Origin: Bacteroidota bacterium
GTDB lineage: Bacteria > Bacteroidota > Ignavibacteria > Palsa-1295
Direction: 5' to 3'
DNA: 64,000 nucleotides
Assembly: GCA_021324685.1 (NCBI GenBank)
Contig: JAJPIQ010000009.1
Location: forward strand, 1 to 64,000
Below the pieces are notes generated by a model. It had not been told where the DNA came from and ran no database searches. It saw nothing but the letters and a program-made list of their open reading frames with translations. The position numbers and the translations under genes were made by a program. This document shows, in pieces, positions 1 to 64,000 of this stretch. Each line of letters starts with the position of its first letter. Position 1 is the stretch's first letter.

Positions 1-2
1 CT

Positions 3-719
3 TTGAGGTTATCGCAACGATCAAATTCGAATGTTCAATACGCACAGAATTCCGATGTACGAACAGATGCTCCGCTGGGAAAGATAGCTCCCCGGCAAAC
101 GCTGTCGGCAGGAAGCGTTCGCGAGCCGGCAGGGGAATATCCGACACTTCCATTGCTGCGAGAACTTCCGGAGGATGCCACGAATGCTCGCTTCGAGTTT
201 GCCGTTGGTTCGCCGATGGGATCTTTCATTCGACCTTCATCCTTCATTTCCAACCCACCAAATTTCTCAACCGTTGCTTTTCGCGCGGGATATAATCTCG
301 ATGAAAAGAACCAACTCGCTATTCAGCTTACGGAAGGAAGTATTGCAGAACTCAAAACCGTCTCCAGCCTGCAGCAGGGATATATGCTTGTAACCGGGCA
401 GCAGCAATATATATCTGGATATGCCGGAGAGTTGTTCTATCGCCATCGCGAACCAGTCGAACAAGGACTCTTTTTCGTAACCGGGAGCATCGGCGGTGGG
501 TTTTATTCGATGGGATCGATGCTGAGTGCTGAGCTTGGGATCGAAATTCCATTCGGAAACCGGTTGTTGGGCGGGGTCTCATTCGAGCTAAACCGGTTCC
601 ATCAGAATGGCAGCGAGGCAAGCAATTTATCGTCGCCAACACCCGTGCTTTACAGCGGTTCGAGTGTTTATAACACGCTTGTTGGCGGTATCGACTACGC
701 CCTTACCTATAGATTTTAG
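3..719 (+). CDS. Outer-membrane beta-barrel-like protein, probably 5' truncated by the window edge
   Basis: Open frame from the window start; alternating hydrophobic/glycine-rich strands and terminal aromatic (..ALTYRF). Confidence 0.5.
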   Translation: MRLSQRSNSNVQYAQNSDVRTDAPLGKIAPRQTLSAGSVREPAGEYPTLPLLRELPEDATNARFEFAVGSPMGSFIRPSSFISNPPNFSTVAFRAGYNLDEKNQLAIQLTEGSIAELKTVSSLQQGYMLVTGQQQYISGYAGELFYRHREPVEQGLFFVTGSIGGGFYSMGSMLSAELGIEIPFGNRLLGGVSFELNRFHQNGSEASNLSSPTPVLYSGSSVYNTLVGGIDYALTYRF

Positions 720-745
720 GAGAAGTGAACTTTCTCATTCAGGAG

Positions 746-1435
746 ATGATGATGAAACGTATTTTTAACGATGTAAAATTTGTGGTGCGACCGGGAGCAC
801 GTTGGTTCCTGCCCCTGGCTGTCTGGCTTGCGGGATGTTCGTCCATCTACGACCCTGCTACGACGCCAAAGCCGGAAACCGACGTTCGGAATTATTATCT
901 TCCCCTTTCGACACCGAAGATGGAGTACGATTATACCGTCGTTTCGACTGCGCCGTATCATCCGGCTTCCGGAAATCTCACGATGAACATGCTCGGTAAT
1001 ACCGATACCGTTCAAAACATGCCGGTCTATTCCTGCTTATGGACGTATTCGAATCATTTTGGAACTCCGGAACAATGGTTTTATGGTCTTTGCGATTCCG
1101 AGGCCGTCGCGATGGGACTTGAACCGACCCAGGATCATTATACCGATTTTTGGGTCGACCTAAAGGCGAATTCTGCTTCTCCTTTGCAAGTAAATGCGAC
1201 ATGGTCGTTTATTTCGCAGGGTGAAGAGATCACCGCGAAGGTGACGGCCTATGGCACAAGTGCGCAGGTCGAAGGCAAAGACTATCAGGATGTTATGATG
1301 GTCACCTACACAGGTGTTGCAGGAACGGCGGGTACCGAATGGTTCGCTCGGGGCATTGGCCCAATCTTCTACCACGTCGAACGTCCGAATTTCGGCATGG
1401 TCGAAAATCACTTGCTCTCTTACGAGCAACGCTAA
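746..1435 (+). CDS. Hypothetical lipoprotein
   Basis: Signal peptide with lipobox-like LAGCSS; ATG at 746/749/752 inside the longer ORF 725..1435. Confidence 0.6.
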   Translation: MMMKRIFNDVKFVVRPGARWFLPLAVWLAGCSSIYDPATTPKPETDVRNYYLPLSTPKMEYDYTVVSTAPYHPASGNLTMNMLGNTDTVQNMPVYSCLWTYSNHFGTPEQWFYGLCDSEAVAMGLEPTQDHYTDFWVDLKANSASPLQVNATWSFISQGEEITAKVTAYGTSAQVEGKDYQDVMMVTYTGVAGTAGTEWFARGIGPIFYHVERPNFGMVENHLLSYEQR

Positions 1436-1482
1436 AGGCCGGGATGGGGTTTAGCAGAAGTTGCTAAATTTCCCATTACCGC

Positions 1483-2652
1483 ATGTTGGTCGATTATTAC
1501 GATTTGGAATCGCTGCTCACAGAAGAGCAGCGCATGATTCGCGATACGGTTCGCAATTTCGTCGAGTCTGAAGTTCTCCCAATCATTGAGGAGCACAATC
1601 AGGCGATGACGTTCCCTAAGGAATTGATCCCGAAGATCGGCTCGCTCGGGCTCTTAGGTCCGACGCTGCCCGAAAAATATGGCTGCGCGGGTCTCGACAA
1701 TATCGCATACGGTCTAATCAATCAAGAGCTGGAGCGAGGCGATTCGGCTATTCGTTCGTTTTCGAGCGTCCAGAGTTCGCTGGTCATGTATCCTATCTAT
1801 GCGTTTGGCTCCGAAGAGCAGCGTATGAAATGGCTCCCCAGACTTGCATCGGGAGGAGCCGTAGGTTGTTTCGGGCTTACGGAGCCCGATTTTGGTTCGA
1901 ATCCGGGCGGAATGGTGACCAATGCGCGATCGACATCGAAAGGCTTTATACTCAATGGCGCAAAAATGTGGATTACGAACGGCACGCTTGCGGATGTGGC
2001 CGTTGTCTGGGCTAAATTAGATGGCGATTCTGCAAAGCATATTCGCGGATTCTTAGTCGAAAAAGGAATGAAAGGATTTAGTGCGCCGGAAATGAAAGGG
2101 AAGTATTCGCTTCGAGCGAGTGTGACCAGCGAGCTGGTTTTTCAGGATGTGGAGCTTCCGAAAGAAAGTTTGTTGCCGAACGTGCAAGGATTGAAAGGGC
2201 CATTAAGCTGCCTCACGCAGGCGCGCTATGGCATTGCCTGGGGTGCTCTGGGAGCCGCAATGGCATGCTATGAAAGTTCCGTGGCGTATGCAAAAAGCCG
2301 CGTCCAGTTTGGTAAACCGATCGGAGGATTTCAATTGGTGCAGGAAAAACTGGCCTTCATGCTGACGGAAATTACAAAGGCCCAATTGCTCGTGCACCGT
2401 CTTGGAACTCTTAAGAACGAAAATAAGATGAGGCCCGAACAGGTTTCGCTCGCGAAGCGCAATAATGTCGATATCGCTCTTCAAATTGCACGCACGGCAC
2501 GGGATCTTCATGGCGCGAATGGAATCTTGGGCGAATATCCGATCATGCGGCATATGACAAATCTCGAATCTGTTCGCACTTACGAAGGGACCCACGATAT
2601 TCATACGCTGGTCTTAGGTGAAGATATTACTGGAATTGCAGCATATTATTAA
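1483..2652 (+). CDS. Acyl-CoA dehydrogenase, glutaryl-CoA dehydrogenase-like
   Basis: Motifs GCFGLTEPDFGSNPGGM, GAKMWITNG, RVQFGKPIGGFQLVQEKLA, DLHGANGILGEYPIMRHMTNLESVRTYEGTHDIH typical of the GCDH subgroup. Confidence 0.9.
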   Translation: MLVDYYDLESLLTEEQRMIRDTVRNFVESEVLPIIEEHNQAMTFPKELIPKIGSLGLLGPTLPEKYGCAGLDNIAYGLINQELERGDSAIRSFSSVQSSLVMYPIYAFGSEEQRMKWLPRLASGGAVGCFGLTEPDFGSNPGGMVTNARSTSKGFILNGAKMWITNGTLADVAVVWAKLDGDSAKHIRGFLVEKGMKGFSAPEMKGKYSLRASVTSELVFQDVELPKESLLPNVQGLKGPLSCLTQARYGIAWGALGAAMACYESSVAYAKSRVQFGKPIGGFQLVQEKLAFMLTEITKAQLLVHRLGTLKNENKMRPEQVSLAKRNNVDIALQIARTARDLHGANGILGEYPIMRHMTNLESVRTYEGTHDIHTLVLGEDITGIAAYY

Positions 2653-3215
2653 TGTCGAGAATATCGATGGTCATGACACCGGAACAGCTTATTGAAGGCA
2701 ATCTTACACAAAATGAGAAAGTGCTGTGGATTGGACGGCCCAAGCAGGGAATTGCCTTTCGGTCTTCTGATGCCTTTATGATTCCATTTTCCATTCTGTG
2801 GTGCGGTTTCGCATTCTTCTGGGAAGGGGCGGCCGTTATGACAGACGCACCACTTTTATTTAAGTTATGGGGGATACCCTTTGTACTAATAGGCTTGTAT
2901 ATAACAATCGGACGCTTCCTTTTCGATGCACGAATGAGAGCCTCAACCGCGTATGCCGTAACGAACGAGCGCGCCATTGTTGCCACGGTCAGTAAAAAAC
3001 AGAAAATTCGTTCTATTGATCTGCGCAGAAATACCGACGTAAATCTCGAAGAGAAGTCCGATGGCTCGGGAAATATCGCCATTGGTCCCCCGGATGCGTT
3101 TGGCTCCTGGGCCCGAGGTCTCCCATTTTCAAATTTTAGACAAGGTCAATTCTGCTTCGAATTCGTTTCAGGCGTCGATCAGGTCTATGCCACGATCCGA
3201 ACGGCAAGAGCTTGA
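2652..3215 (+). CDS. Membrane protein with PH-like domain
   Basis: E-x-V-L-W-I-G-R-P-K-x-G start, two TM segments, AYAVTNERAI core; TAATG overlap with the upstream gene. Confidence 0.55.
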   Translation: MSRISMVMTPEQLIEGNLTQNEKVLWIGRPKQGIAFRSSDAFMIPFSILWCGFAFFWEGAAVMTDAPLLFKLWGIPFVLIGLYITIGRFLFDARMRASTAYAVTNERAIVATVSKKQKIRSIDLRRNTDVNLEEKSDGSGNIAIGPPDAFGSWARGLPFSNFRQGQFCFEFVSGVDQVYATIRTARA

Positions 3216-3217
3216 AT

Positions 3218-4507
3218 TTAGTCTCGAATTCTGTTTAACGCTTTTCGATTTGCCTCAATGGTCTGTTCCAAATCCTCGTCGCTATGTGCCGCGGAAACGA
3301 ACATTGCCTCGAATTGGGACGGGGCGAGGTAAATTCCCCGATCGAGCATTTCACGAAAATAATGTGCGAATGCTTTTGTATCAGAAGTGATGGCCGTTTC
3401 GTAATCTGTAACTTCTTTTTGCGTAAAGAAGAGGCAGAGCATTGAGCCAACGCGTGTCTGGTTCGCTTTTATGTCGGATCTGTTTATGTTTTCACTGAAT
3501 GATTCTGCCAGGAGAGCAGATTTCCGTTCCAACTCGGGATAGGGGTTTTCTTCCTTCAGCATTCGCAAGGTTGCTAAGCCGGCAGCCATTGCCAATGGGT
3601 TTCCACTCAGGGTCCCAGCCTGATAGACTGGTCCTACCGGCGAAAGCAATTCCATCATTTCGCGTTTGCCGCCAAAGGCTCCCACTGGCAAACCGCCTCC
3701 GATAATTTTTCCTAAGGTCGTAAGATCGGGTTTAACGCCATACCACTGCTGCGCTCCGCCGAGTGTCACGCGAAAACCGGTCATCACTTCATCGAAAATC
3801 AAAACGATCTGTTCTCGATCGCAAATATTCCGAAGACCTTCTAAAAACCCTGCTTTTGGCGGAACAACGCCCATGTTCCCGGCGACGGGTTCCACGATGA
3901 TCGCGGCAATCTGCCCTCGATGTGCGGTTACAAGTGCTTCAACGCTCGGAAGGTTGTTGTAGGTCGCATTCAGCGTGTCCTTCGCAGTGTCGATGGTAAC
4001 GCCCGGGGAGCTCGGCGCCCCGAGTGTGAGTGCACCGGACCCGGCTTTAATTAGGAACGAATCTCCGTGACCGTGATAACAGCCTTCGAATTTAATAATT
4101 TTGTCTTTGCCGGTATATCCACGGGCCACGCGAATTGCAGACATCGTGGCTTCGGTGCCGCTGGAAGTCATTCGCAAAAGCTCGATGGATGGAATGAGCT
4201 CTTTGACGAGTTCCGCCAATTCGATTTCGAGTTCCGTTGGAGCTCCGAAGCTTGTGGCGAGTAAAGCCTGCTTCTGAATTGCCTCGATAACGTTTGGGTG
4301 CGAATGGCCGAGAATCAATGGTCCCCAGGAACCGACATAATCAATGTACTTACTTCCATCGGCATCCCATACATACGCGCCTTTCCCTCGTACCAGAAAG
4401 AGAGGATCGATTCCCACCGACTTAAACGCACGAACCGGAGAGTTGACGCCTCCAGGAATGCTGCGCTTCGCCCGCTCAAAAAGTTTTTCGCTTTTGGGAT
4501 GCTTCAC
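3218..4507 (-). CDS. hemL: Glutamate-1-semialdehyde 2,1-aminomutase
   Basis: [57 protein letters not shown] start at 4505-4507 overlaps the hemB stop; the ORF-track upstream extension is read-through. Confidence 0.96.
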
Positions 4508-5526
4508 AACTGTTTTGCGGCTTCCAGAGCGAAATAACTGAGGATGATCGAAGCTCCGGCTCGCTTGATGGACAGCAGCGATTCCATCATAACGCGGTCT
4601 TCGTCGATCCAACCGTTCTTTCCCGCGGCTTTGATCATCGAGTATTCTCCGCTTACCTGATACGCTGCGACGGGCGACAAAAATTGTTCGCGAATGCGGC
4701 GAATAATATCGAGTGAGGAAATAGCGGGTTTTACCATCACAATATCAGCGCCTTCATCGAGATCGCGTTGGACAAGACGAAGAGCTTCGTCCGTATTGCC
4801 GACATCCATTTGATGCGAACGCCGGTCCCCGAACGAAGGAGTGCTTTCGGCGGCATCTCGAAACGGTCCATACAGGCCCGACGCATATTTTGCAGAGTAG
4901 CTCATGATCGGAAGAGACGAAAATCCGCTTGCATCCAGTGCTTCGCGAATTGCTCCAATTCGGCCGTCCATCATGTCGCTCGGGCAAATAAGGTCGCTAC
5001 CGGCTTCGGCATGGCTGATCGCCTCACGGACAAGCAATTCGACAGATTTATCGTTTACGATCTCGATGTCACCATTGTTATCTCGTTCTATAACGCCACA
5101 GTGCCCGTGTTCGGTATACTCACATAAACAGACATCGGTCGCGACCAGTAGTTCAGGGAACCGTCTTTTTGTTTCCCTTAACGTTGTTTGAATAATCCCT
5201 TCCTCGTTATAAGCCTGAGAAGCGAATTCATCCTTATGTTTCGGAATCCCAAAAAGGATGACGCCGCCGAGATCTGCTTCAAGCGCTGCCTCGCACTGCT
5301 TTAAAATCCCATTGAGTCCAAGTTGCTGGACGCCGGGCATCGCATCGATCGCTTTCTTAAAATGTTCATCCGCTTCGACTGCAAACAGCGGCAGAATGAG
5401 ATTGGACGGTTCGAGCGACGTTTCTCGAACTAGCCGGCGATGTCGCTCGGTCATTCGAGTTCGCCGCATTCGGGAACTCGGTGGGATATCCAATTCCTCG
5501 AATGGGTGAGTATGATGGTTCGTCAT
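4504..5526 (-). CDS. hemB: Delta-aminolevulinic acid dehydratase (porphobilinogen synthase)
   Basis: [78 protein letters not shown]. Confidence 0.97.
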
Positions 5527-5532
5527 CGAACC

Positions 5533-6861
5533 TTAAACAAGCATTTTCGCGAGTTCCGTTGCATTGCGAATACATGCACCCATCGAAATGCCGCCGCGGT
5601 AATTTCCGAGGAAAAAAAGGCCAGGATGATCTCGTTCCATCGCTTCGATCGCATGTAATACTTCGTTATAGCCGATATTGTACTGAGGTATTGCCCGAGG
5701 CCATCGTTTCATCGAGTGAAATACAGGTTCTCCGTTTGGTTTTAATAGGGCGGTAACTTCTCGAATCGCCGCCGATAAAATTTCTTCGTCCTCCCACCCG
5801 GCAATATCCATACGTTTCGCGCCGCCCATGAGGACCGTTAGGAGCAAACGCCCGGACGGCGCGCGACCGGGGAAATTCGATGAAGAAAAAATGATCCCAA
5901 GAATGTCCCTCTTTTCTTTCGAAGGAATAAGCCCACCAAATCCTGTAGGCAGCTTTTCAAATTGAGAATCCGCATATCCCAGGAAAACGACGGCGACGGG
6001 TGGATAGAAAATACCGCGTAAGTGTTCGGAGAAGGCAGAAGATAGCGGAGCAATAATTCCCGCTATGTGATACGCCGGTAACGTAAAAATAATCTTTTCC
6101 GCCTCGAATGTTTTGTCTGATGAAAAAATGGTGTAACCCGCCCCGGAGCGTTCGACCGATAACGCCCCGGTATGCAAATGCAGCCGAGTTTTGAGGGAAA
6201 TGCGTAGCGCTGCGGTGAGTTCTGAAAGTCCATTGGGAAAGGAGACGATTGCGGGACGAATTCTGGCCGTTTTTTTTGAGCGGGATTTGATCAGCCCCGC
6301 GATAAGGGAGCCATACGTTTGCTCAGCACTCCACATGCTGTTAAACGCATATCTCATACTGAGCCGCTCGGGGTCTCCGGCATAGATGCCGGTAATAAAG
6401 GGATCGGCTCCGTATTCGAAAATCTCTCTTCCCAGCCGGCGGCGCACAAAGGAAGAAACCGGTTCGTCAAAGAGGGAAGTTTTCGATATAAAGGGTTCCG
6501 CAAGGACGCGAAGTTTTCCAAAAGGAGAAAGGAGCGCAGTTGAAATAGCCTGTAACGGAGTGTGTGGCAAAACGATCCAGTTCCCGCTTTTCAGCACGTA
6601 GCGCATCTTCGAAGCGGGATTTGCCTCGAGAATCCTGTTCGAAAGTTGAGTTTCTGTAAGGAGGTCGATCGTTTCCTGATTTTCAACTCGAAGCGAATTC
6701 GGACCGGACTCGAGTAGGTATCCTTCCACGCGTTCGGTAACGATTTTTCCGCCGACGTTTGAAGATCCCTCGAGCACAAGGACGTCTTTGCCGGCCCGCG
6801 CAAGTTTATGGGCAACCGTAAGGCCTGAAATTCCCGCCCCAATAACGACGATCTCAGGCAA
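5533..6861 (-). CDS. hemY: Protoporphyrinogen/coproporphyrinogen oxidase, HemY (FAD, oxygen-dependent) type
   Basis: N-terminal GxGxSG FAD motif (VIGAGISGLTVAHKLARAG), SGPNSLR, C-terminal LGNYRGGISMGACI. TTG start at 6859-6861. Confidence 0.9.
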   Translation of the reverse strand: MPEIVVIGAGISGLTVAHKLARAGKDVLVLEGSSNVGGKIVTERVEGYLLESGPNSLRVENQETIDLLTETQLSNRILEANPASKMRYVLKSGNWIVLPHTPLQAISTALLSPFGKLRVLAEPFISKTSLFDEPVSSFVRRRLGREIFEYGADPFITGIYAGDPERLSMRYAFNSMWSAEQTYGSLIAGLIKSRSKKTARIRPAIVSFPNGLSELTAALRISLKTRLHLHTGALSVERSGAGYTIFSSDKTFEAEKIIFTLPAYHIAGIIAPLSSAFSEHLRGIFYPPVAVVFLGYADSQFEKLPTGFGGLIPSKEKRDILGIIFSSSNFPGRAPSGRLLLTVLMGGAKRMDIAGWEDEEILSAAIREVTALLKPNGEPVFHSMKRWPRAIPQYNIGYNEVLHAIEAMERDHPGLFFLGNYRGGISMGACIRNATELAKMLV

Positions 6862-7615
6862 GCAACATCTCCCTTATTCGCTCGGCCACGCCAGGGGCAC
6901 AACTGACGAGGTTCCCGCCATCGATCGTTTTATTCCCCTTAAAATCGAAGTATATGCCGCCAGCCTCTTCAACGATCACTCCAAGCGGAGCGGAGTCCCA
7001 GATGGCCATTCGCGCGTCGAGCATGGCCTCCGCCCGCCCCGTTGCGACCAGGATATGCCCCCAGCAGTCCCCCCACCCTCGATAAAGTCCGAATGAGCGC
7101 GTAATTTTTTCGTACTTATCGGCAGTAATAAGATCTTCGAGTCTGGTAGGACTCGTGGTGCAGATCAAACTTTCTGTCATTGAATGTTTGGTCGACACTT
7201 GTGAGCGTCTGCCATTCCAATAACATCCTTTTCCCATTGCAGCGGAGATTGTTTCCCGTAACGCAGGAAGGTGGACGACGCCATGGGTTATCGTCCCACG
7301 TTCCTCCAATGCGATGAGGACACCGTAGATCGGTACCCCATGGACGAAGCTTTTCGTTCCGTCGAGCGGGTCCAGGATCCACCGGCGATCACGATTTGAA
7401 CCTTGTTCGCCGAATTCTTCACCTAATATGAGATCATCCGGGAAATGCTCACGAATTCTTTTGCGAAGATATTCTTCCGATTCCCGATCGGCCCGTGTCA
7501 CAGGACTTTCGTCTTTCTTGAGGACGACTTCAAGGCTTGCATTTTGAAAGTAACGCAACGTGATCTCGCCCGCACCCTGCGCGATCTCTTCCATCCATTC
7601 CCGAAGATCATTCAT
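6854..7615 (-). CDS. hisN: Inositol monophosphatase family, histidinol-phosphatase (HisN)-like
   Basis: DESPVTRADRESEEYL, GEEFG, WILDPLDGTKSFVHG, WGDCWGHILVATGRAE, WDSAPLGVIVEEAGG. Confidence 0.82.
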   Translation of the reverse strand: MNDLREWMEEIAQGAGEITLRYFQNASLEVVLKKDESPVTRADRESEEYLRKRIREHFPDDLILGEEFGEQGSNRDRRWILDPLDGTKSFVHGVPIYGVLIALEERGTITHGVVHLPALRETISAAMGKGCYWNGRRSQVSTKHSMTESLICTTSPTRLEDLITADKYEKITRSFGLYRGWGDCWGHILVATGRAEAMLDARMAIWDSAPLGVIVEEAGGIYFDFKGNKTIDGGNLVSCAPGVAERIREMLLA

Positions 7616-8600
7616 GCCGTAATGCGTGGATTTCTTTGAGAGCAACATCTGCAAGGCATTCGATAAACAGCGGATGGTCGTTGAGCCCTTTCATTACACG
7701 ATAATGATTAATTCCCGATTCTTCTGCAGTCGGTCGTTCCTCGATGTTCAGCTCATGCAATGTTTCGATGTGATCGCTTACGAAGGCGATGGGAACGACA
7801 AGAAGACTCGTGATTCCCTTTTTCCCAAGTTCGATCAATGTTTCATGGGTGGAGGGTTTCAGCCATTGCTGTGGACCGACCTTACTCTGAAACGATAAAG
7901 TATAACGTTTATCGAAGTTTCTGGCGGCCATAACGAGTTCGACGGTTTCTCGAATGTGTTCGGAGTAGGGATCGCCGCGTTTCACCATCGCAAGCGGCGT
8001 CCCATGAGCGGAGAAAAGAAGAAAAACGTCTTTGGCATCTTTGAATTCAGAAAGACCTTCATCGATCCGGGCATTGATCGCAGCTATATATTTTTCGTTT
8101 TTGTAATATTCAGTGATCCTGCGCTCCTGGAACGTCGCGTGCAGAAGCTTATTACAACGATCCCATTCGTTGAAACTCGATCCGGCATTGGCGATGGAGT
8201 ACTGAGGATATAACGGCAATAAAACGATGTCCTTAATTTCTTCATCGATAAGGGATTGAACCGCCTCGCCTGTGAGAGGTTTCCAGTATCGCGCAGCAAG
8301 ACGAACGGTGACATTGAGTTCTGGATATCGTTCGTTAAACAGGGCCTGAAGTGCGCGCATCTGGGCTGCCGTGCGTTCTACGATCGGCGACCTGCCGCCG
8401 ATCTCGCGATATTTTTCTCGAACGCTCGAAGCGCGCCGCGAAGAAATTTGTCGTGCCAAAAAGCGTTGAAATCTCGGCCCGAACGGGAGATTGAAAATAT
8501 CGGGATCGTTGAAAAGATTAAATAGAAAGGGCTCGACCGCGTCGAGCGAATCCGGCCCGCCAAATTGTAAGAGAACGATTGCGATTGGTTTGCCGTCCAT
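7608..8600 (-). CDS. hemH: Ferrochelatase
   Basis: VLLQFGGPDSLDAVEPFLFNLFNDPDI, LPLYPQYSIANAGSSFNEW, LLFSAHGTPL, SFQSKVGPQQWLKPSTHETL, FVSDHIETLHELNIE. Confidence 0.95.
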   Translation of the reverse strand: MDGKPIAIVLLQFGGPDSLDAVEPFLFNLFNDPDIFNLPFGPRFQRFLARQISSRRASSVREKYREIGGRSPIVERTAAQMRALQALFNERYPELNVTVRLAARYWKPLTGEAVQSLIDEEIKDIVLLPLYPQYSIANAGSSFNEWDRCNKLLHATFQERRITEYYKNEKYIAAINARIDEGLSEFKDAKDVFLLFSAHGTPLAMVKRGDPYSEHIRETVELVMAARNFDKRYTLSFQSKVGPQQWLKPSTHETLIELGKKGITSLLVVPIAFVSDHIETLHELNIEERPTAEESGINHYRVMKGLNDHPLFIECLADVALKEIHALRHE

Positions 8601-8639
8601 CAGAGCGTTTGATGGTCTCAAACGCCGGACTGCTTTTAT

Positions 8640-9725
8640 TTATTCCAACATAATTCTCTGTACGCTTCGAATAGGAACACCGGCAGTGTTTTTGCCCGTA
8701 ACAATTACGAAATATGTTCCGGGCGAAGTGGAACTCGCGTCCCATCTCCACTGATCCTGGAAATTCGATTCTGTAATATTGCGGCCCAGAATATCAGTGA
8801 TAATGACGTGCGTCTCAGTCATATTTTGCGTACGGACCACTGTCCATCCTTGCAAGGGATTCGGTGAAACGATAACGATTCCATCCGGGCCTTTGAAAGA
8901 ATTTACAGAGGATTGCACGACCAGCATTCCCTGCAGGCTGATCTTGAATTCATCCGAGATCGGTGTATGGGTCGGTTTTGTTATCAAGTAACCATTTTCT
9001 GTTCCTGGAACACTCCGATTAAAACGAAGCGAAAGTGGGAAGGAATCGTGGGCAGGAATGAGGAGAGGAAAGGGGGGCAGGGAATCGATCGAGAATGAAG
9101 GGGCCTGCAGGATCGAAATCGTATCGATCGAAAGAGTGCCCGAACTGTCGTTCCTGAAAAAAAACGTTCGATGGACGCCGGAACTATCGGTCCGAATAGC
9201 GATCGCTTCGGAGGCCGTGTGCTGCAAGGAAAACGTTGCCCCGTCCTTCGACGAAGTAATTCCGTGTGTGATGATATCGAGAGAAATATTGCAAGTGCCG
9301 CCTCCGACTCCGATAAGATTGACAGTAACGTCGTTAAAACCGGAATCCGGAATCACGCGGATGACGGAAGAAACAGAAGCTCCCGAGTCGACCGTTATGC
9401 TCGAATCCAGGAACAACAGGTGCGATGTGCCATTCTGAATGCCAAATATCGAATCGGAACGATTGTTGGCATTGTTTATAAAACGGACCGTATCGAACAA
9501 GGTGTCGCCCAACAGCATCGGCTGCAAAAACAGGCTGTCCGAACCGCCGCAGGTAAGCCGGACCTGAAAGGATTGCGCGTCTATCCGGTTCGCAATAAGG
9601 AAGGTCGCACAGATAAATGCGAAGTAAAAAAATGGCGAGGCATACGGACGTTTCCCTGGTCTTTGCGAGAGCGAGTTATTCTTCATCTCTGCAAAATTAC
9701 ACCAGAAATTCTTTTGAGTCCTCAT
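8640..9725 (-). CDS. Secreted protein with T9SS-type C-terminal sorting domain
   Basis: N-terminal signal-like hydrophobic stretch; C-terminal IVSPNPLQGWTVVRTQN...GTYFVIVTGKNTAGVPIRSVQRIMLE. Confidence 0.7.
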   Translation of the reverse strand: MRTQKNFWCNFAEMKNNSLSQRPGKRPYASPFFYFAFICATFLIANRIDAQSFQVRLTCGGSDSLFLQPMLLGDTLFDTVRFINNANNRSDSIFGIQNGTSHLLFLDSSITVDSGASVSSVIRVIPDSGFNDVTVNLIGVGGGTCNISLDIITHGITSSKDGATFSLQHTASEAIAIRTDSSGVHRTFFFRNDSSGTLSIDTISILQAPSFSIDSLPPFPLLIPAHDSFPLSLRFNRSVPGTENGYLITKPTHTPISDEFKISLQGMLVVQSSVNSFKGPDGIVIVSPNPLQGWTVVRTQNMTETHVIITDILGRNITESNFQDQWRWDASSTSPGTYFVIVTGKNTAGVPIRSVQRIMLE

Positions 9726-11401
9726 TGTCCCTCCCCGAACCGGGTAAGAAAGGAGACTAAATTAGCGGTGGTGCCAAGCCGCAATTTCCGGCGAATCGAT
9801 TGGCGGTGATTTTCAACGGTTCTTGAAGAGAGGCAGAAAAGATTAGCAATGGCCTTGGTGGGCAAATTCAGCTTTATCATGACGGCGATCTTCAACTCCA
9901 TAGGAGTAAGTGCCGGATATTCTGATGCAATTTTGGAAAAAAACTCCCGGTGGACCTGATTGAATTGATGCTCGAACGTCTCCCAATCCCGATCGCTTTT
10001 AATATGAGCATCGATCTGTTCTGCAATTTCCTTCGCTTTTTTCGAAGATTTAATAACGGGCTCGATCTCCTCTTTTAAATTGCAAAGAAACTCGTTTTTC
10101 TGGACAAGTTGAAGTGCCAGCTGCGTTAGTTCGTTCGATTGTCGTTCTGTTTCCGCACGAAGGATTTCTGCGCGTTTATTCGCATCTGCTGCCAACTCCT
10201 CTAACCGCGCGCGTTCACGGTCTGCCTTTTCGATTTCAACACGGGAAAAAATTTCGATGATCGCTCGTTCACTTTTTTTATTATGCAATTCTTCTGAAAG
10301 AGCAAAATGCAGGTTAAAATAATGAACCGCCTTTTTTAAGTCGCCCGTCTCTTCGTATCCTTTTGCAAGGGCATTGGCCGCATCGCATTCTTCTTGTCTC
10401 ATTCCGGAGTCCCGAGACATTGCAAAAGCAATTTGAAGGGGAGTGAGGGCTTTTTTCGGCTCGCGAATATTAATGTATAGTTTCCCTAACCCTATATGAG
10501 CAATAATATCGATGCTTGCAATGTGCAAAGCTTCATTGATTTTAATAGCCTTTTGAAAATGCCGAAATGCTCTTTTATCGTCTTTAGCGTTCAGTGCAAT
10601 TTCTCCGAGGGCACATTCAACATACGCTTCTGAATCGCGTTTTTGCAATCGCTCTGCCAATGTAAGAGATTGCGAAAAAAGGTCTTTCGCTCGAGAGACG
10701 TCCTCTTGTTCATTTGCAATCAGAGCCAGGTGATATAGAGCACTTTCCCATGCGTCTTCATCACGAACATTTTTTGCCAGGAGCGATGCTCGTTCGAAAA
10801 ATGCTTGTGCTTTTTCCAGGTCATGTATCGTGAGATAGATTCTGCCGATATTTGAAAAAAGGACTGATCGGCGAAGAGGATCGTCTTTGAGGTCCAGAAT
10901 TGCTATCGCGGAATAAAACTGTTCGAGGGCATTCGGGTAATCTGCAAGCGCGAGGAATGTATTACCCGTCTCGATGAGCACTTCCACCCGACGTGAACTT
11001 CCGTCCTCGGTCAGTTCTAATGCCTGCCGAAAATTCTTGAGTGCCTCGCGATGTTGCCCAATTTTAGACAACGCCATTCCGCTCAGTAAAATAGCACTGG
11101 CTTTGGTACCGGATGTAGGTTCAGCTTTATCGAGTATTTCAATGGCTTTGCCGGCTTCCTGGATGGTTCGAGTATATTCAGAGAGTTGAAAGCTTGCGCA
11201 ACCCATTCGAAGAAAGGCTCGGGCTTCCTCGACCTTATTTTTTCTTTTTCTCGCAAGCTTAATAGCTTCCGTTGCCCAGGCATGAGCTTCCTTTGGATGA
11301 TTCCTGTATAGCTGGATACTCTTTTCCAGTAACAGCCGAAGCCGGTCCTCATCGGAGGATGCTTTCGCAATTTCACCTTTTGCTTCTTCGAGATCCGGCA
11401 T
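9722..11401 (-). CDS. TPR-repeat protein with C-terminal LuxR-type HTH
   Basis: Multiple TPR units (e.g. ILLSGMALSKIGQHREALKNFRQALEL), coiled coil, then LTPMELKIAVMIKLNLPTKAIANLFCLSSRTVENHRQSIRRKLRL. Confidence 0.85.
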   Translation of the reverse strand: MPDLEEAKGEIAKASSDEDRLRLLLEKSIQLYRNHPKEAHAWATEAIKLARKRKNKVEEARAFLRMGCASFQLSEYTRTIQEAGKAIEILDKAEPTSGTKASAILLSGMALSKIGQHREALKNFRQALELTEDGSSRRVEVLIETGNTFLALADYPNALEQFYSAIAILDLKDDPLRRSVLFSNIGRIYLTIHDLEKAQAFFERASLLAKNVRDEDAWESALYHLALIANEQEDVSRAKDLFSQSLTLAERLQKRDSEAYVECALGEIALNAKDDKRAFRHFQKAIKINEALHIASIDIIAHIGLGKLYINIREPKKALTPLQIAFAMSRDSGMRQEECDAANALAKGYEETGDLKKAVHYFNLHFALSEELHNKKSERAIIEIFSRVEIEKADRERARLEELAADANKRAEILRAETERQSNELTQLALQLVQKNEFLCNLKEEIEPVIKSSKKAKEIAEQIDAHIKSDRDWETFEHQFNQVHREFFSKIASEYPALTPMELKIAVMIKLNLPTKAIANLFCLSSRTVENHRQSIRRKLRLGTTANLVSFLTRFGEGQ

Positions 11402-11473
11402 AAGGAGTGGCAAAAAGTAACACTTTTCGTCCTAAGATAAACCCACCCGGCATCCAATCGTTACTTTTCGAGA

Positions 11474-11495
11474 CTACTCAATTTCTACTCAATTC
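11474..11495. repeat. 11-bp tandem duplication (10/11 identical)
   Basis: CTACTCAATTT | CTACTCAATTC. Confidence 0.85.
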
Positions 11496-11511
11496 AAAAA
11501 AAGAAAAAACG

Positions 11512-11537
11512 ACTTAAAAAAGCAACTTAAAAAAGCA
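11512..11537. repeat. 13-bp perfect tandem duplication
   Basis: ACTTAAAAAAGCA | ACTTAAAAAAGCA, supplies two T-tracts to the adjacent minus-strand terminator. Confidence 0.9.
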
Positions 11538-11565
11538 AATCGACCCGCCGTTCGCGGGCCGATTT
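11537..11565 (-). terminator. Rho-independent terminator
   Basis: AAATCGACCCGC-CGTTC-GCGGGCCGATTT (12 bp stem, one mismatch); on the minus strand followed by repeated T6 tracts. Confidence 0.8.
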
Positions 11566-11648
11566 AGTCCCATCAACTACCCAACTGCATAAGTTCGCAC
11601 AGCAGCTGGGCGAAAATTAGAGCATCGTGCAATCAGGGCTTGCGATTT

Positions 11649-12338
11649 TTAGTCGCGGCCGTCGGCTTTGCCATTCTTGAACCACCCGTTATGGCGACCG
11701 TTGTTGCCATGCTGAGCATAGGCCTGGGTTTGTGCAATCCGTGTTTCTTCTGTGCGGGCATGGCCCCCACGATACTCCTGCGTCTGGGCCTGTGCCGAGC
11801 CGGCTGCCCTGCCGGCCTGATATGCAGCCCGCTGCTGCTCACGATCGCGCTCCTCTTCCCAACGGTGGTGCTGGGCTTGATCGTATGCCGTATTGGGCGC
11901 GTAGCCTGGGGCAGGTGCGTACGCCGTTGGAGCTGGAACATACGCCGGAGCCTGATAGACCGGCGCCTGCTGCGCGGTTGCGAGCTGCTGGTTCAACTGG
12001 CGCTCTTCCTGACGGAGTTGCTCAAGTTGCGCTCGTAATTGCGCTTCCTGCTGGCGAACACTGTTCAACTGGGCCTGTACCTGACTCTGATTATACACCG
12101 GAGTGTACGATGGAGCATAGGAAGGCGTGCTTGGTACATAGACCGGTGCCGTAGAGGGTACGTACACGGGCGTGGTTCCCGGAACGGTTGTGGTCCCCGG
12201 GAGGGTCGCAGGTATCGTTGTGCCCGGAATCGTCGTCGTCGTATGCGGCCGCGTTCCCGGGCCGGCTTGAGCGAAGGCGTAGTCTGCGCCGAACACAAGG
12301 ATGAAAGAGAGTGTCACTAAGGTGGTTAATCGTCTCAT
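11649..12338 (-). CDS. Secreted low-complexity protein (Pro/Thr-rich, then Gln-rich coiled coil, then Ala/Tyr/Pro-rich)
   Basis: Signal peptide MRRLTTLVTLSFILVFGADYAFAQ; repeats PGTT/YVPST; LNSVRQQEAQLRAQLEQLRQEERQLNQQL coiled coil. Confidence 0.65.
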   Translation of the reverse strand: MRRLTTLVTLSFILVFGADYAFAQAGPGTRPHTTTTIPGTTIPATLPGTTTVPGTTPVYVPSTAPVYVPSTPSYAPSYTPVYNQSQVQAQLNSVRQQEAQLRAQLEQLRQEERQLNQQLATAQQAPVYQAPAYVPAPTAYAPAPGYAPNTAYDQAQHHRWEEERDREQQRAAYQAGRAAGSAQAQTQEYRGGHARTEETRIAQTQAYAQHGNNGRHNGWFKNGKADGRD

Positions 12339-12513
12339 AAGTAGTACAGGTTTATTTAATACTACCTGTTGGTACAACCCGTGTTCCCAGGAGTTCATGA
12401 TTTTCCTTAATAGTGATTCACAAAATTCATGATTCGGGATCGGCGTGTTACTGGAAGAGAAAAACGCTACGTGCGCGATATCATGCGGATATCGAGAAGA
12501 CGTAGTCGTTTAC

Positions 12514-12551
12514 AGAGCATTATCGTTTCACCATTAGAGAGCATTATCGTT
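12514..12551. repeat. 24-bp period tandem duplication over the 3' end of the DUF6176-like gene
   Basis: Exact 14-mer AGAGCATTATCGTT at 12514-12527 and 12538-12551; second copy contains the stop codon. Confidence 0.9.
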
Positions 12552-12891
12552 CTACAATCTCTTGTATCTTCGGATCGAGAAAGACAACATCGGCATCGAT
12601 ATCTTTCCGCAGGTAGGTGCGATCAATGCACTCGTCGCCAAACGCGCGATGAAGCTCGTCGATGGGGTACGGGGAAGTTTCGATCGGCTCCGCTCCCGCG
12701 CCCTGGATCGCGAACCAATACAAGAATTCTTCTTCGCCGATCTTCTCACGAAAGATCGTCTCGACGTACATCTTTTCGCGTTCGAGCGTTTCGATGCACT
12801 CGGTCCTCCGGTCATTCAGAGTTTGGAACCATTCATCGACTCGCGCTGACATTCCATGTTTAATTTTAAGCCGTGTTAGTTCTACTTTCAT
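12544..12891 (-). CDS. DUF6176-like small protein
   Basis: MKVELTRLKIKHGMSARVDEWFQTLNDRR...EREKMYVETIFREKIGEEEFLYWFAIQG resembles the DUF6176 family as I recall it. Confidence 0.65.
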   Translation of the reverse strand: MKVELTRLKIKHGMSARVDEWFQTLNDRRTECIETLEREKMYVETIFREKIGEEEFLYWFAIQGAGAEPIETSPYPIDELHRAFGDECIDRTYLRKDIDADVVFLDPKIQEIVER

Positions 12892-12920
12892 AGGGTAATG
12901 TTATCATAGAGTAATGTTAT
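12889..12920. repeat. 16-bp tandem duplication between stop of the lamin-tail gene and start of the DUF6176-like gene
   Basis: CATAGGGTAATGTTAT | CATAGAGTAATGTTAT (15/16 identical). Confidence 0.93.
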
Positions 12921-15124
12921 CTCCGTTTTCCTGCAATCGCCACCCCCACTACTTGTTTCATCGTGCGGACGGGATTTTGTGAAGAAAGTTCGATGAGTGC
13001 GGTGTATAGGCCCGGCATAAGCGTCTGGCCGTTGTCCTTTCGTCCATCGAAAAGGATCGTCGTCGCACCGATCATTTGCACGGCATCGGCAAGAGTGCGT
13101 ACAATCTGTCCGCGCAGATCGAATAGGCGTACCCGCAGCGCCCATTCGGTCGTTGCATCGCCCGTCTGGATGGTCAGCGTCGATGCATCCTCGAAGCCAT
13201 CGCCATCGGGCGAAAACGGATTCGGCGCGAAGCTCGTGACGAACGACGTTCCAATGGGAACGACCGAATCGATCGTTGAAGATGCGATAGAATTTTTTGC
13301 GAGTGGTGTCGCGCCGGAACTGTCGATCGAAGCCTGCCAGTTGCTGGCAAGATCCGAAGGCATGCCGGGATCTTTTCGCTCCAAAGAAATCCCAATAAAC
13401 GATTTTCGCACAAGGCTTTGCTGCCAGCCTTTTAAATAATGGACGGAGTCGATACATGTCGAGTCCAGATCATGAAGAGTAAGAAAGCACGAGTCGTGAC
13501 CCAAATCGAGTGTGGAAACTCCCAGTCCGGCGACGCCGTCACGGTCTCGAAGGCGTGGATAGGTCGAAAAAAAGATCCCAACATCGGCCGCGATCACGCC
13601 GAACGAATCCGGAGCAATTATGAGCGGCGTTATCGTGTGCGTGTATTCAGCCGGACGTTTTTCGCCGGTGATCAGCCGTGTGGAATCGAGCGAAATCCAT
13701 CGCTTGGTTCTGTTGTACAGTTCGACCCACTCGCAACTCGCGGGTGTCGGATCGAACATGATCTCGTTAATCACAAGACTGTCTTCTGGAATCGGAATAT
13801 CGATAGAACACAGAAGCGTATCGTTGGAAGGACGTTCGTCCAGAGGATTGGAAAGAACAGCCGTCGCGTGCCACATTCCGAAAATATTTTCCGGAAGTAA
13901 AACTGGAACTTCGATCGTGTTTCCGGGTGCAATGGCTTCTGAAGCCATTGCCTTTACGGTGTCACGATCGCCGATAATGACCGACAGGGTCGTGTTGGCC
14001 ACCGTGTCCTTGCCAATATTTTTAAATTCAAGATAGAGATTCGATTCCGTGACCCGCGCTCCGATCAACGCAAGATCATAGGTTCGAATGCGGCAGGAAT
14101 TTGGGCGCAGAATGGTCGAACCCTTGGGGTCCGAGCAGGCGGCCCAGTTTGAAGGGATGGATCCTGCTTTTCCAGGATCGATCCGCTCGATCGAGGTTCC
14201 ATTCGATGCGATCCAGTTCCCATTATAGGCGATCGTGTCGATGAGATCGCCGAGCGGATCGCGCAACGCGAGTGTCGAACCGGTATTCAGAAGTGTGGGA
14301 AGCGAGACCTGGACGATTTTGAACGGTGCTATCGAATCGATTTGGGCGAGCGGCGTGGGATTAGCAGAAAGCACAACCATCGAGTCCGGGGCAACTTTAG
14401 TGTTCGTTGCAGCGATCGTACGCGGCGTATTTGTACCTATGGTGATCTGCCAGTGTGAGAGATCGATCGTGTCGTTTGCCGTATTGAGCAATTCGATCCA
14501 TTCGGGTTCGGGACTTACCGGCGCAAACATGATCTCGTTAATGACAACGTCAAGGGGGTTCGCGGGTATGTACGTGGGAGTCGAGTCGGAACTGGCAAGA
14601 CTATTTTTTGCGCCTGGTGTCGCGGAGGTTTCCCCAGCACTCGTCGGTGCAATGGAAGTTCCCCAATTCGTAGGATCGCTGGAAGTGCCGGATACATTGC
14701 GCCGTTCGAGCGATGCGCTGCTTGAGCCACCCCATGAGGGAAGATAAGGGACACTGTCGATCGTCTGGAGTCCGGCATTCTTTAGTAGAAGCTGTGTTCC
14801 AGCATTTGGCAGGTCCGGCAGTGGTCCTTGAACGATCGTATAATTCCCGGGCCTCCAGGCGATCAGTGCGGCGGAATCTTTTGTGAGTACAATGAAACGA
14901 TGCCCAGAGATCGAAGCCGCTGGAAGCGTACCCGTTTTCGAGGTCGTTGCAATGACCCAACCAGTAAGATCGACCACCGTTGAATCCATATTGTAGAGTT
15001 CGATCCATTCCGGCTCCGGGCTTTTCGGAGCGTACATGATTTCATTGATAACGACTCCGCTTTGAGCAAATACCGCGAGTGGTGGAGTCACAACGAACAA
15101 AAATAGAAGGCTGAGTTTGCTCAT
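12917..15124 (-). CDS. Secreted multi-lamin-tail-domain protein with C-terminal T9SS/FlgD-like tail
   Basis: Repeated VVINEIMYAPKSPEPEWIELYN / VVINEIMFAPVSPEPEWIELLN / LVINEIMFDPTPASCEWVELYN; C-term FAPNPFSPDGDGFEDASTLTIQT...LFDLRGQIVRTL. Confidence 0.85.
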   Translation of the reverse strand: MSKLSLLFLFVVTPPLAVFAQSGVVINEIMYAPKSPEPEWIELYNMDSTVVDLTGWVIATTSKTGTLPAASISGHRFIVLTKDSAALIAWRPGNYTIVQGPLPDLPNAGTQLLLKNAGLQTIDSVPYLPSWGGSSSASLERRNVSGTSSDPTNWGTSIAPTSAGETSATPGAKNSLASSDSTPTYIPANPLDVVINEIMFAPVSPEPEWIELLNTANDTIDLSHWQITIGTNTPRTIAATNTKVAPDSMVVLSANPTPLAQIDSIAPFKIVQVSLPTLLNTGSTLALRDPLGDLIDTIAYNGNWIASNGTSIERIDPGKAGSIPSNWAACSDPKGSTILRPNSCRIRTYDLALIGARVTESNLYLEFKNIGKDTVANTTLSVIIGDRDTVKAMASEAIAPGNTIEVPVLLPENIFGMWHATAVLSNPLDERPSNDTLLCSIDIPIPEDSLVINEIMFDPTPASCEWVELYNRTKRWISLDSTRLITGEKRPAEYTHTITPLIIAPDSFGVIAADVGIFFSTYPRLRDRDGVAGLGVSTLDLGHDSCFLTLHDLDSTCIDSVHYLKGWQQSLVRKSFIGISLERKDPGMPSDLASNWQASIDSSGATPLAKNSIASSTIDSVVPIGTSFVTSFAPNPFSPDGDGFEDASTLTIQTGDATTEWALRVRLFDLRGQIVRTLADAVQMIGATTILFDGRKDNGQTLMPGLYTALIELSSQNPVRTMKQVVGVAIAGKRR

Positions 15125-15151
15125 CAGGACACAATGGACACTTTATACAAC

Positions 15152-15182
15152 ATTCATAGTATATTATCCAAAATTCATAGTA
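15152..15182. repeat. Direct repeat ATTCATAGTA x2, 21-bp spacing
   Basis: 15152-15161 and 15173-15182 in the divergent intergenic region before rimO. Confidence 0.8.
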
Positions 15183-15262
15183 CAAATATCGCTAATTTTC
15201 CAATGCATCGAGAAAAATCCGGTTTAGGAACGGAGCTATCCATAGTGTGTTAGGACGGATCC

Positions 15263-16585
15263 ATGCCCCACAACGACACGATCTCCACGCGCCAGAAAGT
15301 CGCCGTTATTACGTTAGGCTGTGAAAAAAATACCGTCGATTCGGAAGTGATCGGAGGTATACTGGCTCGGCGTGGCGTTCAGTTGGAAGAACAGGTTGAA
15401 CGCGCGCAAACGATTATTGTCAATACGTGCGGCTTTATTGACCACGCAAAAAAGGAATCGGTCGATGCTGTCCTCGAAGCATTGGAACTGAAAAAAAACG
15501 GTGTCGTGAAGCGCGTGTTTGTGGCCGGCTGCCTTTCGGAACGCTACCGTTCGGAACTGGAAGCCGAATTGCCGGAAGTCGACCGCTTTTTCGGCACGCA
15601 GGATTTCGAACGCATTCTCACGGCAGTGCTGCCGGAAGCAGAATTCAATTTAAAGGATAATCTTTTAGGCGAGCGGCAAGCCTCGGGCCCACGTCATTTC
15701 GCGTATCTTAAAATTTCTGAGGGCTGCGACCATCCCTGCTCCTTTTGCGCGATCCCGATCATGCGCGGCGGGCATCGTTCCCGAACGATCGAAGAACTCG
15801 AATTCGAAGCGATGATGCTTGCAGCGGGCGGTGCGAAAGAATTGGTCTTCATTGCGCAGGACTCGACGAACTACGGACTCGATCTCTACGGCGAGCGACA
15901 ACTCTCGAAACTACTCACGCGGCTTGCACGGATTTCCGGCGTCGAATGGCTCCGCGTGATGTATGCCTATCCTGCGAAGTTCCCTCTCGATGTATTAGAT
16001 GTCATGGCCTCCGAACAGAAGGTCCTGCCGTACCTCGATATTCCGGTCCAGCATGCTTCGACCGAAGTGCTGAAATCGATGCGCCGTGGTATTACACGCC
16101 GCGCGACCGAGGAACTGATTCGAACCGTTCGCGATCGGGTTCCGAACATTACCCTTCGTACGACTCTCATTACGGGTTATCCAACCGAAGGCGATCGGGA
16201 GTTTGAAGAACTTGTGGAGTTCGTTCAGGAAATGCAGTTCGACCGGCTTGGAATTTTCACCTACAGCCAGGAAGAAGGGACAACCGCACATCCGCTTGGA
16301 GATCCGATTCCGCAAGCGGAGAAGTTACGGCGTCAGGCATATCTCTACGATCTGCAGTCCGACATTTCGCTTGTGAAGAACCAGCAAAAGATCGGTTCTA
16401 CGGAACACGTTCTTATCGAACGGATGGAGAACGAGAAGTATATCGGAAGGACGGGTGCCCATGCGCCGGAAGTCGATGGGGAAGTGCGGGTCGTAAGCGA
16501 TCGCCCTCTGGAGATTGGGAATTTCGTTATGGCGCGTGTTGTCCAAGCATCGGAATTCGATCTGGAAGCGGAAGCGCTGTCGTGA
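15263..16585 (+). CDS. rimO: Ribosomal protein S12 methylthiotransferase
   Basis: VAVITLGCEKNTVDSE, TCGFIDHAKKESVDAV, KISEGCDHPCSFCAIPIMRGGHRSR, DIPVQHAS, TTLITGYPTEGDREFEEL. Confidence 0.96.
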   Translation: MPHNDTISTRQKVAVITLGCEKNTVDSEVIGGILARRGVQLEEQVERAQTIIVNTCGFIDHAKKESVDAVLEALELKKNGVVKRVFVAGCLSERYRSELEAELPEVDRFFGTQDFERILTAVLPEAEFNLKDNLLGERQASGPRHFAYLKISEGCDHPCSFCAIPIMRGGHRSRTIEELEFEAMMLAAGGAKELVFIAQDSTNYGLDLYGERQLSKLLTRLARISGVEWLRVMYAYPAKFPLDVLDVMASEQKVLPYLDIPVQHASTEVLKSMRRGITRRATEELIRTVRDRVPNITLRTTLITGYPTEGDREFEELVEFVQEMQFDRLGIFTYSQEEGTTAHPLGDPIPQAEKLRRQAYLYDLQSDISLVKNQQKIGSTEHVLIERMENEKYIGRTGAHAPEVDGEVRVVSDRPLEIGNFVMARVVQASEFDLEAEALS

Positions 16586-16586
16586 T

Positions 16587-18023
16587 ATGTCTCCGCTCCG
16601 CTCGTTTGTTTGTCTTTTTGTCCTTCTGAGCGCTGTCGTCGTCTCTGGTCGCTCCGACGCACAAGAACGGTCATTTCGGCATCCGCCCGCGCTTTCCGGA
16701 GATATCGCCCCCGCGGCGTTCGACCTGCTCGCATTTCAGTCCGCACATTCCGATAGCACGCGACTCGACCTGTATGTGGCGGTTCCTTTCAGCCGTCTTC
16801 AATTTCTCTTTGCGGTCGATAAATATGTTGCCGAGTATGCCGTCGGCCTGCAGGTCATTGGAAACGAAAAATTACTCATCGATCGCTATGAAACGTACAC
16901 CGTGCTCGAGAACTCGGTCCAGCACAAGGCGCGTCTGGATGCGCGGGAAGAACGCGCGGACGCGGAGCAGCTTTCGTTCCTGCTCGCCCCCGGCCGGCAA
17001 TACGAAGTCAGGATCGCGATCCGAGATCTTACGTCGCACCGCGCTTTTGACACAACGTTCGATATCCAGGTCAGGGGTTTTTCCGAAAGTGGCCCGGAAA
17101 TGAGCGACCTCATGATCTATCGAGATAAACATGGCATGCGAATGGTCCCTTCGATCGGCCCGGATGTTTCCATGCTCACCGGTAACAATTCGGGGATCGA
17201 GGACCGCGGCCAAAGCGGTGTCTTTGCTGAACTGTATCATATCCCGCTCGATACCACGCTTGCAGTGGTCAGCGAAATACTACCTGCTTCCTCGAGCGGA
17301 TCGGCCGAAAATATCTTGGCTAGAAGTGTTTTGGTGTTCCGAACTCCCCTTAGAGACTCGATAACCGGGAACTCAGCGGTTATTTCTCAAATGCCACTCT
17401 TCGAGTCTCTTTCGTTCGAAGATCTTTGGACGGGACGCTATGTACTCCGAACCTATCTGCTTCGCTCGGTTCGCGACACGGATACGGAGGACCCGGCCGC
17501 CCTCGAAAAGCGCGCGATGGTCTGGAATGAACGGGCGATCGAGGTCCTCGCTGCTCGCGGAGTCCCGACCCATGCGGCGGATTTGGACGAAGCGATCGAA
17601 GAGATCCGGATCATTGCGACGTCCAGTGAACTCGAAGCACTGGAATCCGCCCACGATGCAAAAGAGAGACGCAAAGCAATCCTCGATTTTTGGAAAAATA
17701 AAAATCCGTTCCCGAATGAGCGGTCGAACCGGCCGATGAGCATTTTTTATGGTCGTATCGAATATGCCAACGAGCATTTTTCGACCGGTTTTTTGCCGGG
17801 ATGGAAAACCGATCGCGGACATGTTTATATCGCGCTGGGTCCACCGAGCGAAATTGAAACGCATCCGGAAGAAACGATGCAAAAACCCTATGAAATCTGG
17901 CATTACCCGGAATTAGGACAGCGTTATACCTTCGTGGATGAATTTATGATGGGAGAATACCGGTTGGTCGGTGCACTGCCCCCGCGCGGGACATTCCTGT
18001 GGGACGAAGTTCCCACACATTGA
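16587..18023 (+). CDS. GWxTD domain-containing secreted protein
   Basis: Signal peptide then C-terminal NEHFSTGFLPGWKTDRGHVYIALGPPSEIE...YEIWHYPELGQRYTFVDEFMMGEYRLVG. Confidence 0.88.
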   Translation: MSPLRSFVCLFVLLSAVVVSGRSDAQERSFRHPPALSGDIAPAAFDLLAFQSAHSDSTRLDLYVAVPFSRLQFLFAVDKYVAEYAVGLQVIGNEKLLIDRYETYTVLENSVQHKARLDAREERADAEQLSFLLAPGRQYEVRIAIRDLTSHRAFDTTFDIQVRGFSESGPEMSDLMIYRDKHGMRMVPSIGPDVSMLTGNNSGIEDRGQSGVFAELYHIPLDTTLAVVSEILPASSSGSAENILARSVLVFRTPLRDSITGNSAVISQMPLFESLSFEDLWTGRYVLRTYLLRSVRDTDTEDPAALEKRAMVWNERAIEVLAARGVPTHAADLDEAIEEIRIIATSSELEALESAHDAKERRKAILDFWKNKNPFPNERSNRPMSIFYGRIEYANEHFSTGFLPGWKTDRGHVYIALGPPSEIETHPEETMQKPYEIWHYPELGQRYTFVDEFMMGEYRLVGALPPRGTFLWDEVPTH

Positions 18024-18025
18024 AT

Positions 18026-19150
18026 ATGATTGAAAAAATCCTGATCGCTGCCATGCCGATCCCCGGTGTCTGGGATGCGAACGAAGCATCCTTTCACGTG
18101 GCACGGCTTCTTCGGGCCCATGACCGATTACTCGATCGTGCACAGGTCGTGCAACTCCCACTGATCGATGGGGGGGCCGGAACGGTCGACTTTCTCGTCA
18201 CCCATACACTTGGATCGTTTCTGGAAGTCGAGGCGACGAGCGCAACTGGCGAGGAAACGGTCGCTCCGATCGGCTTTACCGGCGATGACGGAAAACTTTC
18301 GGTCATAGAAATGGCCCGCACATCTGCCGTGGGAAGTGCTGGAGACTTTGGTACGACGGCCGGAGTCGGCCAACTGATCCGCGATGCGCTGGACGAAGGC
18401 GCGTTTTCTATCCTCCTGGGTCATGAGGAACCGCTGGCGTGCGATGCCGGATTCGGGGCCGCGGCGGCACTCGGAGTAAAGTTCCTGGATGCCAGGGGCG
18501 CGGAAATCCCCTTCGAAAAACCAGGGGCCGAGCTTTCGAAGGTCGAGCGGATCGATCTGAGTGGCCGCAGCTTCGGGCTTTTAAGTTCCCGTTTGTACCT
18601 GGCCCAGTCGAGCAGCGCCAGGCAAAGCAGACCGACGCAATCCTTGCTTCAGGAGCTCGGCCGTTTGCGCGAGATCATTCAGCGGGACACGACGATCACT
18701 CCTTCCATGAATGGCTTGAGCGCGAGCGCGATTGAGTTTGGCCTTTCGGCATTGCTCGGCGCGGAAGCACGGGGCGGACTTTCGCTGGTCCTCGAAGCGT
18801 CGCAAATTTTCGAATCGGTCGATCGCAATGAATTTTCCGCATTCCTCCTCTTCGCTCGGGACCGCGCACAGATCGAAGAGCCAGAACTTGTGGTTATTCT
18901 GGATCGCCTCCGAGCCAAAATTCCATGCTATGTTTCATTATTTGTGGAAGGTGTACCGGGTGATGGTTTGCAAAATACTTCCGAAGTTTACCTTTCGGAG
19001 GTTCCGGTATTTCAAGCTCCCTTACGCGCGGATGCACGGGAGGAAGAGCGCCGTCGCGATCTGGAACTTCGGACCGATAAAATAATGCCAGTGCTCCGGG
19101 ACCGTTTGAGGCCCACGCCACAAAAAAATGCTCGCTCCAAACGAGCATAA
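18026..19150 (+). CDS. Glycerate-kinase-fold protein with degenerate catalytic motifs
   Basis: LPLIDGGAGTVDFLV, VIEMARTSAV, GTTAGVGQLIRDALDEGAFSILLG, DAGFGAAAALGVKFLDARG, RIDLSGRS align with type I glycerate kinases; canonical APDS[FY]K and SATNDGG motifs are not kept. Confidence 0.6.
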   Translation: MIEKILIAAMPIPGVWDANEASFHVARLLRAHDRLLDRAQVVQLPLIDGGAGTVDFLVTHTLGSFLEVEATSATGEETVAPIGFTGDDGKLSVIEMARTSAVGSAGDFGTTAGVGQLIRDALDEGAFSILLGHEEPLACDAGFGAAAALGVKFLDARGAEIPFEKPGAELSKVERIDLSGRSFGLLSSRLYLAQSSSARQSRPTQSLLQELGRLREIIQRDTTITPSMNGLSASAIEFGLSALLGAEARGGLSLVLEASQIFESVDRNEFSAFLLFARDRAQIEEPELVVILDRLRAKIPCYVSLFVEGVPGDGLQNTSEVYLSEVPVFQAPLRADAREEERRRDLELRTDKIMPVLRDRLRPTPQKNARSKRA

Positions 19151-19160
19151 AAGGTCCGTT

Positions 19161-19892
19161 ATGAAATGGCTTGCGGTAGTCGCGCTGCTGGCAGCGAGTG
19201 GTAGGTCCTTTGCGCAGTCGCCGGATTCGATACAGCGCCATTTGGCAAAGGCGTCTTCAGAAAGTCATAATTCGATCCCTTTTCCGTTCTCGCTGCTGCT
19301 GCCGGAGGGCATTCGAATAGGATACGATCTCCGCGATTACATTGCGAGTCCTGCGTTCGGCGCGTTCGATTCCAGCATGCCCGCCGAAAGGGTGTTCGAC
19401 GAGATTTATTTCGAAGCGATGGCACGTGCCCATGGTGACATTGCAAGCGGGCTTCTGGCGGCTGCCTTCGGATCGTTCGAACATGAATCGATCCCATTCG
19501 ACTTTTTTGGATTGGAACTCGATTTGCCGCTCACCAGCGAGGATCACGCTCGGTTTCTCAAGCGGCAGTCCCATCTTCCAGCCCATCTCTATCGTATTCC
19601 TGAAGAGGACCGCGATAAGCTTCAGCATTTTTTTTCAAGTGCATGGCTGAAATCGATCGTTGGAATGGACTGGCTCGTAGAACTGGCGGGTCGGGCCGTA
19701 GAGGTAGGAGAAGATTTATTCCTCGTCGGAGGATTCCAGGATCCTCGCGATATTCATGCGAACGAGGATGGATTGCACTTTGCCATTCGTGCTTCCGGGA
19801 CTTCCGATTCCTGCACCGATTCCGATGCCCGTCCCTCGGTAAGTCTTACGCCGAATCCACCGGTTCCCATGGGAAATGGGAACCGGCATTAA
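19161..19892 (+). CDS. Hypothetical secreted protein
   Basis: Signal peptide MKWLAVVALLAASGRSFAQS; no recognised domain. Confidence 0.6.
   Translation: MKWLAVVALLAASGRSFAQSPDSIQRHLAKASSESHNSIPFPFSLLLPEGIRIGYDLRDYIASPAFGAFDSSMPAERVFDEIYFEAMARAHGDIASGLLAAAFGSFEHESIPFDFFGLELDLPLTSEDHARFLKRQSHLPAHLYRIPEEDRDKLQHFFSSAWLKSIVGMDWLVELAGRAVEVGEDLFLVGGFQDPRDIHANEDGLHFAIRASGTSDSCTDSDARPSVSLTPNPPVPMGNGNRH
19860..19886. other. Perfect 11-bp stem-loop at the 3' end of a coding sequence (candidate terminator)
   Basis: CCGGTTCCCAT-GGGAA-ATGGGAACCGG between convergent genes. Confidence 0.6.
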
Positions 19893-19895
19893 CAT

Positions 19896-22025
19896 TTAAT
19901 GCGGAATACGGTAATCGACGATCGTGGCATGCGCCTTCAGATTGGACATCCAGTCCATCATCATGCGCTGTTCTTTTTCCTGAGTGATCGTCTTGACGAT
20001 GTTTGGTTTTGCGGCTTCAAAATCTTTTTGCGTGGGAATCGTCCGTCCCATCAGTTTCGCAATGTAATAACCGTGTTCTCCTTTGAGCGGAGGGCTGATT
20101 GTCCCTGGCTGTGCGCTGTACGCCCAGTTATTGATCACATACTCCGCAGTCGGCAGTCCGTTAACGGATTCTGCGGGGCCCATTAGCACCGTAATAGGAG
20201 CGAGTGTGGCATCGCCTAAACTTGTCGCCGGAGCAGAAAGATCGCCATTGGGGCCAATCGCTGTCCGGACCTGTTGAGCACGAGAGGAAAGTCCTGCAAT
20301 CTGCTTGTTGAGTGCAAGTTGTTCTGCAATTTGGTTCTTTACGTCAGCCAGAGGCTTCGGGCCTTCAGGAGTGATATCGGAGAGTTGTGCAACGATGACG
20401 GCATTGACCCGTGAGAGTTTAAGCGCCGGCGAAATATCGCCCTTCGACGATTGGAAGACCCAATCGACGAATTCATAGCTGCTAAAGATCGGCTCTCCTT
20501 TTTTGGAGACCGGCGGCGCATCGGTGATGACGTGATATCCTCCTGCGGTTGCCGCTTGGTCGAATCCATTTTTCTGAGCATTCTCCCGGAAAATATTCGC
20601 CATTTGTTGCTCGAGTTGCAGCGTCTGATGGCTTGGTTTGACAGCCAGTTGAACGCCGGAAACCAGCCACGCTTTCTCCGCACGACCCATTACCTGTATA
20701 ATATCGTAACCCCGGGGGCTTTCCAGCGGCCCCAAAAGGTCCCCCTTCGAAGCGTGAACAATGGCGGATCGAAAGTCGAACGGGAAGATACCGGTATCGA
20801 CCCAGCCCATATCGCCACCTTTTGTGGCGGTCCGAGGGTCGGCTGACCGGGTGCGTGCGATTTCCGCAAAATTACCGCCGGACTTGAGCTGCTGGACGAT
20901 CTGATCGGCAATCGCGCGAAGACTGTCTTTTGTCTGCTGCGAAATGATCGCCTGGTGCGGAAAATCGAGTGTGATTCTCCGAATGTGATATTGGGCAGCT
21001 CCGGTATCGAATACGTGTACAATTCGGAGTGCCATGATACTCCCCGACACGTGCGCTACCGCAGCATCGCCGTCCTTCAACGACATGAGCGACGTATCGT
21101 CGCCTAATTCGCGCATGGTGACAACATGCTGTGGCTGGAAGGGAACATCGCTATAATCCTGGGCAAGTTCTTTTGCAACGGTATCGATCGTCGCGAGTGG
21201 AGCTTCTGATAAGCGGCCTTTGAGAGAATTTGCGGTTTCGAGTGCAAGCGCACTGTCTCGGCCATTCGCCAATAATGGGAACATGACGAACTTAAACTTT
21301 CGCTGTTCGTCCTGTTTGTAGAGCCAGGTATGGGCATCGTAATAAGCCTGGATATCTTTATCGGAGACCTGCGAAGCCATTTGCGGAGTGACCTGCGGCG
21401 CCGGTATTTTAATGATCTGGAGGATCGCTTTTGCGCTGTCGGTGAGAAAGCGAGTATACGCTTCGCTGTCGGTCACACGCACGGTCGAAACAATGGCTTG
21501 TTGCCATTTCAAGTGCAGAAGCTTCGTCCGGTAATCGGCCTCCAGGTTTCGGACAATGGAATCGTTCCTGGGGTCGCGGAGCGCTTTAATATAGGCATCC
21601 TGATGAAAATGTCCTACGGAATCGGTAAACTGCTGTCGGACGTCGGCCGGCGGATTGTTGAAAATCACATCGCGAATTTCCTGATCCGTGACGGTAATGC
21701 CCATTTTTTCTATGCTCTGGTCTTCCAGGGCCTGAGAAACAGCCTGGTCCCACGCTTCGCTATTGGCCTGGTCCTCGTCGGTTTCCGACAAGTTCGCTTT
21801 TTTGTTTTTCGACTTCATGTCGGCCGTGACCGCTTCCAGGATCTTATTGTATTCCTGCTGAGTGATTTTTTGACCGTTGACAAGTCCTAAGGTCTCGGCA
21901 TCGCCGGAGCGGTTAAAAATGGTCCCCTGACCGCCCCATTCGAAGATGATCATTAAAAGAAAGATGCCCGCAAGCACGGCGAAGACCACCGGCATCGAAT
22001 CGCGCATCTTGGTCATTACTGGCAT
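19896..22025 (-). CDS. ppiD: Peptidylprolyl isomerase with SurA N-terminal and parvulin domains (PpiD-like)
   Basis: N-terminal single TM, GLVNGQKITQQEYNKIL; parvulin core KSGGNFAEIARTRSADPRTATKGGDMGWVDTGIFPFDFRSAI. Confidence 0.87.
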   Translation of the reverse strand: MPVMTKMRDSMPVVFAVLAGIFLLMIIFEWGGQGTIFNRSGDAETLGLVNGQKITQQEYNKILEAVTADMKSKNKKANLSETDEDQANSEAWDQAVSQALEDQSIEKMGITVTDQEIRDVIFNNPPADVRQQFTDSVGHFHQDAYIKALRDPRNDSIVRNLEADYRTKLLHLKWQQAIVSTVRVTDSEAYTRFLTDSAKAILQIIKIPAPQVTPQMASQVSDKDIQAYYDAHTWLYKQDEQRKFKFVMFPLLANGRDSALALETANSLKGRLSEAPLATIDTVAKELAQDYSDVPFQPQHVVTMRELGDDTSLMSLKDGDAAVAHVSGSIMALRIVHVFDTGAAQYHIRRITLDFPHQAIISQQTKDSLRAIADQIVQQLKSGGNFAEIARTRSADPRTATKGGDMGWVDTGIFPFDFRSAIVHASKGDLLGPLESPRGYDIIQVMGRAEKAWLVSGVQLAVKPSHQTLQLEQQMANIFRENAQKNGFDQAATAGGYHVITDAPPVSKKGEPIFSSYEFVDWVFQSSKGDISPALKLSRVNAVIVAQLSDITPEGPKPLADVKNQIAEQLALNKQIAGLSSRAQQVRTAIGPNGDLSAPATSLGDATLAPITVLMGPAESVNGLPTAEYVINNWAYSAQPGTISPPLKGEHGYYIAKLMGRTIPTQKDFEAAKPNIVKTITQEKEQRMMMDWMSNLKAHATIVDYRIPH

Positions 22026-22204
22026 AGAGTCGAGTAGTTCTGCGTTTTGTGAGGTAAAATCCCAAGCGGGGGCGGCCCAAAGCTATGTTTTGCTTGCCGC
22101 CAAAGCGCCAAAGAACAGCGAAAATTGAAAGAAAAGTGCGGCGAAAGTCAAGATTGAACGAGAATTTCGGTTCGAATTATAGAGCGGTAGACCTCTATCA
22201 GTCG

Positions 22205-22849
22205 CTACACTTCTTCGGCGGCCATGGCATGCAACGCGTGTCCTGGCATTTCGCGGGAATAGAGCGGCTCCAGAATGTCGATCAGCGTCTCGCATTTTCT
22301 TTCGAAAGACGCCTTATCGCCATTATTTTCGATAATAAAATCGGCTTCTTCACGAGCAACACGGTCATAGTCCTGCTCTCGAAGGCGTGCCTCGGCATCA
22401 GCTTCAGTAATTCGGTCGCTCGCGGTAGCGCGTGCAATGGCTGCTTCGTTATCCGTTTCGACAAGAATGATGTAGTCGAAGCATTCCCGAAATTCGGTCT
22501 GAAGAATGAGCGCCGATTCGACCGCAATGGCCGCTGCTTCTTCCCGGTCGAAGCGTTTCAAGATTTCGCGAGTAACAGCGGGATGGACGACGTGCTCGAC
22601 TTCGCGTAGCAGTTCCCGATCGGCGAATATCTTCGAAGCGATGAACGGACGGTCGAGCGATCCGTTTGAATAGGCCTCCGGCCCGAGCATTCGAATTAAT
22701 TCGGAACGAATATTCGCATCTCGCTCCATAAGGTCGCGAGCGAGGTCGTCGGAACGGACGCCAGGAATGCCTCGCGCTTCCATGTGCTCGAGCAGCGTCG
22801 ATTTGCCACTCCCGAGTTTCCCGGTGACTCCGATCCGAATCGCTCTCAT
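22205..22849 (-). CDS. coaE: Dephospho-CoA kinase
   Basis: IGVTGKLGSGKSTLLEHMEARGIPGVRSDDLARDLME; HPAVTREIL. Confidence 0.9.
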   Translation of the reverse strand: MRAIRIGVTGKLGSGKSTLLEHMEARGIPGVRSDDLARDLMERDANIRSELIRMLGPEAYSNGSLDRPFIASKIFADRELLREVEHVVHPAVTREILKRFDREEAAAIAVESALILQTEFRECFDYIILVETDNEAAIARATASDRITEADAEARLREQDYDRVAREEADFIIENNGDKASFERKCETLIDILEPLYSREMPGHALHAMAAEEV

Positions 22850-22852
22850 ATG

Positions 22853-25800
22853 CTATTTTATCAGCACCAGCGTTCCCGAAAGCGTTCCGGAACCATCCAG
22901 ACCCACGAATCGCACCTGATAATAATAGCTCCCCGCGGGGAGTTGTCCAAGCTTGAATGCATAGGGAAGAGTGGCATTCTCGGAAAGTGCCACGCGCTCG
23001 GTGGAAACGGTTTCGCCAAGCGCATTCAATAGCGCGATCTCCGCGATGCCCGATTCTGCCGCGGTAAGGCCCAAAGTACTTTGGTAACCGCTTTCCTGAG
23101 TGACCGGATTTGGACGCAACCGTTCGCCTGCTATGATCGGACGGCTGCCCAATTTTCGCATGAGCGTGCTGTCCCCGCACTCGATGGAGAACGTAGTGTT
23201 CGTACCCAATGCTGAGCTTGCGAGCACGCAATCCCCGAATGTTCTATCGCCACCATTGAGTGCAATGGAATCGACCCAGATGCGTCCGGCAACAGAATCC
23301 GAGACGACCGCGCGCATCGGGAGTGTGACTACCGCTTTGGTTGGATCGAGCGGAATGCCATTGGGATTTTTCAAGTCAAAGGAATAATGTGCCGTCGTGC
23401 CCACTCTGTTCGGGCCGCTCTGGACGATCTGCATGCCTGGTGCGGCGATCAGGGAACCGCTGCTCACATCGAAATTATCGTCGCGGTATTCGAAGATGCC
23501 ACGGACATCGTTCAGCCCGGTTCCCGAAAATACGATATCGGGTTTGAGTTGTACGGTGAACGTTTGTCCTTCGGCGAACGGCGTTTGAGAAACAGTGACG
23601 ATGAAATGGACCGTGTCTGGCGGCGGAGCGAACGCCGTAACGTTCACGTTCGCAAGATTATTATTTTGTACGTTCGTCTGCATGGCCAGCGTCGCACTTA
23701 AATTCCCGCGCGAAGTATCGTCATAATAGATCGGAATTCGCGCCGTTTCTCCAGGTGTGATGAGCACCGTGTCGGGCCCGGGCGTGAGGGTAAACCCAGT
23801 GCCGGTGAGAGTGAGGAAAACGGTGTCCGTCCCGCAGCCGGTATTCGCGATCGTAACCACCGTGTCAGGAACGGGCTCAGTGCAGACCCGGACGGTCTTG
23901 AGATCGAAACTCGTGGGCGAGGTCATGCTAAGCGATGATGCACCACTTGCTTGTGTGACCGCTAGCGAGACAGGGGAAATGGACTCGTGAGTGGTGCCAT
24001 CCGCGAGCGCATACTGAATATGGAAATTTCCATTGTAGGTGTTGGAAATAAGCGCGGTGATAGCAAGGGTGATATGCAGCGTGTCGCCAGGACCGAGCAG
24101 TGCCGGTAACCCACCATCGCTTGTTACGGCGAAGGTCGACAAGGAGGCATCGAGCGTGAGGGCGGTCACACGAAGGGTATCGCAGCCGGTATTATAGATG
24201 GCGAACGTGACGGATTTTGCCTTATCGCATTCCGATAATGTTCCAAATGCGAACGTGTTTGCCGTGAGCGTAGGAGAAGTCGTGAAATTTGAAGTTCCCG
24301 AAATGCCGGTGCCGGAGAACTGAAGGTCCGTTGTCGTATCGGTCTTGCCACTGTTAATGAGATATTCGAAATGCACGGATTTGGATTCGGGAAGTTTTCC
24401 CGACGGGATATACCGAACGCGAAGACTCTCGGTTTTACCGGCTTCGATCCATTCCGGCAGCTTGGCGGAATCGAGCAGGATGAACGGCGCAGGAACAATC
24501 AGTGTGAAGAGATCGGCCGAGTCGCAGGAGGTGTTTCGGAACACGATCGTCGTGTCTTTGGGGCCACAGATGGAAACATTCCCGAAATTAAGGGAGGTCG
24601 GGTACGACAGCGTTCCCGAAGGGGCGCCGGTCCCACTCAGTGTCACGACATTCGAGCTGTCGAACGAAAAGTAATGATAGTGCAGGCGGAGGCTTGTGCT
24701 TTGCGTTCCCAAACTTTGGGGAATGAAACGGACGAGGATCCGACGCGTGCTGTCCGCTGGAATCGATAGCGGCAGATTCAGGGCTTTGCCATTCGTATCG
24801 AGGTATTCAAAATGTGTGTTTGCGAGGTCGATCTGGTGAAGCGTAATCGTGTCGCACCCGGTATTGGCGAGCGTGAGAAGGTCCTCTGCGGAATCGCACG
24901 TGGCGAGCGAATCGAACGAAAGCGCCGGGACAGCCGTGAGCGCCGGATGGCTTGGGTCGGGCTTCGCATAGGTCCGCATAGGAACTCCGAAGGCGGTGTC
25001 GTGCCCCTCATAGTGCATCGTCACATGGAGCGAATCGTAAAGCGCGGCCAGGGTCGTGGGCAGCGCATGCAGATGAAGGCGAAGCGTATCGCCGGCTGGA
25101 ACGCGAATAGGAAGGGCGAGCGCTTTGCCGGAAGTGTCACTTAAGTTCCAAGTGCCCTTGATGAGGGTCGCTTTTGTTATCGACATTGTATCGCAGCCGG
25201 CATTGATAATCGTGATCGCAGTATCGACAGCCGTGCACAACGGCAGCGTATCGGTCTTGATCACAAGCGGACTGGCTGCAAAATTCGCAGGAAAAGAAAT
25301 CCCGTGCAGTTTTACATGAAGCAGGACTGTATCGTATGCCAATTGCGGCGAGCTGACACAGGGAGCGAAATAGGAGGCATAATAAATGACGCGAATGGTT
25401 ACAGAATCTGTCGCGGTAGAATCCATCATTGCGCCGGGATGCCACGCGATCCGAAACGCGACCGAGTCTCCTTTTAGAATAATAGAATAGCGGTCTGGAA
25501 TACTGTCGAGCCAGACTGCGTGCGTCCTGGCCGGGCGTCGGTTCGTATCGAGAATGGAAATATCCTCGATCACGAGGGTATTCGTATTGAAATTACGTAG
25601 ATAATAAAATTCGTGTGTTGTATCGCATATGAATGCAGAATCCGGACGCGGAAGAGTCGAATCGACGAAGACCAGGCCGGGAGCATCGAGCGTTTTATAG
25701 AGTCCGCCAGAATCGTCGGCAGCATAGATAACGTTGCCGCATCCCGTAACTGCAAAGCGTGTATCGGTACCTAAGTCGCCGTAAGGATCCGGCTTACCTT

Positions 25801-26836
25801 GGACCGGGCCTCCGATATCGGTCCATGTGCTTCCACCGTCGCTCGATTCCATGAGTCCCGGGGGTGCAATATTGATCCCACCGGAATTCTGGATATATAG
25901 CAGGTCTCCGACTCCTTCAATATCTCCAGTCGTGCGAATGGGAAGTGTAACAAGCTGTGTCCAGAAATGACCGTAGGTCGTGGTACGATAGACCTTCGAG
26001 GGCTGGGATTTGCCTGCAATAGTAACATCTTCCGGAGCAACGACAAACGTGCCACTGCTTTGTGGCACATAATAAATTCCCCATGCTTCGTGCTGGAAGC
26101 CTCCGGTCGAATTGACCCACGTTCGGCCTCCGTCGGTCGTCGTTAGGAAAGTGTTCGAACCTGTCTTCCCAAATTCTGTGGCGACGCCATTTAAGTAATG
26201 AAATGCAAGTCCATTAATGCCTCCGCCACCCGTAAAGGTCTGTGGGGGTTGTTTCCATGACCCGCCGGTTCTCGTCGTGTCGAACCACACTGCGCCGCCA
26301 TAGTTTTGTGTCACAACGAGCGTACTGTCCGTTTCCCATACGGAGGCTAAACCGTTCGAAGCGCCATTAAAACCGAAATTAATTCCCATCCAGGTTTTGC
26401 CGCTATCGACCGTGTGCCATAGAATATCGTCTCCGACATTGAAATTTCCTCGGAGCGTCATCCACCCGGTATCTGGGGTAAGAAACCAAATATCGCTTAC
26501 GACTGGTGTCGAGAGATTGCTGAGCGCTCCGATGAGCCTCGAAGGTGTCCAGGTCAAGCCACCATCGGTCGTACGTTGAACGATTCCAGAAGTCCCGTTC
26601 CCACCGGGATTGGGTGGATAGCCGTTTGGAGTGCCGTTCCAATGAAAGCCGATCAGACCGATTTTAGGATTTTGGAACCAGATATCGGAGACGGACCCTT
26701 GATTCGCGAACGAAAATTGTTGAATCCGACCCCACAGGACTTGTGCATGCAGAGGAGCCGTCATAAGGACGGCGACGAGAGCGGATGGAATTGCAAAGCG
26801 AAGAACTCGAATGGACGGAAAAGGTCGTGCGAACAT
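22853..26836 (-). CDS. Giant secreted protein: BNR/Ycf48-like N-terminus, tandem Ig-like (ASPM/choice-of-anchor-D-like) repeats, T9SS-type C-terminus
   Basis: N-term TTDGGLTWT/SGKTWMG; repeated C-x(13-16)-NTGCDT units; C-term LRPNPVTQ...LPAGSYYYQVRFVGLDG. Confidence 0.8.
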   Translation of the reverse strand: MFARPFPSIRVLRFAIPSALVAVLMTAPLHAQVLWGRIQQFSFANQGSVSDIWFQNPKIGLIGFHWNGTPNGYPPNPGGNGTSGIVQRTTDGGLTWTPSRLIGALSNLSTPVVSDIWFLTPDTGWMTLRGNFNVGDDILWHTVDSGKTWMGINFGFNGASNGLASVWETDSTLVVTQNYGGAVWFDTTRTGGSWKQPPQTFTGGGGINGLAFHYLNGVATEFGKTGSNTFLTTTDGGRTWVNSTGGFQHEAWGIYYVPQSSGTFVVAPEDVTIAGKSQPSKVYRTTTYGHFWTQLVTLPIRTTGDIEGVGDLLYIQNSGGINIAPPGLMESSDGGSTWTDIGGPVQGKPDPYGDLGTDTRFAVTGCGNVIYAADDSGGLYKTLDAPGLVFVDSTLPRPDSAFICDTTHEFYYLRNFNTNTLVIEDISILDTNRRPARTHAVWLDSIPDRYSIILKGDSVAFRIAWHPGAMMDSTATDSVTIRVIYYASYFAPCVSSPQLAYDTVLLHVKLHGISFPANFAASPLVIKTDTLPLCTAVDTAITIINAGCDTMSITKATLIKGTWNLSDTSGKALALPIRVPAGDTLRLHLHALPTTLAALYDSLHVTMHYEGHDTAFGVPMRTYAKPDPSHPALTAVPALSFDSLATCDSAEDLLTLANTGCDTITLHQIDLANTHFEYLDTNGKALNLPLSIPADSTRRILVRFIPQSLGTQSTSLRLHYHYFSFDSSNVVTLSGTGAPSGTLSYPTSLNFGNVSICGPKDTTIVFRNTSCDSADLFTLIVPAPFILLDSAKLPEWIEAGKTESLRVRYIPSGKLPESKSVHFEYLINSGKTDTTTDLQFSGTGISGTSNFTTSPTLTANTFAFGTLSECDKAKSVTFAIYNTGCDTLRVTALTLDASLSTFAVTSDGGLPALLGPGDTLHITLAITALISNTYNGNFHIQYALADGTTHESISPVSLAVTQASGASSLSMTSPTSFDLKTVRVCTEPVPDTVVTIANTGCGTDTVFLTLTGTGFTLTPGPDTVLITPGETARIPIYYDDTSRGNLSATLAMQTNVQNNNLANVNVTAFAPPPDTVHFIVTVSQTPFAEGQTFTVQLKPDIVFSGTGLNDVRGIFEYRDDNFDVSSGSLIAAPGMQIVQSGPNRVGTTAHYSFDLKNPNGIPLDPTKAVVTLPMRAVVSDSVAGRIWVDSIALNGGDRTFGDCVLASSALGTNTTFSIECGDSTLMRKLGSRPIIAGERLRPNPVTQESGYQSTLGLTAAESGIAEIALLNALGETVSTERVALSENATLPYAFKLGQLPAGSYYYQVRFVGLDGSGTLSGTLVLIK

Positions 26837-27012
26837 AGTGAAAAAAAAAGACACGGACCGTTTTCGGCCCTATCGCCAACGGTCCAATTAAAAGCGACAC
26901 GCAACATTGCTGGAAAGTTGCATTTTATGAAAAAATTCTAAGGATTGGACTCCAATCGATTAAAAAAGCAGGCGTAACATAGTGCGCATATCTGTCCTCA
27001 AAAAAAATTTAT

Positions 27013-27020
27013 TATATTTG
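27013..27020 (+). promoter_or_regulatory. Bacteroidota-type -7 element (TANNTTTG)
   Basis: TATATTTG; no clear -33 TTG found at the expected distance. Confidence 0.35.
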
Positions 27021-27177
27021 CAATGAATGCGGGTGACCCGGCCGTGGGCTGCCCGCTCGATCGCCCGATCGTGCTGGTCCCGCCAGCGTTGTGATTCCTA
27101 CGCTTTGTATTTGTTTGTCCATTGGCACTTTGACCCTGCCGGCGCCCATTTCTTTTTGCAATTTGTCGTTCTTTCGC

Positions 27178-27453
27178 ATGACACGCTTTGTATTAGAACA
27201 ACGGAAGTCGCATCATGCCCACGCTTCTCCGGGAGAGGCCGAGTGGGTCGTCCTTGAACTGCCTTCTCGCAAAGAAGCAGGTGTGCTTCGAAAGAAAGGA
27301 GAGATGTTCTCTGCTTCGAGTATCGACTTTCGCCATGAGACCGAGTCCTTCGATCCGATCCTTGTGCTACGTATGGCCTTTCGCGGGGAGCAATTTTTTA
27401 TCGAAGGCGCAAACGGGGATTTGCAAAAAATTTCAGCAGCCGATCTGAAATAA
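27178..27453 (+). CDS. Small hypothetical protein
   Basis: MTRFVLEQRKSHHAHASPGEAEWVVLELPSRKEAGVLRKKGEMF...; followed by a terminator. Confidence 0.5.
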   Translation: MTRFVLEQRKSHHAHASPGEAEWVVLELPSRKEAGVLRKKGEMFSASSIDFRHETESFDPILVLRMAFRGEQFFIEGANGDLQKISAADLK

Positions 27454-27479
27454 AGGCTTTTTTAGCGTGCAATTTTTTT

Positions 27480-27504
27480 GCCCTGCACGAGGGCGGATTT
27501 TTTC
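27480..27504 (+). terminator. Rho-independent terminator
   Basis: GCCCT-GCACG-AGGGC followed by GGATTTTTTC. Confidence 0.65.
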
Positions 27505-27543
27505 ATCCTCAGAAACGAGTTCTAATGAGAAATCAGAACGCGT

Positions 27544-28485
27544 ATGAAGCGATTGGCCTCCATTGTCTCTTTTGGATTTATTCTTCTCCTTTCGTCTCGT
27601 TCCGTGCTTGCGCAGGAACTCGATGCTCAAGTCGATCTGAATTTAAGCGCCTTGAGCGAACCGGACCGCATCGCATTTCAGACCTTCAAGCACGACGTCG
27701 AAGGCTATCTCAATAACTATAACTGGACTACCGATTTTACCGGCGAGCGGATCCGATGCTCGTTCCAGTTCAACATTGTGACTGCGAACGGCGGAGACTA
27801 CACGGCCCAGCTTTTTGTCAACAGTACACGGCCGCTCTATAAAAGCGAGCAGATGACGACCATGGCGCGCTTTTTCGATGCGACGGTCGAGTTCCCATAC
27901 TATCGGGGAGAGGAACTACAGCATGGGAATAATTTCCGCCCGCTCGAAAGTCTGCTCGATTTTTACGTTTATATCATTCTGGGCCTCGATTACGATTCCT
28001 ATAAGCTCGAAGCTGGAACGATCTATTTTCAACAGGCCCAGACGATCGCGGTCATCGCGAACTCAGCGCAAGGGACCGGGTGGCAGCAGGATGTAACGAG
28101 CATCGGCACCTACTCCCGCGTCGGCTATATCAACGATGCGCTCGATGCCAACCTTCGCTTTTTTCGGGACCTGATCTTCGATTATCATTACAACGGGCTG
28201 GACCTGCTCTCGACCAAACCAGACGATGCCAAGCTTGCCGTCGGCACCGTGATCGATTCGATGGTAACATTAAAACACGAGTCGAGCGCGGCCTCACGCA
28301 GTGTATTTCTTCGAGCGTTTTTCGAAGCCAAATATCCGGAACTGACCGACCTAGCCCGCCTCTTTCCCGATAACCTCACGATCTATTTTCAGAAACTTGG
28401 CTACCTCGATCCAACGCATCAAAATTATTATCAGGACGCGCTCACAAAAATGCAGTCCGCGAGCGGAAGCAACGGCGGAGGATAA
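27544..28485 (+). CDS. porD: Type IX secretion system protein PorD (DUF4835)
   Basis: Signal peptide; NLSALSEPDRIAFQTFKHDVEGYLNNYNWT...ERIRCSFQFNI; FRPLESLLDFYVYIILGLDYDSY. Confidence 0.88.
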   Translation: MKRLASIVSFGFILLLSSRSVLAQELDAQVDLNLSALSEPDRIAFQTFKHDVEGYLNNYNWTTDFTGERIRCSFQFNIVTANGGDYTAQLFVNSTRPLYKSEQMTTMARFFDATVEFPYYRGEELQHGNNFRPLESLLDFYVYIILGLDYDSYKLEAGTIYFQQAQTIAVIANSAQGTGWQQDVTSIGTYSRVGYINDALDANLRFFRDLIFDYHYNGLDLLSTKPDDAKLAVGTVIDSMVTLKHESSAASRSVFLRAFFEAKYPELTDLARLFPDNLTIYFQKLGYLDPTHQNYYQDALTKMQSASGSNGGG

Positions 28486-28816
28486 TCCGGCGAAAGCTCC
28501 GGAGACATTCGCCCTCTCGACGATCCGCTCAGACGTTCTTTCTCATTGCCCTGCTTTTCGATTCGCGACCCATGTAACCTTGGCGGCGGCTCTCCGTCCG
28601 GCGAGACGTCGATCGGTCGGTCGCCAGGCCATGGCGGTTATCTTTGGTTGCTGCCCCCACGGTCCTTCGCACGCCGCCTCTTTTTGTATCGCCGTGCTTT
28701 GTTTCCTGTGCGCTATCTGCAGTGGCTGAGTTCCATTCGTTCTTTTCTTTTGCCGTTCTTTTCATAAATGTTCAAAATGGTTGTTTATTTGCAGGAGTCC
28801 ATGAAACGATTTGCAA

Positions 28817-29887
28817 ATGCCATTCCGTATTTTTGATAAATCCATTAGTGTAGTGAAACAACGCATCCAGTCATTAACCGCAGAATACTTTCCGTTGCCA
28901 CTGAAAAATCCGTTTGTGCTTTCAATCCGAACGGCGCGGAATGCGAACGTTATCCGCTGGCGGCTTACGACGGATGTCGGTCGGGAATTTTTCGGTGAGT
29001 CAGTCCCCGTACAGTATGTGACCGGGGAAACGCCGGAAAGTGTTCTTCTCGCCGCACCGAAACTCGAATCGCTCCTATACGATCGAGCGATCGTAGATTT
29101 TCCGAAGTACCTACGTGAAATGGAGAGTGTACTTCCTGATGACGTCGCTGCTCGTGCGGGGGTAGAAATTGCGTTATTCAATGCATTCTCGGATGAGACG
29201 CAAGTCTCCATTCCCACTCTTCTGGGAGGCGCAAATGTCGTGCTCGAAACCGATCTCACGATCGCGCGCATTCCGAATGCACTTGACGTCGCCCGGGCCG
29301 CCTGGCAGGAAGGGTTTCGAATCTTTAAAATGAAGGTCGGCGGCGGACCGATGGAAGAGGACCTCGACCGAATCCTGGCTATTGCCGACACCTTGATCGA
29401 ACCGAAGTTCCGGCTCGATGCAAACCAGTCCCTGACCCCGGAATCGACGCTCCGCTTCGTTGAAGAACTGCTGCGCAATGGCATCGATCTCGAACTCGTT
29501 GAACAGCCGGTTCCCAAAGAAGATATTGTCGCTCTGGACGAGATCGCTCGGGTAAGTCCGGTTCCCATCATTGCGGACGAGGCGTGCCGCACACCGGCCG
29601 AAGCGTTCCGGCTCTTTTCGGAGACCGCAGTTCAGGGCGTGAACGTCAAGCTGATGAAGTCCGGCATTCGGGGAGCGATGGACATCATACGCATCGCCAG
29701 GGCGGCCGGTCGAAAGCTGATGATCGGCTGTATGCTGGAGGGGGAGATCGGTATGGCGATGAGCGTTGCGCTTGCGGCTTCCACCGACGCCTTCGACTAT
29801 ATCGATCTTGACGGACACCTGCTGCTCGACCTCAAGGAACCCATTTCTCTCTTTCGTTCCGACGGGCCGATGCTTTCCGTGGCTTGA
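28817..29887 (+). CDS. Enolase-superfamily dipeptide (L-Ala-D/L-Glu) epimerase-like
   Basis: FFGESVPVQYVTGETPESV, FRIFKMKVG, RLDANQSL, LELVEQPVPKED, IIADEACRTP, VNVKLMKSGG-like VNVKLMKSGI, MIGCMLEGEIG. Confidence 0.87.
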   Translation: MPFRIFDKSISVVKQRIQSLTAEYFPLPLKNPFVLSIRTARNANVIRWRLTTDVGREFFGESVPVQYVTGETPESVLLAAPKLESLLYDRAIVDFPKYLREMESVLPDDVAARAGVEIALFNAFSDETQVSIPTLLGGANVVLETDLTIARIPNALDVARAAWQEGFRIFKMKVGGGPMEEDLDRILAIADTLIEPKFRLDANQSLTPESTLRFVEELLRNGIDLELVEQPVPKEDIVALDEIARVSPVPIIADEACRTPAEAFRLFSETAVQGVNVKLMKSGIRGAMDIIRIARAAGRKLMIGCMLEGEIGMAMSVALAASTDAFDYIDLDGHLLLDLKEPISLFRSDGPMLSVA

Positions 29888-29906
29888 CCCAATCGATCGG
29901 CAGATC

Positions 29907-30344
29907 CTATCGTTTATTTTCCACGGAGAACTCGGCGCTGTCCCGAATCACGCTATCGAGAAGCACGAACAATTTATACTTTCCAAGCGGCCACGGGTTC
30001 GCGTTGATGAGATCGAAGTGGCTTACATTCGTTCCCGCCGAAAGTCGTGCTGAATTTTCGGCAATCTTCTGGCCGGTCTTAAGATAATACCATTGCCCCT
30101 CGAGTGCCATCCCATCCTGCGCATGTTCTGTCCGGATGAGGCCATGGATCGTGTCCCGACTGTCGAAATAGGTCGTGGTGTCGATCGCCGCAAGCGATGT
30201 ATCTCGGCTGTGTGTGAGCACCGTATGGATCGTAAGCGGTAGCACCGGAGCCGCGGTGTCTTTTTCAGGAATCGGGGCGGGATTATTCCGACCGCACCCC
30301 CAAAGGATGGCCAGCACGGAGACCAAAAAAGTGTTATGGATCAT
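29907..30344 (-). CDS. Hypothetical lipoprotein
   Basis: MIHNTFLVSVLAILWGCGRNNPAP lipobox-like N-terminus. Confidence 0.55.
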   Translation of the reverse strand: MIHNTFLVSVLAILWGCGRNNPAPIPEKDTAAPVLPLTIHTVLTHSRDTSLAAIDTTTYFDSRDTIHGLIRTEHAQDGMALEGQWYYLKTGQKIAENSARLSAGTNVSHFDLINANPWPLGKYKLFVLLDSVIRDSAEFSVENKR

Positions 30345-30439
30345 AATAAGAAGAACCGCTAAAAACAAAACCGTAAATGTAGTTTGTTCTATGAAAAAAG
30401 AGATAAAATGTTTCCAGTCCACTCATCATTTCAAACACC

Positions 30440-30895
30440 ATGAGAATAGCCATTGGCAGTGATCAGGCAACGGAATTGACAGAGGAGCTCCTGGCGCAGC
30501 TCGAAGTGCGCGGCCATAAGCTCTTTACGTATGGACCGGTTCGAATCGGGGAGGCCGATCGCGATTGGCCTTTGGTCGCTGCCGATGTTGCGCGTGCCGT
30601 CGCCGATGGCGGGGTGGATGAAGGGATTGTCTGCTGCTGGACAGGGACAGGAGTGACGATCGCGGCGAACAAAATTCCCGGCATTCGGTGTGCACTCGCG
30701 GGTGATGCAGAGACGGCCCGAGGCGCCCGAATTTATAATCACGCGAATGTATTGGCTCTTAGCCTTCGGGCTACAAGTGCACCCCAAATGCGAGAGATTC
30801 TGGACGCATGGTTTGCTACATCGAGCCAGAGCGGTGAAGCGCAGAGTGAATGGAACAGGCAGCAGGTGGAGCGAGTAGCGGCGCTGGAGAAGTAG
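30440..30895 (+). CDS. RpiB/LacA/LacB-family sugar-phosphate isomerase, divergent (WTGTG subtype)
   Basis: MRIAIGSDQATELTEELLAQLEVRGHK, CCWTGTGVTIAANKIPGIRCAL, YNHANVLALSLR. Confidence 0.85.
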   Translation: MRIAIGSDQATELTEELLAQLEVRGHKLFTYGPVRIGEADRDWPLVAADVARAVADGGVDEGIVCCWTGTGVTIAANKIPGIRCALAGDAETARGARIYNHANVLALSLRATSAPQMREILDAWFATSSQSGEAQSEWNRQQVERVAALEK

Positions 30896-30945
30896 CATTG
30901 ACTTGCGCAGGAATGGTAGCTTCCCTCGCATGGTCAGTTTCAACG

Positions 30946-30980
30946 TTTTGAAATTCTAGTTCGGAAATTCCGTATTTTTG
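30946..30980 (+). promoter_or_regulatory. Candidate Bacteroidota-type promoter for glgA
   Basis: TTTTG (30946-30950) - 22 nt - TATTTTTG (30973-30980) matches TTTG/TANNTTTG. Confidence 0.5.
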
Positions 30981-31069
30981 TGACCGTTTGTGCCGTCTCG
31001 CTGGCTGCGAGACACGTAAATAATCATACTAATATAAGAACGTTTCAAAACGGTCTCACAAAATTTTTC

Positions 31070-31095
31070 GCATGAACGGCGAGGTCCGTTCATGC
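31070..31095 (+). promoter_or_regulatory. Perfect 10-bp stem-loop just upstream of glgA
   Basis: GCATGAACGG-CGAGGT-CCGTTCATGC ending 13 nt before the ATG. Confidence 0.7.
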
Positions 31096-31108
31096 AGCCC
31101 CGTTCAGG

Positions 31109-32656
31109 ATGACTACCCTACCACCCCGACCTTCGTTTCCGCCGCGCAGCGTGCTTTTCCTTTCGACGGAAGTGTATCCGTATGCAAAGACGGGTGGCCT
31201 TGCAGATGTCAGCGCTGCACTCCCCCAGGCGCTCCGCGAACTCGGCCATGACGTCCGGGTGCTCATGCCGAAATACGGTTTCATCGGCGAGAAAAAACAG
31301 AAGATCCATCTCATCAATCGTTTGCAGGGGATCGAATATAAGATCGGCGATCGGGAGATTTACACGAATATCAAGTCCTCGGCGATCCTGACGCAGAAGA
31401 CGCGCATTCAGATGTACTTACTCGAAAGTGAGGAGTACTTCCAGCGCATGGGATTGTACGTCGATCCTGCGACAGGAAAAGATTATTCCGATAACGACGA
31501 GCGCTTTTTGGTCTATGCACTGAGCGCGTTCGAGCTTTGCAAGCGGCTGCTCTGGAAACCCGATATTATTCATTGCAACGACTGGCAGGGCGGCTTGGTA
31601 CCGGCGCTTCTCCGAGGGCCCCTGAGGAATGATCCGTTTTTCAAAGACACGAAGACCGTTTTTACCATTCACAACCTCGCGTATCAGGGAAATTTCCCAG
31701 CCACCACGTTCCCAAAACTGGGCCTGCCGCGGGAGATGTTTGCACCAGATGGACTAGAGTTCTTTGGGCAGGTTTCTTACCTGAAGTCTGGCATTGCTTA
31801 TGCCGATGCGATCACTACCGTGAGCGAGACCTATGCGGAAGAGATTCGGACACCCGAATTTGGGTGTGGCATGGAGGGACTGCTAGCTAAGCGTAAACGC
31901 GATTTGCATGGGATCTTGAATGGGATCGATTTTCTTATCTGGGACCCGAAGTCTGACATTAATATCGTTCGGAATTATTCGGTAGACCGATTTTTGGCGG
32001 GAGATTTTTCAGCCAAGGAAGCATGCAAGAAGGACCTGTGCTTCGCGATGGGTATTCCGTACCGTGAAGATCGTCCGGTGCTCGGAATGATTGCTCGCTT
32101 AAGCGACCAAAAAGGCTTCGATCTCCTCGCCGAGATCGTCGATAAAATTTTCGAGGCCGATGCCCAGTTGGTCGTCTTGGGCGAAGGCGATAAGAAGTAT
32201 GTAGAACTGTTTACGAAGCTCCAGAAGAAATATCCGGAGCAAATGGGAGTCTTTTTCGGCTTTCACGATAATCTCGCACACAAGATCGAGGCGGGCAGCG
32301 ATATCTTCCTGATGCCCAGCGCCTATGAGCCGTGCGGACTCAACCAAATGTACTCAATGCATTATGGGACGGTGCCGATCGTTAGAAAAACTGGAGGCCT
32401 CGCCGATACCGTGATCGATAGCGACGCGGCGACCTCGCGCACGCGTCCAACGGGATTCACCTTTGAAAAGTACGATGCCAAAGCATTTTGGAAAGCAATC
32501 GAACGCGCGTTAAAGGCGTACCGCAAAGATAAAAACCTTTGGCATGAAATGCAGGTAACGGGTATGAAGCGAGATTTTTCCTGGGATCGTTCAGCCGTGA
32601 AATACGCAGAACTTTACGAAAAGATACTTTCTGAGCAGCCCGTGAAAAAGCATTGA
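31109..32656 (+). CDS. glgA: Glycogen synthase (GT5)
   Basis: TEVYPYAKTGGLADVSAALPQAL, HCNDWQGGLVPALL, LHGILNGIDFLIWDP, MIARLSDQKGFDLL, MPSAYEPCGLNQMYSMHYGTVPIVRKTGGLADTV. Confidence 0.97.
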   Translation: MTTLPPRPSFPPRSVLFLSTEVYPYAKTGGLADVSAALPQALRELGHDVRVLMPKYGFIGEKKQKIHLINRLQGIEYKIGDREIYTNIKSSAILTQKTRIQMYLLESEEYFQRMGLYVDPATGKDYSDNDERFLVYALSAFELCKRLLWKPDIIHCNDWQGGLVPALLRGPLRNDPFFKDTKTVFTIHNLAYQGNFPATTFPKLGLPREMFAPDGLEFFGQVSYLKSGIAYADAITTVSETYAEEIRTPEFGCGMEGLLAKRKRDLHGILNGIDFLIWDPKSDINIVRNYSVDRFLAGDFSAKEACKKDLCFAMGIPYREDRPVLGMIARLSDQKGFDLLAEIVDKIFEADAQLVVLGEGDKKYVELFTKLQKKYPEQMGVFFGFHDNLAHKIEAGSDIFLMPSAYEPCGLNQMYSMHYGTVPIVRKTGGLADTVIDSDAATSRTRPTGFTFEKYDAKAFWKAIERALKAYRKDKNLWHEMQVTGMKRDFSWDRSAVKYAELYEKILSEQPVKKH

Positions 32657-33975
32657 CCGGGGAACGACCGGCCGTTTCCGCACCTTTTACGGAGTCTACG
32701 ATCATTGCGCATTACTCTTCCGTTCAGACATTGCTGAAACACGCATTTTTTCTTCTCGCCGCGGCCATCGGCATTGCCTTCCTCACCAGCGGCTGTAAGG
32801 ACAATATCTCTTCGCTTGGCTTGCAATATTTTCCAGACACCGTCGTAAGCCGGACCAGCGTTCGCACGGATAGCAGCTTCATGCAATTTGCCGATACCCT
32901 TCGGCCGAGTGTATTCGCTAATGGCGTTAATTATAATTTGACGATCGCATCTCCCGTCATGTTTATTGGGAACGTTGCGATGGGAAACCAAAACCTGACG
33001 TCTTCGGGCGTATTAAAATTTCGGACTTTGGCACAAGACAGTATCGCGCTTGTCACGAAAGTCCGGTTGCTGCTTAGGGATCAGTTGTATAAGTACGGCG
33101 ATACCTCGAGCAATAACAGCAGTATGCTGAGTCTGCAGGTCGTCCCCAATTTTTCCATTACCGATAGCACGACGGTGCTCCCTCCGTTGGGAGCGGCGGT
33201 CGCTTCGATCGATACGGCGTTTCCGGACGACTCGGATGCATTACTGGCGATACCGCTGGACACGAGCGTGATCTCGAATCTTTCCGCCAGTTCGCTCAGC
33301 TTTGTTGTGACGCCGGGAGCGACGATGACGAACTGTCGCGCGTTCGGCACCGCCGACAACGCGGACACCGGTTCCCAGCCGAAACTCGAACTCACTCTTT
33401 CAAACGGCAGTGTTGTTTATCTTTCGACTCTCTCGGCTGCTGGCGGCTTCGATATGTATATCGTTAAAGATATGAGCCTCACTCCGACGGGAGAGTTTAC
33501 TGTGCAGGGAGGAATTGGGAAGCGCGAACGCGTCATGCTGAATTTAACACGGCCAAACGATACGGCGCAACTCACTACATTCACATCGGTCAATAGTGCA
33601 ACGCTGGTGCTCCACCTCGATCCCGATAATACACGCCTTTCGAACCGGCCGTTCGATAATGGCACGACGGGACCGAGTGTCGTTCGACTTTCGACCAATG
33701 ATTCTGGTGCTGTCCTGGATGCGTTTGGGTATCCGACCGATACGACCCACACAGTCTATAAATTCCAGGTACGAGGACTGGTCGAGTATTGGCTGAGGAA
33801 TCCGTCGACCAATCTTGGCTTTGAATTACGGGCCGGGGCCCAAAGCCGTTCGATCGGTTCTGAGGCGATCCCGGTCGAAGATAATATCCTGAACCGCTGG
33901 ACGTTCTATGGGCCCCACTGTGCCGATACCAGTAAACGTCCAGAACTTATTCTCTCCTATTCGAAGCTGCGGTGA
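32653..33975 (+). CDS. Lipoprotein, DUF4270/DNRLRE-like
   Basis: Lipobox FLTSGCKDN; beta-rich with YKFQVRGLVEYWLRNPSTNLGFELR; TTG start overlapping glgA. Confidence 0.65.
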   Translation: MTGERPAVSAPFTESTIIAHYSSVQTLLKHAFFLLAAAIGIAFLTSGCKDNISSLGLQYFPDTVVSRTSVRTDSSFMQFADTLRPSVFANGVNYNLTIASPVMFIGNVAMGNQNLTSSGVLKFRTLAQDSIALVTKVRLLLRDQLYKYGDTSSNNSSMLSLQVVPNFSITDSTTVLPPLGAAVASIDTAFPDDSDALLAIPLDTSVISNLSASSLSFVVTPGATMTNCRAFGTADNADTGSQPKLELTLSNGSVVYLSTLSAAGGFDMYIVKDMSLTPTGEFTVQGGIGKRERVMLNLTRPNDTAQLTTFTSVNSATLVLHLDPDNTRLSNRPFDNGTTGPSVVRLSTNDSGAVLDAFGYPTDTTHTVYKFQVRGLVEYWLRNPSTNLGFELRAGAQSRSIGSEAIPVEDNILNRWTFYGPHCADTSKRPELILSYSKLR

Positions 33976-35225
33976 GATCTTTCTTTTATAGCGTTCTTCT
34001 ATGCGGGGCCGTCGTCATCGCGGCTCAAGGTGCCTTTGCACAAGGTTCGCCCTATGATGCAATTGGCTTTGGGCTTCCAGTGCGTTCCGGGAGTGCTACG
34101 ATCGATGCCCTGGGTGGCACTGGTGTGGCGATGGAAGGAACTCGGATCGTGAACGAACTCAATCCGGCGCTCTGGACCTGGCTTTCGAAAGCACGGTTCG
34201 ATGCGGCCATGCGGTTCGATTACACCAGCGCCCAGTTGGGAACCGCTCAGGACGCACAGCACAATTATCATTTCAGCGGAGCCGCATTTGGCGCGCCTAT
34301 CTGGGCTCCTATAAATGCGGCGATGGCCATAGGTTACGTCCCGCTGACCGATGCCAGTAACCAGATCCACGATTCCAGTGCTGCTGGAAATCAAACCTAT
34401 ATCGTTCGCGGCGGGACCAACCTTGTATTCCTCGGATTTTCAGCGCGGCCGGTTCCCGAAGTCGCGCTCGGTGCACGGCTCGACTTGATTACCGGAGATA
34501 TTCGGCATCTGGGGCAGGTCAGTTTCGCCGACACGACGGCTGCAAGCGGCGAATTCGAACGCGATTATTTTTATCAGGGTCTACGACCGACCTTTGGGTT
34601 TGAATTCATTGGCGATTCTATTGGATGGAACGGACTTTCGATCGGCGCGACCTACAGCCTGGCGTCGAACTTAACAGCCACACGTGAGACCATCACCACA
34701 CCGACATCGAGTTCACTCGATACGACCATCGATTCGAGTGGGATCGGCCGCTACCCCGCTGCATTCTCCGCCGGTATTTCCATTCATTTAAGCCGACGTT
34801 ATCGTGCCGAAGCGGATTATTCTTTACAGGACTTTTCTTCCGCCTATGTGTTCGCTCCTAAGTCCGGCGGTGTCGGGGACAGCCTGCTCCGATCGAGTAA
34901 CCGCATTTCGTTCGGCATCGAGCGCCTTGCGAATGTCTCAGGCGAATATGGAACTTCTTTTGGAATGGATCGCTGGGCGCTGCGACTCGGGCTCTCGTAT
35001 GGAACGCTTCCTATTATGCCAAATAATTCCATCGTTCGCGAGTTCTCCCTTTCGGCCGGAGTCGGGATTCCTATCAGTTTCGAGACCCTGCTCAACCTTT
35101 CTTTTGTCGGAGGCCAGCGGATCCCACAGGTTGCGAATGCCGCACCGAAAGAGACCTTTCTGCGTTTAGGAGCCGACGTCAGCTTTTCGGAACAATGGTT
35201 CGTACCGACGCGACGCAATCAATAA
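33972..35225 (+). CDS. Outer-membrane beta-barrel protein (PorV/FadL-like)
   Basis: Signal peptide; GSPYDAIGFGLPVRSGSATIDALGGTGVAMEGTRIVNELNPALW; GTGA overlap with the previous gene. Confidence 0.7.
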   Translation: MRSFFYSVLLCGAVVIAAQGAFAQGSPYDAIGFGLPVRSGSATIDALGGTGVAMEGTRIVNELNPALWTWLSKARFDAAMRFDYTSAQLGTAQDAQHNYHFSGAAFGAPIWAPINAAMAIGYVPLTDASNQIHDSSAAGNQTYIVRGGTNLVFLGFSARPVPEVALGARLDLITGDIRHLGQVSFADTTAASGEFERDYFYQGLRPTFGFEFIGDSIGWNGLSIGATYSLASNLTATRETITTPTSSSLDTTIDSSGIGRYPAAFSAGISIHLSRRYRAEADYSLQDFSSAYVFAPKSGGVGDSLLRSSNRISFGIERLANVSGEYGTSFGMDRWALRLGLSYGTLPIMPNNSIVREFSLSAGVGIPISFETLLNLSFVGGQRIPQVANAAPKETFLRLGADVSFSEQWFVPTRRNQ

Positions 35226-35265
35226 AATACTCACTGTTTTTACGTTCCGCAGTCACTTTTTTGAC

Positions 35266-35697
35266 ATGAAGATTGCGATTGCCAGCGATCATGCTGGTTT
35301 TACCTATAAGGAAGCCATCAAAGCAAAGCTCACGGCAGACGGCCATACGGTGACCGATTTTGGAACCAATAGTACGGCCCCGGTAGACTATCCGGATTTC
35401 ATCCGCCCGGCTGCCGAAGCGGTTGCAAGCGGACGCTGTGATCGGGGAATCGTTTTGGGAGGTTCCGGCAATGGGGAGGCCATGGTCGCAAACAAAGTCC
35501 ACGGCATTCGCTGTGGACTGGCATGGAACGAAGATTCTGCCCGTCTTACGCGCCAGCACAATGACGCGAATGTGCTTTCACTCGGGGAACGCATGATGAC
35601 CGAAGCAACGGCGCTCGCGCTCGTCGATCTATTCCTCGCGACTCCCTTTGAAGGCGGAAGACATCTCGCCCGCATTCAAAAAATAGAACACCCATAA
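35266..35697 (+). CDS. rpiB: Ribose-5-phosphate isomerase B (canonical)
   Basis: [70 protein letters not shown]. Confidence 0.92.
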
Positions 35698-35705
35698 GAA
35701 TTAAC

Positions 35706-36980
35706 ATGGACACGGAAGTTTTTAGCAGTATTGAACGGGAGCTTGAACGCCAGCAACAGGGGTTGGAACTTATTGCAAGCGAGAATTTTACCTCCCTCGC
35801 CGTGATGCGTGCGCAAGGGAGTGTGCTCACGAACAAGTATGCTGAAGGTTACCCGGGAAAGCGATATTATGGCGGATGTGAGTTCGTCGATCAGGTCGAG
35901 AACCTCGCGCGGGAACGCGTGAAGAAATTATTCAGCGCGGAATATGCGAACGTTCAGCCGCATTCGGGGTCCCAGGCGAATATGGCGGTCTATTTTACGT
36001 TCCTCAAGCCTGGTGATCCGGTGCTCGGCATGAACCTTTCGCATGGAGGACACCTCACCCATGGGAACCCTGTGAATTTTTCCGGCCAGCTCTATAAATT
36101 CCATGCGTACGGAGTCTCGAGGGAAACAGGATATATCGACTATGAAGATGCCGAGCGTAAAGCACACGAAGTGAAGCCGAAAATGATCACGGTCGGCGCG
36201 AGCGCTTACTCGCGCGATATCGACTTTAAAAGATTCCGAGAAATTGCCGATTCCGTCGGAGCGTTTCTTTTTTGCGACATGGCGCATCCGGCCGGACTGA
36301 TTGCGAAAGGGCACCTGACGAGTCCGCTGCCTTATTGCCATGTCGTCAGTTCCACGACCCATAAAACATTACGCGGCCCGCGAGGGGGTCTCATTCTCCT
36401 TGGAAAGGATTTCCAGAATACCTGGGGCGCAGTCGCGCCGAAATCCGGGCGGACGAAGATGGTTTCGGAGATCATTGACTCGACCGTCATGCCCGGTGTG
36501 CAGGGCGGTCCGCTAATGCATGTGATTGCAGCAAAAGCCGTTGCGTTTGGCGAAGCACTGGAAGATGACTTTACCGAATATGGCGCTCAGGTGATCCGAA
36601 ATGCAAAACGGCTCGCTTCGGAGCTTGTCAAGCGCGGGTTCTATATTATTTCCGGAGGGACGGATAATCACCTGATGCTTGCTGACCTTCGCGGCAAAAA
36701 TATTACAGGGAAAGCTGCTGAAGAAGCGCTCGACCGCGCTGCGATCACGGTGAATAAAAATGCAGTGCCCTATGACGATAAGCCGGCGCTTGTCACGAGC
36801 GGTATTCGCATTGGTACCGCCGCAGTGACGACCCGCGGAATGAAGGAAGCCGAGATGGACCAGATCGCCGATATGATCGATCGCGTCGTTTCGAACCCGT
36901 CGGACGATAAGCTCATTGCATCCGTTCGCGAGGAGGTATGCCAGCTTACGAACCGGTTTCCTCTCTATCCCGGCCTATAA
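35706..36980 (+). CDS. glyA: Serine hydroxymethyltransferase
   Basis: [70 protein letters not shown]. Confidence 0.97.
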
Positions 36981-37100
36981 GGTTTGGCAGATTGTGTCCT
37001 ATGATTTCTCTAGAGGGATGGGCCATCCTATGACTACATTTCAGGAGTCGCTTCTTTCTATTTGAGACGAAACGCGCATCACACGCGTTTATCGCGGGCA

Positions 37101-37880
37101 ATGGCCGAACAGGACAATAACGACGCGCGAACAAGCGATAAAGAGATGTCCGTCTGGGAGCATCTCGAGGAGTTGCGCTGGACGGTCGTCCGAGCTGTGA
37201 TCGGGATTGTGGCAGGAATGATCCTATGTGCCGTTTTTTTCGACCAGATTACGAAATATGTGATCTTGCTTCCGACCACGCAGACCAACCCTCCGATGAA
37301 GCTCCTGAACACGGAAGTGTATGGCCAACTTTCGGTCTGGATGCAGATTGTACTGTGGGGTGGTGTCATTGTTTCGTTCCCTTACACGTTGGTGCAACTT
37401 TGGAAGTTTGTCGCTCCCGGGCTTAAGGAAAAGGAAAAGCGGTACGTTCGCCAGATCTCTTTTTTTACCGCTTTCAGTTTCGTCTGTGGAATGGCCTTCG
37501 CGTATTTTGTGATGCTGCCGATGGTCCTCGGGTTTTCGATGGGGTTTGTGATCGGCAACGTCGAGAACATGATTCAGATCGATAAATACCTTTCGGTCTT
37601 TCTGGAGATCATCCTGCTTTCGGGAATTGTGTTCGAGTTGCCGCTCGTCGCCTATTTCCTGGGACGATTGGGAATTCTTACGCCATCGTTTTTACGTCAT
37701 TATCGCCGGCATGCCATTGTCATTCTTCTGGCCGTTGCGGCGGTGCTGTCGCCAGGTGGGAACCCAATATTACAGCTTATATTATTCGGTCCGCTCTGGG
37801 CACTTTTTGAAATTTCCATTGCGGCAACTGCGCTCGCTGCCCGCCAGCGACGTAAAGCAGAAGTGCTGGCAATGTCATAA
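37101..37880 (+). CDS. tatC: Sec-independent protein translocase TatC
   Basis: MSVWEHLEELRWTVVRAV, PPMKLLNTEVYGQLSVWMQ, FVAPGLKEKEKRYVRQISFFTAFSFVCGMAFAYFVMLP. Confidence 0.95.
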   Translation: MAEQDNNDARTSDKEMSVWEHLEELRWTVVRAVIGIVAGMILCAVFFDQITKYVILLPTTQTNPPMKLLNTEVYGQLSVWMQIVLWGGVIVSFPYTLVQLWKFVAPGLKEKEKRYVRQISFFTAFSFVCGMAFAYFVMLPMVLGFSMGFVIGNVENMIQIDKYLSVFLEIILLSGIVFELPLVAYFLGRLGILTPSFLRHYRRHAIVILLAVAAVLSPGGNPILQLILFGPLWALFEISIAATALAARQRRKAEVLAMS

Positions 37881-37883
37881 CCG

Positions 37884-38855
37884 ATGTCCCTTCCCAAAGC
37901 AATTCTTGCCCCGGTCGAACGCGAAATGAAGGAATTCCATGCGGAATTCCGCCGCGCGATGATCTCGGACGTTCCACTCGTCAATCTTGTGGCGAAATAT
38001 CTTATTCGTACCAAAGGCAAGCAGCTCCGGCCGATGCTCGTCCTGCTTTCGGCAAAAGCGTCGGGAGGAATCAATCCGGCGACATACCGGGCCGCGACGC
38101 TGGTGGAACTATTGCATACCGCGACGCTCGTGCATGATGATGTGATCGACGAGTCGGACGAGCGCCGAGGCCTTGCGAGCATTAAGGCCCTCTGGAAAAA
38201 CAAAGTCGGAGTGCTCATGGGCGATTACCTGCTGGCACAGGGACTATTACGAACGGTCGCGACCCAGGAATATCATTTTCTTGAAATTACATCGAACGCC
38301 GTCCGCCGCATGTCGGAAGGAGAACTTTATCAGCTTCAGAAAGCCCGCCAATTGAACATCGACGAATCCGCCTATTTCCGGATTATCGGCGATAAGACAG
38401 CCTCGCTCATGAGCACTTGCTGTGAGCTGGGCGCCGCCTCCGTATCCGGAGCGCCCTATCGCGAGGCGCTTAAACAGTACGGTGAAGCCCTGGGAATCGC
38501 TTTTCAGATACGGGACGATCTTTTCGGCTTTGAAACGACCGGAATGACCGGAAAGCCTGCCGAAGCCGATCTCAAAGAAAAAAAATTGACCCTCCCGCTA
38601 ATTCATGCGCTCTCTCAAACGGATGCGAACACAAAAAAGCGAATGATTGGGCTGGTAAAAAACGGGAAGGCAGCAAAGGAAAGTTACCGTGACGTCATCG
38701 AGTTTGTCACGTCGAGCGGCAGCATTGGTTATACGCGCGCCAAAGCAAAACATTACGGTCAGGATGCGATCCGTGCTCTACAGACACTGCCACCGTCCGA
38801 AGCCCGGACTGCGCTGGAAGCGTTTGCAACCTATGTGATCGATCGAGATCAATAG
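37884..38855 (+). CDS. Polyprenyl diphosphate synthase
   Basis: GKQLRPMLVLLSAKA, LLHTATLVHDDVIDESDERRG, FQIRDDLFGFETT. Confidence 0.92.
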   Translation: MSLPKAILAPVEREMKEFHAEFRRAMISDVPLVNLVAKYLIRTKGKQLRPMLVLLSAKASGGINPATYRAATLVELLHTATLVHDDVIDESDERRGLASIKALWKNKVGVLMGDYLLAQGLLRTVATQEYHFLEITSNAVRRMSEGELYQLQKARQLNIDESAYFRIIGDKTASLMSTCCELGAASVSGAPYREALKQYGEALGIAFQIRDDLFGFETTGMTGKPAEADLKEKKLTLPLIHALSQTDANTKKRMIGLVKNGKAAKESYRDVIEFVTSSGSIGYTRAKAKHYGQDAIRALQTLPPSEARTALEAFATYVIDRDQ

Positions 38856-38879
38856 GTCATCAAGAATCATTAGATCACT
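38848..38879. repeat. Degenerate 18-bp tandem duplication spanning the stop of the polyprenyl synthase gene
   Basis: ATCAATAGGTCAtcaaga | ATCATTAGATCActccgg; TAG repeated in register. Confidence 0.6.
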
Positions 38880-39720
38880 CCGGTTTTCGAGCCGATTCCA
38901 ACGAAGCGATCCAACCGGTTACATGCGAAAGCCGTATCTGATACGGATATTGCTCGTAGATCGCATTGTCCTCGTTGATCGTGTAACCGTTTTCAAGATC
39001 GTTCCGAGTGGAATAGAGGAGGGGAAGGATCGAATCCGTGTTGTGCAGATCCGATAACGTTTTTGCTTTCCAGTATTTGGCATCCGAAAAATTTGGGTAT
39101 CTCGCGATCGCGCGATCGAAGCAACGAAGCGCCGAATCGCTCCTGCCCTCCTCGTGGAGGGTAATTCCGAGATAGAAGTCATGCAAATAATGTTCCCAAC
39201 TTGGCGTATGAGCGCGGTCGTGTGCCAGCGTGAGTTGGAAGCACCGTTCGGCACTATCGTATTGGCAGAGTTGGAGGTAACAAATGCCTTCGTAGAACGC
39301 GTATTCGTGGTCCATGACGCCGGCGTGGGGGTGAAGCACCTTCGCGGCCTCAAAATCCTCAAGTGCCCCACGATAATCCTTTTGAAAGATACATTTGAGA
39401 AACGCTCGGTAATCAAGCCAGTGGTCCGCGTCGTACTTGACGGCACTATCGATGTACGGCATTCCAACTTCATATTTCATTTGTTTGAAATACGGCATCC
39501 CACGTTGCTGCCAAAGATACGCGTCGGTCGGGTCGAGCGCGAGGGCGCTATCGATTTCGTCCCGGTACCGTTGTGTAAAGTAATTATAGTGCCATGCTCC
39601 GCGTGTGAGATAGTGTTCTCGAACGGAATCTCGGAACGAAAGTTTTTCGGTCGAGTCGATCGCAGAAGCACGACCAATGGAAGCCACCGATAAAATCAGG
39701 AGACCAAAAACAATTCGCAT
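38875..39720 (-). CDS. TPR-repeat secreted protein
   Basis: Signal-like N-terminus; DSALALDPTDAYLWQQRGMPYFKQMKYEVGMPYIDSAVKYDADH TPR units. Confidence 0.7.
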   Translation of the reverse strand: MRIVFGLLILSVASIGRASAIDSTEKLSFRDSVREHYLTRGAWHYNYFTQRYRDEIDSALALDPTDAYLWQQRGMPYFKQMKYEVGMPYIDSAVKYDADHWLDYRAFLKCIFQKDYRGALEDFEAAKVLHPHAGVMDHEYAFYEGICYLQLCQYDSAERCFQLTLAHDRAHTPSWEHYLHDFYLGITLHEEGRSDSALRCFDRAIARYPNFSDAKYWKAKTLSDLHNTDSILPLLYSTRNDLENGYTINEDNAIYEQYPYQIRLSHVTGWIASLESARKPE

Positions 39721-39799
39721 ACGATGATGAAAGAAATTAGAATGGATAGCGAAGAAAATAAGATCTACGCCATCGAATGCGAAAGTTTCAGGGTAAGGA

Positions 39800-40627
39800 T
39801 TAATGCCCTTTTTTAGCGTTCCAGGAAACGGGGAAGTCAGATCCGGCGGTCAGTGAATCCATAATGACAAGGTTCGTACGCTGGCTATAGAGTCCCAGGC
39901 GTACGTTGGCGTCGCGGGGGAGTTGCGGAAAGGTCTTCAACGGTTTCAGCGATGCCGTGTCCGGAACATGGATTAGCAGGAGCAGCCGCGGTGCCGTCCC
40001 CAGCGTGCTGTCGGTCCGGGAGAACGTTCGATTCGAGTTAAAACCCTTGAAAAAGTTCTTCTGATTCGCAAGGTTGAGACGAAAACCGGTATTGGTCGCG
40101 GGATCCGAAAACCATTTTCGAACGATACCGCCAATATCGGTCGTGCCGCACCAGTCCTTGCTATGCAAGGAGCAGACGATGGGGTTTGGCGGTTGAAAAT
40201 ACCGGCCATGGTCTGGCCCGTTATTCCACGTCATCGTATCGAAGCCAAAGGGAACTCCGATTTCCGAGACCCAGAACTGCGTGGTATCGGTCGTTCCGTC
40301 CTCGCGTTCGCCGGCGTGATAGAGTTCGAAGTAGGCACTATCGATGGTAGAACCGGCCGGCAAGGTCGGCAGCAGGAACCGAACATACGATACCTCATGG
40401 TGCTGAACGTTGCCTGGAATATCCCAAAGCTGGATATTCGAATATCCCTGCAGCAGGAAATTCGTTCCGGTGTCCGTTGGGGCATCGGAAATATAAGTGG
40501 TCGTCACAGCTGCGATCCAAACGGCATAGGGGCTGGTACTCACGGCTCCCGAAGGCGAAGTCGAGCTTTTGCAGCCTGCTAAAAAACCAAAAACGGCAAG
40601 AATAATAGAGATCTGAAGACGAGACAT
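39800..40627 (-). CDS. Lipoprotein with DNRLRE-like domain
   Basis: LAVFGFLAGCKSSTSPS lipobox; VSYVRFLLPTLPAGSTIDSAYFELYHAGE; VRKWFSDPATNTGFRL. Confidence 0.68.
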   Translation of the reverse strand: MSRLQISIILAVFGFLAGCKSSTSPSGAVSTSPYAVWIAAVTTTYISDAPTDTGTNFLLQGYSNIQLWDIPGNVQHHEVSYVRFLLPTLPAGSTIDSAYFELYHAGEREDGTTDTTQFWVSEIGVPFGFDTMTWNNGPDHGRYFQPPNPIVCSLHSKDWCGTTDIGGIVRKWFSDPATNTGFRLNLANQKNFFKGFNSNRTFSRTDSTLGTAPRLLLLIHVPDTASLKPLKTFPQLPRDANVRLGLYSQRTNLVIMDSLTAGSDFPVSWNAKKGH

Positions 40628-40668
40628 ATACGAAACTCCTTTCAGGACAAATATACGACAAAAAAACT

Positions 40669-42423
40669 TCAAACGTTGAGTGCAAATCGGTCTTGTGCGA
40701 GGGCAAAAAGTTTGCGCCACACAAATTTATTGAGTGAAAAGACCATAAGGCACATCGTAAAGATTCCGGCCCCGAGGAGTGCGTAATGACCGTCGGAAAA
40801 GGCGCTCATGAGCAACGCTCCTATGCCGTGCGCGGAGTACGTTTGGGTTCCCGAAGCGACGATCTCAGCCACAATGCTAGCATTCCAGGCACCTCCGGCG
40901 GCGGTGATCGCGCCGGTAACGACTGAAGGAAAGACGGCCGGGAGCAGCAACTTTTTCCAGAGCGAAGCGCGCGGAATTCGGTACGATCGGAACATCTCCT
41001 GAAGGTCCGTAGGAACGGCACTCGCTCCAGCAATTACATTGAATAGTAAGTACCACTGCGTTCCCAGTAACATGAGCACAATGGAACCATATTCGATGGA
41101 AATTCCCCAGGCCTGAAAAAGAAAAATAAAGAGAGGAAAGAACATCGGCGCCGGAAAGGACGAAATAAATTGCACCACCGGTTGCAACCGGTGCGACCAC
41201 CGGGGATTCATTCCGATCGCAATACCGACCGGGACGGCCCAGGCGGCACCGATTAGGAGTGCTGCAAAGACACGCAGAAGCGTAAGTAGGGAATCGCCAA
41301 GGATCGTAAGCCACTCCGCGCCCGTAACATCGCGCGTAAAGACAAGGTACAGCCGAAACACGCCGTAAGCCAGAAGCAGTAAAATAATGGAGAGGACGGC
41401 AACGCCGATCGCTTTTCGAAGAGGCGTTTCCTTCCGCTCTCCCGCGATATCGAAGGCATCGTGTTCGACTTGGTGGCGTGTCGCGACGAAAGCCTCCACG
41501 GTATCGCCGGCTTTTTCACGGCGGCGGCGTTCGAGGCGGCGGCTGAGTGACTGGATCAATTCGGAATGCTGGACGATCGTGAGAACAAACGACCTTCCTT
41601 CCTGCTCGCTTGAAAGTTCCTCGACGCGGAATTTCCGGCTCCAGATGACGAGGGGGCGCCACAGCACCCGATCGAGAAAGATGATCATCAGCCCCATCGC
41701 GATCACCGCGCCGATCATGCCAGGAATATTTTTTTGCTCGACCGCCATTGCCATGTAGCTCCCAATGCCGGGTAAGCGAAAATCTTTTCCGCCCACGGTA
41801 AACGCTTCGCTGAGCGAAAGAAAGAACCACCCCCCGGCCATGGACATCATGGAGTTCCAGATGAGCGGAATCGCACTAGCCGGTAATTCCAGCCGCCACA
41901 ACGTTTCGCGTTTGCTCAGGTGAAAGCTTTGAGAGGCATCCCGCAGGTCCTGTGGGATCGACTTGATCGAGTGATAAAATGCGAAGGTCATGTTCCAGAC
42001 CTGGCCGGTAAAGATCGTAACGACCGAGGCTATTTCCAACCCAAAGTTGGAGTGGGGGAACAGAAACACGAACACGAGCACCAATTCCGGCAAAAATGCG
42101 ACGATGGGAACGCTTTGAAGAATGTCGAGAAGCGAAAGCATAAAGCGTTCGCCGCGGCGCGAATGCGCCATGATGTAGCCGTACACGATTGTGAAGACCA
42201 GCGAAATAATATACGCGCCAAGCCCGCGTGCCAGCGAGTAGAGCGTATATAACGGAAGGTATACAAACTCGGGATGGATCTCGGTATGTGGTTGCAGCGC
42301 CTGGGACCATTCGCGGGAGACGAGCACAAGCCAGTACATGACGCCGCCCAGAATGCCGAAGACGATCAGGTCGGCATAACTTAAGCGCCGGGGAAGACTA
42401 AGGACGTCGCGTACGAAGCTCAT
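40669..42423 (-). CDS. Fused double ABC transporter permease (nitrate/sulfonate-type, two BPD_transp_1 modules)
   Basis: Two copies of the EAA-type permease loop: DLRDASQSFHLSKRETLWRLELPASAIPLIWNSM and DLQEMFRSYRIPRASLWKKLLLPAVFPSVVTGAI. Confidence 0.85.
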   Translation of the reverse strand: MSFVRDVLSLPRRLSYADLIVFGILGGVMYWLVLVSREWSQALQPHTEIHPEFVYLPLYTLYSLARGLGAYIISLVFTIVYGYIMAHSRRGERFMLSLLDILQSVPIVAFLPELVLVFVFLFPHSNFGLEIASVVTIFTGQVWNMTFAFYHSIKSIPQDLRDASQSFHLSKRETLWRLELPASAIPLIWNSMMSMAGGWFFLSLSEAFTVGGKDFRLPGIGSYMAMAVEQKNIPGMIGAVIAMGLMIIFLDRVLWRPLVIWSRKFRVEELSSEQEGRSFVLTIVQHSELIQSLSRRLERRRREKAGDTVEAFVATRHQVEHDAFDIAGERKETPLRKAIGVAVLSIILLLLAYGVFRLYLVFTRDVTGAEWLTILGDSLLTLLRVFAALLIGAAWAVPVGIAIGMNPRWSHRLQPVVQFISSFPAPMFFPLFIFLFQAWGISIEYGSIVLMLLGTQWYLLFNVIAGASAVPTDLQEMFRSYRIPRASLWKKLLLPAVFPSVVTGAITAAGGAWNASIVAEIVASGTQTYSAHGIGALLMSAFSDGHYALLGAGIFTMCLMVFSLNKFVWRKLFALAQDRFALNV

Positions 42424-42465
42424 AGGTCGCTAATAATCGTTCCGCAGTTCAAGACGAATAAAAAA

Positions 42466-42490
42466 CCGGGCCTGCGCCTGGCAAGTCCGG
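42466..42490 (-). terminator. Rho-independent terminator downstream of ccmF
   Basis: Minus strand CCGGACTTGC-CAGGC-GCAGGCCCGG followed by TTTTTTATT. Confidence 0.7.
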
Positions 42491-42509
42491 TCATCAACAC
42501 ACGCCGTGC

Positions 42510-42551
42510 GAGTTTTACGCCCTGTTCCTCGAGTTTTACGCTCTGCTTCTG
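42510..42551. repeat. 21-bp tandem duplication spanning the ccmF stop codon
   Basis: GAGTTTTACGCCCTGTTCCTC | GAGTTTTACGCTCTGCTTCTG (17/21). Confidence 0.9.
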
Positions 42552-45253
42552 TGTTTCTTTTTTGTTATCAAGGGACGCGTACGCGAAGGAATCGGTCCGG
42601 CATCGGAGAGCGACTGCGCATGATCCGAGCCAAGGAATTTTTCGTAGGCCCGCTCCGCACGCTGGATTGCAAGTAATGCTTCCCTTCGGCGACGAACGAC
42701 CGAAAACCCAAAGCCGATCACTAGGGTGATGATCCCAAGCCAGACCATATTGATATACGGTTTCACGAAGGCTTCGACCGTGACGACGTCCTTTGCCGGA
42801 GCCGGCGGATGCTGGTCGTCAAAATAACGGAGTACGACTTTGGAATTAGCCGGGTTCTGCATGTCCGGCATCAACTGACCGAGTTGCAGGTGATAACTCG
42901 TTCCCGGAACCTGGACGTCCTCTTCGGTCGCTTCGTCTGTTACTGGATTCCGTGTGACGGCAAGGACGAGTGTATCGCCGGCCGGCCGGTCGGGCGTACT
43001 TGCGACGACCGTCGCTTTGACGCGGAACTTTTGCTTCGAGAACATCTTCATCTTCTCTGACTGTGGAAAATCGAAGTTGAGAAACGTGACGTTCAGTTTG
43101 CCGTCCAAAAGACGGGAAGACTGGAGTTTGCCCAGTGTGTCTTTCGGCACATGGTCTTCGAAATTGTAGCTGTTCAATGTAAAATAAAGATCGCGCGTGG
43201 CGTATTTTACAATGCCGGGATTCCGGATCGGCTCCTGACGCTGGTTGAAATCGGTCCAGAACGTAAGAGGCCGAGCGGTCCCCAAATACGTACCCGATCG
43301 ATTGGCAATATCGATCAGCCAATAGATATTATCGGCCTGCAGCATTTCCAGCCGGACGTCATATCCTTCGCGGGAGATTTCGCCTCGGGCGAAGGAGTCG
43401 TCGAGAGCCTGCTTTGCCTGAGGGTTCGCAACTTGCTCGACATCCCGAAACGTCAGCACATATTTGCCCCCGAACGCCGAAACGTGGTCGCCTTTGGGCA
43501 GGCGAATAATTTCGTGTTTCGTGTATCCGTTCGCGGCAATAACACCGATCACGAATACGGAAAAACCGGCATGCGCAATGTACGCTCCAAGGAATTTCGT
43601 ATCGAAAATAAATTTCGGGTAACCCGATAGCACGAATATGACGAGCAGCGCTGCAAACAGGATCGCGAAGTACGGCCAGTAGGTCGTCACGGCGGGAACG
43701 AAAAGATTGTAATCGCCGGCCGTTCCGACGAGCAACGACAGTACGCCCAGCAGCAGCGCGATGGCAAGCGCGGTAAAGACCCGGCGTGAATAATCGCGAC
43801 CGGTGGGCGGCGAGCGGTCGAAGGAAAGCTTCCAATGCCCACGCAGGATCTTCCAACCGATCTCGAGATTAACGAAGAGTGCAAAAAATGCCGCGCCACA
43901 TACCAAAATAAAGCGGCCGTCGTGCACGCCCATCACGATCACGAGCGCCGTAAACAGGGTCGCCGCAAGGAGAGCCGAGATCGATTTTTTCCAGACTTCA
44001 TTCCAATTTGACTGCCGCCATTTGAGCAGCAGCGAAAGGCCGTTGACGACCAGAAGCACGATGACGATCGGAATGTGCAGGTTGTTATAAAATTCAGGAA
44101 CGACTTTTTTCTGCACGAGTGGTGCGCTTGTGCCGATGAACACCACGAGCGCGGAAGCGCCAAGCACGGCCGAAGCGATGGAAAGCCCCGTTTCGCGGGA
44201 AAGGATCTTATAGTCCTGCGCGAAGCCGGACATTTCCCGCCAGCGCCAAATAAAAATCCCGTAGGGAATGAGAATAAATGCTCCAAGGGCGACCACCAGC
44301 AGCGTGAATGCAAGATAGCCGGGGTCCGCAAACGAATGGACGGACGCGTCGCCAAGCACACCGGAGCGCGTCAGGAACGATCCGTAGAGCACGAGCGCGT
44401 AGGCTAAAAGTGTCAGTGCGATGTTCGTGCGAATGAGCCCGCCCGTTCGCTTTTGAGTGAGCATCGAATGCGCGGCGGCGACCGTAATCAGCCACGGAAG
44501 TAAACTTGCGTTCTCGACCGGGTCCCACGCCCAAAACCCCCCCCAGCCGAGCGTTTCGTATGCCCAGAATCCTCCCAGCATGACTCCAAATCCGAGGACC
44601 ATGGCCGCTCCGAGCGTCCAGGGCATCGAAGTAAGTACCCATCCCTGGTAATCGCGGCGAATGAGGCCGGCCAGGGCAAACGCAAATGGGACGGCCAGGA
44701 GCGAAAATCCGAGGAAGAGCATCGGCGGATGAATGACGATCCAAAGATTTTCGAGCGATGGGTTCAGCCCTTTGCCGTCCGCCGGAATCAGTCCTTTCAT
44801 CGCCTGACCCGGATTTGCAGCATAGATCGTCTCGAACGGACTCTTCGCCAGCAACATGATCGAGATGAAAAGCAGCACGAACAGGAAGATTGCCATCACG
44901 TGTGCTTCGTACCTCTGGCGCCGCGCGTATGGAATCAGGAAGATCGCAATGAGCGAAGTCCACAAGCCCCACAGCATGAAGCTGCCTTCCTGGCTTGCGT
45001 AAAACGTTGAAAAAAGGAGGAGTTTGCTTAGATTGCGCGAGACGTGCTCGAAGATATAATTGATCTCGAAATGATAATTGAAGATATAATAGAGCAGCGT
45101 GGCGCATGCCGTAAGCATGCCCAGGATCGCGAACTGGGTTGCACGGCGCGCGACGACTGTGAGTTCCGTCCGGCCGCGAGCGGCAAGGATATAAAGAACG
45201 ATTCCGGCTACGGAACCCGTGAACGTAAGAGCGAGTGCGAGGCTGCCGATCAT
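42536..45253 (-). CDS. ccmF: Heme lyase CcmF (cytochrome c maturation, WWD domain)
   Basis: LWIVIHPPMLFLGFSLLAVPFAFALAGL, LGWGGFWAWDPVENASLLPWLI, SFLTRSGVLGDASVHSFADPG. Confidence 0.95.
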   Translation of the reverse strand: MIGSLALALTFTGSVAGIVLYILAARGRTELTVVARRATQFAILGMLTACATLLYYIFNYHFEINYIFEHVSRNLSKLLLFSTFYASQEGSFMLWGLWTSLIAIFLIPYARRQRYEAHVMAIFLFVLLFISIMLLAKSPFETIYAANPGQAMKGLIPADGKGLNPSLENLWIVIHPPMLFLGFSLLAVPFAFALAGLIRRDYQGWVLTSMPWTLGAAMVLGFGVMLGGFWAYETLGWGGFWAWDPVENASLLPWLITVAAAHSMLTQKRTGGLIRTNIALTLLAYALVLYGSFLTRSGVLGDASVHSFADPGYLAFTLLVVALGAFILIPYGIFIWRWREMSGFAQDYKILSRETGLSIASAVLGASALVVFIGTSAPLVQKKVVPEFYNNLHIPIVIVLLVVNGLSLLLKWRQSNWNEVWKKSISALLAATLFTALVIVMGVHDGRFILVCGAAFFALFVNLEIGWKILRGHWKLSFDRSPPTGRDYSRRVFTALAIALLLGVLSLLVGTAGDYNLFVPAVTTYWPYFAILFAALLVIFVLSGYPKFIFDTKFLGAYIAHAGFSVFVIGVIAANGYTKHEIIRLPKGDHVSAFGGKYVLTFRDVEQVANPQAKQALDDSFARGEISREGYDVRLEMLQADNIYWLIDIANRSGTYLGTARPLTFWTDFNQRQEPIRNPGIVKYATRDLYFTLNSYNFEDHVPKDTLGKLQSSRLLDGKLNVTFLNFDFPQSEKMKMFSKQKFRVKATVVASTPDRPAGDTLVLAVTRNPVTDEATEEDVQVPGTSYHLQLGQLMPDMQNPANSKVVLRYFDDQHPPAPAKDVVTVEAFVKPYINMVWLGIITLVIGFGFSVVRRRREALLAIQRAERAYEKFLGSDHAQSLSDAGPIPSRTRPLITKKKHRSRA

Positions 45254-45317
45254 TTCTTATATTCGATAACAGTCATATGAGCGCTCATGATGAACGGTCA
45301 TCATGACGATGACGACA

Positions 45318-45776
45318 TTACGACTGACCTTGGGAATTGGCCGGAGCCGTCGAATTTCCCGGGATCGTCATCTTTCCGGACCCTTCATAGCGCGACGGGC
45401 ATTTCGTCTGGATGTCCGAAGCCTCGAAGACGCCATTCTCCACTTTTCCCGTGCAAACGACGCTCGGCGCGATCTCGAAATTGTTCGGGCGCACGCCGCT
45501 ATACTTCACCGGCATTTCATGGCCGGCATGGTCCTTCATGTAAAACGAAAAGGTGTTGCTCGCAGCATCGTACTGAGAGCCTTTGGCTTTGTCATACGTG
45601 CCCGAGACCTGTGCGCGGCGTCCGCTTTCCGACGCCTTTGAAAAATCGGAATAGTCGATCTTATTATCGACCAAAGCGAAAGCCGCAATCCCGATAAACG
45701 CCAGCGCGACCACCAGTGCTATAATATGTTTGCGTTTCACCTGAAAAAACCTCTCCGCTTGCCGAACAGGACGCAT
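45318..45776 (-). CDS. ccmE: Cytochrome c maturation protein CcmE, CxxxY type
   Basis: Single N-terminal TM; beta-barrel; VVCTGKVENGVFEASDIQTKCPSRYEG. Confidence 0.9.
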   Translation of the reverse strand: MRPVRQAERFFQVKRKHIIALVVALAFIGIAAFALVDNKIDYSDFSKASESGRRAQVSGTYDKAKGSQYDAASNTFSFYMKDHAGHEMPVKYSGVRPNNFEIAPSVVCTGKVENGVFEASDIQTKCPSRYEGSGKMTIPGNSTAPANSQGQS

Positions 45777-45902
45777 TCGCGCTAAGTTCGGAGTTTAATT
45801 TTTCATGGACACCACATGATTCTCCGTCCAGGGGAATCCGTCTCGGAAGCGTCCACGGACTTTGGTTTTAGTCGAACATCGGCTCAAGGCGTGTTGCCTC
45901 TT

Positions 45903-45938
45903 GAATTGATCGCCTAAATCTCGAATCGATCGCCTAAA
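45903..45938. repeat. 20-bp period tandem duplication spanning a stop codon
   Basis: GAATTGATCGCCTAAA tctc GAATCGATCGCCTAAA. Confidence 0.9.
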
Positions 45939-47121
45939 AATGATAGGAGGCGCTGACGAGGGGAATGACATCGAAGGCGGTATTGAAGACGTATTCGCCA
46001 AGGGTCTTCATGCCACTCGCGCCAGCTTTATAAAGCGAGAAAACAACGCCGGCATCGACGGTGAGATCGTTCTGGAAATAGCGGACCGAGAAGACGGTAG
46101 GCACTATTCCGAAATCGCCGATAAAATACATTTCGATGGCCGCCTTGAGGTTTTCCCCAACACGCAGATCACCGGAAACTCCAATAAAACTATTTTTTGG
46201 GTACGTGTGAAAGCCGAGTGAGTCATTGTCCTGAAAGGCATAGCCGCCAAGAATAGTCAGTTCAGATTCCCAGGTCCCATAGGTCGCGGCGAGATAGGGA
46301 AACGCAATTTGATTCACCTTTACAACGCTGGAATAGACTCCCTGAAAGCCGGCCGAGACGGTAAAAAGGTCCTCGGAAAGTGGGGTAATCTTGACCCCGG
46401 CGGTAGCCGTGGAAACGGACGTTGGCAGGAAGGGCGCCACGAGTCCGCCGGCATTGACGCTCAGCCAGTCGCTAACGCCATAATTAAGTTGAAGTCCGGC
46501 GATCATGTAGTCCATAACGAACAAGTTGCCGCTCCCGAACGAGCGCGCGGTGGGAAGCAAAAAGTCCTGTGAGGAAAGAGGGTCTTTGGCGTTGGTGTAC
46601 CGAGCGGTAGAAAAGTCTTCCCGTCGGTCGTTCTGGCCGGACCAGTTATCGACGTAATCGAGATCGGGATATTTAAAAAAGAGATCGCCATACGGCGTCG
46701 AAAGGATGACGTGAGCGGTATCGTCGAACAAATACCGGTGGCCGATAAAGATATCGTGATCTTTGGTTGCGACGGTGGAAAGGAAGGGAAGTTTTGGCTG
46801 CGAGAGAAATTTAGCTACAGCATAATGCTGGGCATCGGCCGCATTTTTCAGGGCGGCTTGCTTGAGATCGTCCTTCTGAACCCAGTTATAACGATAATCA
46901 ATGACCGTGGCGATACTGGCCAGAGGAATTTCCAGACGCCCATAGCTCGTCTCGACAATAATCCGGTCGGGGACTGGACGCCCAAGGACGTTCACGTAAA
47001 ATTCCGAAGAGTCCTGAAGGACCAGTTTCACGTAGCTATCGGGTGTAAGTTCCGAAGGCGAAAGTTGCGCGAACGCGTTGGCCGAAAGCAGGACAAAAAT
47101 GGAAGCGACAAAATATTTCAT
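45934..47121 (-). CDS. Secreted/outer-membrane beta-barrel protein of unknown function
   Basis: Signal peptide MKYFVASIFVLLSANAFAQ; YVKLVLQDSSEFYVNVLGRPVPDRIIVETSYGRLEIPLASI; C-terminal ..LVSASYHF. Confidence 0.7.
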   Translation of the reverse strand: MKYFVASIFVLLSANAFAQLSPSELTPDSYVKLVLQDSSEFYVNVLGRPVPDRIIVETSYGRLEIPLASIATVIDYRYNWVQKDDLKQAALKNAADAQHYAVAKFLSQPKLPFLSTVATKDHDIFIGHRYLFDDTAHVILSTPYGDLFFKYPDLDYVDNWSGQNDRREDFSTARYTNAKDPLSSQDFLLPTARSFGSGNLFVMDYMIAGLQLNYGVSDWLSVNAGGLVAPFLPTSVSTATAGVKITPLSEDLFTVSAGFQGVYSSVVKVNQIAFPYLAATYGTWESELTILGGYAFQDNDSLGFHTYPKNSFIGVSGDLRVGENLKAAIEMYFIGDFGIVPTVFSVRYFQNDLTVDAGVVFSLYKAGASGMKTLGEYVFNTAFDVIPLVSASYHF

Positions 47122-47133
47122 TGCAAAAAGCGG

Positions 47134-47180
47134 ATCAATGCTCGACGAATCGATGCTGAACGAATCAATGATCTTAACGA
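47134..47180. repeat. Three tandem copies of a ~15-bp unit at the ruvC 3' end
   Basis: ATCAATGCTCGACGA | ATCGATGCTGAACGA | ATCAATGATCTTAACGA. Confidence 0.85.
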
Positions 47181-47722
47181 ATAATTCGGTCGGAATTCTC
47201 CAGGGCGAACTGCTTCCAGCTCTTTGCAGATCGTTTGGAAGAGGGGGTGAGCCGGGCGGCATGCGCGATCGCGACGGCGAGCGCATCGTACGCATCCGGC
47301 AGTTTTTTATCGGACTCTTCGAGCTTAAGCAGCGCGCGGACCATATACTCGACCTGGTCTTTGGACGCGTTTCCATTTCCAACGACGGCTCGTTTGATCT
47401 CTCTCGGCGCATATTCGGCCGACGGCAATTCCTTCAGGATCCCTGCGAGCATTGCCACCCCCCGCGCATGGCCGAGTTTGAGCGTCGATTGAACATTTTT
47501 GTGATAGAAGGCGGATTCGATCGCGAGTTCATCCGGCTGCACCCGATCGATCACTGCCGAAAGCCGTGTAAAGATCGCTCTCAGGCGCAGCGGAAGGGTC
47601 GCGATCCGCTTCGACTCGATCGTGCCGTATTCGATGACACGAAGTTCCATACCGCCGCGGCCAGCAGCGATCGCGCCATATCCTGTGACCAGCGTGCCCG
47701 GATCGATCCCAAGAATGATCAT
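47174..47722 (-). CDS. ruvC: Holliday junction resolvase RuvC
   Basis: MIILGIDPGTLVTGYGAI, AIESAFYHKNVQSTLKLGHARGVAM, YAPREIKRAVVGNGNASKDQVEYMV, DAYDALAVAIAHA. Confidence 0.96.
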   Translation of the reverse strand: MIILGIDPGTLVTGYGAIAAGRGGMELRVIEYGTIESKRIATLPLRLRAIFTRLSAVIDRVQPDELAIESAFYHKNVQSTLKLGHARGVAMLAGILKELPSAEYAPREIKRAVVGNGNASKDQVEYMVRALLKLEESDKKLPDAYDALAVAIAHAARLTPSSKRSAKSWKQFALENSDRIIR

Positions 47723-48555
47723 TGGAAAAAAGGGAGGTAACTATTCAACCAGAGGCAAAGTGCAGTAAAAATTTTTCGAGACTTCGAAACGGCGATGCGG
47801 CCGTTAAAGATATTATAATGAGCATGCTCGATATTCCTCAAAAGTTGAAAATAGATCCGGTCCATGATCTCCGCGGGGAACATCGAGCGACGGTCATTCG
47901 CGGGAAGAAACGAGCGCGCCGTTCCATAATATTCTTTTGTGCGTGCCACCTCGAATTGCATGAGCGACGTGAATGCATCGTTATAAACCCCAGCCGAAAG
48001 ACTTTGTTCATCATATCCGAATGCGGCGAGATCCTCGGCCGGCAAATAAATGCGACCCCGCTCTGCATCGGTCTGTATGTCTCGAAGAATATTTGTCAGT
48101 TGCAGGGCATAGCCCAAATGAATAGCGTAGTCGCGCGTTTGTTCATGTTCATAACCAAAGACCTGAATACTCATGAGGCCCGGAATACTGGCCACAGCAT
48201 AACAATAGTCTCGAAGTTCTGCGAACGTTTCATAGCGTGTCTTGAAAAGATCGTTTTGGACGCCATCAATCAGCGCGAGAAAGTAGTCCAGTGGAATACG
48301 GTATTCCAGGACAGCGTCGGACAAATAATCTGGCAAGGAAGTGCGCTTCCTCTGGAAACAATGTTCAACTTCTGTTCTAAGCGATGCGAGTTTAGCCTGC
48401 TTCTCCTCGACTGTTCCACTTTCTTCATCCACGATATCGTCGGCCCGGCGGCAAAAATCGTATATGGCATGAATGGCCCATCGCTTCTTTTTCGGAAGAA
48501 GCGCAAAGGAATACGAAAAATTACTTCGCTCGCGAAGCGTGGAGCTATTCATCAT
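47719..48555 (-). CDS. hpnD: Squalene/phytoene synthase family, HpnD-like
   Basis: SFSYSFALLPKKKR-like start, YDFCRRADDIVDE, YCYAVASIPGLMSIQVFGY, YALQLTNILRDIQTDAERGRIYLPAEDL. Confidence 0.85.
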   Translation of the reverse strand: MMNSSTLRERSNFSYSFALLPKKKRWAIHAIYDFCRRADDIVDEESGTVEEKQAKLASLRTEVEHCFQRKRTSLPDYLSDAVLEYRIPLDYFLALIDGVQNDLFKTRYETFAELRDYCYAVASIPGLMSIQVFGYEHEQTRDYAIHLGYALQLTNILRDIQTDAERGRIYLPAEDLAAFGYDEQSLSAGVYNDAFTSLMQFEVARTKEYYGTARSFLPANDRRSMFPAEIMDRIYFQLLRNIEHAHYNIFNGRIAVSKSRKIFTALCLWLNSYLPFFQ

Positions 48556-49435
48556 GGGTTCCAACAGCACGGGTGCGGTAAAAATCCTGAGAGGCGGCGA
48601 AGCCAGAAATGATAATCTTCGTTTTTTCGAAGCGTGAAAGTGTGGGCCGGTGGCGCAGTGTATCGCCATGTAGATCTCGAATTTTCTTTATCATAATCTG
48701 TGCGCCGGCAAGGACGGCTTTTAATTCAAATCGCAAGCGCCCACGGACCAGGCTTGGCAAGTGAGCGCCACTTTCGAGCAATCGCTCCACGCGCTCGGAT
48801 TCGAAAAGAATTAATTTCGAACTATAAGGGGAAGTCAATATTTCATGGGCTGTGCTTATTCCAAACGATGTATAATCGACTTTTGGAAAATAACATCGCC
48901 CATTCACGAGGTCCTCCTTTGCATCCTGAAGAAAATTGATAAGTTGCAGAGCCGTACAAATATCATTGGAGCAGCGAATACATTCTGCGTCCCTGTATCC
49001 AAACAGAGCGAGCACCAATTGTCCGACGGGCTCGGCGGAGCGAGCCGTGTACCAGTGAAGATCGTCATACGTTGGAAATTCGACTCGAGCTTCGGCATCG
49101 AAGGTAAATGCATCGAGCAGAAGAGAGAACGGTTCGATCGGAAGATCGAATTTTTGAACGGTGTCCTGCAAGGCGACAAACGTTGGAACCTGGGCGTTGC
49201 CCTTAAACGCATCGTGCAATTTTTGGCGCCAGTCCTCAAGCAAAGCAACGCGTTCTTTTTTTGTACGATGGGGAAGATCGGCAAAGTCGTCCGCTGATCT
49301 CATAAACGCATAGAGCGCAAAGATATGATTCCGAAGGTGTTGGGGCAGAAGCAACGATCCGACAGGAAAATTTTCATAATGACCGAGCGCCACCTTTTTG
49401 CATTGCCGGTATGCTGCTATTATCTCCTTAGTCAT
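48545..49435 (-). CDS. hpnC: Squalene synthase HpnC-like
   Basis: HYENFPVGSLLLPQHLRNHIFALYAFMRSADDFADLP, YTARSAEPVGQLVLALFGY, ALQLINFLQDAKEDLVNGRCYFP. Confidence 0.88.
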   Translation of the reverse strand: MTKEIIAAYRQCKKVALGHYENFPVGSLLLPQHLRNHIFALYAFMRSADDFADLPHRTKKERVALLEDWRQKLHDAFKGNAQVPTFVALQDTVQKFDLPIEPFSLLLDAFTFDAEARVEFPTYDDLHWYTARSAEPVGQLVLALFGYRDAECIRCSNDICTALQLINFLQDAKEDLVNGRCYFPKVDYTSFGISTAHEILTSPYSSKLILFESERVERLLESGAHLPSLVRGRLRFELKAVLAGAQIMIKKIRDLHGDTLRHRPTLSRFEKTKIIISGFAASQDFYRTRAVGTHDE

Positions 49436-49509
49436 TCGATCGTATTAAAAACAGTAAACCTTCGGGCGATTCGTGAGGTTTTGCATGCCGTCTTTTTTTC
49501 TTGTTGTTT

Positions 49510-50220
49510 ATGATGGTTCGCAGTTTTTGCATTCTATTATTTATCGCGTTTCTTTCTGGCTGCACGAAGCACGAAGATTCGAGCATTTCCGGAACTGTCA
49601 CGCTCGCTGGCGCGTGCCCGATGAATGCGGCCTGCACAAGTTCGGTCGATGGAGCCTGCAAACACGATGGCGTGACGCTCCAGCACTGGATTGTGAATAA
49701 TGGCCATGTGGCCAATGCGCTTATCTGGATCAAGGACGGACTTGGAAATACGGTTTATCCTGCGCCGGAGGAGGCATTAACGCTCGACCAGCGAGGCTGC
49801 GTGTATGAACCGCATGTGATTGGCTTGATGGCGGGACAAACACTCAAGATCCTAAACAGCGACCCGACGCTCCATAATGTACATCTTATTTCTGCAACGC
49901 CCTCGGAGGATTTCAATAAGCTTTTTCTCCAGGGCATGCCCGCAATGGAGGAGAAATTCCAAACGGTCGGCATTCGCGAGATTAAATGCGATGTTCATAA
50001 CTGGATGAATTGCTATGTCGGTGTTTTTTCAAACCCGTTCTTTGCCGTCAGCGATTCGAACGGGCATTATGAGATCGATGGCCTCCCGTCAGGGAAATAC
50101 ACGCTGGAATTGTGGCATGAGTCGAGTGATGGACTGAATAATCCAATTATTCAAGACGAGCAAGTGAGCATTGGCGAAAAGGAAAAAAAGAGTGCTGATT
50201 TTACGATTTCTGCACGATGA
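49510..50220 (+). CDS. Cupredoxin-like lipoprotein with C-terminal carboxypeptidase-regulatory-like domain
   Basis: Lipobox IAFLSGCTK; LHNVHLIS...IKCDVHNWMNCYVGVFSNPFFAVSDSNGHYEIDGLPSGKYTLELWHE. Confidence 0.8.
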   Translation: MMVRSFCILLFIAFLSGCTKHEDSSISGTVTLAGACPMNAACTSSVDGACKHDGVTLQHWIVNNGHVANALIWIKDGLGNTVYPAPEEALTLDQRGCVYEPHVIGLMAGQTLKILNSDPTLHNVHLISATPSEDFNKLFLQGMPAMEEKFQTVGIREIKCDVHNWMNCYVGVFSNPFFAVSDSNGHYEIDGLPSGKYTLELWHESSDGLNNPIIQDEQVSIGEKEKKSADFTISAR

Positions 50221-50226
50221 GATTTC

Positions 50227-51258
50227 ATGGAGTTGAAAACGGGAATTTCGCGTTTAGGCGGCGCCATGCCTAAATCTGTTTCTCCCTCTGGCCGCTGGAT
50301 ACACTGGCTTGCCGTACTTACAGCTGTTTCGGCGTTCTGCTTACTTTTTATGGGTGGATTGGTAACGAGCCATCAAGCGGGACTTTCCGTTCCAGACTGG
50401 CCCACGAGTTACGGATGGAATATGTTCACCTTTCCTATGAAGGACTGGCAAGGTAACATTTTTTATGAGCATACCCATCGCCTGTTTGCGTCTTTTGTGG
50501 GATTTTTGATCCTTACCCTTGCCGTTCTTTTACAACGCTATGAACCTCGCATGTGGGTCAAGCGGCTCGGATGGCTTGCGCTCGGCGGTGTGGTCTTGCA
50601 AGGAGTGTTAGGAGGTATTACCGTACTGACCTATCTTCCCCCCGCCGTTTCAAGCGCTCACGCAGGCCTGGGACAAGCGATGTTTTGTCTCACGCTTGCG
50701 ATTGCTATGGTCACGGGAAAGAAGTGGGAACTGGATACACCTAAAAAAGTGGAACGCACAAAATTTGGCGTTCGAACACTTTCCTTCGTTACGGTGATCA
50801 CCATTTTTTGCCAGTTGCTGATCGGCGCGGTGATGCGCCATACCTTTTCCGGCCTTGCGATACCGACATTCCCCTTCGCACCGAATGGGAGCATTATCCC
50901 GGAGTTCACTTCATTTGGAGTGGCCATTAACTTTACCCACCGTGTGGGCGCCGTGATCGTTACGATCATGATGTTCCTCACGGCACGGGCGATATTTCGG
51001 TGGCATCCACGAGCCAAGTCGATCGTGATCCCGATGGTCCTTGCCATGTTTTTACTTGGAATTCAAATCATGCTCGGTGCGATCACGATCTGGAGCCAGA
51101 AAGCGGTAACGCCGACGACGTTACATGTCTCCTGTGGCGCCGCGATCCTTGGAACCATGGTCTATATCATGGTCCGGAGCCGGCACCTTTTTTCGCCGAT
51201 GGTCGTGCAATCCGCGCCGCTCGGCACACCGCGCGCTGAACTTTCTTCTGCCGGATAA
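50227..51258 (+). CDS. ctaA: Heme A synthase CtaA/COX15
   Basis: GGLVTSHQAGLSVPDWPTSYG, YEHTHRLFASFVGFLIL, FTHRVGAVIVTIM, VTPTTLHVSCGAAILG. Confidence 0.93.
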   Translation: MELKTGISRLGGAMPKSVSPSGRWIHWLAVLTAVSAFCLLFMGGLVTSHQAGLSVPDWPTSYGWNMFTFPMKDWQGNIFYEHTHRLFASFVGFLILTLAVLLQRYEPRMWVKRLGWLALGGVVLQGVLGGITVLTYLPPAVSSAHAGLGQAMFCLTLAIAMVTGKKWELDTPKKVERTKFGVRTLSFVTVITIFCQLLIGAVMRHTFSGLAIPTFPFAPNGSIIPEFTSFGVAINFTHRVGAVIVTIMMFLTARAIFRWHPRAKSIVIPMVLAMFLLGIQIMLGAITIWSQKAVTPTTLHVSCGAAILGTMVYIMVRSRHLFSPMVVQSAPLGTPRAELSSAG

Positions 51259-52163
51259 TGGAAACGGCCGTTCATACGAGTCCCCGCATAGAAGGTCGCG
51301 TCTTCGACTGGAGGCAGCTCCTGCGGGATTTTTACGATCTCTCCAAACCCGGAATCGGATTTTATTCCCTGCTCACAACTGCAACGTCCTTCTGGCTTGC
51401 ATCGCATGAGTTTAATGCGGTTCTTTTCGTTCACACAATGCTCGCCACGGCCTGCGTGACCTGCGGCGGCGGAGCGCTCAACCAGGTGATCGAGATCGAA
51501 GCTGATTCGAGAATGCACCGCACCGAAAACCGGCCACTTCCGGCAGGAAGGATCTCGCCCATGACCGGGCTTCTCTTCGGCGTATTGGTCTCCCTGATGG
51601 GAACGATCTATATGCTGCTCTTCGTCGGGAGTCTTCCCAGTTTGTTGGCGATTGCGACCTTGGCGGGGTATCTTTTTATTTACACGCCGCTCAAAAAAAG
51701 GACACATCTTTCGACACTCATTGGGGCCTTTCCCGGCGCCGTCCCGATCCTCATTGGCTGGGCCGCCGTCCGTGGGAACCTTGAATTTGGGGCCTGGGCG
51801 CTCTTTGCCATTTTGTTTCTCTGGCAGATCCCCCATTTCCTTGCGATAGCTTGGATGTACCGAAAGGACTATGCCCGAGCAGGGTTCCCGATGCTGACAG
51901 TGATCGATCCGGAAGGAACGCGCGCAGCGTTTCAAGTCATTAGCTACACACTTGCCCTCATTCCGGTCAGTTTGCTGCTCTCCTTGCTCCGTATGACCGG
52001 AGTGGTCTATTTTGCCGGCGCGATCGTGCTCGGGCTCGGCTTCGCAATCGCCGGTATTCGCGCGGCAAGCGAACGTTCTAACAAGTCTGCGAAGCAACTC
52101 CTTTTCGCTTCGATCGTTTATTTACCGGTGCTCCTGATCTTAATGGCGATCGATAAGATCTAA
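51258..52163 (+). CDS. ctaB: Protoheme IX farnesyltransferase
   Basis: DLSKPGIGFYSLLTT, NQVIEIEADSRMHRTENRPLPAGRIS, YTPLKKRTHLSTLIGAFPGAVPILIGW, WQIPHFLAIAWMYRKDYARAGFPML. Confidence 0.95.
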   Translation: METAVHTSPRIEGRVFDWRQLLRDFYDLSKPGIGFYSLLTTATSFWLASHEFNAVLFVHTMLATACVTCGGGALNQVIEIEADSRMHRTENRPLPAGRISPMTGLLFGVLVSLMGTIYMLLFVGSLPSLLAIATLAGYLFIYTPLKKRTHLSTLIGAFPGAVPILIGWAAVRGNLEFGAWALFAILFLWQIPHFLAIAWMYRKDYARAGFPMLTVIDPEGTRAAFQVISYTLALIPVSLLLSLLRMTGVVYFAGAIVLGLGFAIAGIRAASERSNKSAKQLLFASIVYLPVLLILMAIDKI

Positions 52164-52199
52164 AAAAAATCAGGGCATTATCCGTAGATAATGCCCTGA
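52161..52199 (-). terminator. Rho-independent terminator
   Basis: TCAGGGCATTATC-CGTA-GATAATGCCCTGA (13-bp perfect stem) followed on the minus strand by T8. Confidence 0.88.
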
Positions 52200-52237
52200 G
52201 AAAAATTCCGAGTCGCTTTTTATCGATCGAACTAATT

Positions 52238-52744
52238 TTATCGAACAATGGAAATTCGTTGTTCGACGAGTTGGCCCGGAATGCGAGCCGCAACGATATA
52301 CGATCCCTGCGGAAGTTCCGAGAGATCGACGTTGATATCTCTCTTTCCAGATGCCGGACCAACATAAACGGTCCGAACTTCTTTTCCGGTGACGTCGAAG
52401 ATTCGAATATCGAGATCTGCAGACGCCGCCATAGAGACGGTAACTTTCGTTGCGCCGGAAGCTGGATTCGGCCATGCTGTGAGATCGAGCGCGGGCTCAG
52501 GGGCCAGCGGTGAAACCGCAGCGGCGGCACTGCCCGGTGTCCAGAATCCGAAATAGCCGATCATTTGCGAGTTCGATGCCACGCCGACAACGGGCTGCCC
52601 GGCAGTCGAACCGACTTGGACGCTTCCGTTCGAAGAGGTATTCCCACCCGAAGCAACGACAGCTCTCTGGAGCATGACCTGTGCACTTGATTCGATCGGC
52701 CAGGAGGCCGCGATCAGCGCCCCAAGTATTAATAGGATTTTCAT
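52238..52744 (-). CDS. Small secreted protein with T9SS-type C-terminal sorting domain
   Basis: Signal peptide; GSVQVGSTAGQPVVGVASNSQMIGYFGFWTPG; C-term AWPNPASGATKVTVSMAASADLDIRIFDVTGKEV...LPQGSYIVAARIPGQLVEQRISIVR. Confidence 0.82.
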   Translation of the reverse strand: MKILLILGALIAASWPIESSAQVMLQRAVVASGGNTSSNGSVQVGSTAGQPVVGVASNSQMIGYFGFWTPGSAAAAVSPLAPEPALDLTAWPNPASGATKVTVSMAASADLDIRIFDVTGKEVRTVYVGPASGKRDINVDLSELPQGSYIVAARIPGQLVEQRISIVR

Positions 52745-52760
52745 GGTTCGGTCTCCCATG

Positions 52761-54578
52761 TTATTGATTGATGATCAGGTAATTGAACCCAAGATCGGAG
52801 CCAAGAGGCACGGTGCCAAGCAAAGAGACCGTGAACGATCCGGCGCTCGTGCTGCTCACGCGGATCGGTACCAACCCCGAAACGCCAGAATTAATCGTGA
52901 GCAGAATGATCGAATTTGCTTTTGCATAGGTATTATTGATCGTTATGCTCAAGTTCCCTGCTGTGATCGTTCCCGTCCCGACCGGTCCAACAACCGAAAG
53001 TCCGCCCACGATACGTGCTGCCGTATTGCCCGACGTCGTTGAATCCGTAAGCGCGGTCGTTGCGGAAGATGAAATCGTCGTGGCACCGTTCGAGGCAACA
53101 TTCAGGACCGTGTTGCCGGCAGAATCTTTCGCTGCAAGGAGGGCATTCGCGGACCCCGAGGCGGTATTCTGCAATTGCAGGGCTGCGCTGCCCGCCGTCG
53201 ACGAGGTTGCGCTAATTGCGGTCCCACCCGTGGAACTTACGTTCAGCGCATTGTTCGCGGTGGAATTGATCGTGGTCGCACCAGTTCCCGCGACCGAGAA
53301 CACCGTGCTGCCCGAGCCATTCATCGCCGAGATCAGGCCGGCCGCCGTTGCGGTAGAATTATTTTTCACCTGAAGGGCAGCAGCCGTTGCATTATTTCCT
53401 GTGGCGCTGATCGCCGTGCCACCCGAGTTCGTGATTGAAAGTGCGGTATTGCCTGTCGCATTCAGCGTTGCGGCCCCAGTGCCGCTCAAGGTGAAGATCG
53501 GGCTGCCTCCGGCGCTGACTGCGGAAATGAGGTTCCCACTTCCGGACGCGCTAAGGTTCTGAAGTTTTAGCAGGGCATTACCACCGGTCGTATCCGTTAC
53601 CGCGGCGAGCGAAAGGCCCTGTGTGGTCAGATCGAGCACCGTTCCGGAAGCACTCATCGCCTGAAGGATCTGGCCTAAGGCCGATCCGGTCGCATTCTTA
53701 AGTTGCAATGCAGCGTTCGTGGAGGAATTCGTGGTAGCGCTGATCGCTGTGCCGGCCGTGGAAAATGCCGTGAGAGCTGTTCCGCCTCCACTGTTCGTAA
53801 TATCAATTGCCGGCGAGCCACCGTTCGCGACGACATTTAATCCCGTTCCTTGGGCGGCATTGAGTTGCAATGCCGAGCCGCTCCCCGAATTCGATAAGAC
53901 TTCCGCCGAGCCGGTACCCGTGTTCGTTAAGTTCAAAAGACCGCTCGTGGAACTTAACGTCTGTGAGAATGGAAGCGTGAGTCCGCCGCCGGAACCGGTG
54001 AAGCTGAGTCCGATCGTATCGCCGCTCGTGGTAAGTCCTAAATTTCCACCGCCGGTGAGGACAACGTTCCCCCGAAGGCCGTTAACACTCGTTACAATAT
54101 TATTCCCAACGTTCGCGAGCAAGGAAGAATCGATCGAAGCGGCAGCGCCCGCCGTGATGCCAAGCGCGAAGTTGGCCGTATCGGCAACGCGGGCCGTGTT
54201 CGCAAACGGAACGGAACCAATACGAAGGCGAGGGGTTAGCTGTTCACCACCATCGACCGAAAAACCGACTTCGTAATTAGCATTCGGTACAAGCGAAAGT
54301 CGGCCGCTCGTCGACTGACCGGCTCCCAGCAAAATGCTGAAAACACCATCGGTGGTTGTTGCGGTATCGGTTTCTGTGTATATAGCATTCGCGCCGCCAT
54401 TGGCATAGACGCTTGCCGTGATCGTATGCATGCCATTGGCGATGGCGACACCGTTCATATTGGTGAGCCGGCCCTGGACCGTAAAATTGCCCGAGCCATT
54501 TACTGACTGGGCTTTCGAAAGATTAGTTAATATCAGTAGTGCGAGCGCAATACCCGCAAGTCGAACGCAAGTCCTCAT
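52761..54578 (-). CDS. Repeat-stalk surface protein (about 64-65 aa beta-rich tandem repeats; tail-fibre/adhesin-like)
   Basis: Signal peptide; repeats such as ATLNATGNTALSITNSGGTAISATGNNATAAALQVKNNSTATAAGLISAMNGSGSTVFSVAGTG; distinct C-terminal cap. Confidence 0.75.
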   Translation of the reverse strand: MRTCVRLAGIALALLILTNLSKAQSVNGSGNFTVQGRLTNMNGVAIANGMHTITASVYANGGANAIYTETDTATTTDGVFSILLGAGQSTSGRLSLVPNANYEVGFSVDGGEQLTPRLRIGSVPFANTARVADTANFALGITAGAAASIDSSLLANVGNNIVTSVNGLRGNVVLTGGGNLGLTTSGDTIGLSFTGSGGGLTLPFSQTLSSTSGLLNLTNTGTGSAEVLSNSGSGSALQLNAAQGTGLNVVANGGSPAIDITNSGGGTALTAFSTAGTAISATTNSSTNAALQLKNATGSALGQILQAMSASGTVLDLTTQGLSLAAVTDTTGGNALLKLQNLSASGSGNLISAVSAGGSPIFTLSGTGAATLNATGNTALSITNSGGTAISATGNNATAAALQVKNNSTATAAGLISAMNGSGSTVFSVAGTGATTINSTANNALNVSSTGGTAISATSSTAGSAALQLQNTASGSANALLAAKDSAGNTVLNVASNGATTISSSATTALTDSTTSGNTAARIVGGLSVVGPVGTGTITAGNLSITINNTYAKANSIILLTINSGVSGLVPIRVSSTSAGSFTVSLLGTVPLGSDLGFNYLIINQ

Positions 54579-54721
54579 TATAGTCTCCTTGGTTAATTGG
54601 ATTGTGACAAACTGCACGGTTCTACTTCGGGAGGGAAGTATGAACCGAAAGTCAGTGGTTTGTCAGCAAAAGCCGAGCCAAGGATTTTCTATGAGTTGAG
54701 TAGTTTTTTCAAAAAGAAAAC

Positions 54722-56116
54722 TTATTCGCCGATGATTTTAGCTAGTTCACGGTGAGAGATCGTGAGTGCGACGTCGTGGTTAATGATTCCAAGTTCCAGC
54801 AGGCGATCGACGGCGACTTTTTTAGTCTTCTGCTCGATCTCTTGTACGGAATCAGTTTGAAAAATGTGTTTCAGCCAGTGGACGCCTTTGGAAAGATGCG
54901 TTCGTTCATCGGCATTGACGAAATCGAACTTGCGGCCGGTAAGATCGTCACCTTTGTCATAGGCTTCGCGTGCATAGCGAAGGCATTCCTGAACAATATT
55001 CGCTTCTCCGAACAGATTAATTTCAGCAAACGAATAGAGCGCCGGCATTTTAGTCCGCACTTTAATTCCGAGCAGGCGATTAAGCAGATCATAGGGATTA
55101 TGCCCTAATGCTTCCATCGCTTTATGTCCAAGTTCCGTATGCCGCGTTTCGTCCCAGATGATACGGGAAAGATCGTAATCGAAGCCAAATGGAACGTCAC
55201 GAATTTCGTAAAGTACATTGCCAAACGTTTCGATCGCGTCCATTTCATCGCGCTGCGTGCGGACAAGATTGAGCCGAAGCTTATCGAAATCGGTTGCATA
55301 TTCGATACGGCCACCGTCGGCCACCTGGTATTCGTAGGTGTGCTCGAACGTGCCAAAACGTGGATCGCGCGTGGCGATAAACGAGCGTTCGAACGGTGGC
55401 TTGCCTTCGGACCGAAGCGAGTCCGGGCGTGGCATTAAGGTTCCGGTTCCGGTAATGCCGCCCATGGAACGCAACAGTTTTTCGATGTGGTACTGCCATT
55501 TGTGGAGTTCCGCCTCGTTATATCCTCCCTGAACATAGGCTTCGATGGCCCCTTTGCCCCAGGCGATCATTTCTTCGTAGTCGGAAAGAATGTGCCGGAT
55601 CATACGGACGGTCGGCGCGTCCGCGACCTGGTCGGTATGTGCGGAGTGTTCGAGATACGCTTGTTTTAGATGCGGAAGGAAAACGCCATAAAGCGCGGCC
55701 ACCAAATGCGCCGGCGTTTCGGAATACAATAGCTCGCTGAAGAGCTCGGCGATCTCAGCAGATTGGAACTTGTCCGTCGTTTCTTCGGCGGTGCGGAGTT
55801 CCGAAAGCCGAGTACGAATTTTCATTCCTGCTTCGGCATGCCAGTAAATATGGCGACCGAATTCGACCTTTACCTCGAATTCCGGCGTGCCCATACTCCA
55901 GCCAGCGAGGGCGCGAAGGATATTGCGCTCGAAGTAAAAAAAACGGAGTAGCCGTTTAGCGTTTTCCTCGACGCTAAAATCGCCTCCCAAACGCCGCTGA
56001 TCTTTTGGGAAATTATATTTTGCGAGCGGGACTCCAATGCCGCGTAGTTCGGGAGTATTCGACCAGCTATTTTCCATTTCGCCGTGGGTGTCGGCGGGGT
56101 GACCGTTTCGTTCCAT
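54722..56116 (-). CDS. Ferritin-like di-iron protein of unknown function
   Basis: Ordered E...ExxH...E...ExxH residues: AIETFG, WDETRHTELG, VQECLRYA, NADERTHLSKG in helical context. Confidence 0.6.
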   Translation of the reverse strand: MERNGHPADTHGEMENSWSNTPELRGIGVPLAKYNFPKDQRRLGGDFSVEENAKRLLRFFYFERNILRALAGWSMGTPEFEVKVEFGRHIYWHAEAGMKIRTRLSELRTAEETTDKFQSAEIAELFSELLYSETPAHLVAALYGVFLPHLKQAYLEHSAHTDQVADAPTVRMIRHILSDYEEMIAWGKGAIEAYVQGGYNEAELHKWQYHIEKLLRSMGGITGTGTLMPRPDSLRSEGKPPFERSFIATRDPRFGTFEHTYEYQVADGGRIEYATDFDKLRLNLVRTQRDEMDAIETFGNVLYEIRDVPFGFDYDLSRIIWDETRHTELGHKAMEALGHNPYDLLNRLLGIKVRTKMPALYSFAEINLFGEANIVQECLRYAREAYDKGDDLTGRKFDFVNADERTHLSKGVHWLKHIFQTDSVQEIEQKTKKVAVDRLLELGIINHDVALTISHRELAKIIGE

Positions 56117-56249
56117 TTATCCTCCGGAGATCGACAACTTTAGTGCAGAGCATAGAATTCCGACGGTCTTAAGCCGGGAGACGGGATTTAAGCGATTTCA
56201 TTCGTGCGTTAAGAAAACTCGGGATTCCACCGATTTTCGACCACACGTC

Positions 56250-58358
56250 ATGTTCCTTGGCCTGCATTACCTCGACTGGGCGATCCTAGTGCTTTATCTC
56301 GGCACACTGATCTGGATCGGACGGCGCACCGAGCGCCGCGCCGGACGCTCGACCGAGCAATTTTTTCAGGCCGGCCGCAGCTTCGGGCGCTGGATCATGG
56401 GATTCCTGAATTTCGGGAATATGGTCTCTGCCGATCAGGCGGCGGGTGTCACGCGCGAAATATACCGGCAGGGCTTACAGGGCGTTTGGTTCCAGAATCT
56501 CGTGCTCTTCATTACGCCGTTCTATTGGTTCACATCCGTCCTTCAGCGCCGTGCACGGTATCTGGCTCCGGGAGATATTTACGAGCATCGATTCGAGTCG
56601 AAATTCTTAAGCGGGCTTTTTGCGGTGTATCTTCTCGTGGCCGCCATTTATGGTTCATCTATCGGGTACCTGATCACCGGCAAAACAATGCAGGCGGTCA
56701 TGCTGAAGCCTTCTGCGGAATACACGCAGGCAGAACGCTCAAGCGTTGCACAGTTTCAGGAACTCCGCTCGCTCGAAGCCGAAGTAAGCCGTGGAATGCT
56801 TCCCGATTCCCTGAAACCCCGCCTTGCGTCGCTCGAAGAATCCGAACAGAGTGGGAAGATCACCGGGACTATTTCGTACCTGAATCTCGTCACCTTTTAC
56901 CTCATCTACGGAGGTGTCACCGCGGCGTATGTTATTATGGGCGGACTGTTTGCCGCCGCATTTACGGATGTATTGCAGGGAGGCATGGTCCTTTTTCTTT
57001 CGACGGTCCTGATTCCTGTCGGCCTGTCGCGTCTGGGTGGGTTTTCCGGACTTCACGCGCGAATTTCGAGTGAAATGTTCCAACTCTTCGGCACGAGCGC
57101 CGGCAGTGAATATACCTGGTGGTTCGTTGCCATCATGACGCTTGTCAATCTGATCGGCCTCGCGCCGCGAAGCTTCACGTTGGGTGGAGCTGCTCGAGAT
57201 GATCACGCTGCGAGGTCCGGAATGGTCGGCGGAGCTTTTTTGAAACGGTTCGTCATGATCGGCTGGGCCCTTACGGGTCTGATTGCCGTTGCGCTTTACG
57301 CCGGGAAACTTTCGGATGCGACCTATATTTGGGGAACGATGACACAGGACGTGCTGGGCGCCGGATTCGTGGGACTGATGCTTGCAAGTGTGCTCGCGGC
57401 AAACATGGCATCGAAGGCATCGTCGAGCCTGGAATGGTCGGCAGCGTTTACGAAAAATATTCTGGTGCCGCTTCGTCCGCAAACGTCTGAGCGAATGCAG
57501 GTTTTGGCAGGACGCATTGTCATTTTTATTGTCCTCATGGGCGGTATTGCCTTCGCCTATTCCACGGACGATATTTTTGTCGCCTTTAAATATGTTCTTT
57601 CGATCGGAACGATCATCGGTCCGTCGTTATGGCTGGTCTATTACTGGCGGCGCCTTAGTACAAAAGCAGTCATTGTGCAAATGTTGCTTTCGATCTTTGT
57701 CACCGTGATTGTCCCCAACGTCGTGCCGGCAATTTCGACGCTCAAGTCCCTGCCATCGCTGACAATCGTGACGAACGGTCGTGAACAAACGAAAAATATC
57801 TCTGCCACGCTGGCGGATGTCAAAAGTGGGGCCGCGCAAAAGGTCGGTCAGCCAATAACCAAGGTCTTGAGGGAAGAACCGGTCGGGATTTATTTTGAAA
57901 GAGTTACCCCAACCGAGATGCATGGCCATGCGACTCCTTCGCGGGTGGGGGAGGGTCAGTTTCGTTTTCAGTTATGGCTCATCGGCCTCACTGGAATCGA
58001 CCTTCGCGATTTTTCCAGTGCAGGCCTTTCTGCGCTTTCCTTTTCATTCGATATCGTTTTCCCATTCGTGATTTTGTTTCTCGTAAGCATGGTCTCCCGG
58101 CCAAACAGTGGGCGTGTGTTACGAGAATTTTATGCTCGAGTGCACACGCCGGCGCTCGCAGACGCACACGAGGACCACATGGAAGTACAAAAGCGGATCG
58201 AGGACCCTTTACTCATTGAGCGCGATAAATTATTCCCTGGGACCGACTGGGAATTTTCAAAGTGGTCAAAACGCGATGCAATCGGTTTTGCACTCTGCTG
58301 GGCAGGCGTCGCGGCCATCGTATGCATTTATCTCGCGATCGGCCACCTGGGTTCGTAA
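56250..58358 (+). CDS. Sodium:solute symporter family protein
   Basis: 13+ TM segments; MGFLNFGNMVSADQAAGVTREIYRQGLQGVW, YVIMGGLFAAAFTDVLQGGMV, SSLEWSAAFTKNI. Confidence 0.85.
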   Translation: MFLGLHYLDWAILVLYLGTLIWIGRRTERRAGRSTEQFFQAGRSFGRWIMGFLNFGNMVSADQAAGVTREIYRQGLQGVWFQNLVLFITPFYWFTSVLQRRARYLAPGDIYEHRFESKFLSGLFAVYLLVAAIYGSSIGYLITGKTMQAVMLKPSAEYTQAERSSVAQFQELRSLEAEVSRGMLPDSLKPRLASLEESEQSGKITGTISYLNLVTFYLIYGGVTAAYVIMGGLFAAAFTDVLQGGMVLFLSTVLIPVGLSRLGGFSGLHARISSEMFQLFGTSAGSEYTWWFVAIMTLVNLIGLAPRSFTLGGAARDDHAARSGMVGGAFLKRFVMIGWALTGLIAVALYAGKLSDATYIWGTMTQDVLGAGFVGLMLASVLAANMASKASSSLEWSAAFTKNILVPLRPQTSERMQVLAGRIVIFIVLMGGIAFAYSTDDIFVAFKYVLSIGTIIGPSLWLVYYWRRLSTKAVIVQMLLSIFVTVIVPNVVPAISTLKSLPSLTIVTNGREQTKNISATLADVKSGAAQKVGQPITKVLREEPVGIYFERVTPTEMHGHATPSRVGEGQFRFQLWLIGLTGIDLRDFSSAGLSALSFSFDIVFPFVILFLVSMVSRPNSGRVLREFYARVHTPALADAHEDHMEVQKRIEDPLLIERDKLFPGTDWEFSKWSKRDAIGFALCWAGVAAIVCIYLAIGHLGS

Positions 58359-58381
58359 TTTTGTCAAAAGACCCTTAAGAC

Positions 58382-60337
58382 GTGCAATCTCTTCACCACG
58401 ATTTCGAAACTTCCCTTCCGGACACCGATTACTTTTTTCTTGGGTCGGGCCAAATCATGGCGTGTATCCAATCGAGCCGGCATCCTGGTGCGAGCCCGCT
58501 CGGCCTGTTGATTTCCGATCCCGAACATTTTTCGCGAAAGTGGTCCACATACATGTTCCACCCGGAATATGGATTGGAAAAAACGATGCCGACCCTTATC
58601 GTCGACGGTGTTCGGTTCCGGCCCGGCGATTCCACGAAGGTCGTCTGGTTCCCGGGCGATATCCCAATGGTCACCGCTCTTTGGCAGCCCGGCGGCCATT
58701 CCATGATCGAAAATTTCTGGACTGCGATCGACCACCCCATCCTAATTCGGGAATTTACCTTTCACGCCGAGTCGCCGGTGGAACGGGTCGAACTCGAACT
58801 TTCGCTCTATGGCAATCCCGCCATCTTTTCGGAATTTTTAGGGAATGCCTTCGGACTTGCCGCCCGAGGCTTCGATGCGATGCTCGTCAACGTTCCGGTG
58901 GTGGGAATCTTTCATGAGCGGACCATCACGGTACCCATGACTCGGGACGGTTCTCTATACCGCATGGCGGTAATGTATTCGCTTGGGATCGACGTGCCCG
59001 ATGTGCTACTGAGCGAACTCCAGAAAAATGAACGGGAATACTGGGGCCGCTCCGCGCTTCGCTGGCGAACACCGAATCCGCAATGGATTATTCACGAAAC
59101 GGAACGTCTTTTCACCGCTTCCGCGATGGGACTTCGGTCTGCCGTTTCGGATACTGGCCGGTTCGATGCGAGCCTCTGGCAATATGGTTACGAATGGTCC
59201 GGGGATGCCGCGAATGTTGCCGAAGCCCTGGTCTATTCGGGACAGTTCGAGAGCGCACAAGCCGTGCTCGAAAATATCTTTCATCGACTTACGATCCCAG
59301 AGGGTATGACGATGGAGTCGGGCCGATTTCGCGGAGGAATGGACTCCGAACTGAATAATAACGGGGAAATCCTCAAAGCCTGCCGCACCTATCTCGACTG
59401 GACCGGCGACCGGGAATTTATCGCCGATCATTACGACCGAATCTCGGCCCTGGCAAATTACCTTTTGCAGCCTGAATTCTTGAATGAAGAGACCGGCATG
59501 CTGATGGCGTGCCGGGATATTTGGGAGCGGAATGCTGCAATGGGGATCCTTCCTGGGTATGACATCGCGCATCAAACTTTTGGCATTCTTGGCCTGCGTG
59601 ATGCAGCCCACATTGCAAACCTATGTTCCAATGAGAATGACAGGTACCGGTGGGCCGAAACCGCTAAACGTATGCGCGAAAGCGTGTTGAACCACCCGAC
59701 GCATTCCATGATCGAGGGGGGCCGCATTATCAAACGGCGTCTGCTCGACAGTTCCGTACAGTTGGAACTATTACCAAATTGGGTCGATAAAGAGTTCCAG
59801 AATCGGTTTTCACCGGAAGGGATGCCGTTATCTGAAAAAGGTGCGCGTGTGTGGGAACCGGACATTTCCGAGTGCTTGCCGATCGCTCTCGGCGTGATCG
59901 ACCCGCAATCGGAAGTCGCGCGGAATACACTGGAAGCCCTTGAAACATTGTGGTCACAACAGTGGGATGGCGGAGGCTACGGCCGCTATAATATCGCGTC
60001 AGAACCGGATTCGCCCGGACCGTGGCCGCTGGCGACGATGTACATGGCTGCGGCTTATCTGGAAGCCGGCGATTTCGAAAAGGCACCGCGCGCGCTCGAC
60101 TGGCTTGCCAGCAAAGCGGGAGCGGGTGGCAGCTGGTTCGAATTTTATGGCGATCGCCCGACGCCGCCCCTGCCGCCAACGGGTATTTTAGTGTGGGCCT
60201 GGGCGCAGTGGATTACGCTTGTAGTCCGGCATTTGATCCACGCGGAAGTCCACGAAGATCGCCTCTGGCTTGCGCCACGGCTCGCAGGGTTCAAAGGTGA
60301 CCTTCGCTTCAGGAATGGGACGGTGGAAATTCCATGA
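58382..60337 (+). CDS. (alpha/alpha)6-barrel glycoside hydrolase-like protein
   Basis: RFDASLWQYGYEWSGDAANVAEALVYSGQFESAQAVLENIF, YLDWTGDREFIADHYDRIS, YLEAGDFEKAPRALDWL. GTG start. Confidence 0.72.
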   Translation: MQSLHHDFETSLPDTDYFFLGSGQIMACIQSSRHPGASPLGLLISDPEHFSRKWSTYMFHPEYGLEKTMPTLIVDGVRFRPGDSTKVVWFPGDIPMVTALWQPGGHSMIENFWTAIDHPILIREFTFHAESPVERVELELSLYGNPAIFSEFLGNAFGLAARGFDAMLVNVPVVGIFHERTITVPMTRDGSLYRMAVMYSLGIDVPDVLLSELQKNEREYWGRSALRWRTPNPQWIIHETERLFTASAMGLRSAVSDTGRFDASLWQYGYEWSGDAANVAEALVYSGQFESAQAVLENIFHRLTIPEGMTMESGRFRGGMDSELNNNGEILKACRTYLDWTGDREFIADHYDRISALANYLLQPEFLNEETGMLMACRDIWERNAAMGILPGYDIAHQTFGILGLRDAAHIANLCSNENDRYRWAETAKRMRESVLNHPTHSMIEGGRIIKRRLLDSSVQLELLPNWVDKEFQNRFSPEGMPLSEKGARVWEPDISECLPIALGVIDPQSEVARNTLEALETLWSQQWDGGGYGRYNIASEPDSPGPWPLATMYMAAAYLEAGDFEKAPRALDWLASKAGAGGSWFEFYGDRPTPPLPPTGILVWAWAQWITLVVRHLIHAEVHEDRLWLAPRLAGFKGDLRFRNGTVEIP

Positions 60338-61530
60338 GGCCGGGGATCGGGTATCAGCGTTCAAGGATGGTCGCGACGATATTACTCTTCGCCTATTTGG
60401 CAACGCCTTCCTATGCACAGCACCTCCGCATTTTTGCGTGCGCTATCTCAAACGATAGTGCGGGCGCCTCGATGGGAGCCAGTTCCAATGGTTCCGGCCT
60501 GTATCAAAGCGACGATACCGGCAAAACATGGAGGCATTTGGGTTGGGACAACATCAAATGCTATTCGATGGACATGGTCCAGTCCTCGAATGGACGCATT
60601 CTCTACGAGGCCACCGGCCTCGGCATTCTCCGCTCCACCGATTACGGCGCGCATTGGAAGCAGATCACCGACTGGCGTATCTCCGAAGCGATGGATGTGG
60701 CCGTCAATCAAAAAAATCCTAATGAAATTTATATTGCGACGGCGCATGGGCCGTGGAGAACGAAGGATGGGGGAAAAACATGGGATAAATGTCGCAACGG
60801 CTTGCCAGGCCCATTCTGCTCCAGGATTGTAATTGACTCAAGTGACGATACTCATATTTTGCTAGGCTCGAATGAGGGGCTATATAACAGCTATTCCAAA
60901 TCAAAGCAGTGGACGAAGATTGATAAATGGAATGTTCCCGATTCATCTATTTCGCCCCTTTCTTTTGAGGAGATGACAATTGCGCCTTTTCATTCCTCGA
61001 TTAATGGAATTACTCAACGATCAAGGCAGCTTTGGTTTGCTGCTTCCGAGCAAGGTGGAATGGATGTTATATTTGACTCCTTGAGAAATAAACATAGGCT
61101 TCCACTATTGATATCTGGATATCCCATGGCGATATGGTCTATCTCAGGAATGGAAACAGAACACGGATACTATGATAGAGCAATAAATTCCATGGTTATT
61201 GAAGCAGGACCATCGGGGTCCATGTTGATTCCCGTTGGAAATGGAGATCAGAGACCTTTGAGTTTTGATACCGTTAAAAACGTAGCTACCTCTCTTGCAC
61301 TCCCATATGCTGACTCTGGCGCTGTTGCGTTCTTGGGATCTTTGGATAGTGGTATTATCCGAATTACTATTATGCCCTCAGCATTGCGACGAAAGCCAGA
61401 CTGGCAAAAAAGCCCATATTTAATTTCAAGTTATGGAGCTACTGCTTACAACGGAAGAGGTATTGAACGAAAAGAATATCTCCCTCATCGTCAAATCTGG
61501 ACACTCAAATCGTTCCTCGTCACGCCATAA
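60334..61530 (+). CDS. Secreted BNR/sialidase-like beta-propeller protein
   Basis: YQSDDTGKTWRHLG, LRSTDYGAHWKQI, WRTKDGGKTWDKC repeats; ATGA overlap with previous gene. Confidence 0.7.
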   Translation: MRPGIGYQRSRMVATILLFAYLATPSYAQHLRIFACAISNDSAGASMGASSNGSGLYQSDDTGKTWRHLGWDNIKCYSMDMVQSSNGRILYEATGLGILRSTDYGAHWKQITDWRISEAMDVAVNQKNPNEIYIATAHGPWRTKDGGKTWDKCRNGLPGPFCSRIVIDSSDDTHILLGSNEGLYNSYSKSKQWTKIDKWNVPDSSISPLSFEEMTIAPFHSSINGITQRSRQLWFAASEQGGMDVIFDSLRNKHRLPLLISGYPMAIWSISGMETEHGYYDRAINSMVIEAGPSGSMLIPVGNGDQRPLSFDTVKNVATSLALPYADSGAVAFLGSLDSGIIRITIMPSALRRKPDWQKSPYLISSYGATAYNGRGIERKEYLPHRQIWTLKSFLVTP

Positions 61531-61541
61531 TTGTCCGAACT

Positions 61542-63317
61542 ATGATTTTTATGATTAACGTGACAAATATGATGCATTCCAGGACGCGGCGAATTAGCCG
61601 TATCTTAATCATGCTCATCATTTTAATCATACAAATCACTGTCCAGACAACCTTCGCTCAATCGCGCGAATCGAAAGGCCGTATTCTGAACCAAATCTCT
61701 TCGGTTCCCATCCGTAACGATTTTGCGATGGTCGCGGCGCGGATCTATCTCGGGAAAGATACGGCGGCGGCATATCGCCAGCTCGATACGCTCCTTTCCC
61801 GCGCTTATGGCGATATGTTCTGGATGTATGGCTGCGCGGGGCTCTATTATGCGACGGGAGACCGGCTTCGTCCCGAATACAAAGCGCGTATTTGCGAATG
61901 CTGGAAGCACTACACGCCCTATCGCGGCGATACGGAGAACCATTTTTTGATGTATTACGGCTCGCTATTGTTGATGGCTCAGGCATGGCCTGATTTGCTG
62001 GACACCGATTGGTTCATGGGAAAATCTTCGAAAGATATTTACGACGAATCGAAAGAATATCTCGATCACTGGATCGATGAGACCGTCCGCAATGGACAGG
62101 AAGAGTGGGATTCGCCGCGCTATGGATATTACTACATCACGCCGCTTGCGCTGCTTGCCGAATACACCAAAGACAAGCGGATGAAGCACCGCTTCGAGAT
62201 GATGCTCGAATATGAGCTTGCTTCGTATGCGGCGGATTATTTGAATGGTTCCTATTGCGGCGCGCACTCCCGCGTAAGCGATGAATGCGCGATCGATCCG
62301 CATGCTGCGGAGATCGAGACCTACGGTAACTATTTCTTCGACGAATCGGGCGGTGCTGCCCGACTCGATACCCTGTCCGCCAAATGCCCCGATATTGCAT
62401 TTGCTGCGATGACTTCGTTCCAATGCCCGAAGATCATTCGGAATATTGCTAACGACCGCGATTCTGCTTACGAACAATTCTCTCTCAAGCGTGGCAGGCA
62501 AATGCTGCGGTATCTCGATAAGTGGAGCAGCACTGATTCCAGTTACGATTCAGAGTATCATGCTCCGGTCTATAAGTACGATTACATGACGAAGGATTAC
62601 TGCTTAGGCTCGATGCAGGGTGGGATCATCCAGCCGATACAGCAGCAATCGTGGTCGCTCGTCTTCAATTCGGATAAGCACCACAATATCATTACGGGAC
62701 TCAATCCTTATGTGAGCGCAACGGAGCTCGGAATGTTCTTCCCCGAATATCCGAGCTTCCAGTTAGAGAAGATCTCCGGAACGAAAGCCAGCTACACCAG
62801 CGAAAATAAATGGGAAGGCGGTTCGCCGTATGAGCATATTTACCAAGATAAGAATGTGCTCGTGGCGTTGTATGATTTGCCGGATAGCGAGAAGTATCGG
62901 CATGTGGATTTGCTCGTTCCATGTCCCCCTTTTAGATCAGCCTTCATTAGACAGGGCAAGAACCCGGGGCAATTGTGGCTAAACTTTTCCTTGGATTCAC
63001 TTCACGTCTATATTTATCCTCTAGACTCGTTCGAGTGGTTGCGGGATACAACAGGTGTGAGACTGCGAACGTTGGTCGGCTTCGTTGTCTATTGCGATCC
63101 TCCAGACTCAGTGATTCGAGCCATTGATTCAGAGCACTGGTACTTTGAGGATGACGCGCTCGTCTCAAATCGCACTCAAACAACGATTCCAATGGGTGAA
63201 ACGAAACCGAAAAGAAATGATTGGCTCTTCCATTCCCCCTTCCTCGAATCGAAAAAAGGGAGCGGAATTCTGACCATGCACTGCAAAGGCGAAACGCGGG
63301 TACTGGATTTCAATTAG
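61542..63317 (+). CDS. Secreted (alpha/alpha)-barrel protein, possible polysaccharide lyase/heparinase-like
   Basis: Signal peptide; YLDHWIDETVRNGQEEWDSPRYGYYYITPLALLAEYTKD; beta-rich C-terminus. Confidence 0.5.
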   Translation: MIFMINVTNMMHSRTRRISRILIMLIILIIQITVQTTFAQSRESKGRILNQISSVPIRNDFAMVAARIYLGKDTAAAYRQLDTLLSRAYGDMFWMYGCAGLYYATGDRLRPEYKARICECWKHYTPYRGDTENHFLMYYGSLLLMAQAWPDLLDTDWFMGKSSKDIYDESKEYLDHWIDETVRNGQEEWDSPRYGYYYITPLALLAEYTKDKRMKHRFEMMLEYELASYAADYLNGSYCGAHSRVSDECAIDPHAAEIETYGNYFFDESGGAARLDTLSAKCPDIAFAAMTSFQCPKIIRNIANDRDSAYEQFSLKRGRQMLRYLDKWSSTDSSYDSEYHAPVYKYDYMTKDYCLGSMQGGIIQPIQQQSWSLVFNSDKHHNIITGLNPYVSATELGMFFPEYPSFQLEKISGTKASYTSENKWEGGSPYEHIYQDKNVLVALYDLPDSEKYRHVDLLVPCPPFRSAFIRQGKNPGQLWLNFSLDSLHVYIYPLDSFEWLRDTTGVRLRTLVGFVVYCDPPDSVIRAIDSEHWYFEDDALVSNRTQTTIPMGETKPKRNDWLFHSPFLESKKGSGILTMHCKGETRVLDFN

Positions 63318-63338
63318 GGACAAGCTAAAGCATGTCCC
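63317..63338. other. Stem-loop between convergent genes (possible terminator)
   Basis: GGGACA-AGCTAAAGCA-TGTCCC. Confidence 0.5.
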
Positions 63339-63343
63339 ACCCC

Positions 63344-64000
63344 TTACCGTTTTAGCTTCGGATCGAAGGCATCGCGCAAACCGTCGCCGAAAAGATTGAA
63401 TGCGAAGACGGCGAGCATAATGGCGAGCGCAGGGAAGAGCGTGAGGCCCCAGTTGGAGCCGGCGGCAATGAAGCCGTAGCCATCGTGGATCATTTGTCCC
63501 CACGTGGAAGTCGGAGGCTGCACGCCAAGTCCAAGGAACGAAAGCGACGCTTCGTAAATGATGGCATTGGCAAAGCCTGCAGTGGCAATTACAATGATCG
63601 GCCCCAACGAATTGGGAAGAATATGGCGGAAGATCGTCCGCATGTTTTTAAGGCCGAGCGCCTTCGTGGCTTCGACGTACTCGGTCTCACGGAGCGCGAA
63701 GAATTGCCCGCGGACGATACGCGCCATATCGACCCATTCTGTAATCCCGATGGCTACGATCGTCTGCCACATTCCAAGTCCGAGGGCAATTGAAAATGCA
63801 ATGATAAGGAGCAGCGACGGGATCGACCAGACCACATTCGTAAACCACATAATGCCGTCGTCCACCCAACCGCGATAAAATCCGGCAATGGAGCCAAGCA
63901 GCACTCCGATCACCAGACTGCAAAGTTCTGCGAAAAATGCGACCGTAAGCGAAACGCGAGCGCCATACATCAGGCGCGAAAGCACATCGCGGCCGTAGCG
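63344..64000 (-). CDS. ABC transporter permease, OppC/DppC type (5' end outside the window)
   Basis: RYGRDVLSRLMYGARVSLTVAFFA..., EYVEATKALGLKNMRTIFRHILPNSLGPIIV, EASLSFLGLGVQPPTSTWGQMI. Confidence 0.9.
   Translation of the reverse strand, partial: RYGRDVLSRLMYGARVSLTVAFFAELCSLVIGVLLGSIAGFYRGWVDDGIMWFTNVVWSIPSLLLIIAFSIALGLGMWQTIVAIGITEWVDMARIVRGQFFALRETEYVEATKALGLKNMRTIFRHILPNSLGPIIVIATAGFANAIIYEASLSFLGLGVQPPTSTWGQMIHDGYGFIAAGSNWGLTLFPALAIMLAVFAFNLFGDGLRDAFDPKLKR

Follow-up and report, generated by a model that had tools for sequence, protein, structure and literature searches.

Short tandem duplications over stop codons in a duplication-prone soil bacterium: probable neutral scars

Results

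The short tandem duplications that lie over stop codons in this genome are probably neutral and lineage-specific, the genome being one that makes or keeps more such duplications than most; the pattern is best read as what remains visible after selection has filtered a duplication-prone genome. The window, by which we mean the whole 64,000-nucleotide stretch analysed, is part of contig C19 in the assembly of a soil bacterium, which totals 3.47 Mb and is 98% complete. The sample comprised 1.51 Mb of the 3.47 Mb (44%), taken from the window's own genome as the window itself and the stretches L002–L021, L132–L151 and L193–L232; genes were called with a purpose-written hexamer-based caller, and ungapped tandem matches were scanned at periods of 8–40.

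Duplications in the window

A first-pass annotation of the window had listed six sites as instances of a recurrent duplication at gene 3′ ends, the best case being that over the stop codon of ccmF. The features concerned, with two further intergenic arrays, are as follows.

42509–42545, minus strand: 21-bp tandem duplication over the ccmF stop (17/21 identical over the span first annotated)
42536–45253, minus strand: ccmF-like cytochrome c assembly protein, 905 aa (Pfam PF01578 and PF16327)
12510–12551, minus strand: 24-bp tandem duplication at the stop of the DUF6176 gene, second TAA in frame
12544–12891, minus strand: DUF6176 gene (PF19673)
12888–12921, minus strand: 16-bp tandem duplication over both the LTD-gene stop and the start codon (ATG) of DUF6176, the next gene downstream
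12917–15124, minus strand: LTD (lamin tail domain) protein gene, stop duplicated (PF00932)
45899–45938, minus strand: 20-bp tandem duplication over the TAG stop of the 45934 gene, repeated TAG out of frame
47134–47170, minus strand: degenerate tandem repeat, 15 bp × 2.5, a few bases 3′ of the ruvC stop (47176–47174)
15143–15182, plus strand: 21-bp intergenic tandem duplication of the same class, away from stops
11504–11538, plus strand: 13-bp intergenic tandem repeat, away from stops

On the minus strand the 3′ end of ccmF reads ...AGAAGCAGAGCG TAA AACTCG and then, at once, AGGAACAGGGCG TAA AACTCG. The reading frame terminates within the first duplicate copy (TAA at 42538–42536), and the repeated TAA (42517–42515) is in frame. 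The region around each array was dinucleotide-shuffled 400 times and rescored. No shuffle matched the ccmF array, which is thus a real duplication; the same result (0/400 each) was obtained for the stop-straddling arrays at 12510–12551, 45899–45938 and 12888–12921 (first annotated as 12514–12551, 45901–45940 and 12889–12920). Four of the six listed sites are therefore real and straddle stops. The remaining two fared less well: the repeat described as 15 bp × 3 at 47134–47180 is detectable but weak (11/400 shuffles match its score), has 2.5 copies and lies past the ruvC stop rather than over it, and the supposed duplication with an in-register TAG at 38848–38879 stands at chance level, its score being equalled by 164/400 shuffles. 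The window is also a rich patch, with four stop-straddling sites among approximately 46 called genes, compared with 21 arrays among 1184 in the whole sample.

In the 12888–12921 array the repeated TAA is out of frame; the first copy retains the stop and the second the start. Since the stop and the next start both lie inside the duplication, the DUF6176 ATG is now 16 bp farther from the GGAG motif that ends the upstream gene, a displacement that may affect DUF6176 translation. Separately, inspection by eye of the minus strand shows an inverted repeat with a T run behind it at 42440–42495, a candidate intrinsic terminator 3′ of the duplicated ccmF stop.

Density and nature of the duplications

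The sample contained 92 noncoding duplications, mainly of two copies and 14–30 bp. At a score of at least 13, 170 kb of noncoding DNA yielded 72 arrays (4.24 per 10 kb) and 1306 kb of coding DNA yielded 38, so that arrays are approximately 15-fold denser in noncoding DNA; segment-wise shuffles of a 773-kb sample gave 0.3 expected noncoding arrays against 34 observed. The control loci were ccmF neighbourhoods from many assemblies, so that densities rather than whole genomes are compared; E. coli (50 kb) was left out as too short for statistics. Noncoding density in the Ignavibacteria/Kapabacteria-type and other-phyla loci together was 0.74 per 10 kb (8 in 108 kb), a ratio of 5.7 in favour of the window's genome (p = 1e-8), and 0.7–0.8 per 10 kb when the two sets were taken separately. 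Two congeners gave 2.4 per 10 kb, and one same-family and one same-class genome 0.7–0.9.

The first-pass statement that unit sequences differ and that no dispersed repeat family is involved was essentially right, as only six pairs among the 92 noncoding arrays share an 11-mer, and the common unit sequence of such a family is lacking. Noncoding periods are spread, with 42/70 falling at 15–23 bp, the lower edge being fixed by the detection threshold; the arrays mostly have no more than three copies, and are richer in A+T than the remaining noncoding DNA (58% versus 50%).

Further repeats were also encountered. Multi-copy arrays with near-identical copies at L002 8128–8225 (14 bp × 7), L012 10089–10201 (23 bp × 5) and L012 16191–16272 (14 bp × 6) are candidate variable-number loci. 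The same-genus genome G001 carries a heptamer tandem repeat family (ATTCGTA, CATTCGT and CATTCAT variants), of which a simple pattern search found eight arrays, with examples on contig C1 at 35945–35977 and 72502–72532; the same pattern found none in the sample of the window's genome. A near-palindromic 16-mer, GCATGATCGCTCATGC, which resembles a REP-like hairpin, recurs in the window's genome, chiefly between genes, and forms three tandem pairs (C4:93624–93657, C4:122043–122078 and C10:127734–127776); further copies lie in G001 and close to a congener's LTD gene (L258).

Reading frame and the second stop

Coding duplications have a period divisible by 3 in 32/36 cases (p = 7e-12), which shows purifying selection on duplications within genes. 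Stop-straddling duplications have such a period in 8/22 (p = 0.46 against one third), as neutrality would predict, and the second stop is in frame in 10/23 (p = 0.21 on the same comparison); this second tally also takes in genes at contig edges and scores one array twice, once for each of the two genes that converge on it. The enrichment of periods divisible by 3 that had been proposed as a check is thus not seen at stops. The second copy retains the identical stop triplet in 19/23 arrays, and substitutions affect 3/66 positions in the stop triplets versus 34/468 in the rest of the unit, so that the triplets are not significantly better conserved.

Joints and repair genes

We examined the joints of the exact noncoding two-copy arrays, a small set (n = 16). 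The matching run extends beyond the unit by 0 bases in nine, by 1 in three and by 2 in one, and in the remaining three it falls 2 bases short of the unit; the joints thus show no microhomology beyond chance, 13 of the 16 extending 0–2 bases. A few longer matching runs appear when one or two mismatches are allowed. Ku (PF02735) was detected in neither the window's genome nor six congeners, and was present in 6/41 genomes searched. We accordingly rejected Ku as a cause of the duplications, and the presence of Ku that fill-in with non-homologous end joining would entail is not seen in these seven genomes. The window's genome does encode an ATP-dependent ligase domain and two MutS-type proteins, which have little bearing on the cause.

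Orthologous junctions in congeners

The assemblies with the most similar ccmF among those named include 'Candidatus Kapaibacterium' and Bacteroidetes/Ignavibacteriae metagenome assemblies; the ccmF junction of one, L025 (Candidatus Kapaibacterium sp.), is that of the same-genus genome G002 (L107). No duplication over the ccmF stop was found in the readable same-genus loci (L104, L105, L106, L107 and L108) or in the named L022, L023 and L025, and these orthologues stop at, or close to, the position at which the window's ccmF stops. In L106 a 13-bp repeat of unrelated sequence lies 25 bases past the ccmF end. The L104 and L105 genes end in agggcgtaa, slightly nearer the window's second copy than its first (agagcgtaa), which suggests that the first copy has probably been altered since the duplication.

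The LTD-gene array (12888–12921) is likewise absent at that stop in the congener orthologues examined, the 45899–45938 duplication is absent in one same-genus orthologue (L024, the sole locus read), and six stop-straddling genes besides ccmF and the LTD gene, each with a readable congener orthologue, show no duplication over the stop. Across these eight genes no duplication lies over the stop in the congener orthologues read, and the orthologues end where the first copy ends, as in the pairs ...cgctggaagtaa versus ...agctggaagtag and ...gagacgtaa versus ...gagacctaa. Judged from these junctions, each examined stop duplication is lineage-specific and has preserved the ancestral protein end. The congeners are diverged (ccmF protein identity approximately 68–80%), so the events cannot be closely dated.

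Are stop codons preferred?

A duplication that includes the stop is silent for the protein, whatever its period, because the first copy still terminates the gene; we therefore counted an array as stop-straddling when the stop sits in the first copy. Coarse-bin profiles inflate the excess at stops, since arrays grow by one or two bases through chance, and the later tests demand an overlap of 5 or 7 bases. Simulated random uniform insertion followed by repeated gene calling gave 10.2 expected stop-straddling duplications against 22 observed (p = 0.0004). With the window excluded, stops carried 15.0 per 10,000 positions versus 5.6 in the 3′ flank (approximately 2.7-fold, p = 0.0015), and in convergent gaps, which are promoter-free, 23.0 versus 5.6 (p = 0.008). 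The most stringent null relocated each array inside its own junction, and gave 21 observed versus 12.1 expected with the window and 17 versus 11.3 (p = 0.016) without it; the result was 12 versus 9.1 (p = 0.12) at a score cut-off of 13, 11 versus 8.5 (p = 0.16) at 14, and 17 versus 8.7 (p = 0.0003) when a 7-base overlap was required. A version counting any overlap with the stop (13 versus 8.9, no clear excess) was discarded, because the stop must fall in the first copy and too many placements were counted.

Stop-straddling arrays favour TAA (18/23, compared with 53% genome-wide, p = 0.012), the local A+T bias of duplications accounts for only a small share of the excess (3.96 versus 3.63 per 10 kb expected), and start codons are depleted (6 observed versus 9.5–12.6 expected, depending on cut-off). 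The pooled relatives show no significant excess at stops by within-junction relocation (6 versus 4.0, p = 0.15) and none relative to the 3′ flank (4.2 versus 5.7 per 10,000 positions); singly, the same-genus G005 gave 4 versus 1.7 (p = 0.045) and G001 gave 0 versus 0.8. With several cut-offs and nulls applied, a p-value close to 0.01 cannot be taken as decisive.

The preference for stops is thus weaker than the window implies, consisting mostly of tolerance together with a modest, unproven, null-dependent excess of 1.3–2-fold. The suggestion of a genome-wide habit at stop codons holds in so far as noncoding duplications are abundant and the relocation excess reaches 17 versus 11.3, but not under the stricter cut-off or in the pooled relatives. 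The proposed comparison of stops, starts, coding and intergenic DNA came out in a similarly mixed way: stops exceed the 3′ flank, to an extent that varies with the null, starts are depleted, and coding DNA is 15-fold sparser in arrays.

Discussion

The first-pass annotation had offered slippage or templated duplication at gene junctions, or selection for backup stops or spacer, as explanations. Its repeated mutational process is borne out by the high genome-wide density, the unrelated units and the lineage-specific origin of the duplications. Slippage as their source is not: although arrays of at least three copies, such as the 14 bp × 7 of L002 8128–8225, presumably grew in that way once formed, replication slippage between existing short direct repeats would leave homology at the joint at the time of formation, and the lack of it above chance in the 16 exact noncoding arrays, a small sample, makes this a very unlikely starting event. 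Selection for backup stops, whereby a second stop is kept to catch ribosomes that read through, would fit the identical triplet in 19/23 second copies, but we regard it as highly improbable: with no bias towards periods divisible by 3, in-frame backup stops are not under selection, the proportions in frame do not exceed one third, the triplets show no significant extra conservation, ccmF, the LTD gene and the six others lack a duplication over the stop in every same-genus orthologue that could be read, and a survey of eubacteria found no evidence of selection for additional stops, and a paucity rather than an excess (Ho and Hurst, PMC6764699). Where the second stop is in register, it is a by-product and no backup kept by selection. 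That the pattern is chance similarity picked out by eye is scarcely credible; 38848–38879 is such a case, but none of the 400 shuffles matched any of the four arrays, and 34 noncoding arrays were seen where 0.3 were expected.

A mutational hotspot, that is, a process targeted to gene ends, for example through breaks or nicks at sites of ribosome or RNA polymerase release, is unlikely on present evidence. It is favoured by the 2.7-fold excess over the 3′ flank outside the window and by the promoter-free convergent gaps; against it are the pooled relatives, even if G005 alone shows an excess, the loss of significance at the stricter score and the number of cut-offs and nulls tried. To a more specific form, a Ku-independent, homology-free process triggered preferentially at translation stops at approximately two to three times the adjacent 3′ rate, we would give, if anything, slightly poorer prospects; were it true, protein-silent footprints would mark breaks or nicks at gene ends. 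The counts of 22 versus 10.2, 17 versus 11.3 and 17 versus 8.7, the TAA bias and the 2.7-fold flank ratio do count against pure neutrality.

We nevertheless favour neutral, lineage-specific duplication. A copy would be added without the use of existing short repeats, perhaps through fill-in and rejoining at a staggered break or at paired nicks, and purifying selection would clear copies inside genes or over start sites. Where a duplication contains a stop, the first copy terminates the gene at the ancestral place, leaving the second as spacer. The location at gene junctions reflects mostly tolerance, in that duplications persist where they are harmless. If neutral duplication is the right account, a general process comes to appear purposeful once filtered by selection, which is a caution against taking in-register second stops as design. 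A Kapabacteria-type genome in which short homology-free duplications are several-fold more numerous than in related groups, and in which no Ku was detected, could also aid in finding how bacteria produce them.

Comparison with known systems

In the literature searched, which mostly excluded subscription papers, we found no earlier description of the stop-codon pattern. Some arrays resemble fail-safe (tandem) stops in having an identical in-frame stop a few codons downstream, but the arrays as a set show neither in-frame preference nor conservation, and the eubacterial survey found no selection for such stops (PMC6764699). Certain bacterial genomes are rich in tandem repeats whose units are alike in length but unrelated in sequence (Subirana and Messeguer, PMC8161180). 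The window's genome is like these in having scattered, unrelated units of similar length, only six pairs among 92 arrays sharing an 11-mer; such repeats are numerous in some species and few in most. The repeats of that study, however, have at least four copies of a near-constant 20–23-nt unit, whereas ours mostly have two copies and periods of 14–30; its text mentions no association of the 20–23-nt repeats with stop codons.

In mammalian cells, small tandem duplications are produced when break ends are first filled in and then joined (PMC8355091). These too are two-copy duplications of adjacent sequence, as are ours, with joints lacking homology above chance, but the mammalian route relies on Pol alpha-primase, CST and non-homologous end joining; as Ku was detected neither in the window's genome nor in the six congeners, the likeness is limited to the product and does not extend to the pathway. 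In the Beggiatoaceae, TAACTGA heptamer repeats are, like the present arrays, intergenic direct repeats able to overlap gene ends, some of them overlapping stops (PMC4679880). They form a single shared family, whereas in the window's genome every unit is different; for their position the authors invoke tolerance at gene ends.
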